Of a stretch of DNA of 64,000 nt, positions 1 to 64,000 are shown piece by piece. Each line of letters begins with the position of its first letter. The stretch's first letter is position 1. This DNA comes from Bacillota bacterium. GTDB taxonomy: Bacteria > Bacillota > UBA4882 > UBA10575. The notes beneath the pieces were generated by a model. That model made no database searches, was not told where the DNA came from, and saw only the letters and a program-made list of their open reading frames with translations. The stretch covers positions 1 through 64,000 of the forward strand of contig DUQR01000025.1 in NCBI GenBank assembly GCA_012837715.1, given 5' to 3'. A program made the translations under genes and the position numbers.

Positions 1-79
1 CCCTGATTGTGTCTGCTACACTTAAGTCATATTTAATATATAGTTTCACTGCTTTAATACGATCTTCGTATGAGTACAT
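1..79 (-). CDS. IS3-family-like transposase OrfA, N-terminal part only
   Basis: Reading the minus strand from an ATG at 79 gives MYSYEDRIKAVKLYIKYDLS and then VADTIR before the window ends. The charged helix and YDLS pattern match the start of the helix-turn-helix OrfA proteins of IS3/IS150-type elements, which bind the IS ends. An AGGAGG ribosome site lies about 6 bases upstream. Only 26 residues are visible, so subfamily and intactness cannot be judged. Confidence 0.6.
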   Translation of the reverse strand, partial: MYSYEDRIKAVKLYIKYDLSVADTIR

Positions 80-121
80 GGACATCCTCCTGACTATTCC
101 AAGTCCAGGATTTTGTCCGCA
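1..121 (-). mobile_element. End of an IS3-family-like insertion sequence
   Basis: The minus strand here holds a transposase start (1-79) preceded by AGGAGG, then about 40 bases of leader that would contain the element's terminal repeat. The exact tip is not provable. A TG dinucleotide on the minus strand at 121/120, followed by CGGACAAAATCC, is a reasonable guess because IS3-family ends usually begin with TG. The adjoining Fe-S gene fragment starts right at this boundary, which suggests the element inserted into it. Confidence 0.6.
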
Positions 122-340
122 CCCCCTACTGGTGATTTTTCTTTTGCTAAATCAAGTATTAGAATTGTTAAGAAGAAAGATGAAGAAGGCTATATTGTGG
201 AACTACTCGAGAATGATGATGCTGGTATTGCCTGCGATCACTGTCAAGGACTTGAGACACCTTTATGTATACAGTATTGTTTACATAGCGAATATTTGCA
301 AGAAATATTAGATGAGTTTATCAGCAAGAAAAATGATTAA
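113..340 (+). pseudogene. 5'-truncated 4Fe-4S ferredoxin-like protein beside AOR
   Basis: The 75-codon reading frame contains CDHCQGLETPLCIQYC, half of a 4Fe-4S cluster motif, after SSIRIVKKKDEEGY. In HycB/CooF-type electron-transfer proteins found beside aldehyde oxidoreductases, a similar segment (SRIxVxK, then CxxC, then CxxxC) follows an N-terminal CxxC...C block. That block is missing here: the frame runs straight into the IS end, and the only start is a TTG inside IS-like sequence. The protein also ends soon after the cysteines. The best reading is an electron-transfer partner of the downstream oxidoreductase whose 5' end was removed by the IS. A genuine small one-cluster protein remains possible. 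Confidence 0.5.
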
Positions 341-527
341 ACCGCACTCTTCACACAGATCATAAATGATTCAAGACCGATTGACGCTATAGAGGCTTTT
401 TCCCTTTGTAACCAATTGAAAAGGATTCCGACACAACATATACGATCAATATATTATTTTGGAATGGTTAAAGCAATGAACAACGCAAAAAGCCCTATTA
501 ACAAGAAAAGGAGGAGGCAAACTATTT

Positions 528-2456
528 ATGTCGGAGAATTTATATGCTTATGCTGGCAAAATATTAAGGATAAACCTCTCTACCGGCGAATTTTACACTG
601 AACCAACTTCTAAGTATATCGATGATTGGCTTGGTTCCACTGGTATTGCGATTAAAATCCTCTACGATGAACTACAACCATGGGTTACCCCCTACGATCC
701 GATGAATAAATTGATCTTCGGTTCCGGAGCATTGTTGGGCACTCCGGCCATCGGCGCCAATAAGATGAGCGTGAGCACGTTAGGTCCAGTTACCGGCGGT
801 TGGGCTAGCGGGCTTAGTGATAGTTACGTCGGCTTACATCTAAAATATGCCGGTTACGATCTCTTAGTAATCGAAGGAAGAGCATCGACTCCGGTTTATC
901 TATGGATTGAAGATGAGCGGATTAAGATCCGGGATGCTTCCCATCTCTGGGGGAAAACAACTTGGGAGACGCTTGACTCGATCCGGGAAGAACTTAACGA
1001 CCCGGATCTCCATGCCGTTTCCATTGGGCCCGCCGGAGAAAATCTGGTTCGAGGGGCCTGTATCATCCAGGATAAAAATAGAGCCTTCGGTCGATGCGGA
1101 TGCGGAGCGGTAATGGGTTCGAAAAATCTAAAAATGATTATCGCTAAAGGCTCCCACTCGATCAAAGTAGCTCAACCCAAACGTTTTATGACCGCAGTAA
1201 AAGAATATTTGAAATTGTTCGAAGGAAGTAATTTAGGGAAATACGGTACTCTACACTGCTACGGTAGGAAACAAGATATCTCCGGTAATAATTGGAAAAA
1301 CTGCCAAGAATCTTCCATTCCGGAGCATTTGTTTGAGAAAATGGATCCCAGAGTAACAGTGAAAAAATATGAGGTTGGCCCGGAAAGTTTTCCCGGATGT
1401 GGGGTTGGCGGATGTGGAAGGCGCCTCCACATAACTGAAGGACCCTACAAAGGTCTGAAAACTACCAGTAATCAATGGGAAACCTTCAGTACAATACAAA
1501 CCAGATTGGCTGTGGAAGAACCAACCTTTATGGTTCAGGCGAACGCCCTCTGTAACCAACTAGGATTGGATGTCAACCTCGTTGGCGGCGCAATTGGTTG
1601 GGCAATGGAATGTTTTCAGCGGGGAATAATCACGGAAAAGGATACAGGCGGCCTCAAATTAGAATGGGGCAATGCCGAACTTGTCTTGGCCTTGACCAAA
1701 AAAATAGCCTATCGGCAAGGATTTGGTAATCTTCTCGCCGAGGGATGCGCCCGGGCTGCCCGGATCATCGGTCGGGATAGTGATTATTATGCCATGCATA
1801 TAAAGGGACAAGACCTTTATGAAGTTTTACGCGGCTCAGTAGGGTGGTGCTTGGGGACAACGACCTCAACCCGAGGGGGCGGCCATACGACCGGGGCACT
1901 GATTACCGAGACTTTCCCCAATGACAATCAGGAAAAAGCCAGACAAGTGTTTGGTGTTGATGTTGAGGATCCATTAGATCCCTTGTCTTATGAGGGGAAA
2001 GCAGAGTTGGTAAAATATATGGAAGTCTCCCACCGGATCAATAACTCATTAGGAATCTGCCACTATAATACAATCTCAGTAGATATCAATTTTCTTAATC
2101 TCCCTCATCTCGCCGAGTTTTATTCTGCGGCAATCGGTCGTGAAGTCACTGTCGAAGAGTTCGAAGAGATTGCCATGAGACAATTAAACTTGGAAAAAGC
2201 ATTTAATTTAAGGTTTACCAATTTAGGCCGGGCCGATGATCTGCCGACACCACGCGATTTATCTGAACCCATCCCTTCCGGTAAACTAAAAGGCTGGAGG
2301 ATCGATAAAAAAGATTACGATCGCTTACTTGATGAGTATTATGAGCTTCATGGCTGGAATAAAGAAACAAGTTATCCAACCCGCGCCACACTCGTCAAAT
2401 ATGGGTTAGGAGCTGTGGCCGACGATTTAGAGAAGATTGGCAAATTAGGTGAATAA
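528..2456 (+). CDS. Tungsten-dependent aldehyde:ferredoxin oxidoreductase family protein
   Basis: This 642-residue cytoplasmic enzyme starts at an ATG behind GGAGG. It matches the AOR family along its length: an N-terminal domain beginning YAYAGKILRINLSTGE, the DKNRAFGRCGCGAVMGSKNLK tungstopterin segment near residue 185, and a C-terminal NNSLGICHYN cysteine. Family members oxidise aldehydes to acids, passing electrons to ferredoxin, using W-bis-pyranopterin and one 4Fe-4S cluster. The cluster loop reads SFPGCGVGGCGRR, so the usual CxxCxxxC is altered: one cysteine is absent and the remaining two are five apart. It is followed by a hairpin terminator. Aldehyde specificity cannot be told. Confidence 0.9.
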   Translation: MSENLYAYAGKILRINLSTGEFYTEPTSKYIDDWLGSTGIAIKILYDELQPWVTPYDPMNKLIFGSGALLGTPAIGANKMSVSTLGPVTGGWASGLSDSYVGLHLKYAGYDLLVIEGRASTPVYLWIEDERIKIRDASHLWGKTTWETLDSIREELNDPDLHAVSIGPAGENLVRGACIIQDKNRAFGRCGCGAVMGSKNLKMIIAKGSHSIKVAQPKRFMTAVKEYLKLFEGSNLGKYGTLHCYGRKQDISGNNWKNCQESSIPEHLFEKMDPRVTVKKYEVGPESFPGCGVGGCGRRLHITEGPYKGLKTTSNQWETFSTIQTRLAVEEPTFMVQANALCNQLGLDVNLVGGAIGWAMECFQRGIITEKDTGGLKLEWGNAELVLALTKKIAYRQGFGNLLAEGCARAARIIGRDSDYYAMHIKGQDLYEVLRGSVGWCLGTTTSTRGGGHTTGALITETFPNDNQEKARQVFGVDVEDPLDPLSYEGKAELVKYMEVSHRINNSLGICHYNTISVDINFLNLPHLAEFYSAAIGREVTVEEFEEIAMRQLNLEKAFNLRFTNLGRADDLPTPRDLSEPIPSGKLKGWRIDKKDYDRLLDEYYELHGWNKETSYPTRATLVKYGLGAVADDLEKIGKLGE

Positions 2457-2476
2457 AACAGCGACATGAGCGCAAC

Positions 2477-2510
2477 GCCCCCTATCGACATAGGATAGGG
2501 GGCTTATCAT
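2477..2510 (+). terminator. Rho-independent-type terminator after AOR
   Basis: A perfect 10-bp stem, GCCCCCTATC/GATAGGGGGC, with a 7-base loop starts 20 bases after the AOR stop. It is followed by a T-rich but interrupted tail (TTATCATTATT). Confidence 0.75.
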
Positions 2511-2532
2511 TATTAGGTGAGCACTACAAAGG

Positions 2533-2562
2533 AAAAAGCCTCCGTCTAGCCTATACAGAGGC
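2533..2562 (-). terminator. Terminator of the envelope operon
   Basis: On the minus strand GCCTCTG and CGGAGGC pair (one G-U) around an 11-base loop, followed directly by TTTTTCC. It lies about 50 bases past the stop of the last minus-strand gene of the 8.2-2.6 kb operon. Confidence 0.75.
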
Positions 2563-2613
2563 AAAATTATTACAATGCCGATTGGAGTATATCGACAACT
2601 ATTTATTAACAGG

Positions 2614-3540
2614 TTAGCGTGAGCAGTAACAAATGATCCGTCTTTCCCCTAGCTGGTTATAGACTTGCTCCAGGTGCAGCTCTGCTTCGCCCATCTTGAA
2701 AACGAGGCCGGCCCCAATACTTTTATAGAGCACAAACTCTTCGACCCGCTGATTACTCCCGATTACGCCTCCGGCGTCCACAAAAACAGCAGCGTTTAGC
2801 AGACCCAGAAACGGCAGGTCACTATAGGGGAATAAGGCCCATTGCCGCTCAACTGCGAGAGCCAGTCCCCGGTTTCCGGTCATTTCGTCCTTCCGATACC
2901 CGCGGATCAGATCCGCCAAATCGAAGTAGGGTGTAAGCAACTGCGTCTCTCTGGCGAATCCGAGCCATGGTCTGATCTTCAAATCGCCCAGAATTACCGG
3001 AAGCTTTAGGGTAGCGGTATAATATGAAGCGCCACTTTCCTTCACTTTACCGGCTACAGTCTTTAGCAGCAGCTTAACCTCCCGATCCCAATCAAAATAG
3101 AGTCGTTTACTGTAATCAAGAAAGACCAGTCTGGTTTGGACCCCTGTCCCATCCCGTTCTATTGCTCCGTAGAAAATCCCTCCGGTTAGGCTATGCCCGG
3201 CCGCTATTTGGTAACAGATCCTACCGGTTATTCCTTGTTGATGCGCATACCCCGGCACATACTGGTGCATCCAATACCCATAAAAAAGGCGCCATAGAAA
3301 AGGAGTAGTCTCATAAGAGGCCCCGATATAACTAAGCACTTTATCTCTTCCATAGTCATAGGCGATTCCCAATTGCGGGGTAAAATCACCCCATGGATAA
3401 GCATACTCCACCCCAATCGTGCTCTGATCAAAAGGCAAGATCAGGTGAAACTCAGCCCTCACCGGTAAATAATCGCTTAGCAATAACACCAGCGCCAGTA
3501 AGAAGACGCTCAGCGCCTTGTGAATCATTATTCTCCTCAT
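2614..3540 (-). CDS. Predicted outer-membrane beta-barrel protein (Omp85/surface-antigen-like C-terminus)
   Basis: The 308-residue product has a clear signal peptide (MRRIMIHKALSVFLLALVLL, cleavage after VRA) and then alternating hydrophobic/polar strands rich in Tyr, Trp and Gly. The C-terminal third has LIRGY, a GNRGLALAVERQW strand, a strand with AAVFVDAGGVIG, and KSIGAGLVFK. These resemble the RGY...G...E.R....FvDaG.v...GaG pattern of BamA/TamA-type barrels. No POTRA domains are present. It is the last gene of an operon with a Lol-like ABC transporter, which supports an envelope role. The start has AAGGAGAG six bases upstream. Resemblance to Omp85 is by motif only, so the exact family is uncertain. 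Confidence 0.65.
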   Translation of the reverse strand: MRRIMIHKALSVFLLALVLLLSDYLPVRAEFHLILPFDQSTIGVEYAYPWGDFTPQLGIAYDYGRDKVLSYIGASYETTPFLWRLFYGYWMHQYVPGYAHQQGITGRICYQIAAGHSLTGGIFYGAIERDGTGVQTRLVFLDYSKRLYFDWDREVKLLLKTVAGKVKESGASYYTATLKLPVILGDLKIRPWLGFARETQLLTPYFDLADLIRGYRKDEMTGNRGLALAVERQWALFPYSDLPFLGLLNAAVFVDAGGVIGSNQRVEEFVLYKSIGAGLVFKMGEAELHLEQVYNQLGERRIICYCSR

Positions 3541-3631
3541 TCTCTGCTCTCCTTTGCGCTTTTGCTTCGGAAGACTACATAATTATCCCGTATTTGTTGC
3601 TTACAATTATCCGCAAAACGATCTTCTACAC

Positions 3632-4642
3632 TCAGAATTTAGCTTCAATCTGGAACACATACTCCCGAGCAATGGGGTTTTTCCGCGCCGCGCTGTTTTT
3701 CCCGCCGCCAAAGTTGGTAATGACAATCTCCGGCGTAACCGTGTTGTCGCCAAGATACTTCAGGTTAATGATCCTAATCCAGCCACCGTCTTGAAGATGA
3801 AAGATTTTTTTAATTCCCCATTGCCATCTGCCAAAAAGCCCGGGTTCTCTACCAAGACTGGCAAATAGATAAGGACCCTGTGTATAGTAATACTCCATGA
3901 TGAAGGTAAGATAGGCGCCGGTATATACTCCGCCCAGCAAATATTTGCTAGTTTTTCCCGCAAACTCGGTGTTCATTCCCCCGTGAAGGCTGAGTCCATT
4001 CAAGAGATCCCAAGAAAACTCGGCCCCCCCTTGCCAGTGGTTAACCCCGTCTCGCCAAATATAGGATATAACCGTTTCCCAATCACCGGTCGCCAGCATT
4101 TTCCCTACTCTTAGCCAGCTGGCGCCGGAATGGGCACTTTCCCACGCCGCTCCAGCCACCAGGTCATACGGGGAAAATATAACTTTACTTTCCAGACCCC
4201 AAAAGGCGTCTTCCCTCCCCAGTGGGTAATTGGGGATAAAGGCCAGGCCTTTACCCCAGGTCCAGTCCTTCTTTCCCAGCTCCCATAGGGCTGATCCGGA
4301 GAAACCGCTGATTGTGGCTTGGTCCGTCTCCAGAAGAAAATCGGAAAAATGCCCTGTTATTTTCAGTTCATATTGGCAGGCGCCACGATAACCGGATAAA
4401 CTCAGTCCCATCTTGGTGTCGCTTTCAGTCTCGATCAAAAGTCTTTGCTGAGCAGGGAACTCTGCACTCACCTGATGATAGGCGAATTCAGTCTTGAGCG
4501 CACCGCTGAGCATCTCGACCCCGGCTAAGGCTTGGCTAGCGCTGACCAAGTAACCCCCTACGATCAACGGGAAACAAAGCGCCCCGCGAAGAAGCCACTG
4601 ACCTACTTTGTTTTGATCAATCTTCATCTTTCTCCACGTCAT
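3632..4642 (-). CDS. Predicted outer-membrane beta-barrel protein, unnamed family
   Basis: I do not recognise a named family. The 336-residue protein has a basic N-terminus, a long hydrophobic segment (LLRGALCFPLIVGGYLV) and a likely cleavage after SQALA. It continues as about a dozen short amphipathic segments with aromatic pairs and ends in EAKF. A C-terminal Phe is the usual signature of Gram-negative outer-membrane barrels. It starts 13 bases after the LolA-like gene and precedes a second barrel candidate. A start at 4627 (MKIDQNK) is also possible. I infer an outer-membrane location from the strand pattern, C-terminal Phe and context. Confidence 0.6.
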   Translation of the reverse strand: MTWRKMKIDQNKVGQWLLRGALCFPLIVGGYLVSASQALAGVEMLSGALKTEFAYHQVSAEFPAQQRLLIETESDTKMGLSLSGYRGACQYELKITGHFSDFLLETDQATISGFSGSALWELGKKDWTWGKGLAFIPNYPLGREDAFWGLESKVIFSPYDLVAGAAWESAHSGASWLRVGKMLATGDWETVISYIWRDGVNHWQGGAEFSWDLLNGLSLHGGMNTEFAGKTSKYLLGGVYTGAYLTFIMEYYYTQGPYLFASLGREPGLFGRWQWGIKKIFHLQDGGWIRIINLKYLGDNTVTPEIVITNFGGGKNSAARKNPIAREYVFQIEAKF

Positions 4643-4655
4643 GTTTATACAGCCC

Positions 4656-5411
4656 CTATTCCTTAACCAGAAGCTGAAACTTGCCCATCATTAAAGGATC
4701 AAAGGCCGTCTCCGGCAGTTCCCGCTTTTGAATGGAGAGATAATTCAGCACGGTCCGGCGATCCTTCTCATAAAGCTGGTTCCTAATCTCGATCGTCGCC
4801 ACTTCATGGCCGTTAAGCGATCGGTAATGGTCATAGCGCAATTCCTTTAAAGGTTCACCATGCACAGATAACAAGAGAATCTTCTCCACCACTACCCCGT
4901 TTTTCTCAATCCAAAGCTTGGCCCTTTGATAAGCGGTTTTCCTCTCCAAAGCCTCTAACGCCAATTGATAGTGGGTAGCGGTCTCTTCCATCGCTACTAC
5001 CCGGTAATCATGGAGATAATCAATCCCGACCGTCTCAGCGATCCCGGCTTCGCCAAAGAGCTTTTGCTGCGCGGAGATGCGCAAAGGGCGGTTTAACCCT
5101 TTCTGGTACATCCAAGTATTAGACCCAATGACGAGAAAAGACTGATCTATTAGCCTTTCCGGGCTGATAAAGGTCACCATCTGTTTTTTGGTGGCGTGCA
5201 GATAGACACGGACCTCAGCCGTTTGTTGCGTTTCCCCGTCAAAGGAATCCACCCGTAAGTTCAAAATGAACGAACCGGCGCCTAGACCCTGTCGGGCGTA
5301 GATCTCTTCCAGAATTCCCTTTGGATCTTGGGCTAAAGCTTTGAGCGATAGGCATAACAAAGAGGATACAACCACGCCGACCATTATTCTAATCCTCAGT
5401 CTGACTTTCAT
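4656..5411 (-). CDS. LolA-like outer-membrane lipoprotein-sorting protein
   Basis: The 251-residue product begins at an ATG with GGGGGG upstream. A signal peptide (IMVGVVVSSLLCLSLKALA-Q) is followed by a LolA/LolB-fold type domain: RVYLHATKKQMVTFISPERL, SFLVIGSNTWMYQKGLNRPL and ISAQQKLFGEAG. This is the pattern of COG2834-type lipoprotein-sorting proteins, which carry hydrophobic cargo across the periplasm. It lies between the permease gene and two predicted barrels, so it probably receives substrate from the ABC transporter. No lipobox is visible. The cargo, lipoprotein or lipid, cannot be told from sequence. Confidence 0.8.
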   Translation of the reverse strand: MKVRLRIRIMVGVVVSSLLCLSLKALAQDPKGILEEIYARQGLGAGSFILNLRVDSFDGETQQTAEVRVYLHATKKQMVTFISPERLIDQSFLVIGSNTWMYQKGLNRPLRISAQQKLFGEAGIAETVGIDYLHDYRVVAMEETATHYQLALEALERKTAYQRAKLWIEKNGVVVEKILLLSVHGEPLKELRYDHYRSLNGHEVATIEIRNQLYEKDRRTVLNYLSIQKRELPETAFDPLMMGKFQLLVKE

Positions 5412-5511
5412 GACTAACCCCCCTTTTTTCTTCTCAAATAAAGGGTGTCCCGGACAGACCCGTTCCCATTTCTTTCCCATCAACTTCCCTTCTTCTCTTC
5501 TGTGCCATCCT

Positions 5512-6714
5512 CTACAAATGGCGGAGTACATCCACTACGTTCAGCCGGGCCGCTTTAGTCGCTGGGATAAACGCCGACAACGCAGTGGCGGTTACCACCA
5601 GAATGAAGGGGAGAAGGCCGTTGGTCAGCGCCAGGTCAATATAGAGCGGCACCGGATCACTGATTGAAGGCGGGGTATAAGTAATGCCTCCTTGGTTGAT
5701 CAGATATCCGGCCAGCCATCCTCCAACTACGCCCAGTGTTCCCGCAATCAGGCTGAGGAACAGCCCTTCCAGGCTTAATAAAGCAAAGACCTGACGGCGT
5801 TTGGCGCCGATTGCCCTGACCGAACCGATCTCGCTCATCCTTTCAAAGAAGGCCATGGAAATAATCTCTAGGATGCTGAAGAAGACAATAATAAAGAGGA
5901 CAATCGAGATAAAGAAGAAAATGATCTCGTATAGGCTCCGAACCTGATGGTAGAAGGTGGCCAGATCCAGCCAGCTTTTAATCGTCACTTCGATCCCTTC
6001 CTCCTTAAACCGTTCTTGCAGCCAGGAGATGGTGGCCTCGGTCTGGCTGACCTCCGCTAAACTCACCACAAATTTATCTACACCATCCGTATTCAACATC
6101 CTCTGCGCATAACTGAGGGGTAGCATAATAAAAGCATTGTCCGCATCAGGATTACCCACAGAGAAAGCCCCGGTCACCTGTAGATTACCGGCATTGTACG
6201 CTCCATCCAAAGTGGTGGTCAGCAAGGAAACCCACTCCTCCTCATCCAGACCCAACTTCTGCTTGACTCCTTTCCCAAGAAGGACCCGGTCCACATCGCC
6301 CGCGAAGAGATTACTACCACTTACAATCAGGATATTTTGACTTTGGGCGCTCCCCGGTTCTATCCCCTTTCCTGACACTACCACACTGGACTTTTCAGTC
6401 CCCATAACCCCATAAACCGCCAATTCCGCGGAAGAGCTGATTACCGCCGGATTTTCCGCCAAGATTTCACCTATTTTACTGATTTCTTCTTTGTCTAACA
6501 GATGCCGTTCGTTATCCGTATTCTCCCAATACCCTTCTTTCGCGATCTGTAAATTACCATATTCCATCACCGCCATCATTTCCAAACCTTCGTAGGTGGC
6601 GGTGATATAGCCCTTAACCAAAGATAAAACCATCACACTTATGACGATAATTACTGCGCTCAGGAGCGAACGGCGTTTGTTCCGAAGCACATTACGCCAA
6701 GCGATCTTCCACAT
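5512..6714 (-). CDS. FtsX/LolC/MacB-type ABC transporter permease
   Basis: About 400 residues from MWKIAWRNVLRNKRR, the typical amphipathic start of MacB-superfamily permeases. One transmembrane helix follows (SLLSAVIIVISVMVLSLV), then a ~220-residue extracytoplasmic MacB_PCD-like domain (residues 45-265), then three helices with the conserved FERMSEIGSVRAIGAKR coupling loop. Such permeases extract substrates from the outer leaflet instead of moving solutes through a pore. The start codon overlaps the ATPase gene, showing translational coupling. The next gene encodes a LolA-like carrier, so a LolCDE-like role is the favoured reading. A single permease would act as a homodimer. Confidence 0.85.
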   Translation of the reverse strand: MWKIAWRNVLRNKRRSLLSAVIIVISVMVLSLVKGYITATYEGLEMMAVMEYGNLQIAKEGYWENTDNERHLLDKEEISKIGEILAENPAVISSSAELAVYGVMGTEKSSVVVSGKGIEPGSAQSQNILIVSGSNLFAGDVDRVLLGKGVKQKLGLDEEEWVSLLTTTLDGAYNAGNLQVTGAFSVGNPDADNAFIMLPLSYAQRMLNTDGVDKFVVSLAEVSQTEATISWLQERFKEEGIEVTIKSWLDLATFYHQVRSLYEIIFFFISIVLFIIVFFSILEIISMAFFERMSEIGSVRAIGAKRRQVFALLSLEGLFLSLIAGTLGVVGGWLAGYLINQGGITYTPPSISDPVPLYIDLALTNGLLPFILVVTATALSAFIPATKAARLNVVDVLRHL

Positions 6715-7399
6715 TCTCCACTCCCCCTTGATCTGCAAATACTCCGTCCTTGAGGAGGTAAACCCGGCGTGCGAATTGGTTCAGTGTCAAATCATGGGTC
6801 ACTATAACCACAGCCACCTGGTATTTCCGATTTAGATCCAGCAATAGCCGGATGATCCTCATTCCGTTCTCCGAGTCCAAATTGCCCGTAGGTTCATCCG
6901 CCAGAATTAGCTTTGGTCTAGTGACAAGCGCCCTGGCAATCGCCACCCGCTGTTTCTGTCCGCCTGATAGCTGCGAAGGTAACCTGTTCATCTGTTCCTC
7001 TAAGCCTACCTGCGTCAAAACCTCTTTTACCCGTTTCCGCCGCTCGTGGCGGCCTATTTTTTGGAGTAATAAAGGATACTCCACATTCTCACCAGCCGTT
7101 AGCACCGGAATCAACTCAAAAGACTGAAAGATTAGACCCACCTTATCGCGGCGCATAACCGTTCGTTCGCTGTCCGATAACCTGCTTAGCGGTTGCCGAT
7201 CCAGATAAATTTCGCCTGTTGTTGGTTGGTCGATCCCGGAAAGAAGATTAAGTAAAGTGGTCTTACCACTACCGGAAGGGCCATTGATCATCAGAAAATC
7301 TCCGGTCTCAATCTTAAAATCGACCTTCTTCAAAGCATACACCCGTTCAACCTGGTTCTGGTAGACTTTCTCCACACCTTTCGCCTCTAAAATAGCCAT
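6692..7399 (-). CDS. ABC transporter ATPase, LolD/MacB subfamily
   Basis: The 235-residue nucleotide-binding protein starts at MAILEAKGVEKVY behind AGGAAGGG. Walker A is GPSGSGKTT, the signature is LSGGQKQRVAIARAL, Walker B is LILADEPTGNLD, and the switch histidine lies in VTHD. NLD after Walker B and the short length are typical of LolD/MacB/FtsE-type ATPases. It overlaps the permease gene by about 23 bases. It powers the partner permease in the cytoplasmic membrane. Confidence 0.92.
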   Translation of the reverse strand: MAILEAKGVEKVYQNQVERVYALKKVDFKIETGDFLMINGPSGSGKTTLLNLLSGIDQPTTGEIYLDRQPLSRLSDSERTVMRRDKVGLIFQSFELIPVLTAGENVEYPLLLQKIGRHERRKRVKEVLTQVGLEEQMNRLPSQLSGGQKQRVAIARALVTRPKLILADEPTGNLDSENGMRIIRLLLDLNRKYQVAVVIVTHDLTLNQFARRVYLLKDGVFADQGGVENVEDRLA

Positions 7400-7413
7400 T
7401 TTTTCCCTTCCTC

Positions 7414-8199
7414 TCACTTCAGCTGGTTCAACCATTCCATCGCCCATGGACTTTGGGGATAAATCTCCAGCGCTTTATTAAAACAAGCCCGCGCCTCTTC
7501 TTCCTTTTTCAACTGACCATAGGCCTTTCCGAGCCAGAGATAGGAGAGGAAGAGATCAAACTCATCCTTACTCTCCAAGGCTTTCCGGAGCGCCTCGATC
7601 CCTTTTTCCACACTTCCGCCGCCGATCGCCGGCGCATTCAGGTAATAAACACCCAGCGCAATAAAGGCGGCATAGTTTTTCTTGTCGAGACTGATCGCCT
7701 TATTCAGTAGTTTAACGGCTTGCGGAGCCTTACTCATTGTATAGATGGCGCCGTTATAACTCATCAGCCGCATATAGGAATCGGCCAAAATCCGGTGGGC
7801 GTCGCTAAGGCCCTTGTTCGCTTTCAAAGCCTTCTCCGCCCAACGGCTGCACTCGGTGAAAGCCTGCGCGGCAGCCCGTTTCTCTCCTCTCATCTCCTCC
7901 AGTTCAGCTAGGGTAAACTCGACCATGGCCAACCAGTAATACTGCTCAGCCCCAGTAAGGCGTTGCCCAAAAAACTCCTTCACCGCCAGAAGCTTTTTTT
8001 TGGCCTCCTCCGTCGGCGCCTCCGCATTATAGAAGATCCGGCGCGCAGTTAAGTACCACGCTATCCCCTCTTTTAAGGCATCTTCCTGACCGCCTGGTCC
8101 CATGGCTATTACTGCCTGACAAAAGTAGACAAGCAAACAGAGTAATAGTACGGTAGTAACCACTCTTTTCCGCAAAATCGACCTTCTTTGATTGCCCAT
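7414..8199 (-). CDS. Exported tetratricopeptide-repeat protein heading the Lol-like operon
   Basis: From the ATG at 8199 (AAGGAGGG seven bases upstream) the protein has a basic N-terminus and a hydrophobic signal or anchor segment (VVTTVLLLCLLVYFCQAVIA). About 215 residues of helical repeats follow. At least two clear TPR units are seen near the C-terminus: FLSYLWLGKAYGQLKKEEEA and ARACFNKALEIYPQSPWAME. YYLNAPAIGGGS resembles a motif in some exported TPR proteins. It lies 14 bases before the ABC ATPase, so it is probably a periplasmic scaffold for this transporter. Its specific partner is unknown. Confidence 0.75.
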   Translation of the reverse strand: MGNQRRSILRKRVVTTVLLLCLLVYFCQAVIAMGPGGQEDALKEGIAWYLTARRIFYNAEAPTEEAKKKLLAVKEFFGQRLTGAEQYYWLAMVEFTLAELEEMRGEKRAAAQAFTECSRWAEKALKANKGLSDAHRILADSYMRLMSYNGAIYTMSKAPQAVKLLNKAISLDKKNYAAFIALGVYYLNAPAIGGGSVEKGIEALRKALESKDEFDLFLSYLWLGKAYGQLKKEEEARACFNKALEIYPQSPWAMEWLNQLK

Positions 8200-8289
8200 T
8201 TTCGTTCCCTCCTTCTTTTTACCACCAACCACCATGGTGATGACGTTTTATTCATTATGCACAGAGCCTTCTCTGGCTCTTAGTATATT

Positions 8290-8373
8290 AAAAACGAAGC
8301 CACTCTTCTTCCACTAGAAGATTGAAACTTCTTACGCTATTTGGGATGAGACGCTCTCCTCCTTTCGGAGGAG
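8290..8373 (-). ncRNA. Candidate structured leader, copy 1 (before the Lol-like operon)
   Basis: On the minus strand CTCCTCC-GAAA-GGAGGAG forms a 7-bp hairpin with a GNRA loop (8373-8356). About 45 conserved bases follow, including CCCAAATAGCG and CTAGTGGAAGAAG, then a GAAG...CTTC mini-stem ending in GTTTTT. A second copy at 10829-10913 has the same order and nearly the same length. The copy lies about 90 bases before the TPR gene. A cis-regulatory RNA or attenuator is inferred; I cannot match it to a known class. Confidence 0.45.
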
Positions 8374-8390
8374 GGAGGATCTCAACAAAA

Positions 8391-8414
8391 AAAAGGGGCG
8401 CGCCCGCCCCTTTT
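8391..8414. terminator. Bidirectional terminator after the sensor-kinase operon
   Basis: A 10-bp stem, AAAAGGGGCG/CGCCCCTTTT, with a CGCC loop, flanked by A and T runs on both sides. It ends the minus-strand kinase operon about 125 bases past its last stop codon. It lies in the 303-bp gap 8236-8538, which also holds leader copy 1; I see nothing else there. Confidence 0.8.
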
Positions 8415-8538
8415 CTTTCACTGGCCAATGGTATTTCGCTTCGTTTTTTTAAACTTGAACACTAAAAAGAGAAGCCCCACGCTAGGACAAACAGTGGAGC
8501 AAAATGTGCTTCCGACAAGTACTTACGCCTCTAATCAG

Positions 8539-9576
8539 CTAAAAGTTTACCGTAACCGTAGTTCCTTTGCCTTTTACCGACTCAATCCTTAACTTACCGC
8601 CTATCTCCGTCACCCGTTCCTTCATTCCTTGGAGCCCGTACTGACGGTCCCCGCCGATCTCCGCCTGATCAAACCCCCGCCCATCATCAATGATGCGCAA
8701 AACCCCTTTCCCCGGGGATGAGAGCTCCATCTCCACCCGAACAGATTTGGCCTGGGCATGTTTTACTACATTATTTAGCGCCTCTTGCGCCACACGGTAC
8801 AATGCAGTTTGCACTTTAAGCTTCAGGCTTTCATCAACCCCCTTGAAACTGGTGGCGATCGCCAACTTGTAACGCGACCGAAAAAGCCCGCATAGATTCT
8901 CCAGGGCTTCATAAAACCCGCCTTCCATAACTAGCGGCCGCAATTCATAGACCAAGAGTTCCATCTCTTCCAGGGCCTCGCTGACCATCTCCCGTAAGAT
9001 CTGGGTGGTTCTTTGGAAAGCTTCCGGATCTTTCTTTTGTAAATATTCCAAAGCGCTCAGATGCAAACTGATCCCATAAAGGTTTTGAGAGACGGAGTCA
9101 TGCAACTCCTGGGCAATCCGGGTCCTCTCCGCTAGCACCGCCAACCGCTGATTCTCCTGCTCCAAGCGGAGCCTTGCTCCCCTCTCCTGGGCGTAAACAA
9201 AGAAGAACCCCACCATTACCGAGGCGATTCCTGCGCCTATACTATAGGTCAATCTCCAACCAATAGGGATATGCCGAAAAAAAAGACTGAAGACGGGAAA
9301 AAATATTCCGACACTAACCGGAAAGACCAGCAGGACATTGAACAACGGCCACCTTTGCATCTTGGGGAAGAGGTACTGGGTTACTGTTCCCACCAGCTCA
9401 TTACCGACTGTTAGTAGAAACCCGATTCCCAAACCGAAACCGATTAGCATCAGAAAAGCCCCAACAGTATCAGGAAATCCATACGTAATTAAGATAAAAG
9501 CGATCGTGACCCCTATTCCGATCAGCGCGCCTTTGGCGCCATCGCTCATCAGGGCTGGAAGATCCAACCTTTTCAT
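8539..9576 (-). CDS. NarL/LiaS-type membrane sensor histidine kinase (intact)
   Basis: The 345-residue protein has about four hydrophobic helices in residues 15-128 with no large sensory loop. A short coiled coil follows, then a HisKA_3 dimerisation domain with phosphoacceptor His159 in RIAQELHDSVSQ. The C-terminal HATPase_c domain is complete: N-box EALNNVVKHAQAK, G1 IIDDGRGFD and G2 QYGLQGMKERV. Such kinases normally phosphorylate a LuxR/NarL-type response regulator, but none is encoded next to it. It is the second gene of a two-kinase operon with the paralogue at 9677. The signal is unknown. Confidence 0.9.
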   Translation of the reverse strand: MKRLDLPALMSDGAKGALIGIGVTIAFILITYGFPDTVGAFLMLIGFGLGIGFLLTVGNELVGTVTQYLFPKMQRWPLFNVLLVFPVSVGIFFPVFSLFFRHIPIGWRLTYSIGAGIASVMVGFFFVYAQERGARLRLEQENQRLAVLAERTRIAQELHDSVSQNLYGISLHLSALEYLQKKDPEAFQRTTQILREMVSEALEEMELLVYELRPLVMEGGFYEALENLCGLFRSRYKLAIATSFKGVDESLKLKVQTALYRVAQEALNNVVKHAQAKSVRVEMELSSPGKGVLRIIDDGRGFDQAEIGGDRQYGLQGMKERVTEIGGKLRIESVKGKGTTVTVNF

Positions 9577-9676
9577 CTTTTCCTCCTCACCGGCCTTTCT
9601 GAAAATAGCCGTCTAGCACCTACCCCGCAAGTTATGTAATAATCTAGATAACCGATTAGAACTTTAGGAGAGCGTT

Positions 9677-10723
9677 TCAAAATGTTATCGTAATGGTAGT
9701 TCCCAGACCCGCCTTGGTATCTATTTGCATCCTGCCGTTCATCTCCCCGATCCGCTCCTGAAGATGCCGCCGGGTGTCTTGACCGTTTCGCTCTTCTTCT
9801 CCCGCACCCCCTTGGCCATCATGATAAATCATCAATCTTCCGGAGCCACCACTGGTAATCTCCAACTTTACCTGCACTGTTGAGGCTTGCGCCTGCCGGG
9901 CGATCTTGCTGAGCGCTGCTTGGAAAACTTGATAGAGCCCGGTTTGCACTTTGCCGGAGAGGTTTTCTTCCTGACTCTCAAAATCGGTGATAATCCGCAA
10001 ATTGTATTTGGCGCGGAATACCGTTGCCAGCTCTTCTAAGGCTTCGAACAACCCTTTCCCCATAAAAACCGTTGGCTTTAATTCATAGATCATCAGACGC
10101 ATCTTTGCTTGGATTTCCGCCACGGTCTTTTGCAACCCCCCGATAACTCCAGGTAAATCCTGGGGCTGGTGTTCATTTAGATAATCGATGGCATTCAGAT
10201 GTAAATTCATCCCGAAGAGGTTTTGCACCACCGTATCATGGAGTTCCCGGGCAATCCGGTTCCGTTCTTCCAAGATCGCTAATTCTTTATTTTCCTTTTC
10301 CAAGCGTAGCTTTTCTTTGGTCTCCCAGGTAAAAGCGAAAAACAGCCCGGTCATGGCTGTAAAAATCCCCACCGCCAGACTAAAACGAAAAATATCATAT
10401 GGTTTAAAGCCAAAAGGCTGAAAATAATAGCTAGCGCCATAAAAGACCCCAAAACCCACCATAAAACTGAGGAAAAAATAAAACGGCAGAAAACTGGTTA
10501 ACCCAGGTAATAAAAGAAGAATCAGTTTGGTTAAGTGCTCAATACAAAAGGTCAACGTAAAGCCGATCACCATCCCAAAAGCCGCGGTCTTCAGCCCATC
10601 CAGAAGACTGGTTGGGATCCCGGCCAAGGCCAAGCGAAAGGCAAAACTGATCCCGATGCCAAAAATTGCCCCTTTTCCCGCATCCTTAATGATCTCTTTC
10701 CCACTCAAAGTCACGGGTTTCAT
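9677..10723 (-). CDS. Paralogous HisKA_3 sensor kinase with degenerate ATPase domain
   Basis: It has the same architecture and size (348 residues) as the next kinase: multiple N-terminal helices, then His162 in RIARELHDTVVQN. The ATPase region looks eroded. The N-box Asn is lost (ALSKIARQAQAS instead of ALNNVVKHAQAK), G1 reads YHDGQGGAGEE instead of DDGRGFD, and G2 GLQGM is replaced by RRHLQER. The fold-ending GTTITITF is kept, and the frame is open throughout. The expected product is a membrane protein that could be phosphorylated but probably cannot bind ATP, so it may act as a heterodimer partner or decoy. It is transcribed first, behind leader copy 2. Confidence 0.85.
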   Translation of the reverse strand: MKPVTLSGKEIIKDAGKGAIFGIGISFAFRLALAGIPTSLLDGLKTAAFGMVIGFTLTFCIEHLTKLILLLLPGLTSFLPFYFFLSFMVGFGVFYGASYYFQPFGFKPYDIFRFSLAVGIFTAMTGLFFAFTWETKEKLRLEKENKELAILEERNRIARELHDTVVQNLFGMNLHLNAIDYLNEHQPQDLPGVIGGLQKTVAEIQAKMRLMIYELKPTVFMGKGLFEALEELATVFRAKYNLRIITDFESQEENLSGKVQTGLYQVFQAALSKIARQAQASTVQVKLEITSGGSGRLMIYHDGQGGAGEEERNGQDTRRHLQERIGEMNGRMQIDTKAGLGTTITITF

Positions 10724-10828
10724 TTATCCGGCAGCCTCTCTTTCGGAGTTTAACTATACTCGTTCGCTACTTACCCAGAAGATACCTGTCAGTACAGGCA
10801 TAAAAACTTTTTCCCTCAGCTTAAGTAT

Positions 10829-10913
10829 AAAAAAGATCAAACTTTCCTTCTTCCACTGGAGGATTGATTTTTCCGCGCTATTTGGATGAAACCGTCTCCT
10901 CCTTTCGGAGGAG
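10829..10913 (-). ncRNA. Candidate structured leader, copy 2 (before the kinase pair)
   Basis: On the minus strand the order is CTCCTCC-GAAA-GGAGGAG hairpin (10913-10896), conserved ATCCAAATAGCG and CCAGTGGAAGAAGG blocks, then a possible ATCAA...TTGAT stem ending in CTTTTTT. It lies about 105 bases before the kinase start codon. The match to copy 1 at 8290-8373 is close in order and sequence, with the GNRA hairpin arms identical. A TACAAT just upstream of the hairpin could be a -10 box. The class is not recognised. Confidence 0.45.
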
Positions 10914-11009
10914 ATTGTATTTCTTTGTAAGAAAGCATTAACCCATAAGTTCTTCCTTTTTTGAGCGGATTTGAGCATAATCTAGCAATCTCTACTCCAT
11001 TCTGCCAAA

Positions 11010-11048
11010 AAAAAGCCTTGGTTTCTTATTTTGAAACCAAGGCTTTTT
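11010..11048. terminator. Bidirectional terminator after the iron alcohol dehydrogenase gene
   Basis: A 16-bp perfect stem, AAAAAGCCTTGGTTTC/GAAACCAAGGCTTTTT, with a 7-base loop. The same 16-bp stem recurs at 21528-21566. The 359-bp gap 10724-11082 holds this, leader copy 2, and no visible gene. Confidence 0.85.
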
Positions 11049-11082
11049 ACTACATATACCGCCCAAGTCTTTGCTACATATA

Positions 11083-12249
11083 CTACAAACTCATTCTTAG
11101 GATTGCTAAAACATCTTCTTTATATAGTTTCTTGAAGTTACCCAACGGTCCATTTTTTGTGGCTTTTTCGGCCATTAACTCTAAGTGTTCTTCACCAATG
11201 CTGTAATCTGCCAAGCGGGATGGGGCACCCATACTATTAAACCAGGCTCTAGTGCGTTCGATTCCTTCTAAGGCAATTTCCTTTTCCGATTTTCCTGTTG
11301 GATCCACCTTAAATACGCGCGTTGCATACTGCACAAATTTGCCGAGGCCCGCTTCGCATACATATTTCATCCAATTGGGAAAGATGATGGCCAGGCCCCC
11401 CCCATGGGGGATGTCATAAATGGCACCAAGCTCATGTTGGATTTTATGACTTGCCCAGTCGGTCGCTTTCCCGATCCCCAAGATCCCATTAAAACCAAGG
11501 GTACTGGCGAGCATAATATTAGCCCGTGCCCCATAATCCTGGGGATCTGCGATTACCTTATCACTTTCTTCGATCAGTGTTTGCAAAACCGATTCGGCCA
11601 TACGGTCTTGGATCGGGGTATCGGGCACTTGATCAAAATATTGTTCGTAGACATGGGCGGCAATGTCGACGATTCCATATACGGTGTGCTCTTTCGGCAC
11701 AGTAAAAGTCAATCGCGGATCAAGGATCGAAAACTTTGGTACCACCAGTTGTGAACGGAAGGATAGCTTCTGCTCAGTTTGAGCGTTGGTGATCACGGCG
11801 CTCGCATTCATCTCGGAACCGGTGGCCGCTAAAGTTACCACCACTCCAATCGGGAGCGCCTGCTCCGGCATTTTCCCGCTGGTAAAGATTTCCCACGGAT
11901 CTTCCTGTAAGTAGTAACCCAACGCAATGGTTTTACAGGTGTCAATAACACTGCCCCCACCAACGCCCAGAACAAGATCGATCCCCTTCTCCCGACAAAT
12001 CCCGATCCCTTCTCTCACCTTGGAGATATCGGGATTGGGCTTGATCTCACCTAACTCATAAACGGTAAGCCCGGCTGCTTTTAAGGAAGAAACCACCTGT
12101 TTATAATAAACGTTCTCGTTAAAGGCGCCACCGTAGCTGACCAATAAAATCTTTCTACCAAAAGCGCTAGCCTTCTCACCTACTAACACAATTTGGTCCT
12201 TTCCGAAGATTAGTTCCGTCGTCCGTTGGTAAATAAAGTTCTCCATCAT
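11083..12249 (-). CDS. Iron-containing alcohol dehydrogenase (butanol dehydrogenase/YqhD-like)
   Basis: The 388-residue group III alcohol dehydrogenase has the usual two-part form. The N-terminal nucleotide-binding half includes GVGGGSVIDTCK (residues ~94-105). The C-terminal metal half has histidines in DIAAHVYEQYF, ATDWASHKIQHELGA and DIPHGGGLAIIF. Metal (Fe2+ or Zn2+) and NAD(P)H would reduce short aldehydes to alcohols. It lies 60 bases after the aldolase gene and is probably co-transcribed with the sugar operon. There it could reduce the lactaldehyde or glycolaldehyde released by the aldolase, as FucO does; that link is inference. RBS AGGAGGGTG. Confidence 0.9.
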   Translation of the reverse strand: MMENFIYQRTTELIFGKDQIVLVGEKASAFGRKILLVSYGGAFNENVYYKQVVSSLKAAGLTVYELGEIKPNPDISKVREGIGICREKGIDLVLGVGGGSVIDTCKTIALGYYLQEDPWEIFTSGKMPEQALPIGVVVTLAATGSEMNASAVITNAQTEQKLSFRSQLVVPKFSILDPRLTFTVPKEHTVYGIVDIAAHVYEQYFDQVPDTPIQDRMAESVLQTLIEESDKVIADPQDYGARANIMLASTLGFNGILGIGKATDWASHKIQHELGAIYDIPHGGGLAIIFPNWMKYVCEAGLGKFVQYATRVFKVDPTGKSEKEIALEGIERTRAWFNSMGAPSRLADYSIGEEHLELMAEKATKNGPLGNFKKLYKEDVLAILRMSL

Positions 12250-12309
12250 AACACCCTCCTGTATTTAAGACTAGCCGTGTCTCCCCCCCGAACCCCTTTT
12301 TGCTACCAA

Positions 12310-12957
12310 CTATTTTTGTCCATAATTGGCCCGCAAGAAGGCTAAAGCTTTCTTAATGTTTTCTTCACTGATTGCCACGGGCGTACCGGCGCAACTGGCA
12401 AACAACATTATTTGTGAGACTTTTTCGATCAAATGGCAACGACGCATTGCTTGATCCAGATCGGTTCCGACCGCGATGGCACCGTGGTTAGCAAGCAGGG
12501 CACCATTATCCGTTTTCAGAATTTCATTTACATTCTCCGCCAATTCCATCGAGCCCATCGTCGCATACTTAGCAACTCGAAGCGGCCCACCAAAGGAGGC
12601 GACCATCGAGTCTAAAATCGGGGGGATCTCCCGGTGTAAGGTAGCCATGGCACTAGCATAAGTCGAATGGGTATGGATTACCCCGTTAACCTCTGGCCGG
12701 TTTTGGAATACCTTGAGATGTAAATTGTGCTCAATCGAAGGTTTCCTAGTTCCACCGATAATTTCACCTTTTAAATCTATCTTAACGAGGTCTTCCGGTT
12801 TGATTTCCGCATAGGGTATTCCGCTTGGGCTGACATAAATCCAATCCGCCCCGGGTAAACGTCCACTGATGTTCCCCCCAGTACCTTCTGTTAAGCCCTG
12901 CGCGATCAGATCATTACCAATCTGAATGATCTTCTCCTGTAATTGTCTTTCGTTCAT
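12310..12957 (-). CDS. Class II aldolase/adducin family sugar-phosphate aldolase (FucA-like)
   Basis: At 215 residues it is the same length as L-fuculose-1-phosphate aldolase. Zn2+ ligands are visible as His95 and His97 (VIHTHSTYAS) and His158 (ANHGAIAVG). The catalytic Glu is likely Glu76 in KPSIEHNLHL, and the phosphate-binding loop is GTGGNISGR. The family splits ketose-1-phosphates into DHAP and an aldehyde, or epimerises pentulose-5-phosphates. It starts immediately after the kinase gene, so it likely acts on the kinase product. The sugar is undetermined. Confidence 0.85.
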   Translation of the reverse strand: MNERQLQEKIIQIGNDLIAQGLTEGTGGNISGRLPGADWIYVSPSGIPYAEIKPEDLVKIDLKGEIIGGTRKPSIEHNLHLKVFQNRPEVNGVIHTHSTYASAMATLHREIPPILDSMVASFGGPLRVAKYATMGSMELAENVNEILKTDNGALLANHGAIAVGTDLDQAMRRCHLIEKVSQIMLFASCAGTPVAISEENIKKALAFLRANYGQK

Positions 12958-12958
12958 T

Positions 12959-14458
12959 TTAGATCCCTCTCATCTTTTCAAAGTTTTGTTTCCATCGTTG
13001 ATAATACGAAACGTATTCCTTCTTCCACTCTTTGTTTGGTTCAATCACCTCTATTCTGGAGCCCATTATATTGACGGCAGTTTCAAAACTGTCGTAACAA
13101 CCGGCTCCAACGGCTGCGCAGATCGCGGCGCCAAGGGCAGTCGTTTCATCTTGAGTGGCGACATACAATGGCAGGTCAAGCGTAGCCGCCAAAATTTCTA
13201 AGAACAATCTGTTTTTCGTGTTTCCCCCAGTAATAACCAAGCGAATCGGTTTGATCCGGGATATTTCATAGAGCAATTCGATATTGCCCTTAATCGCAAA
13301 AGCCACATTCTCAATCGCGCTCCGCATTAAAATGCCGCGTCCATCTGTGCCAAAATAATCCTGGGGTAAGCCGCAAATATACCGCATACTGTTAACCTTT
13401 TTGTCCTTAACATCACTGATTACCGCACCCAAATAGGCCATGACGCCATGACTTCCGGGCGGAATCGTCGCCGCCTCCTCTTCCATCAACGCAAAGGACT
13501 GCTGAACCGAACCGCTTTGGTAGAAAGAATCCCGCATCCAGCGCATTAAAAGCCCTGTTGCTCTTGCATTCGCTTCCAGTACATATTTGTGTTCGGAGAT
13601 AAAGGCACACGACCAGGTACGCATTTGATCGTCGATAATCAAACGATCCGTAATGAGTTGAACAGGACATGTGCTCCCGGCCACAATTCCGACCTCGCCC
13701 TGGGTGTATTGGCCGTTACCTAACAAAGCAGCCTGGGTATCGGCCACCCCAATGATGACAGGCGTCTTTGCCGATAACCCCAGCTCTTCCACCAACTTAG
13801 GTTGGACATAGCCGCAAAACTCGCCGTTCCTTTTGATTGGCGCTAAAATATCGGTTGACAAACCCATATCGGCTAATAATTCTTGGTCCCAGCTGCCGGT
13901 TTCAAGGTTATAAAAAAGTGTTTCGCAGGCGTTTGTCGGTTCGGAATATTTTTCCCCGGTCAATTCGTAGAGCACCCAGTCATTCAGCAGCAACACCTGG
14001 GCAATCCGGTCGTAGACTTCTTTCTTATGTTCGCGAAACCAGAAGAGCCGACCAGGAGCGAAGAACGGTTCAGGCCAATGACCGGTTTTTCGATAGATTA
14101 AAGCCCCATCTTTCCCAGCTAAATCGTCATTATATTCTTCACCGCGCCGGTCTTGGTTCGGCCCGGCATATAGATAATTACCATCCTGATCTAATAAGAC
14201 GATTCCTTCCCGTTGACTGGTGGAAGTAATGGCTTTAATTGCTTTAGGATTGATGCCGGTCTTTTTGATCACTTCTTTCATGCATGATTTGAGAAGCAAC
14301 CAAAATTCTTCGGCCGAAAACTCATAAGCACCACCATTAATCCGGTAGGACCACTCTTGGTAGCTTTTCCCGATCAACCGTCCAGTTTCATTGAATAATA
14401 CGACCCGCCCTGCTCCAGTACCAACATCAAGCACCATAAAGTAGTCTTGACTCTTCAC
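12959..14458 (-). CDS. FGGY-family carbohydrate kinase, LsrK-like
   Basis: The 499-residue actin-fold kinase begins FMVLDVGTGAGRVVLFNE, the ATPase phosphate-1 motif. Several stretches resemble E. coli autoinducer-2 kinase LsrK: TSTSQREGIVLLDQDG, ATGLLMRWMRDSFY, IPPGSHGVMAYLGAV and ETTALGAAICAAVGAG. LsrK carries GTG where xylulokinases carry GTS, as here. It phosphorylates a sugar or sugar-like molecule in the cytoplasm. With a SorC regulator and an LsrACD-like transporter the set recalls an lsr operon, but lsrF and lsrG are replaced by a class II aldolase and a hydroxyacid dehydrogenase. The substrate is therefore open. Confidence 0.85.
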   Translation of the reverse strand: MKSQDYFMVLDVGTGAGRVVLFNETGRLIGKSYQEWSYRINGGAYEFSAEEFWLLLKSCMKEVIKKTGINPKAIKAITSTSQREGIVLLDQDGNYLYAGPNQDRRGEEYNDDLAGKDGALIYRKTGHWPEPFFAPGRLFWFREHKKEVYDRIAQVLLLNDWVLYELTGEKYSEPTNACETLFYNLETGSWDQELLADMGLSTDILAPIKRNGEFCGYVQPKLVEELGLSAKTPVIIGVADTQAALLGNGQYTQGEVGIVAGSTCPVQLITDRLIIDDQMRTWSCAFISEHKYVLEANARATGLLMRWMRDSFYQSGSVQQSFALMEEEAATIPPGSHGVMAYLGAVISDVKDKKVNSMRYICGLPQDYFGTDGRGILMRSAIENVAFAIKGNIELLYEISRIKPIRLVITGGNTKNRLFLEILAATLDLPLYVATQDETTALGAAICAAVGAGCYDSFETAVNIMGSRIEVIEPNKEWKKEYVSYYQRWKQNFEKMRGI

Positions 14459-14462
14459 ATCA

Positions 14463-15449
14463 TCACATCCTTAGAACCTCAGGATTCGCCACATTAACCG
14501 GTTGTTTTCCCTCTAGCCACCTGAGGATATCCGTAAGGATAATACGGGACTGATGCCTTTCCACATCGAAGGTTGCGCCACCAATGTGCGGAGTAATAAA
14601 GGCATTATCCAGTTTTAAAATTGGGTCATCCGGACTAAGCGGTTCTTCATGATACACATCAAGCGCAGCTCCGGCAATTTTCTTGTTTTGCAAGGCCTCA
14701 ATTAGGGCTTCTCGATCGGTAACCACTGCTCGGGAAGTATTGATCAGAAAAGCATCTTTCCGCATCAAGGCAAACTGCTCTTTACCAATCATGCCGCGGG
14801 TCTCCTCGGTCACAGTACAGTGCAGCGAGATAAAATTGGATTCACGCAATACCTCTTCTAGGGTCGCCCTTTGGCCATATTTTTGAATCTCTTCATCGGA
14901 AATATAAGGATCATAGATCAGAATCTTCATCTCAAATGGCTTTAGTCTTTCCGCTAGCACCCGGCCAATAGCGCCGAGCCCCACCAAACCAATGGTTTTC
15001 TCGGCCAACTCAATCCCCTTATAGTATGTGAATGGAATAACACCATCGATACCCCATTTACCCGCCTTTAGATTAAGATAACTCGGCCCCACATTACGGG
15101 CAACATTCACCATCATCGCAATGGTTAACTCGGCAACGGCTATGGCATTACGGGCTGGAGTATAAAGGACAGGAATGCCAAATTCAGTAGCGGCTTTTAA
15201 ATCCACATTTACCGGGTTCCCGCGGCAACAACCAATAAGTTTTAAGTGGGGACTGTTTTCAAACACTTCACGTCCGATGTTATCCAGTTCCACGATTAAA
15301 ATTTCGTTGTCACCCACGATTTCCGCCATTTCCAACGACGGGGTTTTTTTGCCGGTTATCACCCATCCCCCTCGGGTAACTTGAGTGTGTTCCTTTAGAA
15401 TCTGTAGTTCTTCTTCGCCGAAAGTTGCTGTCAATAAACACTTTTTCAT
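14463..15449 (-). CDS. D-isomer-specific 2-hydroxyacid dehydrogenase
   Basis: The 328-residue NAD(P)-dependent enzyme has the split catalytic/Rossmann layout. The dinucleotide motif is GLVGLGAIGRVLAERL (~155-170). The substrate Arg is in INTSRAVVTDREAL, the Glu in VYHEEPLS, and the proton-relay His in ITPHIGGATFD. It interconverts 2-oxo and 2-hydroxy acids. The gene overlaps the upstream permease by four bases and precedes the kinase by four bases, so it is an integral part of this operon. Whether it acts before or after phosphorylation cannot be told. Confidence 0.88.
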   Translation of the reverse strand: MKKCLLTATFGEEELQILKEHTQVTRGGWVITGKKTPSLEMAEIVGDNEILIVELDNIGREVFENSPHLKLIGCCRGNPVNVDLKAATEFGIPVLYTPARNAIAVAELTIAMMVNVARNVGPSYLNLKAGKWGIDGVIPFTYYKGIELAEKTIGLVGLGAIGRVLAERLKPFEMKILIYDPYISDEEIQKYGQRATLEEVLRESNFISLHCTVTEETRGMIGKEQFALMRKDAFLINTSRAVVTDREALIEALQNKKIAGAALDVYHEEPLSPDDPILKLDNAFITPHIGGATFDVERHQSRIILTDILRWLEGKQPVNVANPEVLRM

Positions 15450-16426
15450 TTACCCGTCACGACCTCTCTTTGTGCTTTTTGTAGTGCCCAGATTAGTAGG
15501 ATGAACAGAATTAGGAACCCTTTCGCAAATTCTTGCCAGTAAAAGACGACATTTAGTAATGTTAAGCCATTCATCATTACGCCGATAAACAAGGATCCAA
15601 ACATTGTACCAAGTAAAGAGGGGCGCCCGACTTTAGAGATGATCGTCCCCATGAAGGAGGCACCAATCGCATCTAAGAGGTAGGCTTCACCCGCCAAGGG
15701 CTGTCCCGACATTACCCGTGAAGAGAGAACAATCCCCGCTAAGGCCGCAGAAATCCCTGATAGGATATAGGCAAAGGTTACTATTTTTCTGTATTTAATG
15801 CCGGATAGTTCCGAAGCATCGATGTTACTACCAATCGCGTATAGATATCGACCATAGGAACTGCGTTGTAGTAATAAATAATATAAACCAAAGATCATCA
15901 GCAGAATTATAACGGGGACTGGAATTCCGCCCACTCTACCATGGGCAATAAACATAAAGTTTTTCGGGGGAATCATTAGGTAGATCGGTAAACCACCTCT
16001 AGTGTAGACGATTTGGAGACTATTTCCGATTAAAAGGGTGGCGATGGTTACAATGAAAGGGTTCATATTCGCCCTGGTCACTAAAGTCCCATTAATGACA
16101 CCGAAGAGCACACCAAAGAGCAGAGCGACCAAACAACCAACCAGAAGGCCTCCCCCTTTTTCTAATACTGTGGTCAAAGCCAGACCGGCAATCCCGACCA
16201 CCGCCCCGGTCGACAGATCGATTCCGCCACTTATAATTACTAAAGTCATCCCAAAGGCCACAACCGTAACAATACTAATTTGTCGTAACAGATCCAGCAG
16301 GTTGGCTGTGGTCAAAAAAGCTGGACTTAACAGGGAAAAGGCGACGCAAACAATTAAAAAGGCAAGATACACACCATAGTTGAGTAATAAGTTTTTAATA
16401 CTCATACTGCTAAACTTACTCTTCAT
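15446..16426 (-). CDS. RbsC/LsrC-type sugar ABC transporter permease
   Basis: The 326-residue integral membrane protein has 8-10 hydrophobic helices. Family motifs seen include GMTLVIISGGIDLSTGAVVG (residues ~59-78) and the coupling-loop region ELSGIKYRKIVTFAYILSG. It forms the membrane channel with the second permease at 16447 and the ATPase at 17396. The start is the ATG at 16426 behind GGGGGGAG. Two different permeases are used here, as in Lsr systems, unlike the homodimeric RbsC. Confidence 0.9.
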   Translation of the reverse strand: MKSKFSSMSIKNLLLNYGVYLAFLIVCVAFSLLSPAFLTTANLLDLLRQISIVTVVAFGMTLVIISGGIDLSTGAVVGIAGLALTTVLEKGGGLLVGCLVALLFGVLFGVINGTLVTRANMNPFIVTIATLLIGNSLQIVYTRGGLPIYLMIPPKNFMFIAHGRVGGIPVPVIILLMIFGLYYLLLQRSSYGRYLYAIGSNIDASELSGIKYRKIVTFAYILSGISAALAGIVLSSRVMSGQPLAGEAYLLDAIGASFMGTIISKVGRPSLLGTMFGSLFIGVMMNGLTLLNVVFYWQEFAKGFLILFILLIWALQKAQREVVTGK

Positions 16427-16446
16427 TACGCTCCCCCCTTGATATT

Positions 16447-17394
16447 TTAGATCTGGACCATTTTTTCACTGCGCGAAGACGTTACAATCACCAGAATAAT
16501 CAATATCCCTTTTACTAGTTGCATCCAATAGGAAGGAACACCGATTAAAGCAAGGCCGTTCGAGAAAATGCCCATGATGATGACTCCCAAAAACGTTCCG
16601 GGAATATTGATCACTTTTCTTTTGGAAACACTACTGCCAATAAAAACGGCCAAAATTGTATCATTGACCATTTTTTCAGTAGCCAAGGGAGTATAGCCGG
16701 AAAGTGTCCCGGTCAAACAGATGCTTGCAAAGAAACAGAGGACACCGGCAAGCATGTAGGCAAGAATCCGCGGTTTTTGCACCCTGATGCCCGCAATTTG
16801 CGCCGCAATCCGATTGCCACCGAGCGCATAAAGATGATAACCAAACTTATGTTTTTGAATTAAAACATACATCACACCAAAGATGAGAAGCGCAAAGATG
16901 GTCTGTGCGGGAATAAACCCGATCCGCGAATGCCCCAGCCAGTAGATGAACGGATGATTTAAGTTCTGGGCATACCCTTTGGACAAGATTTGTTCGAGAC
17001 CAAAGGTCATTCTCATCATGGCAATTGTCGCCAGCCAAGGATGGATCCCAACTTTAACCACGAAAAATCCATTGAGAAAACCAACTAAAACCGCCACAAT
17101 TAAGCCACCCAATAAGCCGACAAGCAAATTAAACTGGTTAGCAAGGACAATTATTGTTACCGCTGAAAATCCGGTGATCCCCACAAGGGAAAGGTCAAAA
17201 TCGCCGGCCATCATAACGGAAGCTAAGCCAAAACTCATCAACGCCAGGGGTGCCATATGGCTTAGGATCGTCATCAAATTCGAAGGAGAGATGAATGTCG
17301 GGTTTAGAATGGCAAAGACAATACAGATCAATAAGAGCCCGATATAGATAATAAGACTTTTTAATTGTCCCTTGAGTTTGCTGTTGTTTTTCAT
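16447..17394 (-). CDS. RbsC/LsrD-type sugar ABC transporter permease, second subunit
   Basis: The 315-residue paralogue of the neighbouring permease has about nine hydrophobic helices. SVMMAGDFDLSLVGITGFSA corresponds to the conserved SGGIDLSVG region but is more divergent. The coupling segment is AAQIAGIRVQKPRILAYMLAG. It starts two bases after the ATPase stop codon and is translated in series. A heterodimeric channel with the other permease is inferred. Confidence 0.88.
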   Translation of the reverse strand: MKNNSKLKGQLKSLIIYIGLLLICIVFAILNPTFISPSNLMTILSHMAPLALMSFGLASVMMAGDFDLSLVGITGFSAVTIIVLANQFNLLVGLLGGLIVAVLVGFLNGFFVVKVGIHPWLATIAMMRMTFGLEQILSKGYAQNLNHPFIYWLGHSRIGFIPAQTIFALLIFGVMYVLIQKHKFGYHLYALGGNRIAAQIAGIRVQKPRILAYMLAGVLCFFASICLTGTLSGYTPLATEKMVNDTILAVFIGSSVSKRKVINIPGTFLGVIIMGIFSNGLALIGVPSYWMQLVKGILIILVIVTSSRSEKMVQI

Positions 17395-17395
17395 C

Positions 17396-18892
17396 TTATA
17401 ACTCCCCCCCCTTTAAGGCGTAGGCCAGAAGCTTTTGCGGATCCGTCTCTTTTGTGTCGAGGATCTTTACCATCTCGCCATGTTTCATCACGCCGACCCG
17501 ATCGGTCAGGTTAATAATCTCCGGAATTTCCGAAGAGATAAAGATCACACCCGCGCCATTACTGACTAGTGTACCGATTAAGCGGTAAATTTCGGTTTTG
17601 GCCCCAACATCCACCCCAATCGTCGGTTGGTCAAGGATGAAAATCTTCGCATCGCTACTTAACCATTTGGATAAGATCACTTTCTGCTGATTTCCCCCAC
17701 TTAAAGTGCGCACTAAGGTTTCGATTGTTGGGGTTTTAATATTTAATTCACCCACATAGGTCTGGGAGACGGTTCTTTCTCGTTTAAAGTTAATAAAGAT
17801 TCTTTTTATATACTTCCACAAGCTAGCCAGGGTAATATTTCGGCAGATCGAGAAATCCCCAACCAAACCCTCTTTTCTTCGGTCTTCAGAAACAAAGGCA
17901 ATCCCTTTTTTAATCGCGGCATTGGGAGACTCAATCACACACTCCTGGCCGTCAATATACAACCTACCGTCTTCTTTTTTATCCGCACCAAAGATTAATT
18001 TCGCCAATTCGGTCTTTCCGGCGCCCACCACTCCGTAAATGCCAAAAACCTCGCCCTTTCTGAGGTCAAAACTGACGTTTTTAACTTTATCACTGGTATA
18101 ATTGTCAATACGGAAAATTTCCTCGCCGATCTTCACCTTGGTCTTGGGGTACTTTTCCTCCACGTCTTTACCGACCATTAATTTAATGATCTCGTCTTGG
18201 TTTGTTTCTTTAATATTTAAAGTATCAATCATCTTACCGTTTCTTAACACACTTACCGTATCCGCAATCCGAAAGATCTCTTCTAAACGATGGGATATAT
18301 AAATAATGGTGACCCCATCTTTCTTCAGATCATTGATGATTTGAAACAATCTTTCAACTTCATCGCTGGATAAAGGAGCCGTTGGTTCATCCAGCAGCAT
18401 AATCGATGCCTTACCATGTACCGCAGCGGCTATTTGAATTAATTGTTGTTCCGATACGGTTAAGTCGCCCATTAACAAATGGGGCTCCAAGTTTATGTTC
18501 AATCGCTTCAGTAATGCCTCCGCCTTTTCGAAGAGTTTCTTTTGATCGATTAAACCATAGTTTTTTTGCGGCAAATCATCCATAAACAAAGACTCGGCAA
18601 TCGAGAAATAGGGAACAAAGTTTTGGTCTTGATAGATACAGCTTAGCCCCATCCTTTTTATGGTTGCGCTGTCGGGGTTGTCTATTTTCTGATTCATAAG
18701 GGTAATTGAACCACTAGTTGCTTTATAAACACCCGTTAATATTTTAATTAAAGTGGATTTGCCCGCCCCGTTTTCCCCAACTAATGCCCTGACTTCGCCA
18801 CTTTTCACGCAAAAATCCACATTATCGAGGGCCCTAACCCCTGGAAACAGTTTCGTAATGTTTTTCATTTCCAAGATATATTGGTCAGCCAT
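17396..18892 (-). CDS. RbsA/LsrA-type duplicated sugar ABC ATPase
   Basis: The 498-residue protein has two fused nucleotide-binding domains. The first has GENGAGKSTLIK, the signature LTVSEQQLIQIAAAV and Walker B IMLLDEPTAPLS. The second has a degenerate P-loop GVVGAGKTELAK, signature LSGGNQQKVILSKWL and Walker B IFILDQPTIGVD. This asymmetric layout is typical of ribose, galactose and AI-2 importers. A 13-bp intercistronic hairpin precedes the gene, placing it downstream of the more strongly expressed binding protein. Confidence 0.93.
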   Translation of the reverse strand: MADQYILEMKNITKLFPGVRALDNVDFCVKSGEVRALVGENGAGKSTLIKILTGVYKATSGSITLMNQKIDNPDSATIKRMGLSCIYQDQNFVPYFSIAESLFMDDLPQKNYGLIDQKKLFEKAEALLKRLNINLEPHLLMGDLTVSEQQLIQIAAAVHGKASIMLLDEPTAPLSSDEVERLFQIINDLKKDGVTIIYISHRLEEIFRIADTVSVLRNGKMIDTLNIKETNQDEIIKLMVGKDVEEKYPKTKVKIGEEIFRIDNYTSDKVKNVSFDLRKGEVFGIYGVVGAGKTELAKLIFGADKKEDGRLYIDGQECVIESPNAAIKKGIAFVSEDRRKEGLVGDFSICRNITLASLWKYIKRIFINFKRERTVSQTYVGELNIKTPTIETLVRTLSGGNQQKVILSKWLSSDAKIFILDQPTIGVDVGAKTEIYRLIGTLVSNGAGVIFISSEIPEIINLTDRVGVMKHGEMVKILDTKETDPQKLLAYALKGGEL

Positions 18893-18929
18893 CTGTTATC
18901 TTCCCCCCCCAGTTTAATCCGGTAGTTTA

Positions 18930-18957
18930 ATTGGAGCCAGAATGTTCTGGCTCCAAT
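18930..18957 (-). promoter_or_regulatory. Intercistronic hairpin between binding-protein and ATPase genes
   Basis: A perfect 13-bp stem, ATTGGAGCCAGAA/TTCTGGCTCCAAT, with only 2 unpaired bases lies in the 79-bp gap. No long U run follows on the minus strand. Such hairpins commonly protect the upstream binding-protein mRNA or attenuate the downstream genes; that role is inferred. Confidence 0.7.
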
Positions 18958-18971
18958 TTTCCTCTTGAATG

Positions 18972-19919
18972 CTATCTGATATCCTTGTAGGTATCCACGG
19001 TTTGGATAATCTCTTCCACGTTCTCTTCCGTTCCCACAAGGTGGTCAACATAGACCGCGTAGGGCGCCTCTTTACCTTTAATAATATCTAAGGCAATTTT
19101 TCCTGCTGTTTCCCCAATTAGGTAAGGCTGTTGTACAATCGTGGCCGCATAAGCCGACTGACCAGAACGCAACATAGCCATGGCTTGGGGATCGCCATCG
19201 ATGCCGAAACATTTAACTTGATTCTGTTTTCCGGCTGCTTGAATAGCCATCGCCGCACCAATCAACGGCTGGTCAAATACGCTCCACACCGCATCTAAAT
19301 TTGGATGGGCCTTTAAAATATTCTCCATTTTATTCATGGCATCAGGCACTGTGCCAGGAACAACATACGGCTGTTCGGCAACAATTTTAATTCCCGGAAA
19401 ATCTTTCAATACGAAATCCAGACCATGTCGGCGCACCTCTGCCACCCACGAACCAGGTCTATAGAAAACAGCAAGTTCGCCTTCGCCCTTCAAGTCATTG
19501 ACGATTTGTAAGGCGATATCAATACCCATTGCGTAGTTATTGGAAGAAACATTACAGGTGCTATAGGGGTTCTGGAGATCTACTGTAACGATGGGAATGC
19601 CTCGATCATTAATTTTCTTTAAGCCTGGTAACAACACGTTTGTAGTACCCAGAATGACGACGGCTACATCTGGTTTTAACTGTGCAATGGTTTCAAGATC
19701 ATTGGCTTGCTTTTGGTCCTTCCTTTCTCCATCAAAAGCACGAACATCAACGCCAGCAGCCCTTAAGGTATCCAAAACACCATTGTAAGCATTGATATCC
19801 CAGTTATGTTCAGTTCCAACAACGGAAACACAAACCAAGGGTTTTTTCTGCGCAGTAGCAACACCACTGACCATACACACAACCAATAGAGCAATTACGA
19901 CAAAAAACCTTTTTTTCAC
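18972..19919 (-). CDS. Periplasmic sugar-binding protein, Peripla_BP_4 type
   Basis: The 315-residue protein has a signal peptide (FFVVIALLVVCMVSGVATA-Q) and a two-lobe ribose-binding-type fold: KPLVCVSVVGTEHNWDINAY, a lobe-2 start near DLKGEGELAVFYRPG, and CFGIDGDPQAMAMLRSG near residue 240. The cleavage site has no lipobox Cys, so the mature protein should be soluble. That fits a true periplasm rather than a Gram-positive cell surface. The sequence does not resemble E. coli LsrB, which argues against plain AI-2 as the ligand. It is the first gene of the uptake operon. Confidence 0.88.
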   Translation of the reverse strand: MKKRFFVVIALLVVCMVSGVATAQKKPLVCVSVVGTEHNWDINAYNGVLDTLRAAGVDVRAFDGERKDQKQANDLETIAQLKPDVAVVILGTTNVLLPGLKKINDRGIPIVTVDLQNPYSTCNVSSNNYAMGIDIALQIVNDLKGEGELAVFYRPGSWVAEVRRHGLDFVLKDFPGIKIVAEQPYVVPGTVPDAMNKMENILKAHPNLDAVWSVFDQPLIGAAMAIQAAGKQNQVKCFGIDGDPQAMAMLRSGQSAYAATIVQQPYLIGETAGKIALDIIKGKEAPYAVYVDHLVGTEENVEEIIQTVDTYKDIR

Positions 19920-20079
19920 CTTAATACCTCCATTTTTTTAGTTTTCTGGGTAACAATCGATCTCTGCTCTTTTATCCACCTCCTTCAAAGGAAAAATCAT
20001 CCTTTACAGATTCCCAAGAACACTTTGTATATTTCGAAATAAAGTGTGTTGGTCCCTTAATCGTTGTGATCTTCTGTAT

Positions 20080-20114
20080 ATGTTACTTTTAACATCTAAT
20101 GTTACTTGTAATAT
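20080..20114 (-). promoter_or_regulatory. Tandem palindromic operator candidates for the SorC regulator
   Basis: ATGTTA-CTTT-TAACAT (20080-20095) is a perfect 6-bp palindrome. A second, imperfect copy, ATGTTA-CTTG-TAATAT, starts 19 bases later (20099-20114). The second copy overlaps the -10 box of the uptake-operon promoter and the first covers the transcription start. That placement suits repression relieved by a phosphorylated ligand. Binding by the adjacent SorC protein is inference. Confidence 0.6.
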
Positions 20115-20138
20115 AACTCTTTTTTTAAACTTTGTCAA
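20110..20138 (-). promoter_or_regulatory. Sigma-A promoter of the sugar uptake operon
   Basis: On the minus strand TTGACA (20138-20133), a 17-base spacer and TATATT (20115-20110). It lies about 190 bases upstream of the binding-protein start. The 426-bp gap 19920-20345 holds this promoter, two operator candidates, and the SorC terminator. Confidence 0.8.
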
Positions 20139-20243
20139 GCGGTTATTAACATCTCTTTATAAATTAGTTCAAACAATATCGTCGATGATTATCATGGGCC
20201 TTAGCAGTACGCTAAAGCGACGAGCGTGTGCCATTTTATGGAT

Positions 20244-20272
20244 AAAAAAACATCCGGTCTGGTAACCGGATG
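20244..20272 (-). terminator. Terminator of the SorC regulator gene
   Basis: On the minus strand an 8-bp stem CATCCGGT/ACCGGATG with a 6-base loop is followed by TTTTTTT. It separates the regulator transcript from the uptake operon promoter downstream. Confidence 0.8.
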
Positions 20273-20345
20273 CCTATTCGAAATAACCCCCTTTTCCCTT
20301 GGTACAAACCAACGGGATACAACATTTTCCTGACAGCTATAATCA

Positions 20346-21287
20346 TTAGCCAGAACTCCCCAGCTCGTTCTTTAATTTGAGCACTTTGATGGCGGTATCC
20401 TCATCCGTGACTAAAATATCGATTGCTCCTGTATTTAAAGCCCCTAAGATCGACTCAATTTTGTTTTCTCCACCGGCAACCGCAATCACCCGGTCAATCT
20501 GCTTTAATTCCTCCAAAGAAATGCTTAATATGATCGAATTCATCTCTTCATTGACTATTTTCCCGTTCAAATCGAAAAACTTACCCAAAATATCGCCGAC
20601 GGCGCCTTTTCTTTTTAGTTCTTGAAATTCGTCTATACTCAAAAAATACCGGGGCATAGTATGCTTAACCCCACCGATCCCAATCAACGCCACCGTGCAT
20701 TTTTTCCATAATTCTGTCGTCTTCTTCAACTGACTATTTTTAAGTAGGATGTTCTTCATCTCCGGTTTTTCAAGCCGAGCAGGAGCAGAAAAAAAGCATC
20801 CTTCCACCTTAAACTTCTCCGTAAAAGTCTGGGTGATTGAGAATGAATTGTAGGGCCGGACTAAATTCTCCAAAGAACCCATCAATTGGACAATACAATT
20901 AATTTTATAACCATAAGGTTCGATGTTTTCAGCGAGGTGGGCAAGGGTTTCGCTGCCTCCGACGCCAAGAAGATCATTATTCTCGAGATAAAGATTGAGG
21001 CAATAAGCACCAACCCGCCCGAGCAAAGCCTTTACATTTTCATTGGCAATATTTTTAGCAATGAAAACATCTTTTAAAGGAAAGGTGTCAATAAATTCCT
21101 TCTGTAAATCTTGGTTAAATTCATGAGGCATATTGATCTTGATCTCGACAATATTCTCGTCACGGGCTTTTTGTAACATCCGCGAAATGGTCATTTTCGA
21201 AACCCCAAATATCTTACCGATCTCGGTTTGGGTGTAATTTTTGTAGTAGTATAAATAAGCCGCTTTAATGACATCGTAGTAATCCAC
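20346..21287 (-). CDS. SorC/LsrR-family sugar-binding transcriptional regulator
   Basis: The 313-residue protein has an N-terminal helix-turn-helix (YYYKNYTQTEIGKIFGVSKM, residues ~14-33) and a SorC sugar-phosphate sensor domain (~55-310). The sensor shows LGVGGSETLAHLAENI, VALIGIGGVKHTMPRYFL and DRVIAVAGGENKIESILGAL, the last being the typical end of this NagB-like fold. Family members are tetramers released from DNA by phosphorylated sugars such as phospho-AI-2. It lies immediately upstream of the uptake operon in the same direction but has its own terminator. The likely inducer is the product of the LsrK-like kinase. Confidence 0.9.
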   Translation of the reverse strand: MDYYDVIKAAYLYYYKNYTQTEIGKIFGVSKMTISRMLQKARDENIVEIKINMPHEFNQDLQKEFIDTFPLKDVFIAKNIANENVKALLGRVGAYCLNLYLENNDLLGVGGSETLAHLAENIEPYGYKINCIVQLMGSLENLVRPYNSFSITQTFTEKFKVEGCFFSAPARLEKPEMKNILLKNSQLKKTTELWKKCTVALIGIGGVKHTMPRYFLSIDEFQELKRKGAVGDILGKFFDLNGKIVNEEMNSIILSISLEELKQIDRVIAVAGGENKIESILGALNTGAIDILVTDEDTAIKVLKLKNELGSSG

Positions 21288-21352
21288 TTCTATCTCTCCA
21301 ATCCGATCTAACCAAAGCCTCTTGTTCTATACAGGGCCGATAGGTTAGTTTT

Positions 21353-21358
21353 ATTATA
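21353..21358 (-). promoter_or_regulatory. Extended -10 box before the SorC regulator
   Basis: On the minus strand TTGCTATAAT contains an extended -10 (TGC-TATAAT). A -35 box is weak. It lies about 65 bases before the start codon. The rest of the 280-bp gap 21288-21567 shows no gene. Confidence 0.5.
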
Positions 21359-21527
21359 GCAAATATTTGGGCGTTTTCACATCTATTTGCATACCGCAAG
21401 GTAGGAGAAGAAACCCAGCTATTTTACGTAAGAATATCCCTCGCCTTTCAGCGAGTCGAAGGAGACCGGCAGCACCAACCGCCCCCTTTGATGCGCAGAC
21501 AACAGTTAATTACCACTCCGATCAACC

Positions 21528-21566
21528 AAAAAGCCTTGGTTTCAAAAAAAGAAACCAAGGCTTTTT
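21528..21566. terminator. Terminator of the V-type ATPase operon
   Basis: A 16-bp stem, AAAAAGCCTTGGTTTC/GAAACCAAGGCTTTTT, with an A7 loop lies two bases after the subunit D stop codon. The stem is identical to the one at 11010-11048. Confidence 0.85.
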
Positions 21567-21567
21567 C

Positions 21568-22191
21568 CTACCTATTCCGCACAATATCTTTGACCTTCAT
21601 CAACCGGGTCAGGTTAGCCCGTTCGTTCTCATCCAGCTTCATGGTGATGTACTTAATCTCCGCTCTCAACTGTGGAATCAGCACGTATTCCAAGGCGTTC
21701 ACCCGCCGGCGGGTCCGTTCGATCTCGGCCGCCATCAGCTCAACCGTCTTCTCCACCTGGGCTAGTTCGACCATGGCTTGAAAACTGTTGGCCAGAAAGT
21801 CGATGGCTTCGTCAAAGGCGGCGGAAGTTTCGGTCATCCCGAACCCGTTGCCAAGGGCCGGGGTCATTGCCAATCGAAAGACCGGCACTTCCACCCCCAT
21901 TTTGGAAGTAGTCTCCGCCTGTAAAGCAGCATCTCCGCGGGAAGTAAAAATTGCCGCTTCCAAGACTGAACGGGAGATCACTGCCCGGGCCAGTGCAAAC
22001 CCGCCGAGGGCGGTGGCGAGATTTGCTTCCACCTCGCTCCGGAGATGCTGGTTCTCTTCAACCAGGTCAAAAAAGTTCTTCATCAGTTCATCAAGCTTAT
22101 CCTTGAGCAATTTATGGCCCCGCACCGCCATGGCTAACCTTTTCTTTAGCCGTGTCAACTCCATCCGGGTCGGGTTTACTCGGATCTCCAA
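21568..22191 (-). CDS. ntpD: V-type ATP synthase/ATPase subunit D
   Basis: The 207-residue central rotor-shaft subunit begins RVNPTRMELTRLKKRLAMAV, the highly conserved N-terminal helix. It ends in a second long helix (ERTRRRVNALEYVLIPQLRA...) with a short globular loop between, the normal antiparallel coiled-coil layout. It transmits rotation from the A3B3 head to the membrane ring. It is the last gene of the operon, whose order F-I-K-E-C-G-A-B-D equals the Enterococcus ntp operon. Confidence 0.93.
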   Translation of the reverse strand: MEIRVNPTRMELTRLKKRLAMAVRGHKLLKDKLDELMKNFFDLVEENQHLRSEVEANLATALGGFALARAVISRSVLEAAIFTSRGDAALQAETTSKMGVEVPVFRLAMTPALGNGFGMTETSAAFDEAIDFLANSFQAMVELAQVEKTVELMAAEIERTRRRVNALEYVLIPQLRAEIKYITMKLDENERANLTRLMKVKDIVRNR

Positions 22192-22221
22192 TCGATCACC
22201 CCCAAGGCCTGAAGTAGTAGC

Positions 22222-23607
22222 TTATTCTTGGACCGGCCCTTTCGGTAAATATTTCTCCAGATATTCCTGGCGAATCCGCTTCAATTCATGCCGCGGAATA
22301 AGGCGTAATAGCTCCCAACCAAGATCAAGGGTCTCTTCAATACTCCGGTTTTCGTCCAACCCTTGCCGGACGTAACGATCTTCAAACTCATCGGCAAAGG
22401 CGGCAAATTTCTTGTCCAAATCGGAAAGGGCCGCTTCACCCAGAATCACCGCCAGGTCTTTCGCCTCTTTCCCCCGGGCATAGGCGGCAAACAGCTGGTT
22501 CATGGTATCGGCATGATCTTCCCGGGTCTTTCCGGACCCAATGCCTTTATCTTTCAACCGCGAGAGGGAAGGAAGCACATCAATGGGCGGATAGATCCCC
22601 TTCCGGTGCAGTTCGCGGCTTAAAATGATCTGCCCTTCCGTAATATACCCGGTCAGGTCGGGAATAGGATGGGTCTTATCATCCTCCGGCATGGTCAGGA
22701 TGGGGATGAGCGTAATCGAACCATCTCGACCCTTAATCCGGCCGGCCCGTTCGTAGATGGTCGCCAAGTCGGTGTAGAGATAACCGGGATAACCCCGCCG
22801 GCCCGGCACTTCCTTCCGTGCGGCCGAGACTTCCCGGAGGGCTTCGGCATAGTTGGTCATGTCGGTCAAGATCACCAGGACATGCATGCCAAGCTCAAAA
22901 GCGAGGTACTCGGCGGCAGTTAACGCCATCCGGGGGGTGGAGATCCGTTCAATCGCCGGATCATTGGCCAGATTCATAAAGAGAACCGCCCGTTCAATCG
23001 CGCCAGTTCGGCGAAAATCGCTGATAAAATAGTCGGCTTCTTCAAAGGTAATCCCCATGGCGCCAAAGACCACCGCAAAGCGCTCTCCTTTGCCCCGTAC
23101 TTTGGCTTGACGGGCAATCTGGGCGGCCAGTTGCGCATGGGGCAAACCGGAAGCCGAAAAAATCGGTAGTTTTTGTCCCCGGACCAAGGTATTCAAGCCG
23201 TCGATGGCTGAATTTCCGGTCTGGATGAATTCGGAAGGATAGTCCCGGGTAAAGGGGTTGATTGGCGTCCCGTCAATATCCAGTTTCATCTCGGGGATCA
23301 GGGCCGCACCTTTATCTTTCGGCCGGCCCATCCCGTCGAAAACCCGGCCTAAAATATCCGGGGCCACCCCCAGTTCAATACTGCGTCCTAAAAACCGTAC
23401 TCTACTGTCCTGGAGATTTAACCCGGTCGACCCCTCAAAGAGTTGGACCAGGGCTTTATCCCGGTTAATCTCCAGCACCCGCCCCCGTCGCATTTCGCCG
23501 TTGGCCAGCTTGATTTCGACCAGTTCCTCGTAACTGGCGTCGGTTACCTTTTCCACCAGCATAAGCGGGCCGACTACTTCCCGTACGGTCCGGTATTCCT
23601 TCAGCAT
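22222..23607 (-). CDS. ntpB: V-type ATP synthase/ATPase subunit B (regulatory)
   Basis: The 461-residue non-catalytic nucleotide-binding subunit starts [20 protein letters not shown]. It contains the [18 protein letters not shown] segment in place of a Walker A loop, [17 protein letters not shown]-type sequence, and the signature [20 protein letters not shown]. It alternates with subunit A in the A3B3 hexamer. It begins right at the stop of the A gene. Confidence 0.95.
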
Positions 23608-25371
23608 CTAAAGCACCTCCCCGGTAGGCTCGAGCTCGGTGGTGAGTTTCTCGAGGTCTGCCTGTAGCATAGTAAATTTCACCATTTGGTCCTCGGGAAT
23701 GAATTTGGCTTGGGCAATCCGTTCACGGATTGGTAGATCCAAAATCTTTTTAATCTCCATTCCTTTTTCCAGTAAAGCAACGGCCACATCCTCAAAGCTT
23801 AAGACGATCCTGAGCAGCGCCGCTTGCTTCTCGAGGGAGGTATAGGTATCGATCTCGTGGAACGCATTCTGATGGAGGTAGTCCTCCCGGATAGAGCGGG
23901 CAACTTCCATTGTTAATTGATCACGGGGCGACAAGGCATCAATCCCAACCAAACGGACAATCTCTTCCAGCTCCGCTTCCTTTTGGAGAATACGCATGGC
24001 CCGACGCCGCTGATTGACCCATTCTTCACCAATCTCCAGGCGGAAATACTCATCCAACCGTTCATTATATAAGGAATAACTTAATAACCAGTTAATCGCC
24101 GGGAAGTGGCGACGGTAAGCCAGCGCGGAATCTAAGCCCCAGAACACCTTCACCACACGGAGGGTGTTTTGGGCTACCGGTTCGGAAAGGTCACCGCCCG
24201 GCGGCGAAACTGCTCCTACGGCGGTAATAGAGCCTTCCCGCCCTTCAGCGCCTAGACAACGGGTACGCCCGGCCCGCTCGTAAAACTCGGCCAACCGAGA
24301 ACCAAGGTAAGCCGGATAACCTTCTTCCCCTGGCATCTCTTCCAACCGGCCGGAAATCTCCCGGAGGGCTTCCGCCCAACGGGAAGTGGAGTCGGCCATA
24401 ATCGCCACGTTATAACCCATATCCCGGAAATACTCGGCAATAGTAATTCCGGTGTAAATCGAAGCTTCCCGGGCCGCCACCGGCATGTCGGAAGTATTGG
24501 CCACCAAAACGGTCCGTTTCATCAAATCTTCACCGGTCCGCGGGTCGCGCAGTTCGGGGAATTCGGTCAAGACGTCGGTCATCTCATTCCCCCGTTCACC
24601 ACAGCCCACATAGACAATAATATCCGCATCGGCCCACTTGGCCAACTGGTGTTGGACTACGGTCTTCCCGCTGCCAAAAGGCCCGGGAATCGCGGCTGTT
24701 CCACCCCGGGCAATCGGAAAGAAAGTATCAATAATCCGTTGCCCGGTCATCATAATCCGGTCCGGCGCCAACTTTTCCCGGTATGGCCGCAAGCGCCGCA
24801 CCGGCCAGCGTTGCATCATGGTTAGTTCCTTGACACCTTCGTCCGTTTCCACCACGGCAACCGGTTCATCAACGGTAAATTCACCCTCTTCAATCTTGAC
24901 CAGCTTACCTTTGACCCCCGGCGGGATCAGGATCCGATGCTCAACCACAACGGTTTCTTGGACCACACCCAAAATATCCCCGGGTTCAACCGCATTGCCC
25001 ACGGCAAGCCGCGGCTTAAAATGCCATTTTTTATCGCGGACCAGTCCCGGCACCTCAATTCCCCGGGCCAAACGGTTCCCTTGCAAGGCTAAAATGTCTA
25101 ACGGGCGTTGAATCCCGTCATAGATCGAGCCAATCAATCCGGGCCCCAGTTCAACGCTTAACGGTAAACCGGTGGAATAAACCGGGGCGCCGGGCCCAAT
25201 CATGCTGGTATCTTCGTAAACCTGAATCGAAGCCTCTTCGCCGCGGAGTTCAATGATTTCGCCGATTAACTTCTCGTTCCCGACCCGGACCACGTCAAAC
25301 ATCTTGGCGCCGGTCACCCCTTCCGCTTCCACCAAAGGTCCGGCCACTCTGATAATTTTTCCCGTACTCAC
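23608..25371 (-). CDS. ntpA: V-type ATP synthase/ATPase subunit A (catalytic)
   Basis: The 587-residue catalytic subunit has the N-terminal beta-barrel, the long A-type insertion (~110-195), Walker [11 protein letters not shown] at residues 230-239, and the [17 protein letters not shown] catalytic segment with its Glu. [18 protein letters not shown] follows. It hydrolyses or makes ATP in the peripheral head. It overlaps the start of subunit F's end by four bases, showing tight coupling. Confidence 0.96.
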
Positions 25372-25709
25372 TTTTTACCGACCTCTTTCCCCTTTAGGAT
25401 ATCCACACCGACCGCTTTCTCCACAATCCGCCTGATGCGTTCCGCGGCGTAGCCTTCGCTGCCGGCCACCCCCGGTATATAGGTGATACACGGTAACGGT
25501 CTGCTACCCCATTCTTCAATCTCTCCCGTAAACCCCTGGGCGATCGATTCGGTGATAAAGATCACTCCGTAATTCCGGTCATCCTTCAATTCAAAGAGTA
25601 AGTCTCTGGCTTCCTGACCGCTTACCACCGGAAAAAGTTCCAACCCCAATAACCCAAACCCACGGATCAAGTCTTCTTCTCCGATGACGGCCATTTTAAA
25701 AGTAGACAT
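25368..25709 (-). CDS. ntpG: V-type ATP synthase/ATPase subunit F
   Basis: The 113-residue protein starts [20 protein letters not shown] and has a CheY-like Rossmann fold ([13 protein letters not shown]), as in Enterococcus NtpG/Thermus subunit F. It binds the D shaft. AGGAGG lies upstream, and the gene overlaps subunit C by 14 bases and subunit A by four. Confidence 0.9.
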
Positions 25710-26640
25710 CCCGTAACCTCCTTCTGACCGTCTCTTCCGGAAGTTTATTCAGCTTCCCGGTGAACACCAAGCGCAGATTAAGAATCTCTCTTTCTTTGGC
25801 TAGTAAGTAGCCGATGATGGGTTCAATCCCGAGCGGGACCATTTTTGCTGCTTTCGCAATGGACAGTAGGTAATCATCGATGGCCCGCTCCAGAGCGGAG
25901 AGTTCGGTGAGGTTTTTTTCCCCACCCGGCAAAAGCTCCCGGTACGGAGTATATTCTAAAAGCGAACCCAACTCCGGTTGGGATTCTTCAAACCGGGACA
26001 ACCACTCATGATGGTTAATAAAGCCCGGTTCCACCAGAAAACGGGATAATTCCCCGAATGAAGCGCCCCTTTTCCGCAGACGGAGAAAGATCAGCAGATT
26101 CAAAAGATCCATCCGCGCCCGCCAGTAATCCCGGAGTAAACCGGACTTTTTGCCAAAAATGCGCCACCCATACCGGTAATAAGCCTGATCGAAAGCAGCC
26201 GCCCGGTCGGGACCGGTCTCCGGAAGATGGGAAAGCACCTCTTCAAACTCGGGTGGCAACTTCTTGTAATCACCGGCGGTCACCATCTGTTTTAATTCGG
26301 AAAAGGGAATTGTCCCCAACGGACTGGGCTGAAGAGCGCCGTCGGCCGCCACCAGTAGTTTTAAGTTTTGCAGATCCCATCTTTGTAAAAAGACTAAAAG
26401 TTCAGGGGCGTCCCCGGTCAAATCCCGTAAAAAACGGTAAAACCGTAAAAGTTCTTCTTCAAAGACCCCTTCATAATCGGTGGCCTCTCCCTCTAGCGAG
26501 TAGGCCGTCTCTTCCAGTAAACGTAAGGCGTTCGACACCGAGGTTGCCTTAAGCAAACGCTCAAAAAAGGCGGCGGGGAGTAATTTGGTCTCGAGGATGC
26601 GGATCCGACCAACGGCATAGGCGTAGTCTTTGTCAGCCAT
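25696..26640 (-). CDS. ntpC: V-type ATP synthase/ATPase subunit C
   Basis: About 314 residues from MADKDYAYAVGRIRILETKL, the conserved subunit-C start; the longer in-frame start (MTGGLE) lacks a clear ribosome site. The body is three repeats of a helical bundle, with a C-terminal EREILNLRLVFTGKLNKLP segment. It is the funnel-shaped socket that joins the D/F shaft to the membrane c-ring. Confidence 0.9.
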   Translation of the reverse strand: MADKDYAYAVGRIRILETKLLPAAFFERLLKATSVSNALRLLEETAYSLEGEATDYEGVFEEELLRFYRFLRDLTGDAPELLVFLQRWDLQNLKLLVAADGALQPSPLGTIPFSELKQMVTAGDYKKLPPEFEEVLSHLPETGPDRAAAFDQAYYRYGWRIFGKKSGLLRDYWRARMDLLNLLIFLRLRKRGASFGELSRFLVEPGFINHHEWLSRFEESQPELGSLLEYTPYRELLPGGEKNLTELSALERAIDDYLLSIAKAAKMVPLGIEPIIGYLLAKEREILNLRLVFTGKLNKLPEETVRRRLRDVYF

Positions 26641-26654
26641 CTCTAACCCCCCCG

Positions 26655-27257
26655 TCATGAAAATAGGATTCCGGCAACCTCCGGAAAGTATCTTTCTTCT
26701 AAATCACTAAGGATTGATTCTAAAGAAGCATTCACCTCATAGGTGGAACTAAGCAGGAGAAACCCGCCTTGGATCGGGGCTGGTTCCGTCCGTAACTTCA
26801 AATTACCCGGACGCCCCTTCCGCGCTAATTCTTGATTGACACGGGCAAGAACAGTGGTCCAAATCCCCTTTTCACCGTCGGAAACGGCAATGATCTCTTC
26901 ACCGTCTACGACCGTGGCTAGCAACAGATCTTGATATAGTCTGCTCTTTTCCTCCACCGGCAGGTTAGCCAACATGGTGAGGGCTTGTTCAAAGGTATTG
27001 TGAATCAATTCTTGCTTCGTCTGGAGCAGACGCAGTTTGGCCTCCATCTCCGCTTCCCTGATCAGCCGGTCGGCTTCCTCCTGACCTTGTCGGCGGCACT
27101 CGGTCCGGATGGTGTCCGCCTTTTCCGCCGTCGTCCGCCGGTGCTCCTCCGCCAGCCGCTGCGCTTCTTCCTGACTCCGCGCCTTTATTTCCGCCGCCTC
27201 TTGCCGCGCCGCTTCCATAATCCGGTTGGTTAATTCCGTTAATGCTTGGGCCATCAT
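26655..27257 (-). CDS. ntpE: V-type ATP synthase/ATPase subunit E (peripheral stalk)
   Basis: About 200 residues: a long N-terminal charged helix (EAARQEAAEIKARSQEEAQR...) and a globular C-terminal end (GGFLLLSSTYEVNASLESIL). ATG at 27257 follows GGTGGGA; a GTG at 27266 is in frame. With subunit G/H it forms the outer stalks that hold the head against rotation. Confidence 0.9.
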   Translation of the reverse strand: MMAQALTELTNRIMEAARQEAAEIKARSQEEAQRLAEEHRRTTAEKADTIRTECRRQGQEEADRLIREAEMEAKLRLLQTKQELIHNTFEQALTMLANLPVEEKSRLYQDLLLATVVDGEEIIAVSDGEKGIWTTVLARVNQELARKGRPGNLKLRTEPAPIQGGFLLLSSTYEVNASLESILSDLEERYFPEVAGILFS

Positions 27258-27266
27258 GAATCCCAC

Positions 27267-29687
<2,421 letters not shown>

Positions 29688-29688
<1 letters not shown>

Positions 29689-29999
29689 TATCCTCTGATC
29701 CTTTCTTTAATAAAATCAACAACCGCCGGTACTCTCTCTGCGGCTTTACTCCGTAAAACCTTTATTTCTTGATCAACCGTCCTTAATAAGGAAGCGGCTT
29801 TTTCTTCCGCTTCAGAGCGGATCTTTTCCTGTTCCGCCTTTCCTTCTTTCCGGGCGGTCGCCAAAATAAGCTCTTCTTCCGTGGCTAGGGTTTTACGCTG
29901 AGCAGCTAAATAAGCAGCAGCTTCTTGCTTTGCCTCATCGATCAGCCGGTCTGCTTCTTCCTCCGCGGAAGTCAATTGTTGCCAGATCTCTTTCGCCAT
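29688..29999 (-). CDS. ntpF: V-type ATPase peripheral-stalk subunit G/H (NtpF-like)
   Basis: A 103-residue, almost wholly helical charged protein from MAKEIWQQLTSAEEEADRLI, with GGAGG upstream. Its Ala/Glu/Lys-rich heptads match AtpH/NtpF partners of subunit E. It is the first gene of the operon, and its stop overlaps the start of subunit I. Confidence 0.85.
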
Positions 30000-30059
30000 T
30001 TTCTTTCCTCCTTCGCCAACACCTACCATAACTTTCCGTTGAAACTATCAAAAAGGATT

Positions 30060-30112
30060 TCAATACAATATATAGTGTTCAGCTTAATAAGATTATCAAT
30101 ACATTGTATTGA
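30060..30112 (-). promoter_or_regulatory. Palindrome and promoter region of the V-type ATPase operon
   Basis: TCAATAC-ATT-GTATTGA (30096-30112) is a perfect palindrome. A half-site TCAATAC recurs at 30060-30066, 36 bases away. Between them, on the minus strand, is ACTATATATT, a plausible -10. The layout looks like a repressor site around a promoter about 70 bases before the first gene. The regulator is unknown. The 203-bp gap 30030-30232 shows no gene. Confidence 0.45.
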
Positions 30113-30232
30113 AATGTTAGAGCAAAGGACATCGCAAAAAACCCGAACAGAGGTGGGATAACCTTCATTGAAACTGATGTAATAATTTCGATATCTGAAG
30201 ACAAAAGTCCTTGTAAATCTTTTATAAATCTT

Positions 30233-30463
30233 CTATTTACCTTCCTTATTTTCACCAATGGTGATCAAAATAAGGCCGACAATCCCGACAACAAACCCGA
30301 GAAGGGCACCGATAATCCCCGTATAGGTCTCCCCGCCGTAGAACCGCCCAATGAGGTAACCAGCGTAAAACCCGGCTAACACCGAGGCAGTCAACCCAAA
30401 AGCAGTCGCGAATTGAAGCAACCAACCCTTAAGCCGGGAGCCCTTTTTCTTCCGCTTCGCCAT
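30233..30463 (-). CDS. Small AtpZ/AtpI-like two-helix membrane protein
   Basis: About 76 residues from an ATG behind GGTGAG. A basic N-terminus (AKRKKKGSRLKGW) is followed by two hydrophobic helices around a GRFYGGETYTGIIGALLG loop. This resembles AtpZ/AtpI proteins usually encoded ahead of F-type ATP synthases. Here it lies between the B12-protein gene and the V-type ATPase promoter and is probably transcribed with the former. An ion-uptake or assembly role for the ATPase would be inference. Confidence 0.6.
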   Translation of the reverse strand: MAKRKKKGSRLKGWLLQFATAFGLTASVLAGFYAGYLIGRFYGGETYTGIIGALLGFVVGIVGLILITIGENKEGK

Positions 30464-30475
30464 GGTGCTCACCGT

Positions 30476-32110
30476 TTAACCACTTCTACTATGCCCGGCT
30501 AGGCGTTCCTCTTCCCCGGTGACCCGCTGGTTTTCTTCATCCCACAACCGACAGGCCCCTTGCCAAAGGCGGGTTTTAATGCGTCCCGGCGCCGCCGGCG
30601 AACCTTTCAGTTGGGGCGCATCTAAGATTCCTAAGCCAACCGCTTGCGCTAAAGTTTCGGGGTCGGTCAAGGGATCCGACTCCTTGGCCGCCCCCAGCGC
30701 CCGAATGGCCTTTAATATTAATTCCGCTTCGGTGATCAGCTGTTCTTTTCTGGCCAGAATCCGACGGTCTGCCGTTGGATCGGGAGCGTCATACAGGTAG
30801 TTTTTCAGGACTCCGTGGACAAGCTCACAACTCTCGATAATCTCCGCCGGAGTCGCGATATGTTCGGCTTCACAATAGGCAACCACATGGATAATCTGGG
30901 GGGAGAGCCCCAGTCCCAAAACGGTTGAGGCCGCCAGTTGGCCTTTGGCCACGTATGGTTTGACGGAGAGACTGGCCAGTCCGGCCCGGACCTGCCGGTA
31001 GACTTTAAACCGGTCATCCTCCAAACGGCCCACCAACTCCAAACCGGCCAAGGCTTTGCCCAAATCCATTATCCCACTGGTTCCCGGCGGATTATTCAGC
31101 ATAATCTGGGCAATATAATGCTCCACCCCGGCCTTTTTCGCATTATAAGCCGCCAGGTAAAAGGCAGCCACCGCCACCGAATCGGGGGCGCTCCGGAGAC
31201 TCCAATGGTGAGCTTCGTTTACTTCCACCGGGATCCCCCGTTCCCCGTACCAAGCCATGGCGGCCTGGTTTTCTTGGATCGCCGCGGTCAAAGGACGATC
31301 GGCCCGTCCGTCCAACTGACTATACCAGAATAAGGGAATAGCCGCCCAAGCGTTTTTGATCGTTCGTGTCGCCAGTTCCGCCCATTTCAGTAAATCCCGG
31401 GTCCCGCTATAACAGCGTAGAAGCGGATAATTACCGGTCCGGGAAGCCTGGTAGATCCGGATTAAATCTTCCTCCCGGCGCAGAGGAACCCCGCCGGCCC
31501 CTTCCTGCTTCGGGTCCATCTCAGCGGGGCGGAAAAAGGATTCCTGGGCGTTTTGGTCTGGCCCCAGGGAGATAATATCTAAAACCTTTGCTTCGGCGAT
31601 TGTTTTCACGCCGCGCACTGTTTCTTCCAGGCTCGGCAGCCCAAAATGATGGCGAAGCAGCGGATAAGGGTGTTTCTGCCCCATCCGTTCCAAAAGGGTA
31701 TCCCCCCGTGGACCCGCTTCTTCATCGGTTTCTTCCCCTTTCAGAAAGGAAACCACCGCACTTGCTTCCTCTTCCCCACTGAAGATCCGGGTGAAAAGGC
31801 CGCTTTCCGCCGCCACTTTCGCCACCGCCGGAGTGCCGCCAAAGATCATCTTTTGTCCGGTCAACCCCGCTTCCTGCAGCGCATTTTTTAAATCGGCCAA
31901 CAACTTCTCCGCCACTTCCGGCGTCAGGCGGTAACTTAACGCCAGATAATCGGGCTCTACTTCCTGTAGAGCCCCAATGATCCGGGCCGGTTTCACCCCG
32001 ATTCCCAAAAAGTTAGTCTGGTAACCGCAAAGTTCCGCTAAGTTTAAGAAGTTGTAGACCCCGGCCACATGCACGCAATTACCAAGGGTCGCCCCAATAA
32101 TCTTCTTCAC
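30476..32110 (-). CDS. Cobalamin-binding-domain protein with uncharacterised large C-terminal domain
   Basis: Residues 1-130 look like a B12-binding Rossmann domain: GATLGNCVHVAGVYNFLNLA (a CxHxxG variant of DxHxxG), LALSYRLTPEVAEKLL (the SxL region) and MIFGGTPAVAKVA (the GG region). Residues ~150-480 are a helix-rich domain I cannot name. It contains RREEDLIRIYQASRTGNYP, EVNEAHHWSLRSAPDSVAVA and IMLNNPPGTSGIMDLGKALA, and could be a mutase-like barrel. The gene overlaps the opine-dehydrogenase-like gene by four bases, so the two products probably act in one pathway. Reaction unknown. Confidence 0.65.
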   Translation of the reverse strand: MKKIIGATLGNCVHVAGVYNFLNLAELCGYQTNFLGIGVKPARIIGALQEVEPDYLALSYRLTPEVAEKLLADLKNALQEAGLTGQKMIFGGTPAVAKVAAESGLFTRIFSGEEEASAVVSFLKGEETDEEAGPRGDTLLERMGQKHPYPLLRHHFGLPSLEETVRGVKTIAEAKVLDIISLGPDQNAQESFFRPAEMDPKQEGAGGVPLRREEDLIRIYQASRTGNYPLLRCYSGTRDLLKWAELATRTIKNAWAAIPLFWYSQLDGRADRPLTAAIQENQAAMAWYGERGIPVEVNEAHHWSLRSAPDSVAVAAFYLAAYNAKKAGVEHYIAQIMLNNPPGTSGIMDLGKALAGLELVGRLEDDRFKVYRQVRAGLASLSVKPYVAKGQLAASTVLGLGLSPQIIHVVAYCEAEHIATPAEIIESCELVHGVLKNYLYDAPDPTADRRILARKEQLITEAELILKAIRALGAAKESDPLTDPETLAQAVGLGILDAPQLKGSPAAPGRIKTRLWQGACRLWDEENQRVTGEEERLAGHSRSG

Positions 32111-33234
32111 CGCACATCGCCCTCCAAGGCCAGCCGTCGGATCTCCGCTACGGTCAAACCGGCAAGCCCCATCTTTTCAATAGTCCGTCCTTCGGCCCAG
32201 TAATCGGTCTGGTTCATCAAGGAAGCCAAATGAATGATGTTTTCAATGGTCGGGGTCGCCACCTTTAGATGTTTCCCCAAAGCGGCGATGGGAACCAGAC
32301 TCATCGACACATCTTCCCATAGATATCTGTGATCGACCATGGAGGGAGCATTGATCCCTTTATACCCGGGGTTATTCCTCATCGCTTCAAAGAGGGTTTT
32401 TCCCGGCGCATCGTAGGCCATATACAGCCATTCCCGCGCCGACATCGCCCGGATCCCCAGGGCAGCAGCGACAGCCACCCGTTCCTGATCGAGGGCTTCC
32501 AAGACATGAGCCACGGAGGGAGTAACCCCTTCCATATAAAACTGAAATTCTCCCCGGGTTGACTCGATCCGGGCGGCGTTTAAAACGGTCAACGCCGGAT
32601 GGAAGATGGCCCCAATATTGTTTAAACTGGTTTTCAGCACATTGTCACCGGGGACAAATTGGGGAAAGACCGTTCTTAGTTTCGCGACCAACTCCACCGT
32701 CCGGTTCCCCGGCAGGGCGGCAATGGGAATATTATTCTTAATCCCAAAGATGCGAACTTGAGCCGGATTGATATTGCGACTGGCATAGAGCAGCGTCTGG
32801 GCTTCGCCGAGAACAACTTGGGCTTTACAACCCAACCTTTTTAAGACTGTCCAAAACTCTAATGCTCCGCCGGTCCGGCCTGGATTCAAAAGAATATATT
32901 GACCGTCCTGGAGATGGGGGGCGGCTTGTTCCGCAATAAAAGTATGGCCGTTAGCGGGGACAACTACCATTAAAATCTCTGCGCCACGAATGGCCGCCGC
33001 CAAATCGGTGGTGGCTAAATCAACCGGGCCGAACCCTTCGACCACCCCGGACAATTCAATCCCACCCATCAACCGCACCGGTTCCAAACGCTCTTCCGAA
33101 CGGTTGTATAAACTTACTTTATATCCAGCCATCCCTAAATGCCCGGCCATTGCCATCCCACCGTGCCCGGCGCCTAAAACGCAGATTCGTGGGCTTTCTT
33201 TTGTCTGGTCATGTGGTTCGTGAATTAAAACCAT
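32107..33234 (-). CDS. NAD/NADP octopine/nopaline dehydrogenase family protein
   Basis: About 375 residues from MVLIHEPHDQ (GAGGTGAT upstream). The Rossmann motif is CVLGAGHGGMAMAGHLGMAG, and the C-terminal helical domain has NNIGAIFHPALTVLNAARIE with the family's catalytic His region. Characterised members make or break secondary amines between amino acids and 2-oxo acids. Pairing with a B12-binding protein (four-base overlap) is unusual for a classical opine enzyme, so the substrate may be different. Confidence 0.8.
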   Translation of the reverse strand: MVLIHEPHDQTKESPRICVLGAGHGGMAMAGHLGMAGYKVSLYNRSEERLEPVRLMGGIELSGVVEGFGPVDLATTDLAAAIRGAEILMVVVPANGHTFIAEQAAPHLQDGQYILLNPGRTGGALEFWTVLKRLGCKAQVVLGEAQTLLYASRNINPAQVRIFGIKNNIPIAALPGNRTVELVAKLRTVFPQFVPGDNVLKTSLNNIGAIFHPALTVLNAARIESTRGEFQFYMEGVTPSVAHVLEALDQERVAVAAALGIRAMSAREWLYMAYDAPGKTLFEAMRNNPGYKGINAPSMVDHRYLWEDVSMSLVPIAALGKHLKVATPTIENIIHLASLMNQTDYWAEGRTIEKMGLAGLTVAEIRRLALEGDVR

Positions 33235-33461
33235 CCTATCACCTCGCAACAATAAATTTCCCTTTGTGATCTATTATAACTTATAAGTTCCAAGCCCGCT
33301 TTATTCAAGCTTTTTCCCCTCCCTAATCACTCTCTACAAACCTAAACGCCGCAACCTCTGGCCGGTTCCTGCCGCGGCCCGTAAAAAAAGAGATCTAAGA
33401 TCACCTTAAATCTCCTTCTTGATTTAATCTAATCTTTCCTTCTGGACGAGGGGGATAAATT

Positions 33462-35795
33462 TTACCGATTATTAGCGTAATGATTGATCAAAGAACCGGC
33501 TAAGATAATCGCCCGCTCCTCGGGGGAAAGGTTTTCTATTTTCAACCAAAGCGGAAGGCCCTCGGGCAAAAGATAGGCTTGGACTTGCGCGGCCCCGGAC
33601 CGGATCGCCGTCCTGATCGCCGGAATATAGAGTAATCCGTCAACGACCAGGCGCCCTTGGTCCGCCGGGTCGATGGTGAAGGGGATCATCCCCCAGTTAA
33701 TCAGGTTACTACGGTACCGTTTGGTCGCATACTCCACAGCGATATTAGCCCAGCCGCCCAGGACCTTTTGGCAAGAGGCGGCCTGTTCCCGCGCGGAACC
33801 ATCCCCGGGTTTAACGGCAAAAAGCGCGCTTCCCAGTCCGGTCTCGGTGATCAAACCCTCCACGGTCTGCCCGGTCACCCCCGCGGCCGCTGCCATCAAT
33901 TGGGCCAGTTCCACCGAAAGATCCTGCCCTTTCGTCCAAGCGCGGCGTTCCTGTTCCAACCGGGCAAAGGCCTTGGCCTTCGGGACATAGTCCGGATCTT
34001 TCCGGGAGAGGGTAAATTCGGCTAGCTTCAAAGGGTTGGAACGGTAGGATGAAGTCTCCCCGGAGGGAATCAGTTCATCGGTGGTTGTCACCGGATCGGT
34101 GATCACCGCCGCTAGTTTCAGGATTAAATCGTTCGGCAGCGCCCTCATCTCCGGCCAATCGGTAATGTTCGGTCCATACTTCAGGTTGGCTTCCGGATCG
34201 GCTTGACCAAAACCTGCATAGATCCGCCGCCGGTAAACCGACCGGTCAAAATCATAACTAACCGGCGGGATCGGCCGGGGCTCCAATTCGGTCGCGGCCG
34301 TCAATACTCCGCCCCGAAGCGCCGTGGCCGCAATAGAGCGGGCATCCATCAACGCCACTGCCGCCAACTGGCCTTCCCGTGGCTTGGAACCTTCCCGGTT
34401 GGGGAAGTTACGGGTCGTATGCCTGATACTAAGCATCCCGTTGGCCGGAATATCGCCGGCGCCAAAACAGGGGCCGCAGAAGGCGGTCCGTAAGGTTGCT
34501 CCGCTCTGCAGCAACTTGGTGGCGGCGCCCTTCTTGATCAATTCCAGGTTAACCGGTTGGCTGGCCGGGTAAATACTAAGGGCAAACTCGCCGCGGCCGA
34601 TGGCATTTTCTCCGATCAACTCCGCCATCGTCCAGATATTCTCAAAGGTTCCACCGGCACAACCGGCCACCACCCCTTGATCGACACAGATTTGACCGTT
34701 CCGGATTTTTCCGGTTAAATCCAGCTTCACGTCGGGTTGGGGATATAACTTTTTCGTCTCGGCGTCAACGGCGGCCAAAATATCCCCGGCATGCTCTTTA
34801 AATTCCCGGATGGAATAGGCATTACTGGGATGGTAAGGAAGGGCGATCATTGGTTCGATCGTGTTTAAATTAATCCGGATTAAGCCATCGTAATAAGTGA
34901 CCGCAGCCGGTTCCAACCGGCGGTAGGCTTCCGGACGGCCATGGATCCGGAGATACTCCGCCACTTGCTCGTCGGTCTGCCAAATTGAACTTAAACAGGT
35001 CGTCTCGGTGGTCATCACATCGATCCCATTCCGGTAATCAACGGAGAGATTAGCCACGCCGGGGCCGATAAACTCGAGAACTTTATTCTTCACAAAACCA
35101 CTTTTAAAGACCGCTTTAATTAAAGCTAGGGCCACATCCTGCGGTCCGACCCCCCAGGGCGGCTCTCCTTCTAAATAAACCGCCACCACCTCCGGGTAAG
35201 GCAAGTCATAGGTGCGGCCTAAAAGTTGTTTCACCAGTTCGGGGCCGCCTTCGCCGATGCCCATGGTGCCCAGCGGGCCGTAGCGGGTATGGCTATCGGA
35301 ACCCAAGATCATCCGGTTACCCCCGGCAAACATCTCCCGCATAAACTGGTGAATGACCGCCTGGTGGGCCGGGACAAAATACCCCCCGTACTTGCGGGCG
35401 GCGGACAGCCCGAAGACATGATCATCTTCATTAATCGTCCCGCCCACCATACACAGGCTGTTATGGCAGTTGGTCAGGACATAAGGAAGGGGGAATTGCT
35501 CCAACCCGCTGGCCTTCGCCGTTTGGATGATGCCGACATAGGTAATATCGTGGGAGGCCAAGGCATCAAACTTCAACTTTAAGCTCGATGGATTGCCCGA
35601 TGTATTATGACTGGTTAAAACTTGGTAGGCCATCGTCCCGGTTTTCGCCTGCGTAGGGTCGAATTCCTCATCGGAAAGGGGCGGCATACCTTCCTGGCGC
35701 AAAGCTTGATTGACGATCGCCGCCGTCAGCCCCGGTTCGGCAAACAACCGGTTACGAATCAGATAAGCCCCGTTTTTACTGATAATCTTCACCAT
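33462..35795 (-). CDS. Aconitase-family hydratase (YbhJ-like), 4Fe-4S
   Basis: About 777 residues, from MVKIISKNGAYLIRNRL. The aconitase fold is evident: MILGSDSHTRYGPLGTMGIG (substrate and cluster region, His-Thr-Arg), VVAGCAGGTFENIW and TAFCGPCFGAGDIPANGM. The cysteines of CGPCFGAGD plus the one in AGCAGG are the expected cluster ligands. RHTTRNFPNREGS is the substrate-binding Arg loop. The C-terminal swivel domain is present (GWANIAVEYATKRYRSN). It is distant from citrate-cycle aconitase, so its substrate is unknown. A 209-bp gap without a gene separates it from the opine-dehydrogenase-like gene. Confidence 0.85.
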   Translation of the reverse strand: MVKIISKNGAYLIRNRLFAEPGLTAAIVNQALRQEGMPPLSDEEFDPTQAKTGTMAYQVLTSHNTSGNPSSLKLKFDALASHDITYVGIIQTAKASGLEQFPLPYVLTNCHNSLCMVGGTINEDDHVFGLSAARKYGGYFVPAHQAVIHQFMREMFAGGNRMILGSDSHTRYGPLGTMGIGEGGPELVKQLLGRTYDLPYPEVVAVYLEGEPPWGVGPQDVALALIKAVFKSGFVKNKVLEFIGPGVANLSVDYRNGIDVMTTETTCLSSIWQTDEQVAEYLRIHGRPEAYRRLEPAAVTYYDGLIRINLNTIEPMIALPYHPSNAYSIREFKEHAGDILAAVDAETKKLYPQPDVKLDLTGKIRNGQICVDQGVVAGCAGGTFENIWTMAELIGENAIGRGEFALSIYPASQPVNLELIKKGAATKLLQSGATLRTAFCGPCFGAGDIPANGMLSIRHTTRNFPNREGSKPREGQLAAVALMDARSIAATALRGGVLTAATELEPRPIPPVSYDFDRSVYRRRIYAGFGQADPEANLKYGPNITDWPEMRALPNDLILKLAAVITDPVTTTDELIPSGETSSYRSNPLKLAEFTLSRKDPDYVPKAKAFARLEQERRAWTKGQDLSVELAQLMAAAAGVTGQTVEGLITETGLGSALFAVKPGDGSAREQAASCQKVLGGWANIAVEYATKRYRSNLINWGMIPFTIDPADQGRLVVDGLLYIPAIRTAIRSGAAQVQAYLLPEGLPLWLKIENLSPEERAIILAGSLINHYANNR

Positions 35796-35872
35796 AGAAA
35801 TCACCCACTTGTAACAATCTCGAACCTGAAATGGGCCTTTTGCATTGTCTTTTTCTTTACCAATCCCAATAC

Positions 35873-35900
35873 AATATACTGAGCGCCCACTTCAAGTCAA
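35873..35900 (-). promoter_or_regulatory. Promoter of the aconitase-family gene
   Basis: On the minus strand TTGACT (35900-35895), a 16-base spacer and TATATT (35878-35873). The -10 continues into GTATTGGGATT. TATATTGTATTG also occurs at the V-type ATPase promoter, so a common regulator is possible. Confidence 0.6.
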
Positions 35901-35956
35901 ACAACCATATTAAAGTTTACAACGAAAAGTTCGCCAAAAATACTTCATCAATAAAT

Positions 35957-36027
35957 ACTCGTCGGCAGCAAACACCAGCCAGCCCCGGCTGGATAAAGGC
36001 GGGTAAACATTGGGCTAAGCGACGAGT
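35957..36027. repeat. Dispersed intergenic repeat, copy A
   Basis: An 8-bp inverted repeat, ACTCGTCG/CGACGAGT, encloses a core whose reverse complement reads TTTACCCGCCTTTATCCAGC then CGGGGCTGGCTGG. The same core pattern recurs at 47025-47090, 51974-52043 and 57379-57447. The 596-bp gap 35805-36400 holds this, the promoter at 35873, the tRNA fragment at 36178, and otherwise no visible gene. Confidence 0.65.
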
Positions 36028-36177
36028 TAAAGTCCCTACCCCATTAAAACATGACCCCCAACCCCTGTCAAGGTAAGTGGCGAGTAAAACCCCAGTTATA
36101 TTGTATACAAGACCCCACGTTCCTCAAGAGCAACGTTCCGGGAAAAGTTCCTCTCCGGTGCGGAACCTCGGTATCCT

Positions 36178-36217
36178 AATCCTGCCGGTTTCGAACCGGC
36201 GACCTACGGATTAGAAG
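36178..36217 (-). pseudogene. 3' fragment of a tRNA-Arg (anticodon TCT) gene
   Basis: The minus strand reads CTTCTAATCCGTAGGTC followed by a perfect T arm GCCGG-TTCGAAA-CCGGC and AGGATTA. CTTCTAA is the anticodon loop of tRNA-Arg(UCU) and the remainder matches its 3' half. The 5' half is missing: upstream sequence has no D arm and does not pair with TCCGT. A displaced tRNA 3' end is a typical attachment-site scar left by an integrative element, though simple decay is also possible. Confidence 0.55.
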
Positions 36218-36424
36218 TGAGTTCCTCACCATTCCTTCCTTACTTCACCCAAAGGAACTGGCTATATCTGTTTATTTCAGGCTCTAATTTCCTTTATATT
36301 AAAAAATATGTTAATGCATTTTGGAAATCTGCCGATATAAAAAATACCCTTTCTCTGAATTTAACATAAATTTAAAACTGGGGAGCATGCCTTATTTTTT
36401 ATGTTCTTTAAAAGGAGGTTTATA

Positions 36425-37444
36425 ATGATGCGCAAATTGGTGACGAAAGACCGGGGTCGAAAAGATCCTATCCTGGTGTGGGGGTTAATCCTCTTTTTAT
36501 GCTGCACTTTCCTTTTTACCGGCTGTCGTAAAGAAAAAATTTACCGCATTGGGGTCTTATCCGGGCTGGATTATGGTTATGACATTGTCGTCGGCTTCCA
36601 GGAAAAGATGACCGAACTAGGTTATGTTGAGGGGAAAAATGTGGTTTATGATATTCAACGCTCCAATTTTGACATGGCTGAGTATCAAAAGATCCTCCAA
36701 AAGTTTGTTGCCGATAAGGTTGATTTAATCTTTACCTTCCCGACCGAAGCGACGATTGAAGCCAAATTGGCCACGGCGGAAAGTAAGATCCCCGTTGTTT
36801 TCGGTTTTTGCAACATCGAAGATAACGATCTGATTAACAGCATCCGGGAACCGGGAGGAAATATCACTGGTGTTCGTTACCCCGGTCCTGATCTGACCAT
36901 CAAGCGTTTTGAATTGATGCGGGCAATTGTACCAGAGGCAACCCGTTACTGGATCCCCATCCAGAAAGGTTACCCTTTAGATTGTCAGATCGATGCCCTC
37001 ATCCCAGTGGCTAAAGCCGCCGGGGTGCAAATCGAATTTTTCCCCGCCGCCGATGCCGCCGAACTCCAAGCCGAATTGGATCGCCGGGGACAAGCCGCCG
37101 ATCCCGGCTTCGACGTCATCCTTTTCTTAGCCGAACCGCTGACCGTCACCCCCGACGCCTTTGCCGTGCTGAATAATTTCGCCGCTCCCCGCCGGATGCC
37201 AATAGCTGGTGCCCTGATTAGCGAGGGGGATTATGGGACGATTTTCGGCGTGAATATTGATTTCATTGCGACCGGAAGGCAATCGGCCACCGTGGTTGAT
37301 CAAGTTTTAAAAGGAGCCGACCCCGCTGTTACTCCGGTTATCTCCTCGGAAAGCTTTTTCCAGATCAACTATGGCATTGTGCAAAAAATAGGCTTAAATC
37401 TGGATGAAACTATTCTGAACCAGGCTGATGAAATTATCCGTTAA
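36425..37444 (+). CDS. ABC-type substrate-binding lipoprotein, TrpX/PF04392 family
   Basis: 339 residues from an ATG directly behind AAAGGAGG. The lipobox is LFLCCTFLFTGC (about residue 35), so it is lipid-anchored. The mature part starts RKEKIYRIGVLSGLDYGYDI and shows the two-lobe fold of PF04392 proteins: GFQEKMTELGYVEGKNV near residue 58, GFCNIEDNDLINSIREPGGN and GTIFGVNIDFIATGRQSATV. Relatives bind aromatic amino acids or similar small molecules. No permease or ATPase gene is nearby. The next gene, 42 bases on, encodes a chemoreceptor, so this protein may present its ligand to that receptor. Confidence 0.8.
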   Translation: MMRKLVTKDRGRKDPILVWGLILFLCCTFLFTGCRKEKIYRIGVLSGLDYGYDIVVGFQEKMTELGYVEGKNVVYDIQRSNFDMAEYQKILQKFVADKVDLIFTFPTEATIEAKLATAESKIPVVFGFCNIEDNDLINSIREPGGNITGVRYPGPDLTIKRFELMRAIVPEATRYWIPIQKGYPLDCQIDALIPVAKAAGVQIEFFPAADAAELQAELDRRGQAADPGFDVILFLAEPLTVTPDAFAVLNNFAAPRRMPIAGALISEGDYGTIFGVNIDFIATGRQSATVVDQVLKGADPAVTPVISSESFFQINYGIVQKIGLNLDETILNQADEIIR

Positions 37445-37486
37445 CAAAATAACGAAATTTTGTTTAACATTAAGGAAGTGGTCTCG

Positions 37487-39589
37487 TTGTTAGCCTTCAA
37501 ACTTGCCTCTGAGCAGAGGGGAAAAAAGAAAAAGTCAAGAAGTTTAGCTTTCACCTTGACGCTGGCCTTTTTAGGACTTAGCACCTTCCCCCTTTTTATT
37601 ACGAGTGGTATTAATATGGTTGGCAATTATTTCAACAATCGTGATATTATTGCCGGACAACAATTATTAATCGCTCAAGAAGCCGCTGAAACCGTTAAGG
37701 GATTTATCCAGGAAAAGTTACATGTTCTTTCCGTCGCCGCTTATATCAGTAATTTCGAAAGTTCCTCGCGTGAAGAATGGGGTATTACCTTAAGCCGACT
37801 GTTGGGGATGGAACCCTCTTTTCGCCATATCACCTTATTAAACCAACAGCTACAGGAATTATACGTCCTCTCCCGGACCTCCCATCAAGCCACGACTAAG
37901 CTAACTCCGGAGATCAAAACCCAAATCCGGCAACAACTGAACAACGGCGAAAATTATATAGGCGCGGTCTACATCGATGAAATCACCTTTGAACCGATGA
38001 TGCTCACCGCTGTTCCCATCAAAAATGTCTTAGGTGATTCCCTTGGTTATTTGGTTACTGAAATCAATCTTAAATTTATGTGGGATTTAGTCGCCTCCAT
38101 CCAAATCGGGGAAAAGGGGGTGGCCTATGTCGTCGACCGGAATGGCGATTTGTTAGCTTTCGCCAACATTGGCCGGGTCTTACGCGGCGAAAATCTCTCC
38201 GGTCTAACCCCAGTAGCCAATTTTACAACCCAAACTTCCTCCGTTGAGAGTCAAACCAGCATCGCAAAGGGAATCCTTGGCACCAGGGTGATCACCAGTT
38301 ATATTCCCTTGGTTGAGCCAGACTGGGCGGTCGTGGTGGAATTGCCTTTGGGCGAAGCTTATGCTCCGGTCATTAGGGCCCTGGTCACCACCATCTTAAT
38401 CACCTTTTTCAGCCTAACCCTGGCTATTTTTGTCGGCCGCTATCTTGCCCGCCGTATTACCAAACCCCTCATTAAACTGCGGGATGCCACCAAAACCATC
38501 AGTGAAGGCAATTTGGATACCAAAATCGAGGTGGCCTCCGCCGATGAAATTGGTGAGCTAGCCCTTACTTTTAACCGGATGGTGCAAAATATCAACGCTT
38601 TGCTGATTAAGAATCAAGACGCCGTCAATGTCATTTGGGATCAAAGCACTCTTCTCCGGGAAAACGCCGGCCAATCGGCAGAATTCATGTCTACACTTGC
38701 CCTCTCCATTCAGCAGATCAGCAAAGGCGCCACGGAGCAAACTATCGAGGCGGAGAAATCAGCCGCCCAAGCCAATTTTTTGGCGGAAAAAATCGATTAT
38801 GTTTCCGCCAAAGCCCGGGAAATTGAGGAAATTACGCAAACAACAAGGAGCCTAGCCTATCAGTCTAAGGACACCGTCTTGCTCTTAAAGGAAAAAACAA
38901 GCCAGACAAATCAGATCACCAAGGAGATTACGGGGGAAATCAATAAGTTGAATCTTAGTCTGGAAAAAATCCGCGGGATTACCGAAGTAATAACCAATAT
39001 TACCGAACAAACCAACCTGTTAGCCCTTAACGCTTCCATCGAAGCGGCGCGGGCCGGAGACGCCGGCCGGGGTTTTGCCGTCGTCGCCACCCAGATCAAT
39101 AAACTGGCTAATCAATCCCGGGATTCGGCCAAAACGATTGAGCAGATCTTAAACCAAGTGGAAACCTTGATCATAAATTCCACGGCCAATGCCGATCAAG
39201 CCCACCAAATAGTTGAGGAACAACGGGAGGTGGTGGACTTGACCATTAATACCTTTGATCAGATCAGTTCAACCTTGGACGGCATCATTGACCTTAATTC
39301 CCAGATGTACAGCCTTGTTCGGCAAGTCGATGAGTTTAAAACCGAAACCCTACAGTCTATTATCAATATAAGCACCATTTCAGAGGAATCGGCCGCTTCT
39401 TGCGAAGAAGTTTCCGCGATTACAGAAGAACAATCGGCTTTCACCAACCAAATTAAGGATTTGGCCAACAAGCTTAATGATTTAGCCGGAGAATTAATCA
39501 AAATTAGTCAAATCTTTACCCTCTCCGCAGCAATGGATAGATCCAGCATGACTGTGGATAACCTGCCCTTAAGGGCAGAAGGAGAATAA
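37487..39589 (+). CDS. Methyl-accepting chemotaxis protein (dCache-like sensor)
   Basis: About 700 residues from a TTG preceded by AAGGAAG; a TTG at 37460 is also in frame. A first membrane helix ([20 protein letters not shown]) is followed by a ~290-residue extracytoplasmic dCache-type domain with two PAS-like halves. Then come a second helix ([20 protein letters not shown]), a HAMP linker ([20 protein letters not shown]) and a long signalling coiled coil. The hairpin tip reads [20 protein letters not shown] then [20 protein letters not shown]. It relays ligand binding to CheA/CheW. Pairing with the lipoprotein upstream suggests indirect ligand sensing. Confidence 0.92.
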
Positions 39590-39652
39590 AACTATAAACC
39601 GGATGACCGCGAGTCCCGCCGTAGCCTGTATTGGTGCCCATCGGCAGAATGA

Positions 39653-39690
39653 AAAAAACTATAGACCGGGTAACTGGTCTATAGTTTTTT
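39653..39690. terminator. Bidirectional terminator between the chemoreceptor and rubrerythrin genes
   Basis: A 15-bp stem, AAAAAACTATAGACC/GGTCTATAGTTTTTT, with an 8-base loop serves the convergent genes on both sides. Confidence 0.85.
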
Positions 39691-39741
39691 ATCTTTTTAG
39701 GCTTTATTCTATTCCTTGCCCAGACAAACGGGAAAGCGTTT

Positions 39742-40317
39742 TCAGTTACAAGCCCTTTCCAACGGGGTGAAGTAGCCTCGCGGGTGGGCACAAGCCGGAC
39801 ATAACTCAGGCGCTTCCTGACCCTCGTGGACATAACCGCAATTCCGGCAGATCCACCGGATGGACTCGGCCTTCTTAAAGACAGTTCCCGCCTGAATAGT
39901 GGCCAAACGGTCTTTGAAGCGGCGTTCGTGGTTTTTCTCGGAAACAGCGATCGCCTCCAGCACTTTGGCAATCTCTTCAAACCCTTCTTCCCTGGCGATC
40001 TTGGCGTATTCCGGATACATTTCGGTCCACTCAAAATTCTCCCCAGCAGCACTCGCTTCTAAATTCTCGGCGGTAGTGCCTATTTTCCCGGCGGGGAAGC
40101 CAGCTTGGATCTGAACTTCGCCGCCTTCCAACATTTTGAAAAGGCGTTTAGCATGTTCTTTTTCCTGATTGGCGGTTTCCTCAAAGAGCTCTGCGATCTC
40201 AACATATCCTTCTTTTTTCGCCTGCGAGGCAAAGAAAGTATACCTGTTTCTGGCCTGTGATTCACCGGCAAAAGCGGTTAGAATATTCTGCTCCGTACGA
40301 GTCCCTTTTAAGCTCAT
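39742..40317 (-). CDS. Rubrerythrin
   Basis: 191 residues from MSLKGTRTEQNILTAFAGES, with AAGGAGAGGA upstream. The ferritin-like diiron domain carries the ligand motifs ExxH: ESQARNRYTFF, ETANQEKEHAKR, and EWTEMYPEYAKIAREEGFEE plus EKNHERRF. The C-terminal rubredoxin domain has CRNCGYVHEG and CPACAHPRGYF. It reduces peroxide using NAD(P)H-linked electron carriers in anaerobes. A consensus promoter lies about 90 bases upstream. Confidence 0.95.
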   Translation of the reverse strand: MSLKGTRTEQNILTAFAGESQARNRYTFFASQAKKEGYVEIAELFEETANQEKEHAKRLFKMLEGGEVQIQAGFPAGKIGTTAENLEASAAGENFEWTEMYPEYAKIAREEGFEEIAKVLEAIAVSEKNHERRFKDRLATIQAGTVFKKAESIRWICRNCGYVHEGQEAPELCPACAHPRGYFTPLERACN

Positions 40318-40355
40318 CCGATCCTCTCCTTCCTTTCCTAAATTAGCCTTTCCCA

Positions 40356-40381
40356 GCAAGTAGTATATTTCATTTACTTGC
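40356..40381 (-). promoter_or_regulatory. Inverted repeat in the rubrerythrin leader
   Basis: GCAAGTA and TACTTGC form perfect 7-bp arms with a 12-base loop, in the 5' untranslated region between the promoter and the ribosome site. It could be an operator or an mRNA hairpin. Confidence 0.4.
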
Positions 40382-40412
40382 CACTTATAACCCGGATGGC
40401 TAATTTAACCTA

Positions 40413-40441
40413 ATTATAGCCAATCCCTGCAAATTAGTCAA
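40413..40441 (-). promoter_or_regulatory. Sigma-A promoter of rubrerythrin
   Basis: On the minus strand TTGACT (40441-40436), 17 bases, then TATAAT (40418-40413). It fits the consensus at 11 of 12 positions. Confidence 0.85.
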
Positions 40442-40449
40442 GTATATTC

Positions 40450-40470
40450 AATATTATAATGGTTAATATT
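40450..40470 (-). promoter_or_regulatory. Palindrome upstream of the rubrerythrin promoter
   Basis: AATATTA-TAATGGT-TAATATT has perfect 7-bp arms and lies just upstream of the -35 box, where an activator or peroxide regulator could bind. It is AT-rich like PerR boxes but does not match the TTATAATnATTATAA consensus well. Confidence 0.4.
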
Positions 40471-40557
40471 TACTATAGTTAAACATTTTCCGATTTAACC
40501 TGTTCGCTTACGCCTTTAACCCCGAATAGTGGCTTCCATCTAGTTATTCCTTTATTC

Positions 40558-42234
40558 CTAGGCGTTAAGGTGGTCTAAAACCGCTTCCGCCACATTGTTG
40601 CAGTGGTCCGCAATCCGTTCCAAATTCCGCATTAACTCATTAAAAATAACCGCCGCTTTGGGGTTACACGAACCCACACTCAAACGTTCCAAATGGTTAA
40701 AACGGGCTTCTTTCTCGATCACATCCATTTTGCTTTCCAACTCCAAGACCTTTATGGCCAGTCCGGCATCGCTCTTTTCCAATGCCGCCAGGGAATGGGT
40801 GAACATCTCTTTCGAGAGGGCAAAAACCTTGTTTAAATCCGCCTGGGCCATCTTGGAGAAGGTAATATTACCTTCCTCAAGATAAACCTCTTGTTCCCGA
40901 ATATTGGTACAATGGTCGCCGATCCGTTCCAGATCTCCCGTTATATGCATCAAATTGGCCAATAGATTGGATTGCCGCTCGGTCAAAGAATTCCGGGAAA
41001 CAATCAAGGATAAATAATGGGTGATTTCCGCTTGGAGATAGTCTAAAGTATCTTCTTGGTCCTGAACTCCACTGAGATCGTCGTTGGCTTCCCCGGTATG
41101 GAGATAGTTCTCCACCTCTGCCAGCATCTCTTGGGAAATCTGGCCCATCCGCAACAATTCCTTGGTGGAAAGGTTTAGGGCAATCTCGGCGTTATCAACG
41201 ACATGAACATCAAGGTAGCGAACTTTCCGTTCGGTAAGCGGCTCTTCCCCTGGGATTAGCTTGGTCACAAAGGTCGCCAAAAATTTGGTGAACGGAAGCC
41301 AAATGAGGGTATTCAGTAGATTAAAAAAGGTATGGGCATTAGCGATCTGGCGGGATACAACCGCAGCTTCGGTGATCCCGGCCGCCGGATTCGGCGCCGG
41401 CGAAACCAGGTACACAAATTTAATAAAGGGGACCAAAAAAAACAGACAAATAACGGTCCCCAAAACATTAAATAGACTATGGGAGAGGGCGGATCGTTTC
41501 GCCCCATTATTCCCTCCGATGCTGGCCAAAGCGGCGGTAATCGTCGTTCCAATATTACTCCCCAGGAGAATGGGAACAGCACCACTCAGAGGAATCAAAG
41601 CATGAACCAGTCCGCCTTCCACTACCGGCTGCGAAGCGAGGCTTTGGAGCACCCCAATGACCGCACTACTGCTCTGTACCACCGTCGTTAAGATCAAACC
41701 AACCAGCAAACCCAAAACCGGATTACTGCTCATCCTGGTAATTAAGTTTAAGGAGCTTTGGTTGCTGGCTAACGGTTCTAAAACAGCGGACATGGTATTA
41801 ATCCCAATAAACAGTAAACCGAAACCGAAGATTACCTGTCCGACGTGTTTGGCATACTTACGCTTCCCAAAAAAATAGAGGGCAAAACCGATCCCAGCGA
41901 GCAAATAGGCATAATCACCGAGCTTAAAGGCAATGAGCTGTGCGGTAACCGTGGTCCCGATATTAGCCCCCATAATCACCCCAATTGCTTGTTGCAGGTT
42001 CATTAAACCGGCGTTAACAAAGCCAATCACCATCACCGTAGTGGCGCTACTGCTTTGAATTACCATCGTAACAAGGGTGCCAACCACCACACCGATGAGG
42101 GGGTTTCGTGTGACGGCTTCAAGAATCTTCCGCAGTCGCTCACCAGCAACTTTCTTTAAACCTTCGCTCATCAGGTTCATACCATAAATAAATAAGGCTA
42201 AACCCCCGACCACGCCAAAGATTAATTCCCGCAT
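40558..42234 (-). CDS. Na+/phosphate cotransporter family protein (NptA/YjbB-like) with PhoU domain
   Basis: The 558-residue protein has an N-terminal membrane half with two inverted repeats. Each carries the QSSSA signature: VTMVIQSSSATTVMVIGFVN and TTVVQSSSAVIGVLQS. GANIGTTVTAQL and GSNIGTTITAAL follow them. The C-terminal ~200 residues are a PhoU-like helical domain (ITGDLERIGDHCTNIREQEV, MRNLERIADHCNNVAEAV). It imports phosphate with Na+, or exports it as YjbB does. Na+ coupling would fit the Na+-type V-ATPase in this window. Confidence 0.9.
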   Translation of the reverse strand: MRELIFGVVGGLALFIYGMNLMSEGLKKVAGERLRKILEAVTRNPLIGVVVGTLVTMVIQSSSATTVMVIGFVNAGLMNLQQAIGVIMGANIGTTVTAQLIAFKLGDYAYLLAGIGFALYFFGKRKYAKHVGQVIFGFGLLFIGINTMSAVLEPLASNQSSLNLITRMSSNPVLGLLVGLILTTVVQSSSAVIGVLQSLASQPVVEGGLVHALIPLSGAVPILLGSNIGTTITAALASIGGNNGAKRSALSHSLFNVLGTVICLFFLVPFIKFVYLVSPAPNPAAGITEAAVVSRQIANAHTFFNLLNTLIWLPFTKFLATFVTKLIPGEEPLTERKVRYLDVHVVDNAEIALNLSTKELLRMGQISQEMLAEVENYLHTGEANDDLSGVQDQEDTLDYLQAEITHYLSLIVSRNSLTERQSNLLANLMHITGDLERIGDHCTNIREQEVYLEEGNITFSKMAQADLNKVFALSKEMFTHSLAALEKSDAGLAIKVLELESKMDVIEKEARFNHLERLSVGSCNPKAAVIFNELMRNLERIADHCNNVAEAVLDHLNA

Positions 42235-42411
42235 CGAATAACCTCCATTGTGAATCTATTCCAATTTCACCCCTAATGTTCGTGGTGGAAAGGGAAGAAA
42301 CCTTCTTGGTCGAAAGAGGGTACAATACCTAGATAACCAGAGATATAAAGAGCTATATTTATATGTTTCCCAAATCTACCCCACTCTTTACCGGGTAATG
42401 TTAATTGGATT

Positions 42412-43206
42412 TTAACCCTCCAGCCCCTTTGCGATCCGCGCCGCAAATTCCTGCATAATCTTCACACCGGCGCTGGCCCCGATCCGGTTAGCCCCGGCTT
42501 TAATCATCGCTTCGGCGGTGGCTAAATCGCGGATCCCGCCGGCCGCTTTTACGCCCATCGTCCCCCCGACCACCTGCCGCATCAAAGCTACATCTTCCGC
42601 AGTGGCGCCCGCCTTCCCGAAACCGGTCGAAGTTTTAACAAAGTCAGCCCCGGCGTATTGCGCAAGTAAACAGGCTTTGATCTTCTCCTCGGTCGTTAAG
42701 AAACAGGTTTCCAGGATCACTTTGGTCAACGCGTGACAGGAAGCGGCTTCCACCACGGCTTTAATCTCTTGGTAAACCAGGTTATAGAAACCGGACTTCA
42801 AGGCGCCTAGGTTAATCACCATATCGATTTCGGCGGCGCCGTTCACCACCGCCTCTTTTCCTTCTTCAGCTTTCATTGTATAGGTAGTGGCCCCTAAAGG
42901 AAAACCCACTACCGTACAGACTTTAACCGGACTTCCGCCCAAAAGGCGCGTTGCCAAATGTACATAGGCCGGGTTGACGCAGACCGAAGCAAACCCGTAC
43001 TCCTTGGCCTCGAAACATAAACGTTCAATCTCATTATAGGTGGCTTCCGGTTTCAGCAGCGTATGGTCGATCAGTTTAGCCAAATCATTAGGGACGGTAA
43101 TCTTCACATCGGAAACTCTCTCCCGTGCACGGTTTTGAAATCCCTCTTCACCCAATTCAACCGCTAATTCCCGCGCCAACTTCGCAATTAACTCCTCCCT
43201 TTGCAC
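42412..43206 (-). CDS. deoC: Deoxyribose-phosphate aldolase
   Basis: The 264-residue class I aldolase contains [20 protein letters not shown], the Schiff-base lysine region [19 protein letters not shown] and [20 protein letters not shown]. It splits 2-deoxyribose-5-phosphate into glyceraldehyde-3-phosphate and acetaldehyde. A ~45-residue N-terminal extension precedes the usual start ([14 protein letters not shown]). The acetaldehyde could feed the oxidoreductases in this window, though that is speculative. Confidence 0.95.
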
Positions 43207-43380
43207 CAGCCATACCTCCTTATCATTCCCCTTTTCCGGGGTCAGCTATAAATTCTTGATCTACCACCCAATTCCTGCCCCCGCGTTACTTAGAAAAGAG
43301 GAGAGACGTTCTCCCCATGACTTGAATTGCTTGGCAAAGTATGCTTTACAAAGCGGGGGTTGAAGGCAGGTCGGGCAACA

Positions 43381-43420
43381 GCCTAAAAAAGCAAAAGAGA
43401 AAGGTCAAATCCCTTTCTCT
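43381..43420 (-). terminator. Terminator after glmM
   Basis: On the minus strand AGAGAAAGG/CCTTTCTCT (9 bp, 7-base loop) is followed by TTTGCTTTTTT. The 300-bp gap 43207-43506 also has a short GGAGA/TCTCC hairpin near 43302-43316, and no gene is visible. Confidence 0.8.
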
Positions 43421-43506
43421 CTATTATTTACGGGTCTTGTCCGTAATCTACCCAGTTAAACTTATTCCGTTGCCAATACAAAAAGAATCCCGACAGTATA
43501 TGGTGT

Positions 43507-44874
43507 TTAAAATGGAACCTCCCCCGAGGGTAATTCTTCGGCGATCACTTGGACAATCTCTTTACCGATTCTTTGTAAGACTTCAAGATCAGGTCCTTCC
43601 ACCATCACCCGGATTAACGGTTCCGTCCCCGAAGCGCGCACAAAGATTCGTCCATGCGTACCCAGTTGCTGTTGGCATTTGGTTATTACCGCTTTGATCC
43701 GCTGGTTATCTTCCCAACCCTCTTTCTCCGCCACCCGGACATTCTCCAAGAGTTGGGGGAATTTTCGTATTTTCTTTTTTAGCTCGGACAAAGGTTGCTG
43801 GGCTTTAAGCAAAGCAGTCATTAACTGTAATGAAGAAAGAATCCCATCTCCGGTGCTGTTGTGTTCCAGAAAGATAATATGGCCGGACTGTTCCCCGCCC
43901 AAGGCTAAACCTTTTTCCCGCATGGCGGCGAGGACTTTCCGGTCTCCGTTCTCCGTAACGACAACCTTGCCGCCGGCCTCCTGAAAGGCCTCGATTAAGC
44001 CGAGATTGCTATATACGGTAACGGCAATCGCGTTATGGGGCAGACGGTCTTCGGCCATTAACTGTAAACCGCAAATACCAATTATTCCGTCGCCGTCAAC
44101 CACTTCGCCCTTTTCATCAACGGCGATCACGCGGTCCCCGTCCCCGTCGTAGGCAAAACCGACCTGCGCCCCCTGGCGGACCACTTCTTCCTGGAGGACT
44201 TGGGGATAGGTCGATCCGCAATGAACATTGATCCGGGAACCGTCAGCCTGATTATGCAGGGGGATTACGGTTGCGCCTAATTCTGCGAAGACCTGGGGCG
44301 CAACCCGGTAAGTCGCCCCACAGGCGCAATCTAGGACCACCTTTGTTCCGGCAAAACTAAGCCCGGTGGTGGTTGTTAAGTATTTTATATAATCATTTTC
44401 CGTCTTTTCCCGATGGAAAACCCGTCCTACCTCCAACCCAACCGGACGGGCCACCCTTCCGGGCTCTCCGGTGGGAAGGTAACTTTCAATCTCATCTTCA
44501 ACCTCATCGGTGAGTTTATACCCGGCCGCATCAAAAAACTTAATTCCATTATCGGCTACCGGATTATGGGAGGCCGAGATCATGACTCCGGCATCCGCCC
44601 TTAATTTCCGGATTAAATAGGCAATACCGGGTGTGGGTACGATCCCCAGTAGTTCGGCCCGGACCCCGGTGGAGGTAATCCCGGCGACAAGCGCCGCCTC
44701 TAGCATCTCCCCGGACACCCGCGTATCCCGACCGACAATGATCCGGCCACCGGCCGTTCCCTTTTTGTTCACTAGAACATGGGCCCCGGCCCTTCCCAGT
44801 TGAAAAGCCAGTTCCGGCGTTAGTTCTTGGTTGGCGACGCCGCGCACACCATCGGTCCCAAATAAACGGCCCAT
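43507..44874 (-). CDS. glmM: Phosphoglucosamine mutase
   Basis: 455 residues from MGRLFGTDGVRGVANQELTP; the longer frame upstream lacks family similarity. The active-site phosphoserine loop is VMISASHNPVADNGIKFF, the metal loop is FAYDGDGDRVIAVDE, the sugar-binding loop is LGGEQSGHIIF, and the phosphate loop is FVRASGTEPLIRVMVEG. It converts glucosamine-6-phosphate to glucosamine-1-phosphate for cell-wall and, in diderms, LPS precursors. Confidence 0.97.
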   Translation of the reverse strand: MGRLFGTDGVRGVANQELTPELAFQLGRAGAHVLVNKKGTAGGRIIVGRDTRVSGEMLEAALVAGITSTGVRAELLGIVPTPGIAYLIRKLRADAGVMISASHNPVADNGIKFFDAAGYKLTDEVEDEIESYLPTGEPGRVARPVGLEVGRVFHREKTENDYIKYLTTTTGLSFAGTKVVLDCACGATYRVAPQVFAELGATVIPLHNQADGSRINVHCGSTYPQVLQEEVVRQGAQVGFAYDGDGDRVIAVDEKGEVVDGDGIIGICGLQLMAEDRLPHNAIAVTVYSNLGLIEAFQEAGGKVVVTENGDRKVLAAMREKGLALGGEQSGHIIFLEHNSTGDGILSSLQLMTALLKAQQPLSELKKKIRKFPQLLENVRVAEKEGWEDNQRIKAVITKCQQQLGTHGRIFVRASGTEPLIRVMVEGPDLEVLQRIGKEIVQVIAEELPSGEVPF

Positions 44875-44932
44875 CTTGTTCCTCCCTTTTTGGTCAGAAT
44901 CGAAATTAACTAAAACTCTAACGCTGAGCGAA

Positions 44933-45439
44933 TTACAAGGCGTTGACAATTTCCCGACCAAAAGCCTCCGCCGCCTCTGGACCATTTCCGGTAATAATCC
45001 GGCCGTCCTTGACTACCCTTTGGGCTGTGTAGATAGCGCCGGCCGCAATTAATTCAGGTTCTCCGTCGGGAAAGACCGTCGCCCGTTTCCCCCGTAACAG
45101 ACCGGCCCGGGCCAGAATTACCGGGGCGATACAGATGGCGGCCACCACCTTGTCTGCTTTGATAAAACTTCTGGCTAAAACGTGGGCCGTTTCATCGGCA
45201 AAATACTGGGCGGCGCCGCCACCCCCGACAAAGACCAGCGCGTCATAATCCTCGACTTTGATTTGGGAAACCAAAAGGTCGGGACGGACCTTATGCCCTA
45301 GTTTACCAACGGCCTCCTCCAGCTTCGTCGAAGCGGTCGCCACTTCCACTCCTGCTTGGGAGAGGACCTCCTTCGGCGCCAGATATTCCTCATCCCGGAA
45401 GTTCGTTTCGGCAATGACCAAGACTGCTCTTTTCTTCAC
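44933..45439 (-). CDS. DJ-1/PfpI family protein
   Basis: 168 residues with the class I glutamine-amidotransferase-like fold. The nucleophile elbow is VVAAICIAPVILARAG, with Cys in the AIC position, and the oxyanion Glu is likely in NFRDEEYLAPKEVL. FVGGGGAAQYFADE precedes it. Relatives act as proteases, glyoxalase or deglycase-like enzymes, or chaperones. It lies between gltX and glmM in the same direction. Its specific role is unclear. Confidence 0.85.
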   Translation of the reverse strand: MKKRAVLVIAETNFRDEEYLAPKEVLSQAGVEVATASTKLEEAVGKLGHKVRPDLLVSQIKVEDYDALVFVGGGGAAQYFADETAHVLARSFIKADKVVAAICIAPVILARAGLLRGKRATVFPDGEPELIAAGAIYTAQRVVKDGRIITGNGPEAAEAFGREIVNAL

Positions 45440-45482
45440 CTACGTTCCCCCTTCCCGCAACTACGGAAAAAGGCGCTTTCCT

Positions 45483-46958
45483 TTAGCCTTTCCGTAGCAC
45501 TGTAATCGCCTGTTGTAAACGGTTAAGCACCTTTTGCTTGCCTAAAGCCGCTAGCAGTTCGAACAACCCCGGGGTAGCCGCTTGCCCGGTTACTGCTACC
45601 CGAATCGGCATAAAAACCCGCCCGGGTTTCAGTGCTAAGCGGTCGGCCAGTGCCCGTAGGGTTTGCTCCAAATTTTCCTCCCCAAAATCGGTAAGCGCTT
45701 CGATCACCGCCACCGTTTCCTGTAAAATGGTCACCGTTTCTTCAGGTGTACCCTTCTTCCCTATTATGAGGGCTGGTTCCGGCGGCTCAATCTCCTCCTG
45801 CAAAAAGTACCCGACCGCTTGGGAGATCTCGGATAACAGTTTAATCCGTTCTTGAATCAAGGGCATTAACCGCACTAAATAAGCAAACCGCTCCGGCGGG
45901 CATGGGTCGGGCAGCAACCCATCTTTTTGTAAAAACGGTAAACACCGTTGGGCTAGTTCCTCATGGGATAACCGACGAAGATAAATCCCGTTGTACCAGT
46001 CGAGTTTATCCAAGGAAAAACTGACCGGTGACGTACTGATCCGCTCCACCGAAAAAGCCTCCGCCGCTTCCTCTAAGGTGAAAACTTCCTCGTCGGTTGA
46101 CGGGTGCCAACCGAGAAGGAGTAAGAAATTGACCAAAGCCTCGGGAAGGTACCCTTTCTCTTTGAACTCACGGACCCCGGTGGCGCCATGACGTTTACTC
46201 AACTTACCCTTCCCATCGGGCGAGAGAAAAATGGGCAGATGGACAAAGGTCGGCGGTTGCCAACCAAAGGCCTCATAAAGCAGGAAATGGCGAGGGAGAC
46301 TGATGATCCATTCTTCACCACGAATCACATGGGAGATCCCCATCAAGTGATCATCAACCACGCTAGCTAGGTGGTAGGTAGGATAACCATCCGATTTTAA
46401 AATAACAAAATCATCCAAGGTCCCATGGTCAAAGACCATCTCTCCCCGAAGCTCATCCCGGACTTTAGTCTTTCCGGTCCGCGGCACTTTAAAGCGGATC
46501 ACATATGGTTCACCTGCCGCCCGGTGTTCTTCAATTTCTTCCGGGCTCAGCTCCCGGCAATGTCGATCATAACCGGAAGCCGCTTTGGCTTCTTCTTGCT
46601 TTTTTCGCATCTCCGCTAAGCGTTCAGGGGAGCAGAAACAATAATAAGCCTTTCCGGCTTGCACCAGTTCTTCGGCATATTTTTGGTAAAGATCCAGCCG
46701 TTCCGACTGAAAATAGGGGCCCGCCGTTCCGCCGGCCTCGGGACCTTCGTCCCACGTCAAGCCCATCCACCGCAGACTGGCTTTGATATCATCGACCGCA
46801 TCGGGAACGAACCGGTTCCGGTCGGTATCTTCTATACGCAAGATGAACTGTCCGCCGGTTTTCCGCGCCAACAACCAATCGTAAAGCGCGGTACGGGCTC
46901 CGCCAATATGTAAATAACCAGTCGGACTCGGGGCAAATCTTACTCTTACCGCATCCAT
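45483..46958 (-). CDS. gltX: Glutamyl-tRNA synthetase
   Basis: About 491 residues from MDAVRVRFAPSPTGYLHIGG, which holds the HIGH-type motif. The second class I motif is GKLSKRHGA (KLSKR in place of KMSKS), and the anticodon-binding helical domain is C-terminal. The zinc-binding-like segment CFCSPERLAEMRKKQEEA has only two clear cysteines plus CRELSPEE. It charges tRNA-Glu, and tRNA-Gln in organisms using the amidotransferase route. The start codon is uncertain by a few residues (46958 or 46967). Confidence 0.96.
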   Translation of the reverse strand: MDAVRVRFAPSPTGYLHIGGARTALYDWLLARKTGGQFILRIEDTDRNRFVPDAVDDIKASLRWMGLTWDEGPEAGGTAGPYFQSERLDLYQKYAEELVQAGKAYYCFCSPERLAEMRKKQEEAKAASGYDRHCRELSPEEIEEHRAAGEPYVIRFKVPRTGKTKVRDELRGEMVFDHGTLDDFVILKSDGYPTYHLASVVDDHLMGISHVIRGEEWIISLPRHFLLYEAFGWQPPTFVHLPIFLSPDGKGKLSKRHGATGVREFKEKGYLPEALVNFLLLLGWHPSTDEEVFTLEEAAEAFSVERISTSPVSFSLDKLDWYNGIYLRRLSHEELAQRCLPFLQKDGLLPDPCPPERFAYLVRLMPLIQERIKLLSEISQAVGYFLQEEIEPPEPALIIGKKGTPEETVTILQETVAVIEALTDFGEENLEQTLRALADRLALKPGRVFMPIRVAVTGQAATPGLFELLAALGKQKVLNRLQQAITVLRKG

Positions 46959-47024
46959 ACTCAAAATAAAAACACCTCTTCTGGCCAATCCATTTTTATT
47001 CGTTAAAACACCCTTTGGTCACTG

Positions 47025-47090
47025 GTCACTCGGAAGATTACCTTCACCAGCATTTACCCAGTGGGGACCGGATGGTATTCTCCGCCTGAC
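47025..47090. repeat. Dispersed intergenic repeat, copy C
   Basis: The plus strand runs from GTCACTCGGAAGATTACC through CATTTACCCAGTGGGGACCG to ATTCTCCGCCTGAC. The outer arms GTCA...TGAC and CTCGGA/TCCGCC partly pair. The core matches copies at 51974, 57379 and, more weakly, 35957. It lies in the 200-bp gap between gltX and the toxin gene, which shows no other gene. Confidence 0.65.
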
Positions 47091-47176
47091 TCAAATAAAC
47101 CATTTCGGCCTTGCACCAAAAAAATCCTGCCGTCCAGATAAATTAGAACCGCCCAATAACGGGCGGCTATCCTTTT

Positions 47177-47530
47177 CTAGCCCAGGGGGGTTAACCCTAA
47201 ACTAATCTTAATCGCTTCATCAACCTTGATCATCATTTCTGCGTTAAGTTCGCCAATCTTCTCCGTCAATCGTTGCTTATCGATCGTGCGGATTTGTTCA
47301 CAAAGAATCACTGAGTTCCGGTCCAGATGGGTATAGTCTTTTTTAATCTCGACATGGGTCGGAAGCTTCGCCCGCTTAATCCGAGACGTAATGGCCGCCA
47401 CAATTGTCGTTGGGCTATAGGTATTACCGATATCATTTTGCAAAATAATTACCGGCCGTAACCCCCCTTGTTCCGAACCAACCACCGGATTCAGATTCGC
47501 GAAGAAAAGGTCACCGCGTTTGACGATCAA
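47177..47530 (-). CDS. MazF/PemK-family endoribonuclease toxin (EndoA-like)
   Basis: The 117-residue protein begins [20 protein letters not shown], typical of Bacillus EndoA. It keeps the catalytic residues of the family: Arg25 in [12 protein letters not shown] and Thr48 in [19 protein letters not shown] is the conserved C-terminal part. It cuts mRNA at short recognition sites when free of antitoxin. The start overlaps the antitoxin stop by four bases, the usual toxin-antitoxin coupling. Confidence 0.93.
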
Positions 47531-47805
47531 GAATCCTCACCCACCACCAGTGCATCTATATAACGCTCGATCTCATCCCCATCCTGACCAATACCTTCCT
47601 CCGCCAGCTCTAAATTGAGGGGGCCCATCCTTTGGTAGCCAACAGCCATTTTCTCCCTCTGTTCAGCGCGTCTTTTTTCCTCCAGTAGATGCTGCATTGC
47701 CGCACGGATAAAAGCGCTACGGCTGCTATACTCTTGATCCGCTACCCGATCCACCTCTTCCAGCAGACTTTCAGGAAGAAGAACTACCACCCGACGGTTA
47801 ATCAC
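47527..47805 (-). CDS. Ribbon-helix-helix antitoxin (EndoAI-like)
   Basis: The 92-residue protein has an N-terminal ribbon-helix-helix DNA-binding domain: [39 protein letters not shown] charged C-terminal tail ([15 protein letters not shown]) would wrap the toxin. It should repress its own operon and neutralise the downstream MazF-type nuclease. Confidence 0.88.
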
Positions 47806-47839
47806 TACTAAAGCACCCCCAGGCTATTCTCCCATAATA

Positions 47840-48019
47840 TTATATACTTTTCGCTCGATTCCAGTCCACTTTGGATCCTCTGGGCTTTTTACCCACGCAA
47901 AACTTGGGCCTGTCCTCTTTAACCTCGAAAGCTACTGCGAAGTATATTAAGTCTGCTGATTGGTCCGTCTGCTGCCACAAATGGGTTAAAGCGACATCAA
48001 TGCCGAATAATCCTTTCAT
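47840..48019 (-). CDS. Doubtful small ORF between antitoxin and thiN
   Basis: A 59-codon frame from MKGLFGIDVALTHLWQQTDQ to WNRAKSI; a longer frame overlaps thiN. The plus strand of the same stretch also has an open 62-codon frame. I recognise no domain and see no good ribosome site. It may be a remnant of a repeated sequence instead of a gene. Confidence 0.2.
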   Translation of the reverse strand: MKGLFGIDVALTHLWQQTDQSADLIYFAVAFEVKEDRPKFCVGKKPRGSKVDWNRAKSI

Positions 48020-48050
48020 TAGTATTTCGCGGGAAAAGGGCTGTTTCCTG

Positions 48051-48758
48051 CTATTCTGAACTTGGTAGTAACTGGAAGACACTATTTTGACCCTGCCACC
48101 CCTTAAGCCCCTCCACAATAACCAGCACCGAACCGGAAGCAAGGCTAACTTCGGCCGGTCCTCTTAAAAACTCATTATGGACCCCACGGGTTGAACCCAG
48201 AGCCAAGGTAGCCTGATTCAAAAGATATTTCGCATTACGGATGGTAACGCCATAGGCTGTGCCAACAAAGGGCAGTAACGAAAAATGGCCGCCGGGAAAG
48301 GGGAATATTCTTAGTCTCTCCTTTGCCGTCAACAATGTTACCGCCTGTTCTGCGCCAATTAACACCAACTCACAGCCTTGCGCTCGTCCCTTAGCTAATA
48401 AGGCTAGATTGGCTAAGGTATGGTCTAAGCGGCCCCCCAGCGCCCCAAAGACCAGTAATTCCTTATAGCCCGCGGCGAACAGCTGATCCAGACCAATTTC
48501 CAGATCGGTCCAGTCCTTTTCCGGTGGGTAGGATAATACTTTAACTCCTTTGGCCATTAACGCCTCTTTGTAAGCCGAGGGGAGCGAATCGAAATCCCCC
48601 AGTAAAACCTGGGGCTCATAACCCAGATCGACTAAAGGCTGACCGCCCCCGTCCACCGCCACCAGAAGATCGTTCCCCGCGGCTAACGCCGCCCGGAGCA
48701 ACAGCTCGTGCAAAGGGCCGCCCCCAACCAATATCGCCCGTTTACCCTTTCCTCCCAT
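48051..48758 (-). CDS. thiN: Thiamine pyrophosphokinase
   Basis: About 235 residues from MGGKGKRAILVGGGPLHELL. Diagnostic segments are LVAVDGGGQPLVDLGYEPQV, LLGDFDSLPSAYKEA (the Mg/ATP aspartates), PPEKDWTDLEIGLDQLFAAG and FGALGGRLDHTLANLALL. The C-terminal thiamine-binding part has GSTRGVHNEFLRGPAEVSL. It makes thiamine diphosphate from thiamine and ATP. The product is a little longer than Bacillus ThiN (214). Confidence 0.93.
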   Translation of the reverse strand: MGGKGKRAILVGGGPLHELLLRAALAAGNDLLVAVDGGGQPLVDLGYEPQVLLGDFDSLPSAYKEALMAKGVKVLSYPPEKDWTDLEIGLDQLFAAGYKELLVFGALGGRLDHTLANLALLAKGRAQGCELVLIGAEQAVTLLTAKERLRIFPFPGGHFSLLPFVGTAYGVTIRNAKYLLNQATLALGSTRGVHNEFLRGPAEVSLASGSVLVIVEGLKGWQGQNSVFQLLPSSE

Positions 48759-48831
48759 TTTACCACGGCTTTCCGCGGCAAAAACCAAAAGACACGACCA
48801 TAAAAGTCGTGCCTTGCCTTTGGTTTGCCAT

Positions 48832-49215
48832 TTAACGCTTGGAAAATTGGGGGGCTTTTCTCGCTTTTTTCAATCCGTATTTCCGCCGTTCCTTCACCCG
48901 GGGATCACGGGTCAAGAACCCGGCGCGTTTCAACGGTATTCTATATTCGGTATCAACTTTCAACAAAGCCCGGGCAATACCATGGCGTACAGCTCCGGCC
49001 TGTCCACTGATGCCGCCTCCGTGCACCGAGGCAATCACATCATATTTTCCGGCCGTCCCTGTCTGTTTCAATGGTTGTTGCACCAAGACTTCTAAGACCT
49101 TCCGTCCGAAATAACTACTGAGGTCCCTTTTATTGATTAGAATATTACCTTTCCCAGGAACCAACCATACTTTAGCAACGGCGGTTTTACGCCGGCCGGT
49201 ACCGTAGTATCTCAT
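48832..49215 (-). CDS. rpsI: 30S ribosomal protein S9
   Basis: 127 residues from [20 protein letters not shown]. The C-terminal [14 protein letters not shown] ends in the conserved SKR tail that reaches the P-site tRNA. It follows rplM in the usual pair. The longer frame (MPSAKKGEQ) is upstream sequence. Confidence 0.97.
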
Positions 49216-49263
49216 TTGTTCCCCTTTTTTTGCACTAGGCAAGGTTCTTTACCTCCCTTCGAC

Positions 49264-49701
49264 TCAACCCTTAATCTCCAACGGCTCGGGTTTCTGAGCC
49301 GCATGGGGATGTTCCGGTCCACGATATACTTTTAACTTTTTAAGCTGCGCCCGTCCTAACCGGTTATGGGGAATCATCCCGTAAATGGCTTTTTTCACCA
49401 CGAACTCCGGTTTTTTGTTCATTAAATCCATATAGGACGTTACCTTCAACCCTCCCGGGTACATGGAATGGGAATAGTACTTCTTTTGCTGTAATTTGTT
49501 ACCGGTCAGAACGATCTGATCCGCATTAACGATAATCACGTGGTCGCCACAGTCAACATTGGGGGTGTAATCAGGCCGGTGTTTTCCCCGGAGAATCCCC
49601 GCAACTACACTGGCTAATCTTCCCAAGGTCTGACCTTTGGCATCAACCACGTACCATTTTCTTTCTCTCTGATCTGGTTTGGCCAGATAGGTTCGCAACA
49701 T
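49264..49701 (-). CDS. rplM: 50S ribosomal protein L13
   Basis: 145 residues from [20 protein letters not shown], with GGGAGG upstream. Conserved segments are [40 protein letters not shown] and [20 protein letters not shown]. It is the first gene of the rplM-rpsI pair. In many Firmicutes this pair follows truA directly; here the trp operon lies between them. Confidence 0.97.
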
Positions 49702-49792
49702 CAAAACCTCCCTTACAACGAGGCGCTAATATCCCGTCGACTCGGGGCTCGTGAGTCTCAGGTAAGATTAACCTCAATTCATGAACTTCTTT

Positions 49793-49821
49793 ATTATACC
49801 AAGAAGATAGTCTACGGTCAA
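49793..49821 (-). promoter_or_regulatory. Sigma-A promoter of rplM-rpsI
   Basis: On the minus strand TTGACC (49821-49816), 17 bases, TATAAT (49798-49793). The roughly 85-nt leader down to rplM contains GACTCACGAGCCCCGAGTC, which can fold. It might be an L13-type autoregulatory leader, but I cannot confirm that. Confidence 0.8.
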
Positions 49822-49888
49822 GGGTGGGCCTTTAATAATTACTTTATTAATTGCTTTCCATAAAATGCTTCTCCCGTAACAAAAATGC

Positions 49889-49917
49889 TTGACAGTTAAT
49901 CCTATGATTACTATAAT
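49889..49917 (+). promoter_or_regulatory. Consensus sigma-A promoter of the mtrB-trp module
   Basis: TTGACA (49889-49894), exactly 17 bases, TATAAT (49912-49917): a perfect consensus promoter. Transcription would start near 49925, about 27 bases before mtrB. I see no second promoter between mtrB and trpE, so mtrB, the TRAP leader and trpEDCFBA may share one transcript. Confidence 0.88.
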
Positions 49918-49951
49918 AAGTAAAACCAAAATATTAATCAATGGTGAGAAG

Positions 49952-50194
49952 ATGGACCAAGTTGAGCAATTTGAATCGATTAGCGGAGACTACATAACGG
50001 TCCGTGCCTTAGAGGACGGCGTAACTATTATCGGCTTAACCCGTGGCCGGAACACCAAGTTTCATCACTCCGAAAAACTGGACCGGGGTGAAGTCATGAT
50101 CGTTCAGTTTACCCAACATACCGCCGCCATGAAAATTAGGGGGCGGGCAGAAATTTACACTAAACATGGGATCATTCTTACCAGTCAGGAATAG
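49952..50194 (+). CDS. mtrB: Tryptophan RNA-binding attenuation protein (TRAP)
   Basis: The 80-residue protein from MDQVEQFESISGDYITVRAL matches Bacillus TRAP closely, for example EDGVTIIGLTRGRNTKFHHS, EKLDRGEVMIVQFTQHTAAM and KIRGRAEIYTKHG. Residues that bind GAG bases (the KFHHSEK lysine and the KIRG region) and the tryptophan pocket (GLTRG, HTAA) are kept. TRAP is an 11-subunit ring that binds (G/U)AG-repeat RNA when loaded with tryptophan. The start at 49952 follows GGTGAG; an upstream in-frame TTG at 49889 lies in the promoter and is not a start. Its target leader begins only about 75 bases downstream. Confidence 0.96.
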   Translation: MDQVEQFESISGDYITVRALEDGVTIIGLTRGRNTKFHHSEKLDRGEVMIVQFTQHTAAMKIRGRAEIYTKHGIILTSQE

Positions 50195-50202
50195 AGCTTC
50201 GG

Positions 50203-50243
50203 TCGGGCTTCTTTGATGGTTACACCAGAAAGCGGAAGCCCGA
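50203..50243 (+). promoter_or_regulatory. 5' stem-loop ahead of the TRAP-binding site
   Basis: TCGGGCTTC and GAAGCCCGA form a perfect 9-bp stem with a 23-base loop. There is no T run after it, so it is unlikely to be a terminator. The Bacillus trp leader also has a stem-loop just 5' of its triplets. Confidence 0.7.
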
Positions 50244-50269
50244 TCCCGTTATATTTAACACCCCCAGAT

Positions 50270-50332
50270 TAGTTTAGGATTGCCGAGTTGAGATTAGTTT
50301 AGAAAAGTAGAGTTGAGTAGAGACGAGCTGAG
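50270..50332 (+). promoter_or_regulatory. TRAP-binding site: eleven (G/T)AG triplets
   Basis: Triplets start at 50270, 50275, 50285, 50290, 50295, 50300, 50310, 50315, 50320, 50325 and 50330. All are TAG or GAG and all are in one 5-base register; 50280 (TTG) and 50305 (AAG) are the only off-consensus slots. Eleven triplets equals the eleven subunits of TRAP. The last triplets abut the antiterminator, as in the known mechanism. Confidence 0.92.
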
Positions 50333-50336
50333 CAGT

Positions 50337-50397
50337 CATGGTTTTCTTTGTCTTTTTGTAAAAAAGACCATGCTCTTAGGAGTCATGGTCTTTTTTT
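50337..50397 (+). terminator. Attenuator of the trp operon: overlapping antiterminator and terminator
   Basis: The terminator pairs AAAAAGACCATG (50361-50372) with CATGGTCTTTTT (50384-50395), followed by T residues. The alternative antiterminator pairs CATGGTTTT (50337-50345) with the same AAAGACCATG strand, so the two are exclusive. The antiterminator can extend to the last GAG triplet (GAG 50330-50332 with CTC 50373-50375). TRAP bound upstream would favour the terminator when tryptophan is plentiful. Confidence 0.9.
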
Positions 50398-50424
50398 ATC
50401 TTCTGCGCTGAAGGAGGAGTCGAG

Positions 50425-51966
50425 ATGAGTACAGATCAGTTTCTGGCGACGAATAAAAAGTCCTTACCGGCAACAGTCACGCCCGGATTAGAACGGTACC
50501 GGCAATTAGCAGACGCCGGCTACCGCTATATTCCCATCTGTTCTGAACAACTTAATGATACGGAAACCCCGGTCACGCTCTTTGCCAAGTTAACCGAAGA
50601 TGAAGGCCGTTTTTTACTGGAAAGTGTCGAACAGGGCAAACAAGTTGGCCGCTACTCTTTTATCGGCTGGAAACCGTTGCTGACCTTTAAAGCAACGGGT
50701 AATCAACTTTCCGTCATTGAACAAAAGGGTTCATCGACGATTAACGGTGAGCCACTGACCGGGATCGAAAAAACACTAAACGCTTTACGGGTCTCCCCTT
50801 TACCGGATTTCACCCCTTTTTATGGCGGCGCCGTCGGCTATATTGGTTACGACTACGTCCGCCATATCCAAAAATTACCGGCAAAAAACCCCTCTTTAAT
50901 CGGCTTACCCGAGCTTATTATGGTCGTTCCCACCTGTTTAATCCGGTTTGACCATGTCTCCCACAAAATAACCACCATTGTCTTGAGTCGGGTCGATCGG
51001 GGAGATATCGAGGGCTCTTATGAAAAAACCCTCCGGGAATTGGCCCGGATCAACAGAGGCTTTACGCGAAAACTTCGGTTGGGACCAATTCCCAATGCAG
51101 AAACTACGGGGAAGAGACCTCTTCAGTCTACCTCCCTCTTGCCATCCCAATTTGCGGATGGTGTTGCGCGGATCAAAGAATCCATCAAACGCGGCGAAGT
51201 TAGTCAAGTAGTCCTCTCTCAAAGGATTAGCCAAGAGTATGCAGGAGATCCCTTCTTCTTCTACCGGGTGCTACGGACGGTAAATCCTTCCCCCTACCTA
51301 TATTATCTCGATTTTGGCGACCATCAACTGGCCGGTTCTTCCCCAGAGATGATGGTCCGTTTAGAGGATGGTCGCGTTACTTTAAAACCCATCGCCGGCA
51401 CGCGACGGCGGGGGAGTTCGGCCTCTGAGGATCAACGGCTTTGCCAGGAACTATTGGCCGATGAGAAAGAACGCAGCGAGCATATGATCCTTGTCGATCT
51501 AGGTCGCAATGAACTGAACCAGGTTTGCCGGTCAGAAAGCATCCGGGTGACAGATTTAATGACGGTTGAGTTTTACTCCCATGTTATGCATATTGTCTCT
51601 ACGCTTCAGGGCGAATTGCTTCCTGCTTATTCCGGCTTTGACTTACTCCGGGCCGTCTTCCCGGCAGGAACCCTTTCCGGGGCTCCCAAGCGGCGGGCGA
51701 TGGAGATGATCGAACTGCTGGAACCAACCAGACGGGAGTTTTACGGCGGTTGCGTCGGTTACCTTGGTTTTAATGGTAATCTAGATACCTGTATTACCAT
51801 CCGGACGGTATTGTTCCAAAAGCGAAAAGCCCACTTCCAAGTAGGAGCAGGGATTGTCGCTGGTTCGGACCCGGAGAAAGAGTACGAAGAAACCCTGAAT
51901 AAGGCGGCGGCCATCTTAACCGCCTTAGCCCGAACCGGTACCGAAGGGAGGTGGAATCGACCCTAG
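50425..51966 (+). CDS. trpE: Anthranilate synthase component I
   Basis: 513 residues behind GGAGGAG. The tryptophan feedback motif LLESVEQGKQVGRYSF is at residues 64-79. The chorismate-binding domain shows GRVTLKPIAGTRRRG, DLGRNELNQVCR, FPAGTLSGAPKRRAMEMIEL, YGGCVGYLGF and VGAGIVAGSDPEKEYEET. It makes anthranilate from chorismate with ammonia supplied by a TrpG/PabA glutaminase. No trpG is present in the operon, and TrpE is not fused to one. Confidence 0.97.
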   Translation: MSTDQFLATNKKSLPATVTPGLERYRQLADAGYRYIPICSEQLNDTETPVTLFAKLTEDEGRFLLESVEQGKQVGRYSFIGWKPLLTFKATGNQLSVIEQKGSSTINGEPLTGIEKTLNALRVSPLPDFTPFYGGAVGYIGYDYVRHIQKLPAKNPSLIGLPELIMVVPTCLIRFDHVSHKITTIVLSRVDRGDIEGSYEKTLRELARINRGFTRKLRLGPIPNAETTGKRPLQSTSLLPSQFADGVARIKESIKRGEVSQVVLSQRISQEYAGDPFFFYRVLRTVNPSPYLYYLDFGDHQLAGSSPEMMVRLEDGRVTLKPIAGTRRRGSSASEDQRLCQELLADEKERSEHMILVDLGRNELNQVCRSESIRVTDLMTVEFYSHVMHIVSTLQGELLPAYSGFDLLRAVFPAGTLSGAPKRRAMEMIELLEPTRREFYGGCVGYLGFNGNLDTCITIRTVLFQKRKAHFQVGAGIVAGSDPEKEYEETLNKAAAILTALARTGTEGRWNRP

Positions 51967-51973
51967 AAATTCG

Positions 51974-52043
51974 CGTCATGCGGAGAATGTCATCGGCCCC
52001 GGCTGGATAAATGCGGGCAAGGTAATCATTTCTCCGCATGACG
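51974..52043. repeat. Dispersed intergenic repeat, copy B, between trpE and trpD
   Basis: A 14-bp perfect inverted repeat, CGTCATGCGGAGAA/TTCTCCGCATGACG, encloses a 42-base core. In reverse complement the core reads GATTACCTTGCCCGC, then ATTTATCCAGCCGGGGCC. This is the best-preserved copy of the family. In the trp mRNA it would form a strong hairpin right after the trpE stop. Confidence 0.75.
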
Positions 52044-52094
52044 AGCGACAAGGAGCAAGTGACGGAAGGTCCATTTGGAACGGAGAAGAGAGGA

Positions 52095-53123
52095 GTGGAG
52101 AAGAGATTGATTAAGAAGAGCTTAGCTAAGTTAGCCCAAGGCGAAGACCTCGAAGAAAACGAAATGATCGCGACCACCAACGCGATCATGGAAGGCCGGA
52201 CTTCACCAGCCCAGATCGGCAGCTTTTTAACGGCCTTACGCCTCAAAGGTGAAACCGTTGAAGAGATCACCGGCGCCGCCCGGGTTATGCGGGAAAAAGC
52301 AATTAAGATCAATTTTCAGGCCCCAACCGTCATTGATACCTGCGGAACCGGTGGGGACGGAGCCCGGACCTTTAATATCTCAACCACCACCGCTTTTATT
52401 GTGGCGGCGGCCGGTATTCCCGTCGCGAAACACGGTAACCGGGCGATCTCCAGTCGCTGTGGGAGCGCCGATGTGCTTGAGGCCCTCGGGATCAAAGTTG
52501 ATCTGCCCCCGGAGAAAGTGGAAGCATGTTTAAAAGAAACCGGAATCGGGTTTTTGTTTGCTCCCCTTTTTCACCAGGCAATGCAGTATGCCGCCGGCCC
52601 CCGCAAGGAATTGGGGTTCCGAACGGTCTTCAACTTATTAGGGCCGTTGACCAATCCCGCCAACGCCAATTGTCAATTGGTCGGAGTTTTCCAGCCCCAC
52701 CTGACCGATCTTGTTGCCCGGGTGCTAGACCGCCTTGGCATCGAACGGGCGGTTGTGGTTCACGGCGGGGACGGCCTGGACGAATTGTCGCTCGATGGTG
52801 AGAATCAAGCCAGTATCTTGAAGCACGGCCGCATCACCAGCCTACGCTTCCGGGCGGTCGACTTAGGCCTGAACGCCGCCCCGAAAACAGCCTTGAGCGG
52901 CGGGGGACCAAAACAGAATGCCCAGATCACCCTTGAAATCCTTCAAGGTGAAGATCAAGGTCCTAAACTCGCCGTTGTCTTGCTCAATGCGGCGGCCGCC
53001 TTATTGGCTGCTGATGTTGTCACCGATTTAAAAGAAGGGATTGCTTTCGCCCGCCAACTGGTCCGGGAAGGGAAAGCCTATGCCAAATTGGAAGAGTTAC
53101 GCCAGGTCGTGGGGGGAACATGA
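52095..53123 (+). CDS. trpD: Anthranilate phosphoribosyltransferase
   Basis: Homology starts at LIKKSLAKLAQGEDLEENEM, so the GTG at 52095 (AGAGGAG upstream) or the TTG at 52107 is the likely start. An ATG at 52038 is in frame but lies inside repeat B and adds non-homologous residues. PRPP and anthranilate sites are visible in DTCGTGGDGARTFNISTTTA, KHGNRAISSRCGSADVLEAL and VVHGGDGLDELSLDG. It joins anthranilate to PRPP. The stop overlaps the trpC start. Confidence 0.95.
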   Translation: MEKRLIKKSLAKLAQGEDLEENEMIATTNAIMEGRTSPAQIGSFLTALRLKGETVEEITGAARVMREKAIKINFQAPTVIDTCGTGGDGARTFNISTTTAFIVAAAGIPVAKHGNRAISSRCGSADVLEALGIKVDLPPEKVEACLKETGIGFLFAPLFHQAMQYAAGPRKELGFRTVFNLLGPLTNPANANCQLVGVFQPHLTDLVARVLDRLGIERAVVVHGGDGLDELSLDGENQASILKHGRITSLRFRAVDLGLNAAPKTALSGGGPKQNAQITLEILQGEDQGPKLAVVLLNAAAALLAADVVTDLKEGIAFARQLVREGKAYAKLEELRQVVGGT

Positions 53124-53908
53124 TGGATTGGGAAAAGATTCTACAGGTCAAATTCAACGAAGTAAGGAGCAAAAAGGCGCAAACCCCCCTTGGCGAATTG
53201 GAGAAAAGGTTGAAAGACGCCCCCGCCACCAGGCCTTTCCGTCAAAGGTTGACCGGTGGGCCAATTAGGCTGATTGCCGAGATCAAGCAGGCTTCTCCCA
53301 CCAAAGGCTTGCTTTGCTCCAATTTTCAGCCGTTAAGCTTAGCACGGATTTATGAATCTTCTGGCGCGGCCGCCATTTCCGTCTTAACCGACCAAGAGTT
53401 CTTTCAGGGGTCCCTCGCCCATTTGGAAATGGTCAAAATGGAGACCACAAAACTTCCGATCCTGCGGAAAGATTTTATCATCGATCCTTATCAAATCTTG
53501 GAAGCGCGGGTCTACGGCGCCGATGCCATCCTCTTGATTGTCGCCGCCCTCACCGGACAGAAGCTGGCCAGCTATCTGCAAATAGCAAAAAGCTTGGGGC
53601 TGGAAGCATTGGTCGAGATTCATACTCGGTCCGAATTAGCCCTTGCCTTGGAGGCGGGAGCCGAATTAATCGGCATCAACAACCGGGATTTAAAGAGCTT
53701 CGCCGTTGATCTGGAGACCACCTTTCGTTTACTGGAAGCAATCCCCAAAGACAAGGTGGTGGTCGCAGAGAGTGGCATTAATAAGCGGTCCGATCTGATG
53801 CGCTTAGCCCAAGCAGGAGTGAACGCGGCCCTTGTCGGGGAAGCGCTGGTCACCGCAGCTGATCCAGGCACCAAAATACGGGAATTATGCGGAGATGATT
53901 CCGGTTAA
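53120..53908 (+). CDS. trpC: Indole-3-glycerol phosphate synthase
   Basis: The 262-residue TIM barrel has AEIKQASPTKGLL with the conserved Glu-Ile-Lys, AISVLTDQEFFQGSLAHLEM, LRKDFIIDPYQILEARVYGA, LIGINNRDLKSFAVDLETT and VVAESGINKRSDLMRLAQAG. It converts CdRP to indole-3-glycerol phosphate. It overlaps trpD by four bases and trpF by 14. Confidence 0.97.
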   Translation: MMDWEKILQVKFNEVRSKKAQTPLGELEKRLKDAPATRPFRQRLTGGPIRLIAEIKQASPTKGLLCSNFQPLSLARIYESSGAAAISVLTDQEFFQGSLAHLEMVKMETTKLPILRKDFIIDPYQILEARVYGADAILLIVAALTGQKLASYLQIAKSLGLEALVEIHTRSELALALEAGAELIGINNRDLKSFAVDLETTFRLLEAIPKDKVVVAESGINKRSDLMRLAQAGVNAALVGEALVTAADPGTKIRELCGDDSG

Positions 53909-54527
53909 GATTTGTGGGATTACCCGCTTGAAAGATGCTTTCGCCTGCCAAAAGATGGGGGTCTCAGCCCTGGGGTTTGTTTTTGCCCCTTCGCAACGGC
54001 AAGTCACCGTCGAACAGGTTTACCAGATAACGAACCGTCTTTCCCCTTTCCTCATCAAAGTCGGGGTCTTTGTCGATGAAGATCCCCTGTACATTCGGGA
54101 GACGATGAAGGATTGCCGTCTTGATTTGGCTCAGTTACACGGAAATGAAACGCCCGATGACTGTGAGGCTTTAGCCGGCCGGGTGATCAAGGCCTTCCGT
54201 GTCGGCCGGGACCAACCTAACCCTATTTGGAAAAGAGCCCCTTTGCGAGGAATCTTAATTGACGCTTTTTCGACAAGTGCCTTCGGTGGAACCGGTCAAG
54301 TCTTTGACTGGAATTTGGCTACCGCTTACCGGAAACTGGGTTTTCCGCTGCTTTTAGCCGGAGGTTTAAATCCGGATAATGTTCTCGCCGCTCTGCGGAG
54401 GGTCCGCCCGGACGGCATTGATTTGTCCAGCGGCGTAGAACTACGTCCGGGGATTAAAGATCAGGAAAAACTTGCAAAGCTAATGGCAATAATGAGAGGA
54501 GGTGTCTCCAATCGTACCCTTAGATGA
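53895..54527 (+). CDS. trpF: Phosphoribosylanthranilate isomerase
   Basis: 210 residues from [20 protein letters not shown], with the catalytic Cys in [52 protein letters not shown] (the catalytic Asp) and [16 protein letters not shown] complete the pattern. It starts inside trpC and ends inside trpB, so translation is coupled. Confidence 0.97.
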
Positions 54528-55698
54528 ATGGTATTTTGGCGCCTATGGCGGGCGGTATGTGCCGGAAACCCTCATGACCGCTTTGGATGAGTTGACCGAT
54601 GCTTACCGGACATATGCCCCCACCCGGGAATTCCAGGCCGAGTTGGATCAGCTTTATCGGTTCTATGCCGGACGGCCTACCCCCTTGTATTACGCCGATC
54701 GTTTCAGCCGTGCGCTGGGCAAGGGCAGAATTTATTTTAAACGAGAAGATCTCAACCATACGGGCGCCCATAAGATCAATAATGCCTTAGGCCAAATTTT
54801 GCTGGCCAAACGGATGGGGAAACGCCGGATCATCGCCGAGACCGGCGCCGGCCAACATGGGGTCGCCACCGCGACGGTCGCCGCTAAGTTTGGTTTGGAA
54901 TGCGTGGTTTATATGGGGGAGGTCGATATGGCCCGACAAGCCTTGAACGTCTTTCGGATGAAACTTTTAGGCGCCCAGGTGCGGCCGGTAACCTCCGGAA
55001 GTAGGACTTTGAAAGACGCGACCAATGAGGCCATCCGCGACTGGGTGACCAATGTGGATGATACCTATTATCTTATCGGTTCCGTGGTCGGCCCCCATCC
55101 TTATCCGGAGATCGTCCGGGATTTCCAAGCCGTGATCGGTCGGGAGACCAGACTCCAATTACTGACACTTACGGGCCGCCTCCCCGATTACGTAGTGGCC
55201 TGTGTTGGCGGCGGCAGTAATGCGCTGGGGATCTTTACCGCTTTTCTCCCTGATCCCGGGGTCAAATTAATCGGGGTGGAGGCTGCGGGTAAAGGCTTGG
55301 ATACGGAGGAACACGCCGCCTCCTTGAAAAAAGGAGCACCGGGGGTGCTGCACGGCGCAAAAAGCTATTTACTTTCCGACCCGGACGGTCAAATCCGGGA
55401 GGCTTACTCCATCTCCGCCGGGCTGGATTACCCGGGAGTTGGCCCGGAGCACAGTTATCTAAAAGACAGGGGACGGGTAGAATACCGGGCGATCACTGAC
55501 TGGGAGGCGCTAGAGGCCTTTACCTCTTTGACCCGAACCGAAGGAATTATCCCGGCATTGGAGAGCGCCCATGCGGTCGCCGAAGGAATGAAACTCGGCC
55601 GTCAGCTCGAACAGGATGAGATCATGGTCATCAACCTCTCCGGCCGGGGCGATAAGGATATTCCGACGGTAGCTCAGCTGATGGAGGTGAATTTATGA
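54502..55698 (+). CDS. trpB: Tryptophan synthase beta chain
   Basis: 398 residues from a GTG behind AGAGGAGGTG. The PLP lysine is in [20 protein letters not shown], the phosphate loop is [15 protein letters not shown], and [20 protein letters not shown] is conserved. This is the standard TrpB1 type that pairs with TrpA. It condenses indole with serine. Confidence 0.97.
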
Positions 55699-56474
55699 AC
55701 CGGGTGGCATTACGTTTTCAAGAATTACAGAAGACCGGTCGCAAAGCTTTTATCCCTTATATTATGGGAGGTGATCCGGATCTCCCAAGTTTACCGGGGA
55801 TTCTGGAGACCTTGGTCGTCTGTGGCGCCGATCTGATCGAAATCGGGGTTCCCTTTTCGGACCCCTTGGCCGACGGACCCCTAATCCAGGCGGCCGGAAT
55901 GAGGGCTCTGCAGAATGGATCCACCTTGACGAAACTCTTGGCCACCATTGAACCAGTGGCTACTTCGCTTCCCGTTCCGCTGGTCTTCATGGTCTATTAT
56001 AACCAGATTGTCCGGCGGGGTTTAAGGCGCTTCATGGAAGAAGTCAAGGCGGCCGGTGGCGCCGGGTTAATCATCCCCGATTTACCGCCGGAAGCCGCGG
56101 TGGAGTTAAGAGGTTTAGCCGCCGAATTAGACCTGAGTCTAAATTTCTTAGTTGCCCCCACCAGCCCCGAGGAAAGGATCCTGTTGGCCGTCACAGCAAG
56201 CACCGGCTTCTTATATACGGTTTCCGTCAAAGGGGTGACCGGAGTCCGCCGCGGACTACCGCCTGAATTACCCGATTTTATCCAACAGGTTAAAGCGTTA
56301 AGTTCCCGCCCGGTAGCAGTAGGCTTTGGGATCGCCCACCCGGAGCAGGCCACGATCATCTCCCGTCTGGCTGACGGGGTTATTATCGGCAGCGCTATTG
56401 TTCAGGCGATCGGGGAGGATCCGGGACTGAAGAGAATGACCGCCCTCGTTAAACAATTACGTGCCGCCATTTAA
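55695..56474 (+). CDS. trpA: Tryptophan synthase alpha chain
   Basis: The 259-residue TIM barrel carries the catalytic Glu in [20 protein letters not shown], the Asp in [34 protein letters not shown] and [20 protein letters not shown]. It splits indole-3-glycerol phosphate. It overlaps trpB by four bases and is the last trp gene. The 71-bp gap to the convergent truA shows only a weak hairpin. Confidence 0.97.
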
Positions 56475-56545
56475 CCAAACTTAACCGTAAGTGGAGACCC
56501 ACCCTAGTTAACGCCTGCTTGAACCCGATAACGAAACACCTTTGG

Positions 56546-57283
56546 CTAGTACTCCACCTTCAATAAAGTTAGACCCTGGGGCGGGGCGGTCGGTCCCGCC
56601 CTGCGCCGGTCCCCTTCTGTTAGTATTGCCTTAACTAAACGGGGCTCCTTTTTACCCTCGCCAATCCATAACAAAGTGCCGACGATATTCCGGACCATCT
56701 TATATAAAAAGCCGTTGCCGGTTAGGGTGAAAAAGATCTCTTCCCCCTGTTCCGCCACTTCCACCCGGTCAAGGCGGCGTACGGTCGTGACCACCGAAGA
56801 TCCCGCAGCAGAAAATCCCTTAAAATCATGTTCCCCCACCAAGAAAGCGGCGGCGGTGCGGAGCGGCTCCAACTGAAGGGAACGGGGATAATGGTAGGAA
56901 AAACGGCGGAGAAAAAGGTCAGGCCACCGCCGTCGCGAAACGATATATTGGTAGGTTTTAGATTTGGCTCCGTAACGGGCATGAAAGGAGAGGGGAACTG
57001 CTTCGGCTTGGCAAACAATGAGGTCCGTCGGCAGGCATGAGTTGAGGGCGGCTGGCCAGCGGGTAATGGGAATCGAGGCTTGAGTGGTAAAATTAACCAC
57101 TTGTCCCTTGGCGTGGACACCCGCATCGGTCCGGCCGGCGGCAATCAGTTTCGGCGTCGTACCGGTCAGTTTCTGTAAGGCCTTTTCTAATTCCCCTTGA
57201 ACCGTCCGTTCCCCTTGCCCTTGCCGTTGGTAACCGGTAAAATCCGTTCCCTCATAGGCAATGGTTAATTTGAGATTGACCAG
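56546..57283 (-). CDS. truA: tRNA pseudouridine synthase A, probably with a CTG start
   Basis: 245 residues if read from CTG at 57283, giving (M)VNLKLTIAYEGTDFTGYQR. GAGGAGGGG lies eight bases upstream. No ATG, GTG or TTG occurs in frame until a GTG at 57100, which would delete the first 61 residues, including the catalytic Asp in AAGRTDAGVHAKG. The C-terminal part has FSAAGSSVVTTVRRL, TGNGFLYKMVRNIVGTLLWI and TAPPQGLTLLKVEY. It makes pseudouridine at positions 38-40 of tRNA. It follows ecfT, as in many Firmicutes. Confidence 0.93.
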   Translation of the reverse strand: MVNLKLTIAYEGTDFTGYQRQGQGERTVQGELEKALQKLTGTTPKLIAAGRTDAGVHAKGQVVNFTTQASIPITRWPAALNSCLPTDLIVCQAEAVPLSFHARYGAKSKTYQYIVSRRRWPDLFLRRFSYHYPRSLQLEPLRTAAAFLVGEHDFKGFSAAGSSVVTTVRRLDRVEVAEQGEEIFFTLTGNGFLYKMVRNIVGTLLWIGEGKKEPRLVKAILTEGDRRRAGPTAPPQGLTLLKVEY

Positions 57284-57378
57284 TTTACGCCCCTCCTCTG
57301 CTTTTCATCCCTGCGCTCAAGCCGACACTAGCCGGCATGAACGACTACCCGGAAAATACATCTTGCCGCTCGTTCCTT

Positions 57379-57447
57379 GTCACCCCGGATCGAAGACTAC
57401 CTTGACCGGCATCACCCAGCCTGGGCCGGATGGTGTTCTCCGGCGAC
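57379..57447. repeat. Dispersed intergenic repeat, copy D
   Basis: The plus strand runs from GTCACCCCGGATCGAAGACT through ACCGGCATCACCCAGCCTGG to TGTTCTCCGGCGAC. It lies in the 224-bp gap between ecfT and truA. Flanking pieces GGCATGAACGACTACC (near 57334) and GGCATGGACGACTACC (near 57493) look like further partial copies. Confidence 0.65.
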
Positions 57448-57507
57448 TTGAATTTCTTCGTAAACACCACTTCGTTCAAGGCGGCGGTAACCGGCATGGA
57501 CGACTAC

Positions 57508-58242
57508 CTACCCCATGAGCCGGTATCCCCACCAAAGGAAGAAAAAAAGAGAAAGCAAAACTAGACCTAAGGTATCTTTGCTCCCCCAAGCCAACTCATA
57601 AAGAGACCCCCGAGGCGCCCCTGGCACATAGCCGCGGCTTTCCATCGCTTGGGCAATCTCCAGCGCCCGACGGAGCGCTGAGATGAACAACGGAATGACC
57701 ATGGCCAGCAAGGCCTTTAGTTTCTTGGTCCAATTGGTCTTGAAATTTGCCCCCCGGGCTTGTTGCGCCAACATAATCTCCTGTGCCTCGGTCAAAAGCA
57801 AAGGGAAGAAACTTAAGGCCAGTCCAAGCGCCATGGCAATCTCACCGGTGGGGAGTATCCGCCGCAGCGGCTTGAGGGTAAGCTCCACCCCTTTGATCAG
57901 AGTTAAGGCTTCGGTGACCCCCAACAGCCATGAACTCATCAAAAGGAGATTCAGCATCCGCAAAAGATAGAGAAAAGCGCCAGTTCGTGTCCCCGTCACT
58001 AGATTCAACAAAAAGGTTAAGCCCAAAAGCCAACGGAAGATTCGCACCATCCGCCAGCCCCGCGCCAACGGAAGTCTCGCCCAAATAAAAAGCAGAAGGT
58101 GAAGGGCAAAAAGGAACAATTGCCCAAAGAGACTGTTTTCAGTTAAGGAAAGCGTCGCCCCGACAATCACCACCAGCAATTTCAAACGGGGGTCCCGGGC
58201 ATGCCAGTAGGAAACGGTCGGGAAGTAAGTGATGCTCTTCAT
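57508..58242 (-). CDS. ecfT: ECF transporter transmembrane protein EcfT
   Basis: About 244 residues from MKSITYFPTVSYWHARDPRL (AAAGGAGGG upstream), the typical EcfT start. There are five or so membrane helices. The coupling motifs appear as AQQARGANFKTNWTKKLKAL and RRALEIAQAMESRGYVPGAP (Ala-Arg-Gly and its repeat). It links the two ATPases to various vitamin-binding S components, none of which lies in this window. Confidence 0.94.
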   Translation of the reverse strand: MKSITYFPTVSYWHARDPRLKLLVVIVGATLSLTENSLFGQLFLFALHLLLFIWARLPLARGWRMVRIFRWLLGLTFLLNLVTGTRTGAFLYLLRMLNLLLMSSWLLGVTEALTLIKGVELTLKPLRRILPTGEIAMALGLALSFFPLLLTEAQEIMLAQQARGANFKTNWTKKLKALLAMVIPLFISALRRALEIAQAMESRGYVPGAPRGSLYELAWGSKDTLGLVLLSLFFFLWWGYRLMG

Positions 58243-59075
58243 GGGCCTGACCCTCCTTTCATCCTCTCCCCGCAAAAACGGTTTAATTCGGCCCAAGCCT
58301 GTTCCTCCGATTCCTGGGCCGCTGCCACCGGCGCCCCGGCGGCCTCTAAACGGTAGAGGAGGGAGAGTAGGAAGGGTAATTCCAAATTATACGCCCTGAG
58401 TGTATCTACTTTTTCAACCAAGCCCCCCCAGGTCGTATCGGCCGCCAATCGCCCATCGACCAGAAGGAGCACCCGTTGGGTCAGGGAAAACAGAAAATCC
58501 GGATCATGGGAAGCAACCAGTAAGCCAATGCCGGTTTCCGCCTTAATCTTCCGTAAAGTTGTGATTAATGCAGTTTGACCCGGACCATCCAGACCAATTG
58601 TCGGCTCATCCAATAATAAAAAACCGGGTTTCATCGCCAAGGCGGCTGCCAAAGCGACCCGGCGTTGTTCCCCTCCGGACAACTGAAAGGGAGAAACCGT
58701 CCAGCGCTCTTTTTTCAGATCGACGGCAGTCAAAGCCCAGTCTACCCGGGCCGCCACTTCCGCCGCCTCCATATCCAGATTCTCCGGTCCAAAGGCTACT
58801 TCCTCCCGAACGGTAGCGGCAAAAAAACCCCGTTGGGGTTCTTGAATCGCAAGGACCACCGGTCCTTCCCCACCGTCCACCGTAACCGAGCCGGAAGTCG
58901 GTTTGATTAACCCGGCCAGGGTCCGGAGGAGAGTTGACTTGCCCGAACCGATGGGTCCCAGTAACGCGGCGGCGGCTCCCCCTTTTAAATGAAGAGTGAC
59001 GCCGCTTAAAGCTGTTTTCTTTGCTTCCCCATCCCTGGAAAAGACCACAGTAAGCTCTTTTGCGTTTATTTCCAT
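58239..59075 (-). CDS. ecfA2: ECF transporter ATPase EcfA2
   Basis: The 278-residue ABC ATPase has GPIGSGKSTLLRTLAG, LSGGEQRRVALAAALAM, FLLLDEPTIGLDGPGQ and VASHD. It forms a heterodimer with EcfA1 under EcfT. It overlaps ecfA1 by ten bases and ecfT by four. Several Q-loop and stalk positions are divergent but intact. Confidence 0.93.
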   Translation of the reverse strand: MEINAKELTVVFSRDGEAKKTALSGVTLHLKGGAAAALLGPIGSGKSTLLRTLAGLIKPTSGSVTVDGGEGPVVLAIQEPQRGFFAATVREEVAFGPENLDMEAAEVAARVDWALTAVDLKKERWTVSPFQLSGGEQRRVALAAALAMKPGFLLLDEPTIGLDGPGQTALITTLRKIKAETGIGLLVASHDPDFLFSLTQRVLLLVDGRLAADTTWGGLVEKVDTLRAYNLELPFLLSLLYRLEAAGAPVAAAQESEEQAWAELNRFCGERMKGGSGP

Positions 59076-59875
59076 AACACTGACACCAATTCATCTTCAT
59101 TCGTAACCACCGGTTCTTTAACCCCCAGCCGATCAGCGGCTTCTGTCGCCGGCGGTAGGGTTATTCCCCAGGCGCGGGCTTGCTCCGGCATGGCTAAAAG
59201 TTCCCCCGGTGGACCGGTCCAGACTGCCCGGCCGTTCTCCATCACCAGCACCAAGTCGGCGGATAAAACTTCCGCTAAGCCATGGGTGAACCAGATCATA
59301 CTCTGACCCTGATCCCGTAAATCTTGCCAAAACCGGGTGATCCGCTGCTTCGCCCCTGGATCAAGCATGGCCAGCGGCTCATCGACCAGGATCAGTTTGG
59401 GTTTTAAAACCCAAACATCGGCCAAAGAAAGTAATCGTTTCTCGCCCCCCGACAAGGAATGGGGGTCGGCGTTTCTTAAAGTTTCCAGCCCAAAATAGGA
59501 TAAGCCCAGACCGACCGTCTGCCGGATCACTTCCGATGACAAAGTGCGGTTCTCCACGCCGAAGGCGATTTCCCGTTCCACGGTCGCCGCGACAAACTGG
59601 TTGTCCGGCTGCTGAAAGACCATTCCCACCTGGCGATAGATATATCTCAGCTCTTCTTCGTTGGCCGTGGAATAACCATCCACCAAAACTTGGCCGGTCG
59701 TAGGCTTCAGGAGACCGCAACACAAACGGGCCAGGGTTGATTTCCCCGACCCGTTAGCGCCCAGCACACCGAGAAAGGTTCCTGGTTCAAGCACCAGATT
59801 AACCTGACAAACCCCGGTTGTTAACGAGCCGGGGTAGCAGTAGGAGACCTGATCTAAAATGAAAAATGGCGCCAT
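59066..59875 (-). CDS. ecfA1: ECF transporter ATPase EcfA1
   Basis: The 269-residue ABC ATPase has GANGSGKSTLARLCCGLLKP, the VGMVFQQPDNQFVAATVERE Q-loop typical of EcfA proteins, LSGGEKRLLSLADVWVL and LILVDEPLAMLDPGAK. It lies five bases after rplQ, continuing the ribosomal operon. Confidence 0.93.
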   Translation of the reverse strand: MAPFFILDQVSYCYPGSLTTGVCQVNLVLEPGTFLGVLGANGSGKSTLARLCCGLLKPTTGQVLVDGYSTANEEELRYIYRQVGMVFQQPDNQFVAATVEREIAFGVENRTLSSEVIRQTVGLGLSYFGLETLRNADPHSLSGGEKRLLSLADVWVLKPKLILVDEPLAMLDPGAKQRITRFWQDLRDQGQSMIWFTHGLAEVLSADLVLVMENGRAVWTGPPGELLAMPEQARAWGITLPPATEAADRLGVKEPVVTNEDELVSVLWK

Positions 59876-59880
59876 CGTGC

Positions 59881-60219
59881 TTAGACTAACTCAATTATCG
59901 CCATGGGCGCCGCATCCCCGCGGCGGGGACCTAATTTGACCACCCGGGTGTAACCCCCGTTCCGCTCGGTATAACGGGTGGCAATCTCATCAAACAACTT
60001 CTTGACCACGGCTTTATCCGTAATCACCTTAGCCGCTTCCCGGCGGGCGTGGAGATCTCCTTGTTTTCCTAAGGTGATCAGCTTTTCAGCCAGGATCCGG
60101 ATCTCTTTGGCTTTCATTTCTGTCGTTTCGATCTTACCGTAGGTAAAAAGATCGCTCACCTGGTTACGAAAAAGCGCTTTCCTGTGGCCCATCTGACGGC
60201 CAAACCGTCGTAAGGTCAT
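59881..60219 (-). CDS. rplQ: 50S ribosomal protein L17
   Basis: 112 residues: [20 protein letters not shown] at the start, [10 protein letters not shown]-type tRNA-tunnel segment ([20 protein letters not shown]) and [20 protein letters not shown] at the end. Its place after rpoA is standard. Confidence 0.97.
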
Positions 60220-60298
60220 GGTAATTCCCTCCTTCAGGATAATAAATTGAACCGCAATTCTTTTATAAACTTTTTAAACAAAAGATTGGTGGAAGGAA

Positions 60299-61243
60299 TT
60301 ATTCTTCCGACTTGCGGAGGGAGAGATTAAGGGCTGCTAACTTCTGCTCCACTTCCTCCAGGGATTTCTTCCCTAGATTTCGCACCTTCATCATATCCTC
60401 CGGCGTCTTTTTAATTAATTCTTGCACCGTATTGATTCCGGCTCTCTTTAGGCAATTATAGGACCGGACCGACAAATCCAGCTCTTCAATGTTCATCTCC
60501 AAGATTTTATCCTTGGACTCTTCTTCTTTTTCCACCATAATCTCGGTTTCACTCACCGAATCGCTCAAGTTAACAAAGAGCATCAAGTGTTCGGTCAGAA
60601 TCTTCGCTGCCAAACTCACCGCTTCCACCGGATTAATACTACCGCTGGTCCACAACTCCAGAACAAGTCGATCGTAGTCCGTAATCTGGCCGACGCGGGT
60701 ATTTTCCACTACATAATTCACTTTATGCACCGGAGTAAAGATCGAATCCACCGGAATAACGCCGATCACATCCTCCGGATTTTTGTTCCGCTCGGCAGTA
60801 ACATATCCTCTTCCTTTGTCAAAGGTAATTTCCATCACCAAGCTGCCGCCTTCACTGACGGTGGCAATATGATGATCCGGGTTTAAAATCTCCACATCAC
60901 TAGGAACCTCAATATCACCGGCCAAAACTTTTCTACTCTCCCTCACCTCAAGGCGGGCGACAGTCGGGCCTTCTCCGTGCAGTTTTACCAGTAACTCTTT
61001 AAGGTTCAAAATAATTTCGGCGGTATCTTCCACCACACCCGGAATAGTGGAGAACTCATGGAGAACCCCTTCGATCTTGATCGCGGTAACCGCTGCTCCC
61101 GGCAGAGAAGAAAGTAACACCCGCCGGAGCGAATTACCCAAGGTTGTACCATAGCCTCTTTCCAAAGGCTCGACAATAAACCGGCCGTACCGATCATCTT
61201 TGATTTCGTCAATCGTCACCTTTGGCTTTTCGATTTCAATCAT
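60299..61243 (-). CDS. rpoA: RNA polymerase alpha subunit
   Basis: 314 residues. The N-terminal dimerisation domain contains [20 protein letters not shown] and [21 protein letters not shown] linker follows ([11 protein letters not shown]), then the C-terminal domain that contacts UP elements and activators ([34 protein letters not shown]). Confidence 0.98.
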
Positions 61244-61288
61244 ACAAAAGCCTCCCTTCTATCCTTAGGTCCGGCTTAGACCATGAGT

Positions 61289-61915
61289 TTAACGGGAGTA
61301 AAGCTCGACAATGAGATGTTCCTCAACCGGAACGTCGATCTGTTCCCGCGAAGGTATAGAATTTACCCGGGCGGTCCAGCTATTGGTATCCAATTCTAAC
61401 CATTCAGGAATATTTTGGCCGTTATTGGCCTCAAGAATACCTTTGATTAAGGTAGAATTAGTCGCCGTTTCTTTGAGCGTAATCTCATCGCCCGGTTTCA
61501 CTTGATAAGAAGGGATGTTGACCTTGCGCCCGTTCACACGGAAGAAACCGTGTCGGACCAGTTGTCGGGCTTCCCGCCGGGAACCGGCCAGTCTTAAACG
61601 GTAAACCACATTATCCAACCGGGTTTCTAACAGTTGCAGTAAATTTTCACCGGTAATCCCCTTTTTCCTTTCGGCAAGCTCAAAATAGCGGGCAAATTGA
61701 GCTTCCAGAATTCCGTAGATCCGGCGGAGTTTCTGTTTTTCCCGGAGCTGTAATCCGTATTCGGATAACTTCCTTCTACCCTGTCCATGCTGGCCCGGAC
61801 CATAGCTTCTCCGGTTAAAACTACATTTTTCAGAAAGGCAACGGTCGCCTTTGAGAAAAAGTTTCTCCCCCTCGCGACGACACAATTTACAAACCGAACC
61901 GATATATCTTGCCAT
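61289..61915 (-). CDS. rpsD: 30S ribosomal protein S4
   Basis: 208 residues. The N-terminal zinc knuckle is present (CKLCRREGE and [11 protein letters not shown]). The S4 RNA-binding domain includes [20 protein letters not shown] and [20 protein letters not shown]. It nucleates 30S assembly and often represses its own operon. Confidence 0.97.
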
Positions 61916-61936
61916 CTAGTAATACACCTCCTCTAG

Positions 61937-62332
61937 TTAGACGCGGCGCCGTTTTGGTGGACGGCAGCCATTATGGGGAATCGGAGTAACGTCTTTGATC
62001 ATACTCACTTCCAAACCGGCTGCTTGTAAAGAGCGGATCGCCGCTTCCCGCCCGGCGCCCGGTCCTTTCACATAAACCTCAACCTGTTTCAGACCATATT
62101 CCATCGCGGCCTTCGCGGCGGTTTCTGCCGCCATTCCCGCAGCGTATGGAGTGTTTTTCCGTGAGCCTTTAAAGCCCATCGACCCGGCGGAAGACCAGGA
62201 CAGGACATTACCGTTTTGATCTGAGATAGTGATGAGTGTATTATTAAATGTAGATTTGATATGCGCTGCGCCGTTCTCTACATATTTCTTCTCTCTTCTT
62301 CTCGTTCTCGTTCCTTTGCGTGGAGACGCCAT
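61937..62332 (-). CDS. rpsK: 30S ribosomal protein S11
   Basis: 131 residues: [40 protein letters not shown] and the C-terminal [18 protein letters not shown], all highly conserved. It sits on the 30S platform. Confidence 0.98.
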
Positions 62333-62346
62333 TTGTTATCCCTCCT

Positions 62347-62718
62347 TTATGCCTTTTTCCTGCGTCCTACAGTTTTGACCGGGCCTTTTCTGGTGCGGGC
62401 GTTGGTTTTCGTCCGCTGCCCCCGGACCGGTAACCCTCGACGGTGACGGAGTCCACGATAACTCCCGATTTCAATCAGACGTTTGACGTTCATGTTCTCT
62501 TCCCGTCGGAGGTCCCCCTCCACCTTATATTCATGGTCAATTACTTCACGCAGCCGCGAAATTTCATCTTCGGTCAGGTCCCGTACTCTCGTATCCGGGC
62601 TTACTCCGGTTTTCGCCAGAATCTCCCGGGACAAGGTTAACCCAATACCATAAATATAAGTCAAAGCAATCTCTAACCGTTTATCCCTTGGTAAATCTAC
62701 ACCGGCAATACGTGCCAC
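62347..62718 (-). CDS. rpsM: 30S ribosomal protein S13
   Basis: 123 residues: [34 protein letters not shown] and the C-terminal [20 protein letters not shown], ending in a basic tail. It contacts 23S rRNA and the P-site tRNA. Confidence 0.98.
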
Positions 62719-62734
62719 TTAAGCTTCCCTCCTT

Positions 62735-62848
62735 TTATCCCTGTTTCTGCTTATGCTTAGGATTACTACAGATCACCATAACCCGCCCTTTTCGACGGAT
62801 AATCTTACAATGCTCACAAATTGGTTTCACTGACGGAGCAACTTTCAA
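62735..62848 (-). CDS. rpmJ: 50S ribosomal protein L36
   Basis: This 37-residue gene starts at a TTG with GAGGAGG eight bases upstream: (M)[20 protein letters not shown] then [16 protein letters not shown]. The zinc-binding residues Cys11, Cys14, Cys27 and His32 are all present, so this is the zinc-binding form. The protein is too short for ordinary ORF calling. It sits between infA and rpsM as expected. Confidence 0.95.
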
Positions 62849-62915
62849 TGTGGTACCTCCTCACATTTGCTAATTAAAAACTACCCAAAACGAGGGAAAG
62901 GCAAAGAAAGAAGGA

Positions 62916-63134
62916 TTATTTATAACGATAGATAATACGGCCGCGGGTTAAATCGTAGGGTGACAACTCCACCATCACCCGATCTCCGGCAAGAATCTTA
63001 ATGAAATTCATCCGCATCTTCCCGGAAATATGAGCCAATACTTTATGCCCGTTCGCCAGTTCCACCCGGAACATCGCATTCGGTAACGGCTCAATTACCG
63101 TCCCCTCTACTTCGATAATATCATCTTTCCCCAA
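62916..63134 (-). CDS. infA: Translation initiation factor IF-1
   Basis: The 72-residue OB-fold protein [20 protein letters not shown], with [20 protein letters not shown] and [20 protein letters not shown], matches IF-1 throughout. It overlaps the KOW gene upstream by 14 bases. Confidence 0.98.
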
Positions 63135-63438
63135 GGCTTACCTCTCCTTCCTTTTGATTTTCCCCCAAACGCTGGATAGCGTCGACGATCTCTTCATCCG
63201 TCACCCGGTCTCCGGCGGACAGTTTGGCGGTGAGCTCCGCGGCCACCTGAAGCGTAAAGGCCAGATGTTTACAGTTTTTCTTTTTTGGTTTGAGCACGGA
63301 ACGTTTGCGTCCGTCCGCCACCAAGACATGGTCATCACCGAGTAAAGCGATGATCAGGAATGTATTCCCTGTGTCCCGTCCCTGCTTGGAAATGACCAAC
63401 TGCCCCAAGCGGGGTTGGGTCACCGCCGTTTTCACCAT
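63121..63438 (-). CDS. KOW-domain RNA-binding protein (L14e-like)
   Basis: 105 residues. The N-terminal KOW-like segment is [20 protein letters not shown], and [20 protein letters not shown] follows. Similar small proteins between map and infA in Firmicutes are annotated as L14e/KOW RNA-binding proteins of unknown role. The C-terminal third is acidic and helical. It overlaps both map and infA, so it is translated with them. Confidence 0.85.
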
Positions 63439-64000
63439 CGAATCATTCCCCCGTTTCCTCCCTGAAGCTCCGTTACCCGGGTTAAAATCTCCGGATCCCC
63501 CGCCGTCACCAATACGGTATGTTCAAAATGGGCTGAGTATGACCCGTCCATTGTTGTTACCGTCCATTGGTCCGTCGGGCTAACCTTAACCTGATAGGCT
63601 CCGGCATTAACCATTGGTTCGATCGCTAACGTCATCCCCGGTTTTAAAACCGGATCATAACGGTAAAGGGAAGAAACGTAGTTAGGAACTTGTGGTTCTT
63701 CGTGCATTGCTTGCCCGATGCCATGACCGACAAAATCGCGCACCACCGAAAAACCGCTTTCCTCCACATGTTTTTGGATCGCCCGGGAGATGTCGGACAA
63801 CCGGTTACCAGCCCGGGCCTGATTAATCCCCTGCCACAAAGCCTCCCGCGTGACCGTCATCAACCGCCGGTGTTTCAGGGCAACTTCACCTACCCCTACT
63901 GTTACCGCCGCATCGCCATAATATCCTTTATAGACCACACCAAAATCTAAACCGACAATATCCCCGTTTTTCAACAGCCGCGGTCCGGGGATACCGTGCA
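63432..64000 (-). CDS. map: Methionine aminopeptidase, C-terminal part (cut by window edge)
   Basis: The reading frame is open to the window end, where it starts HGIPGPRLLKNGDIVGLDFG; roughly the first 60 residues lie outside. The five metal ligands of type I enzymes are visible: Asp in GLDFGVVYKGY, Asp in YGDAAVTV, His in VGHGIGQAMHEEP, Glu in LAIEPMVNAG and Glu in AHFEHTVLV. It removes N-terminal methionine from new proteins. Confidence 0.96.
   Translation of the reverse strand, partial: HGIPGPRLLKNGDIVGLDFGVVYKGYYGDAAVTVGVGEVALKHRRLMTVTREALWQGINQARAGNRLSDISRAIQKHVEESGFSVVRDFVGHGIGQAMHEEPQVPNYVSSLYRYDPVLKPGMTLAIEPMVNAGAYQVKVSPTDQWTVTTMDGSYSAHFEHTVLVTAGDPEILTRVTELQGGNGGMIRW

Follow-up and report, generated by a model that had tools for sequence, protein, structure and literature searches.

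A probable response-regulator operator-promoter shared by sensor-kinase genes and a Lol-like operon in diderm Firmicutes

A Lol cluster has been described in the Halanaerobiales, where a LolD-like ATPase, a LolC/E-like permease, and a LolA homologue are found together (PMC5007114); the terms "two-component", "response regulator", and "promoter" are absent from the text of that paper. The literature searched contains no description of how diderm Firmicutes regulate the sorting of lipoproteins to an outer membrane, and a search on Hydrogenispora and Halanaerobiales regulators of Lol returned nothing relevant. Among signaling systems, the closest are VraSR and LiaFSR (envelope stress in monoderm Firmicutes), which combine a HisKA_3 membrane kinase with a NarL/LuxR-type regulator. 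Operators of the DegU/NarL type (e.g., that of Listeria DegU) consist of a palindromic promoter site that is recognized by a dimer of a NarL-family protein (PMC9263151).

A cluster related to that of the Halanaerobiales is present in Hydrogenispora-type genomes and is represented in Halonatronum saccharophilum DSM 13868 by its genes for the TPR protein, the ATPase, and the permease, but here it is preceded by a two-component system and a conserved candidate operator. In the window (the whole 64,000-nt stretch of Bacillota contig DUQR01000025.1 that was analyzed), two minus-strand copies of a repeat of ~85 bases start at 10913 and 8373. The first (W_kin) precedes a pair of sensor-kinase genes and the second (W_lol) precedes an operon for TPR, LolD-like, FtsX-like, and LolA-like proteins (Table 1). 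LolD and LolCE are the best NCBIfam models for the ATPase and permease of the window, both below the equivalog cut-offs. LiaS is likewise among the best models for the two kinases, but their scores of 111 and 85 bits lie far under the curated LiaS cut-off of 450. The kinases further differ from those of VraSR and LiaFSR in having multi-TM input domains and in forming a set of two, one of them degenerate, and the system differs in its Lol-like lipoprotein-transport operon in a diderm and its GGAG-based candidate operator. Compared with DegU-type operators, the palindromic site within a promoter is shared, but the half-site sequence is different, and there are three half-sites at a fixed distance from the -10 box. 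The comparative evidence below suggests, at a probability of about 0.77, that the two copies are promoter-operator modules in the DNA that are bound by a NarL/VraR-type response regulator and drive the kinase genes and the Lol-like operon. The operator and its regulon appear to be undescribed, whereas the kind of system is textbook.

Table 1. Coordinates of the two elements, their parts, and the neighboring genes and terminators in the window.
Feature	Position	Strand	Basis
W_kin operator dyad (candidate), CTCCTCC-GAAA-GGAGGAG (half-sites HS1, HS2)	10896..10913	-	sequence; dyad kept in 15 aligned copies, W4 centre variable
W_kin HS3, third degenerate half-site, CATCCAAATAG (relatives: CTCCTnCTTTT)	10878..10888	-	alignment A3
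W_kin TCAATCCTCCAGTGGAAGAAG block; AAGAAG 10852-10847 at -35 position (most relatives GATG/ATGAAG)	10847..10867	-	alignment
W_kin -10 box TATACT; 66 nt after dyad, 17 nt after -35-position hexamer	10824..10829	-	sequence comparison
W_lol operator dyad (candidate), CTCCTCC-GAAA-GGAGGAG	8356..8373	-	sequence
W_lol third degenerate half-site, CATCCCAAATAG	8337..8348	-	alignment
W_lol TCAATCTTCTAGTGGAAGAAG block; AAGAAG 8310-8305 at -35 position	8305..8325	-	alignment
W_lol -10 box TATACT; 68 nt after dyad	8282..8287	-	sequence comparison
Sensor kinase 1, multi-TM, HisKA_3, degenerate ATPase domain	9677..10723	-	Pfam, NCBIfam, sequence
Sensor kinase 2, multi-TM, HisKA_3 + HATPase_c	8539..9576	-	Pfam; NCBIfam LiaS/MctS/NarQ-like below cut-off
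TPR protein, first gene of Lol-like operon	7414..8199	-	Pfam
LolD-like ABC ATPase	6692..7447	-	Pfam; best NCBIfam model LolD, below cut-off
LolCE/FtsX-like permease	5512..6738	-	Pfam; best NCBIfam model LolCE, below cut-off
LolA-like outer-membrane lipoprotein-sorting protein	4656..5531	-	PF17131 (LolA_like) above gathering score
Intrinsic terminator of kinase operon (AAAAGGGGCGGGCGCGCCCCTTTTTTTT); ends 13 nt before W_lol	8387..8414	-	sequence; fold -19.7 kcal/mol
Intrinsic terminator of preceding operon; 93 nt before W_kin	11007..11048	-	sequence; fold -20.7 kcal/mol

Both window copies open with the same dyad, which is followed by AAATAGCG, TCAATCyTCyAGTGGAAGAAG, and a T-run. An earlier sequence-only reading had reported this repeat, with its GNRA hairpin, linkers, and T-run, and had given its distances to the start codons; the sequence bears out the former and the latter are correct. 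From the dyad to three bases beyond TATACT, the copies agree at 70 of the 95 aligned columns (74%, compared with a mean of 30% after shuffling), and the identity stops at TATACT. Because both flanks are at the shuffled level (34% over the 80 nt upstream and 32% between the element and the start codons), and because no other convincing copy was found when the 2.4 Mb of the same genome were searched with the profile and by BLAST with the element (which otherwise gave only short matches), the similarity is genuine, with sharp boundaries. The combined pattern AAATAGCG..TCAATCnTC was found twice against a chance expectation of 0, while the CTCCGAAAGGAG core alone is unremarkable (4 occurrences versus 6.6 expected when up to 2 mismatches are allowed). 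The leaders that follow the -10 boxes (8282-8200 and 10824-10724, minus strand) each carry a small hairpin (GAGCC-AGAGAA-GGCTC and CCTGT-ACTG-ACAGG), the sequences of which are unrelated.

Searching 29 genomes of the class by homology to the kinase, TPR, and regulator genes yielded 15 alignable copies in 11 genomes, those of the window included. The profile built from these copies (R1) replaced a generic pattern of dyad and -10 box, which was too unspecific across the 29 genomes. The profile added copies ahead of the LolD-like gene in three genomes (G024, G028, and G225), ahead of the TPR gene in G020, and, in Halonatronum, ahead of the regulator gene as well as the TPR gene. The two Halonatronum copies are at L127:9886-9969 and 11715-11803, and their -10 boxes read TATAAT and TACAAT. 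The relatives comprise Hydrogenispora-type genomes and Halanaerobiales, and the element mostly stands before an operon for a NarL/VraR-type response regulator and a HisKA_3 kinase or before a TPR-LolD-FtsX-LolA operon; it directly precedes the regulator gene in G012, G001, G010, G020, G025, and Halonatronum. BLAST with the element alone gave scattered short matches in other genomes; the matches in G010 and G004 turned out to belong to the element. The pattern TCAAYCYYN{1,2}AGTGGARG was discarded, as its matches are true only in the window genome (G000) and G012 and those in G010:C30 and G028 look coding.

Three parts recur across the 15 copies: a dyad of the form CTCCTnC-WWWW-GnnGGAG, whose four central bases are mostly A or T; GATG or an equivalent word where the -35 would lie; and a -10 box of the TATAAT, TATACT, or TATAGT type. 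The promoter part usually reads ATGAAG-17-TATAAT in the relatives and AAGAAG-17-TATACT in the window copies. A third half-site lies some nucleotides beyond the dyad in the aligned copies and is degenerate in the window. The -10 box, of sigma-70 type, is held at a constrained distance from the dyad half-sites, with a gap of 66-69 nt in 14 of the 15 aligned copies and in the copies checked later, including both from Halonatronum. The exception is G025, with a gap of 45 nt (22 nt, or about two helical turns, shorter). In shuffled sequences this spacing is reached in 0.37 of 15 copies, with a maximum of 4 in 2000 shuffles. The centre of the dyad varies among the aligned copies (GAAA, TTTC, AAAA, TTTT, CAAA, or TTGC), which fits a double-stranded site. 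A generic promoter scan did not list the W_kin and W_lol promoters, the -35 sequences of which are far from consensus. A promoter-like pair (TTGGCA-18-TAGATT) is present upstream of W_kin at 11008-10979, and such pairs are no commoner there than expected by chance.

The repeat in the window had been taken by the sequence-only reading for a shared cis-acting RNA, riboswitch-like or attenuating, that links envelope transport with sensor kinases. The idea of a shared cis-acting element that ties the kinase pair to the Lol-like operon holds; homologues were found elsewhere (the aligned copies and those added by the profile), and this link between the two operons is kept in other genomes. A leader RNA, in which ligand sensing by a GNRA hairpin and conserved linkers would control a terminator just ahead of the genes, is nevertheless a very improbable account of it. 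Both window copies do fold well (z of -2.5 and -3.7) and have the CCGAAAGG loop and a weak stem followed by T-runs, but a GNRA loop is found in only 3 of 15 copies (TTTT or TTTC being more frequent), the inner part of the stem is disrupted in 7 of 15, and a T-run of at least 5 precedes the -10 box in only 4 of 15. Compensating changes, which would be expected of a conserved RNA stem, are lacking among the 15 copies, where none of the 7 pairs is changed on both sides and covariation does not exceed that of shuffles. The proposed terminator stem at the 3' end of each copy is also weak: the folding energies of the 45 nt ahead of TATACT are only -5.4 and -11.8 kcal/mol, the terminator scan listed no minus-strand terminator there, and the T-run abuts the TATACT box, which had been overlooked. 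In the window copies, conservation does not extend past the -10 box, and no Rfam match reaches the gathering score (the best, at E 0.044, is an unrelated sRNA that overlaps the upstream terminator). Additionally, because the terminator of the kinase operon ends just before W_lol, no promoter fits upstream of this copy. In G012, G001, and Halonatronum, ~30-40 nt separate the -10 box from the start codon of the regulator gene. Comparison of the sequences thus indicates that transcription starts downstream of the element, an outcome that the sequence-only reading had itself named as refuting the RNA; the element would then lie upstream of the transcript and not within it. If the operator reading is right, it shows that an apparently perfect GNRA hairpin may turn out to be an ordinary operator in DNA.

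A role in termination deserves separate consideration, as the second and third half-sites of some relatives could themselves form a hairpin. The element might be a conserved terminator, or an alternative-hairpin attenuator, of the upstream gene, in which HS2:HS3 (AAAAGTAGGAG-N6-CTCCTACTTTTTT) stops read-through, HS1:HS2 would relieve it, and the promoter merely follows. Perfect terminator-like HS2-HS3 sequences are indeed found in five cases (the regulator copies of G012, G001, and G020, and those of G225 and Halonatronum), and in G225 a stretch of ~80 bp that includes the terminator-like dyad is duplicated (L196 around 1440-1530 and L114:5250-5330), one of the two copies following a rex-like gene and lacking the promoter part. 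This reading is nonetheless unlikely as a general explanation: no U-run follows HS3 in the window copies or in those before the G012 TPR, G001 ABC, G010 regulator, and G025 regulator genes; the distance from dyad to -10 box is fixed, which termination does not need; and the upstream genes are unrelated, yet the same two operons lie downstream of similar elements. For the distant copies, part of the HS2-HS3 conservation may serve termination, since HS2-HS3 there also looks like an intrinsic terminator. In the window, termination is unlikely to be a retained function because the HS2-HS3 stem with a U-run is lacking and clear, separate intrinsic terminators lie upstream of both elements. An improbable extension of these observations would be a bifunctional element that acts as an operator in DNA and, in read-through RNA, forms mutually exclusive hairpins (HS1:HS2 versus HS2:HS3 with a U-run), so that it both insulates and activates the promoter; the window copies would then have kept the operator, lost the terminator, and been retuned to a swapped-in regulator.

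The candidate for the protein that reads the operator is a response regulator of a tight NarL/LuxR subfamily, one member of which is carried by the element-bearing genomes of the family. It has the receiver (PF00072) and GerE (PF00196) domains of a VraR-like regulator, and VraR is its nearest solved structure (best PDB match E 6e-50). Within the family, the element is present in all 9 genomes with the regulator (E <= 1e-12) and in none of the 7 without it (best E 0.003), a co-occurrence with a Fisher probability of 8.7e-5, uncorrected for phylogeny. Three genomes (G022, G024, and G028, the last only 72% complete) have element-like copies and no regulator passing the strict threshold. The sole regulator of this subfamily in the window genome is an orphan (G000:C31:41458-42078; L078:5459-6079) on a different contig from the kinases. 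It lies downstream of a GAPDH gene on contig 31, and the regulator gene has the same position in G004, G006, and G007, where the kinase, the element, and the Lol operon follow it. The orphan is 93% identical to the regulator of G006, while the kinases and Lol genes of the window are of the kind found in G012 and G001 (64-78% identical to G012). The inner bases of the window dyads are GGAGGAG, as in G004 and G010, and not GTAGGAG, as in G012, G020, and Halonatronum, which is consistent with a regulator swap in the window genome and with operator inner bases that track the regulator type, a pattern that in so few genomes is suggestive only.

A different protein could bind the same promoter-operator, with this response regulator no more than a co-inherited neighbor. 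The lack of linkage between regulator and kinases in the window genome leaves room for such a protein, as does the fact that we infer the binding of the regulator to the dyad. It is a rather doubtful reading, set against the coincidence of element and regulator subfamily across the family, the frequent position of the element directly before the regulator gene, and the agreement of the inner operator bases with the regulator type.

If the NarL/VraR-type regulator does bind the operator, the HisKA_3 kinases would sense an envelope cue, presumably envelope or lipoprotein-transport stress, and phosphorylate the regulator, a dimer of which would bind the GGAG-type half-sites of the dyad ~70-90 bp upstream of the start site, with a further protomer or dimer on the third half-site. 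The bound regulator would be expected to activate, rather than repress, a promoter of the vegetative type, whose -10 (TATACT) is good and whose -35 is poor. In this way the regulator may turn on the kinase (or regulator-kinase) genes, as feedback, together with the TPR-LolD-FtsX-LolA operon. Such a circuit would provide the Lol-like cluster with a concrete regulator, target promoters, and a candidate binding site that Hydrogenispora-type bacteria share with a cultured representative of the Halanaerobiales, and would tie envelope-stress-type signaling to lipoprotein sorting in diderm Firmicutes.

The two kinases of the window are not equivalent. Kinase 1 keeps the His-box of HisKA_3, and the N- and G-boxes of its ATPase domain are degenerate (QAALSKIARQ versus QEALNNVVKH, and HDGQGG versus DDGRGF, in kinases 1 and 2). 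Judging from these motifs, kinase 1 is probably a pseudokinase and may work as the partner of kinase 2, which is intact. The G012 counterpart of kinase 1 ends early, as an ORF of about 254 aa. At the other end of the locus, two genes downstream of the LolA-like gene (2614-4642, minus strand) have no Pfam match and probably encode envelope proteins; their counterparts occupy the same place in G012, as does at least one in G001.

Element-like sequences also occur before genes of other types. In G022 and, less strongly, in G025, the profile also places a copy before a gene for DsbD_2, a cytochrome c biogenesis transmembrane protein (L110:4370-4460 and L094:7692-7786), and these genes are possible further members of the regulon. 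G009 and G014 additionally have weak but conserved element-like sites (L112:5585-5672 and L113:5515-5601) ahead of a gene that looks like one for a sugar ABC solute-binding protein.
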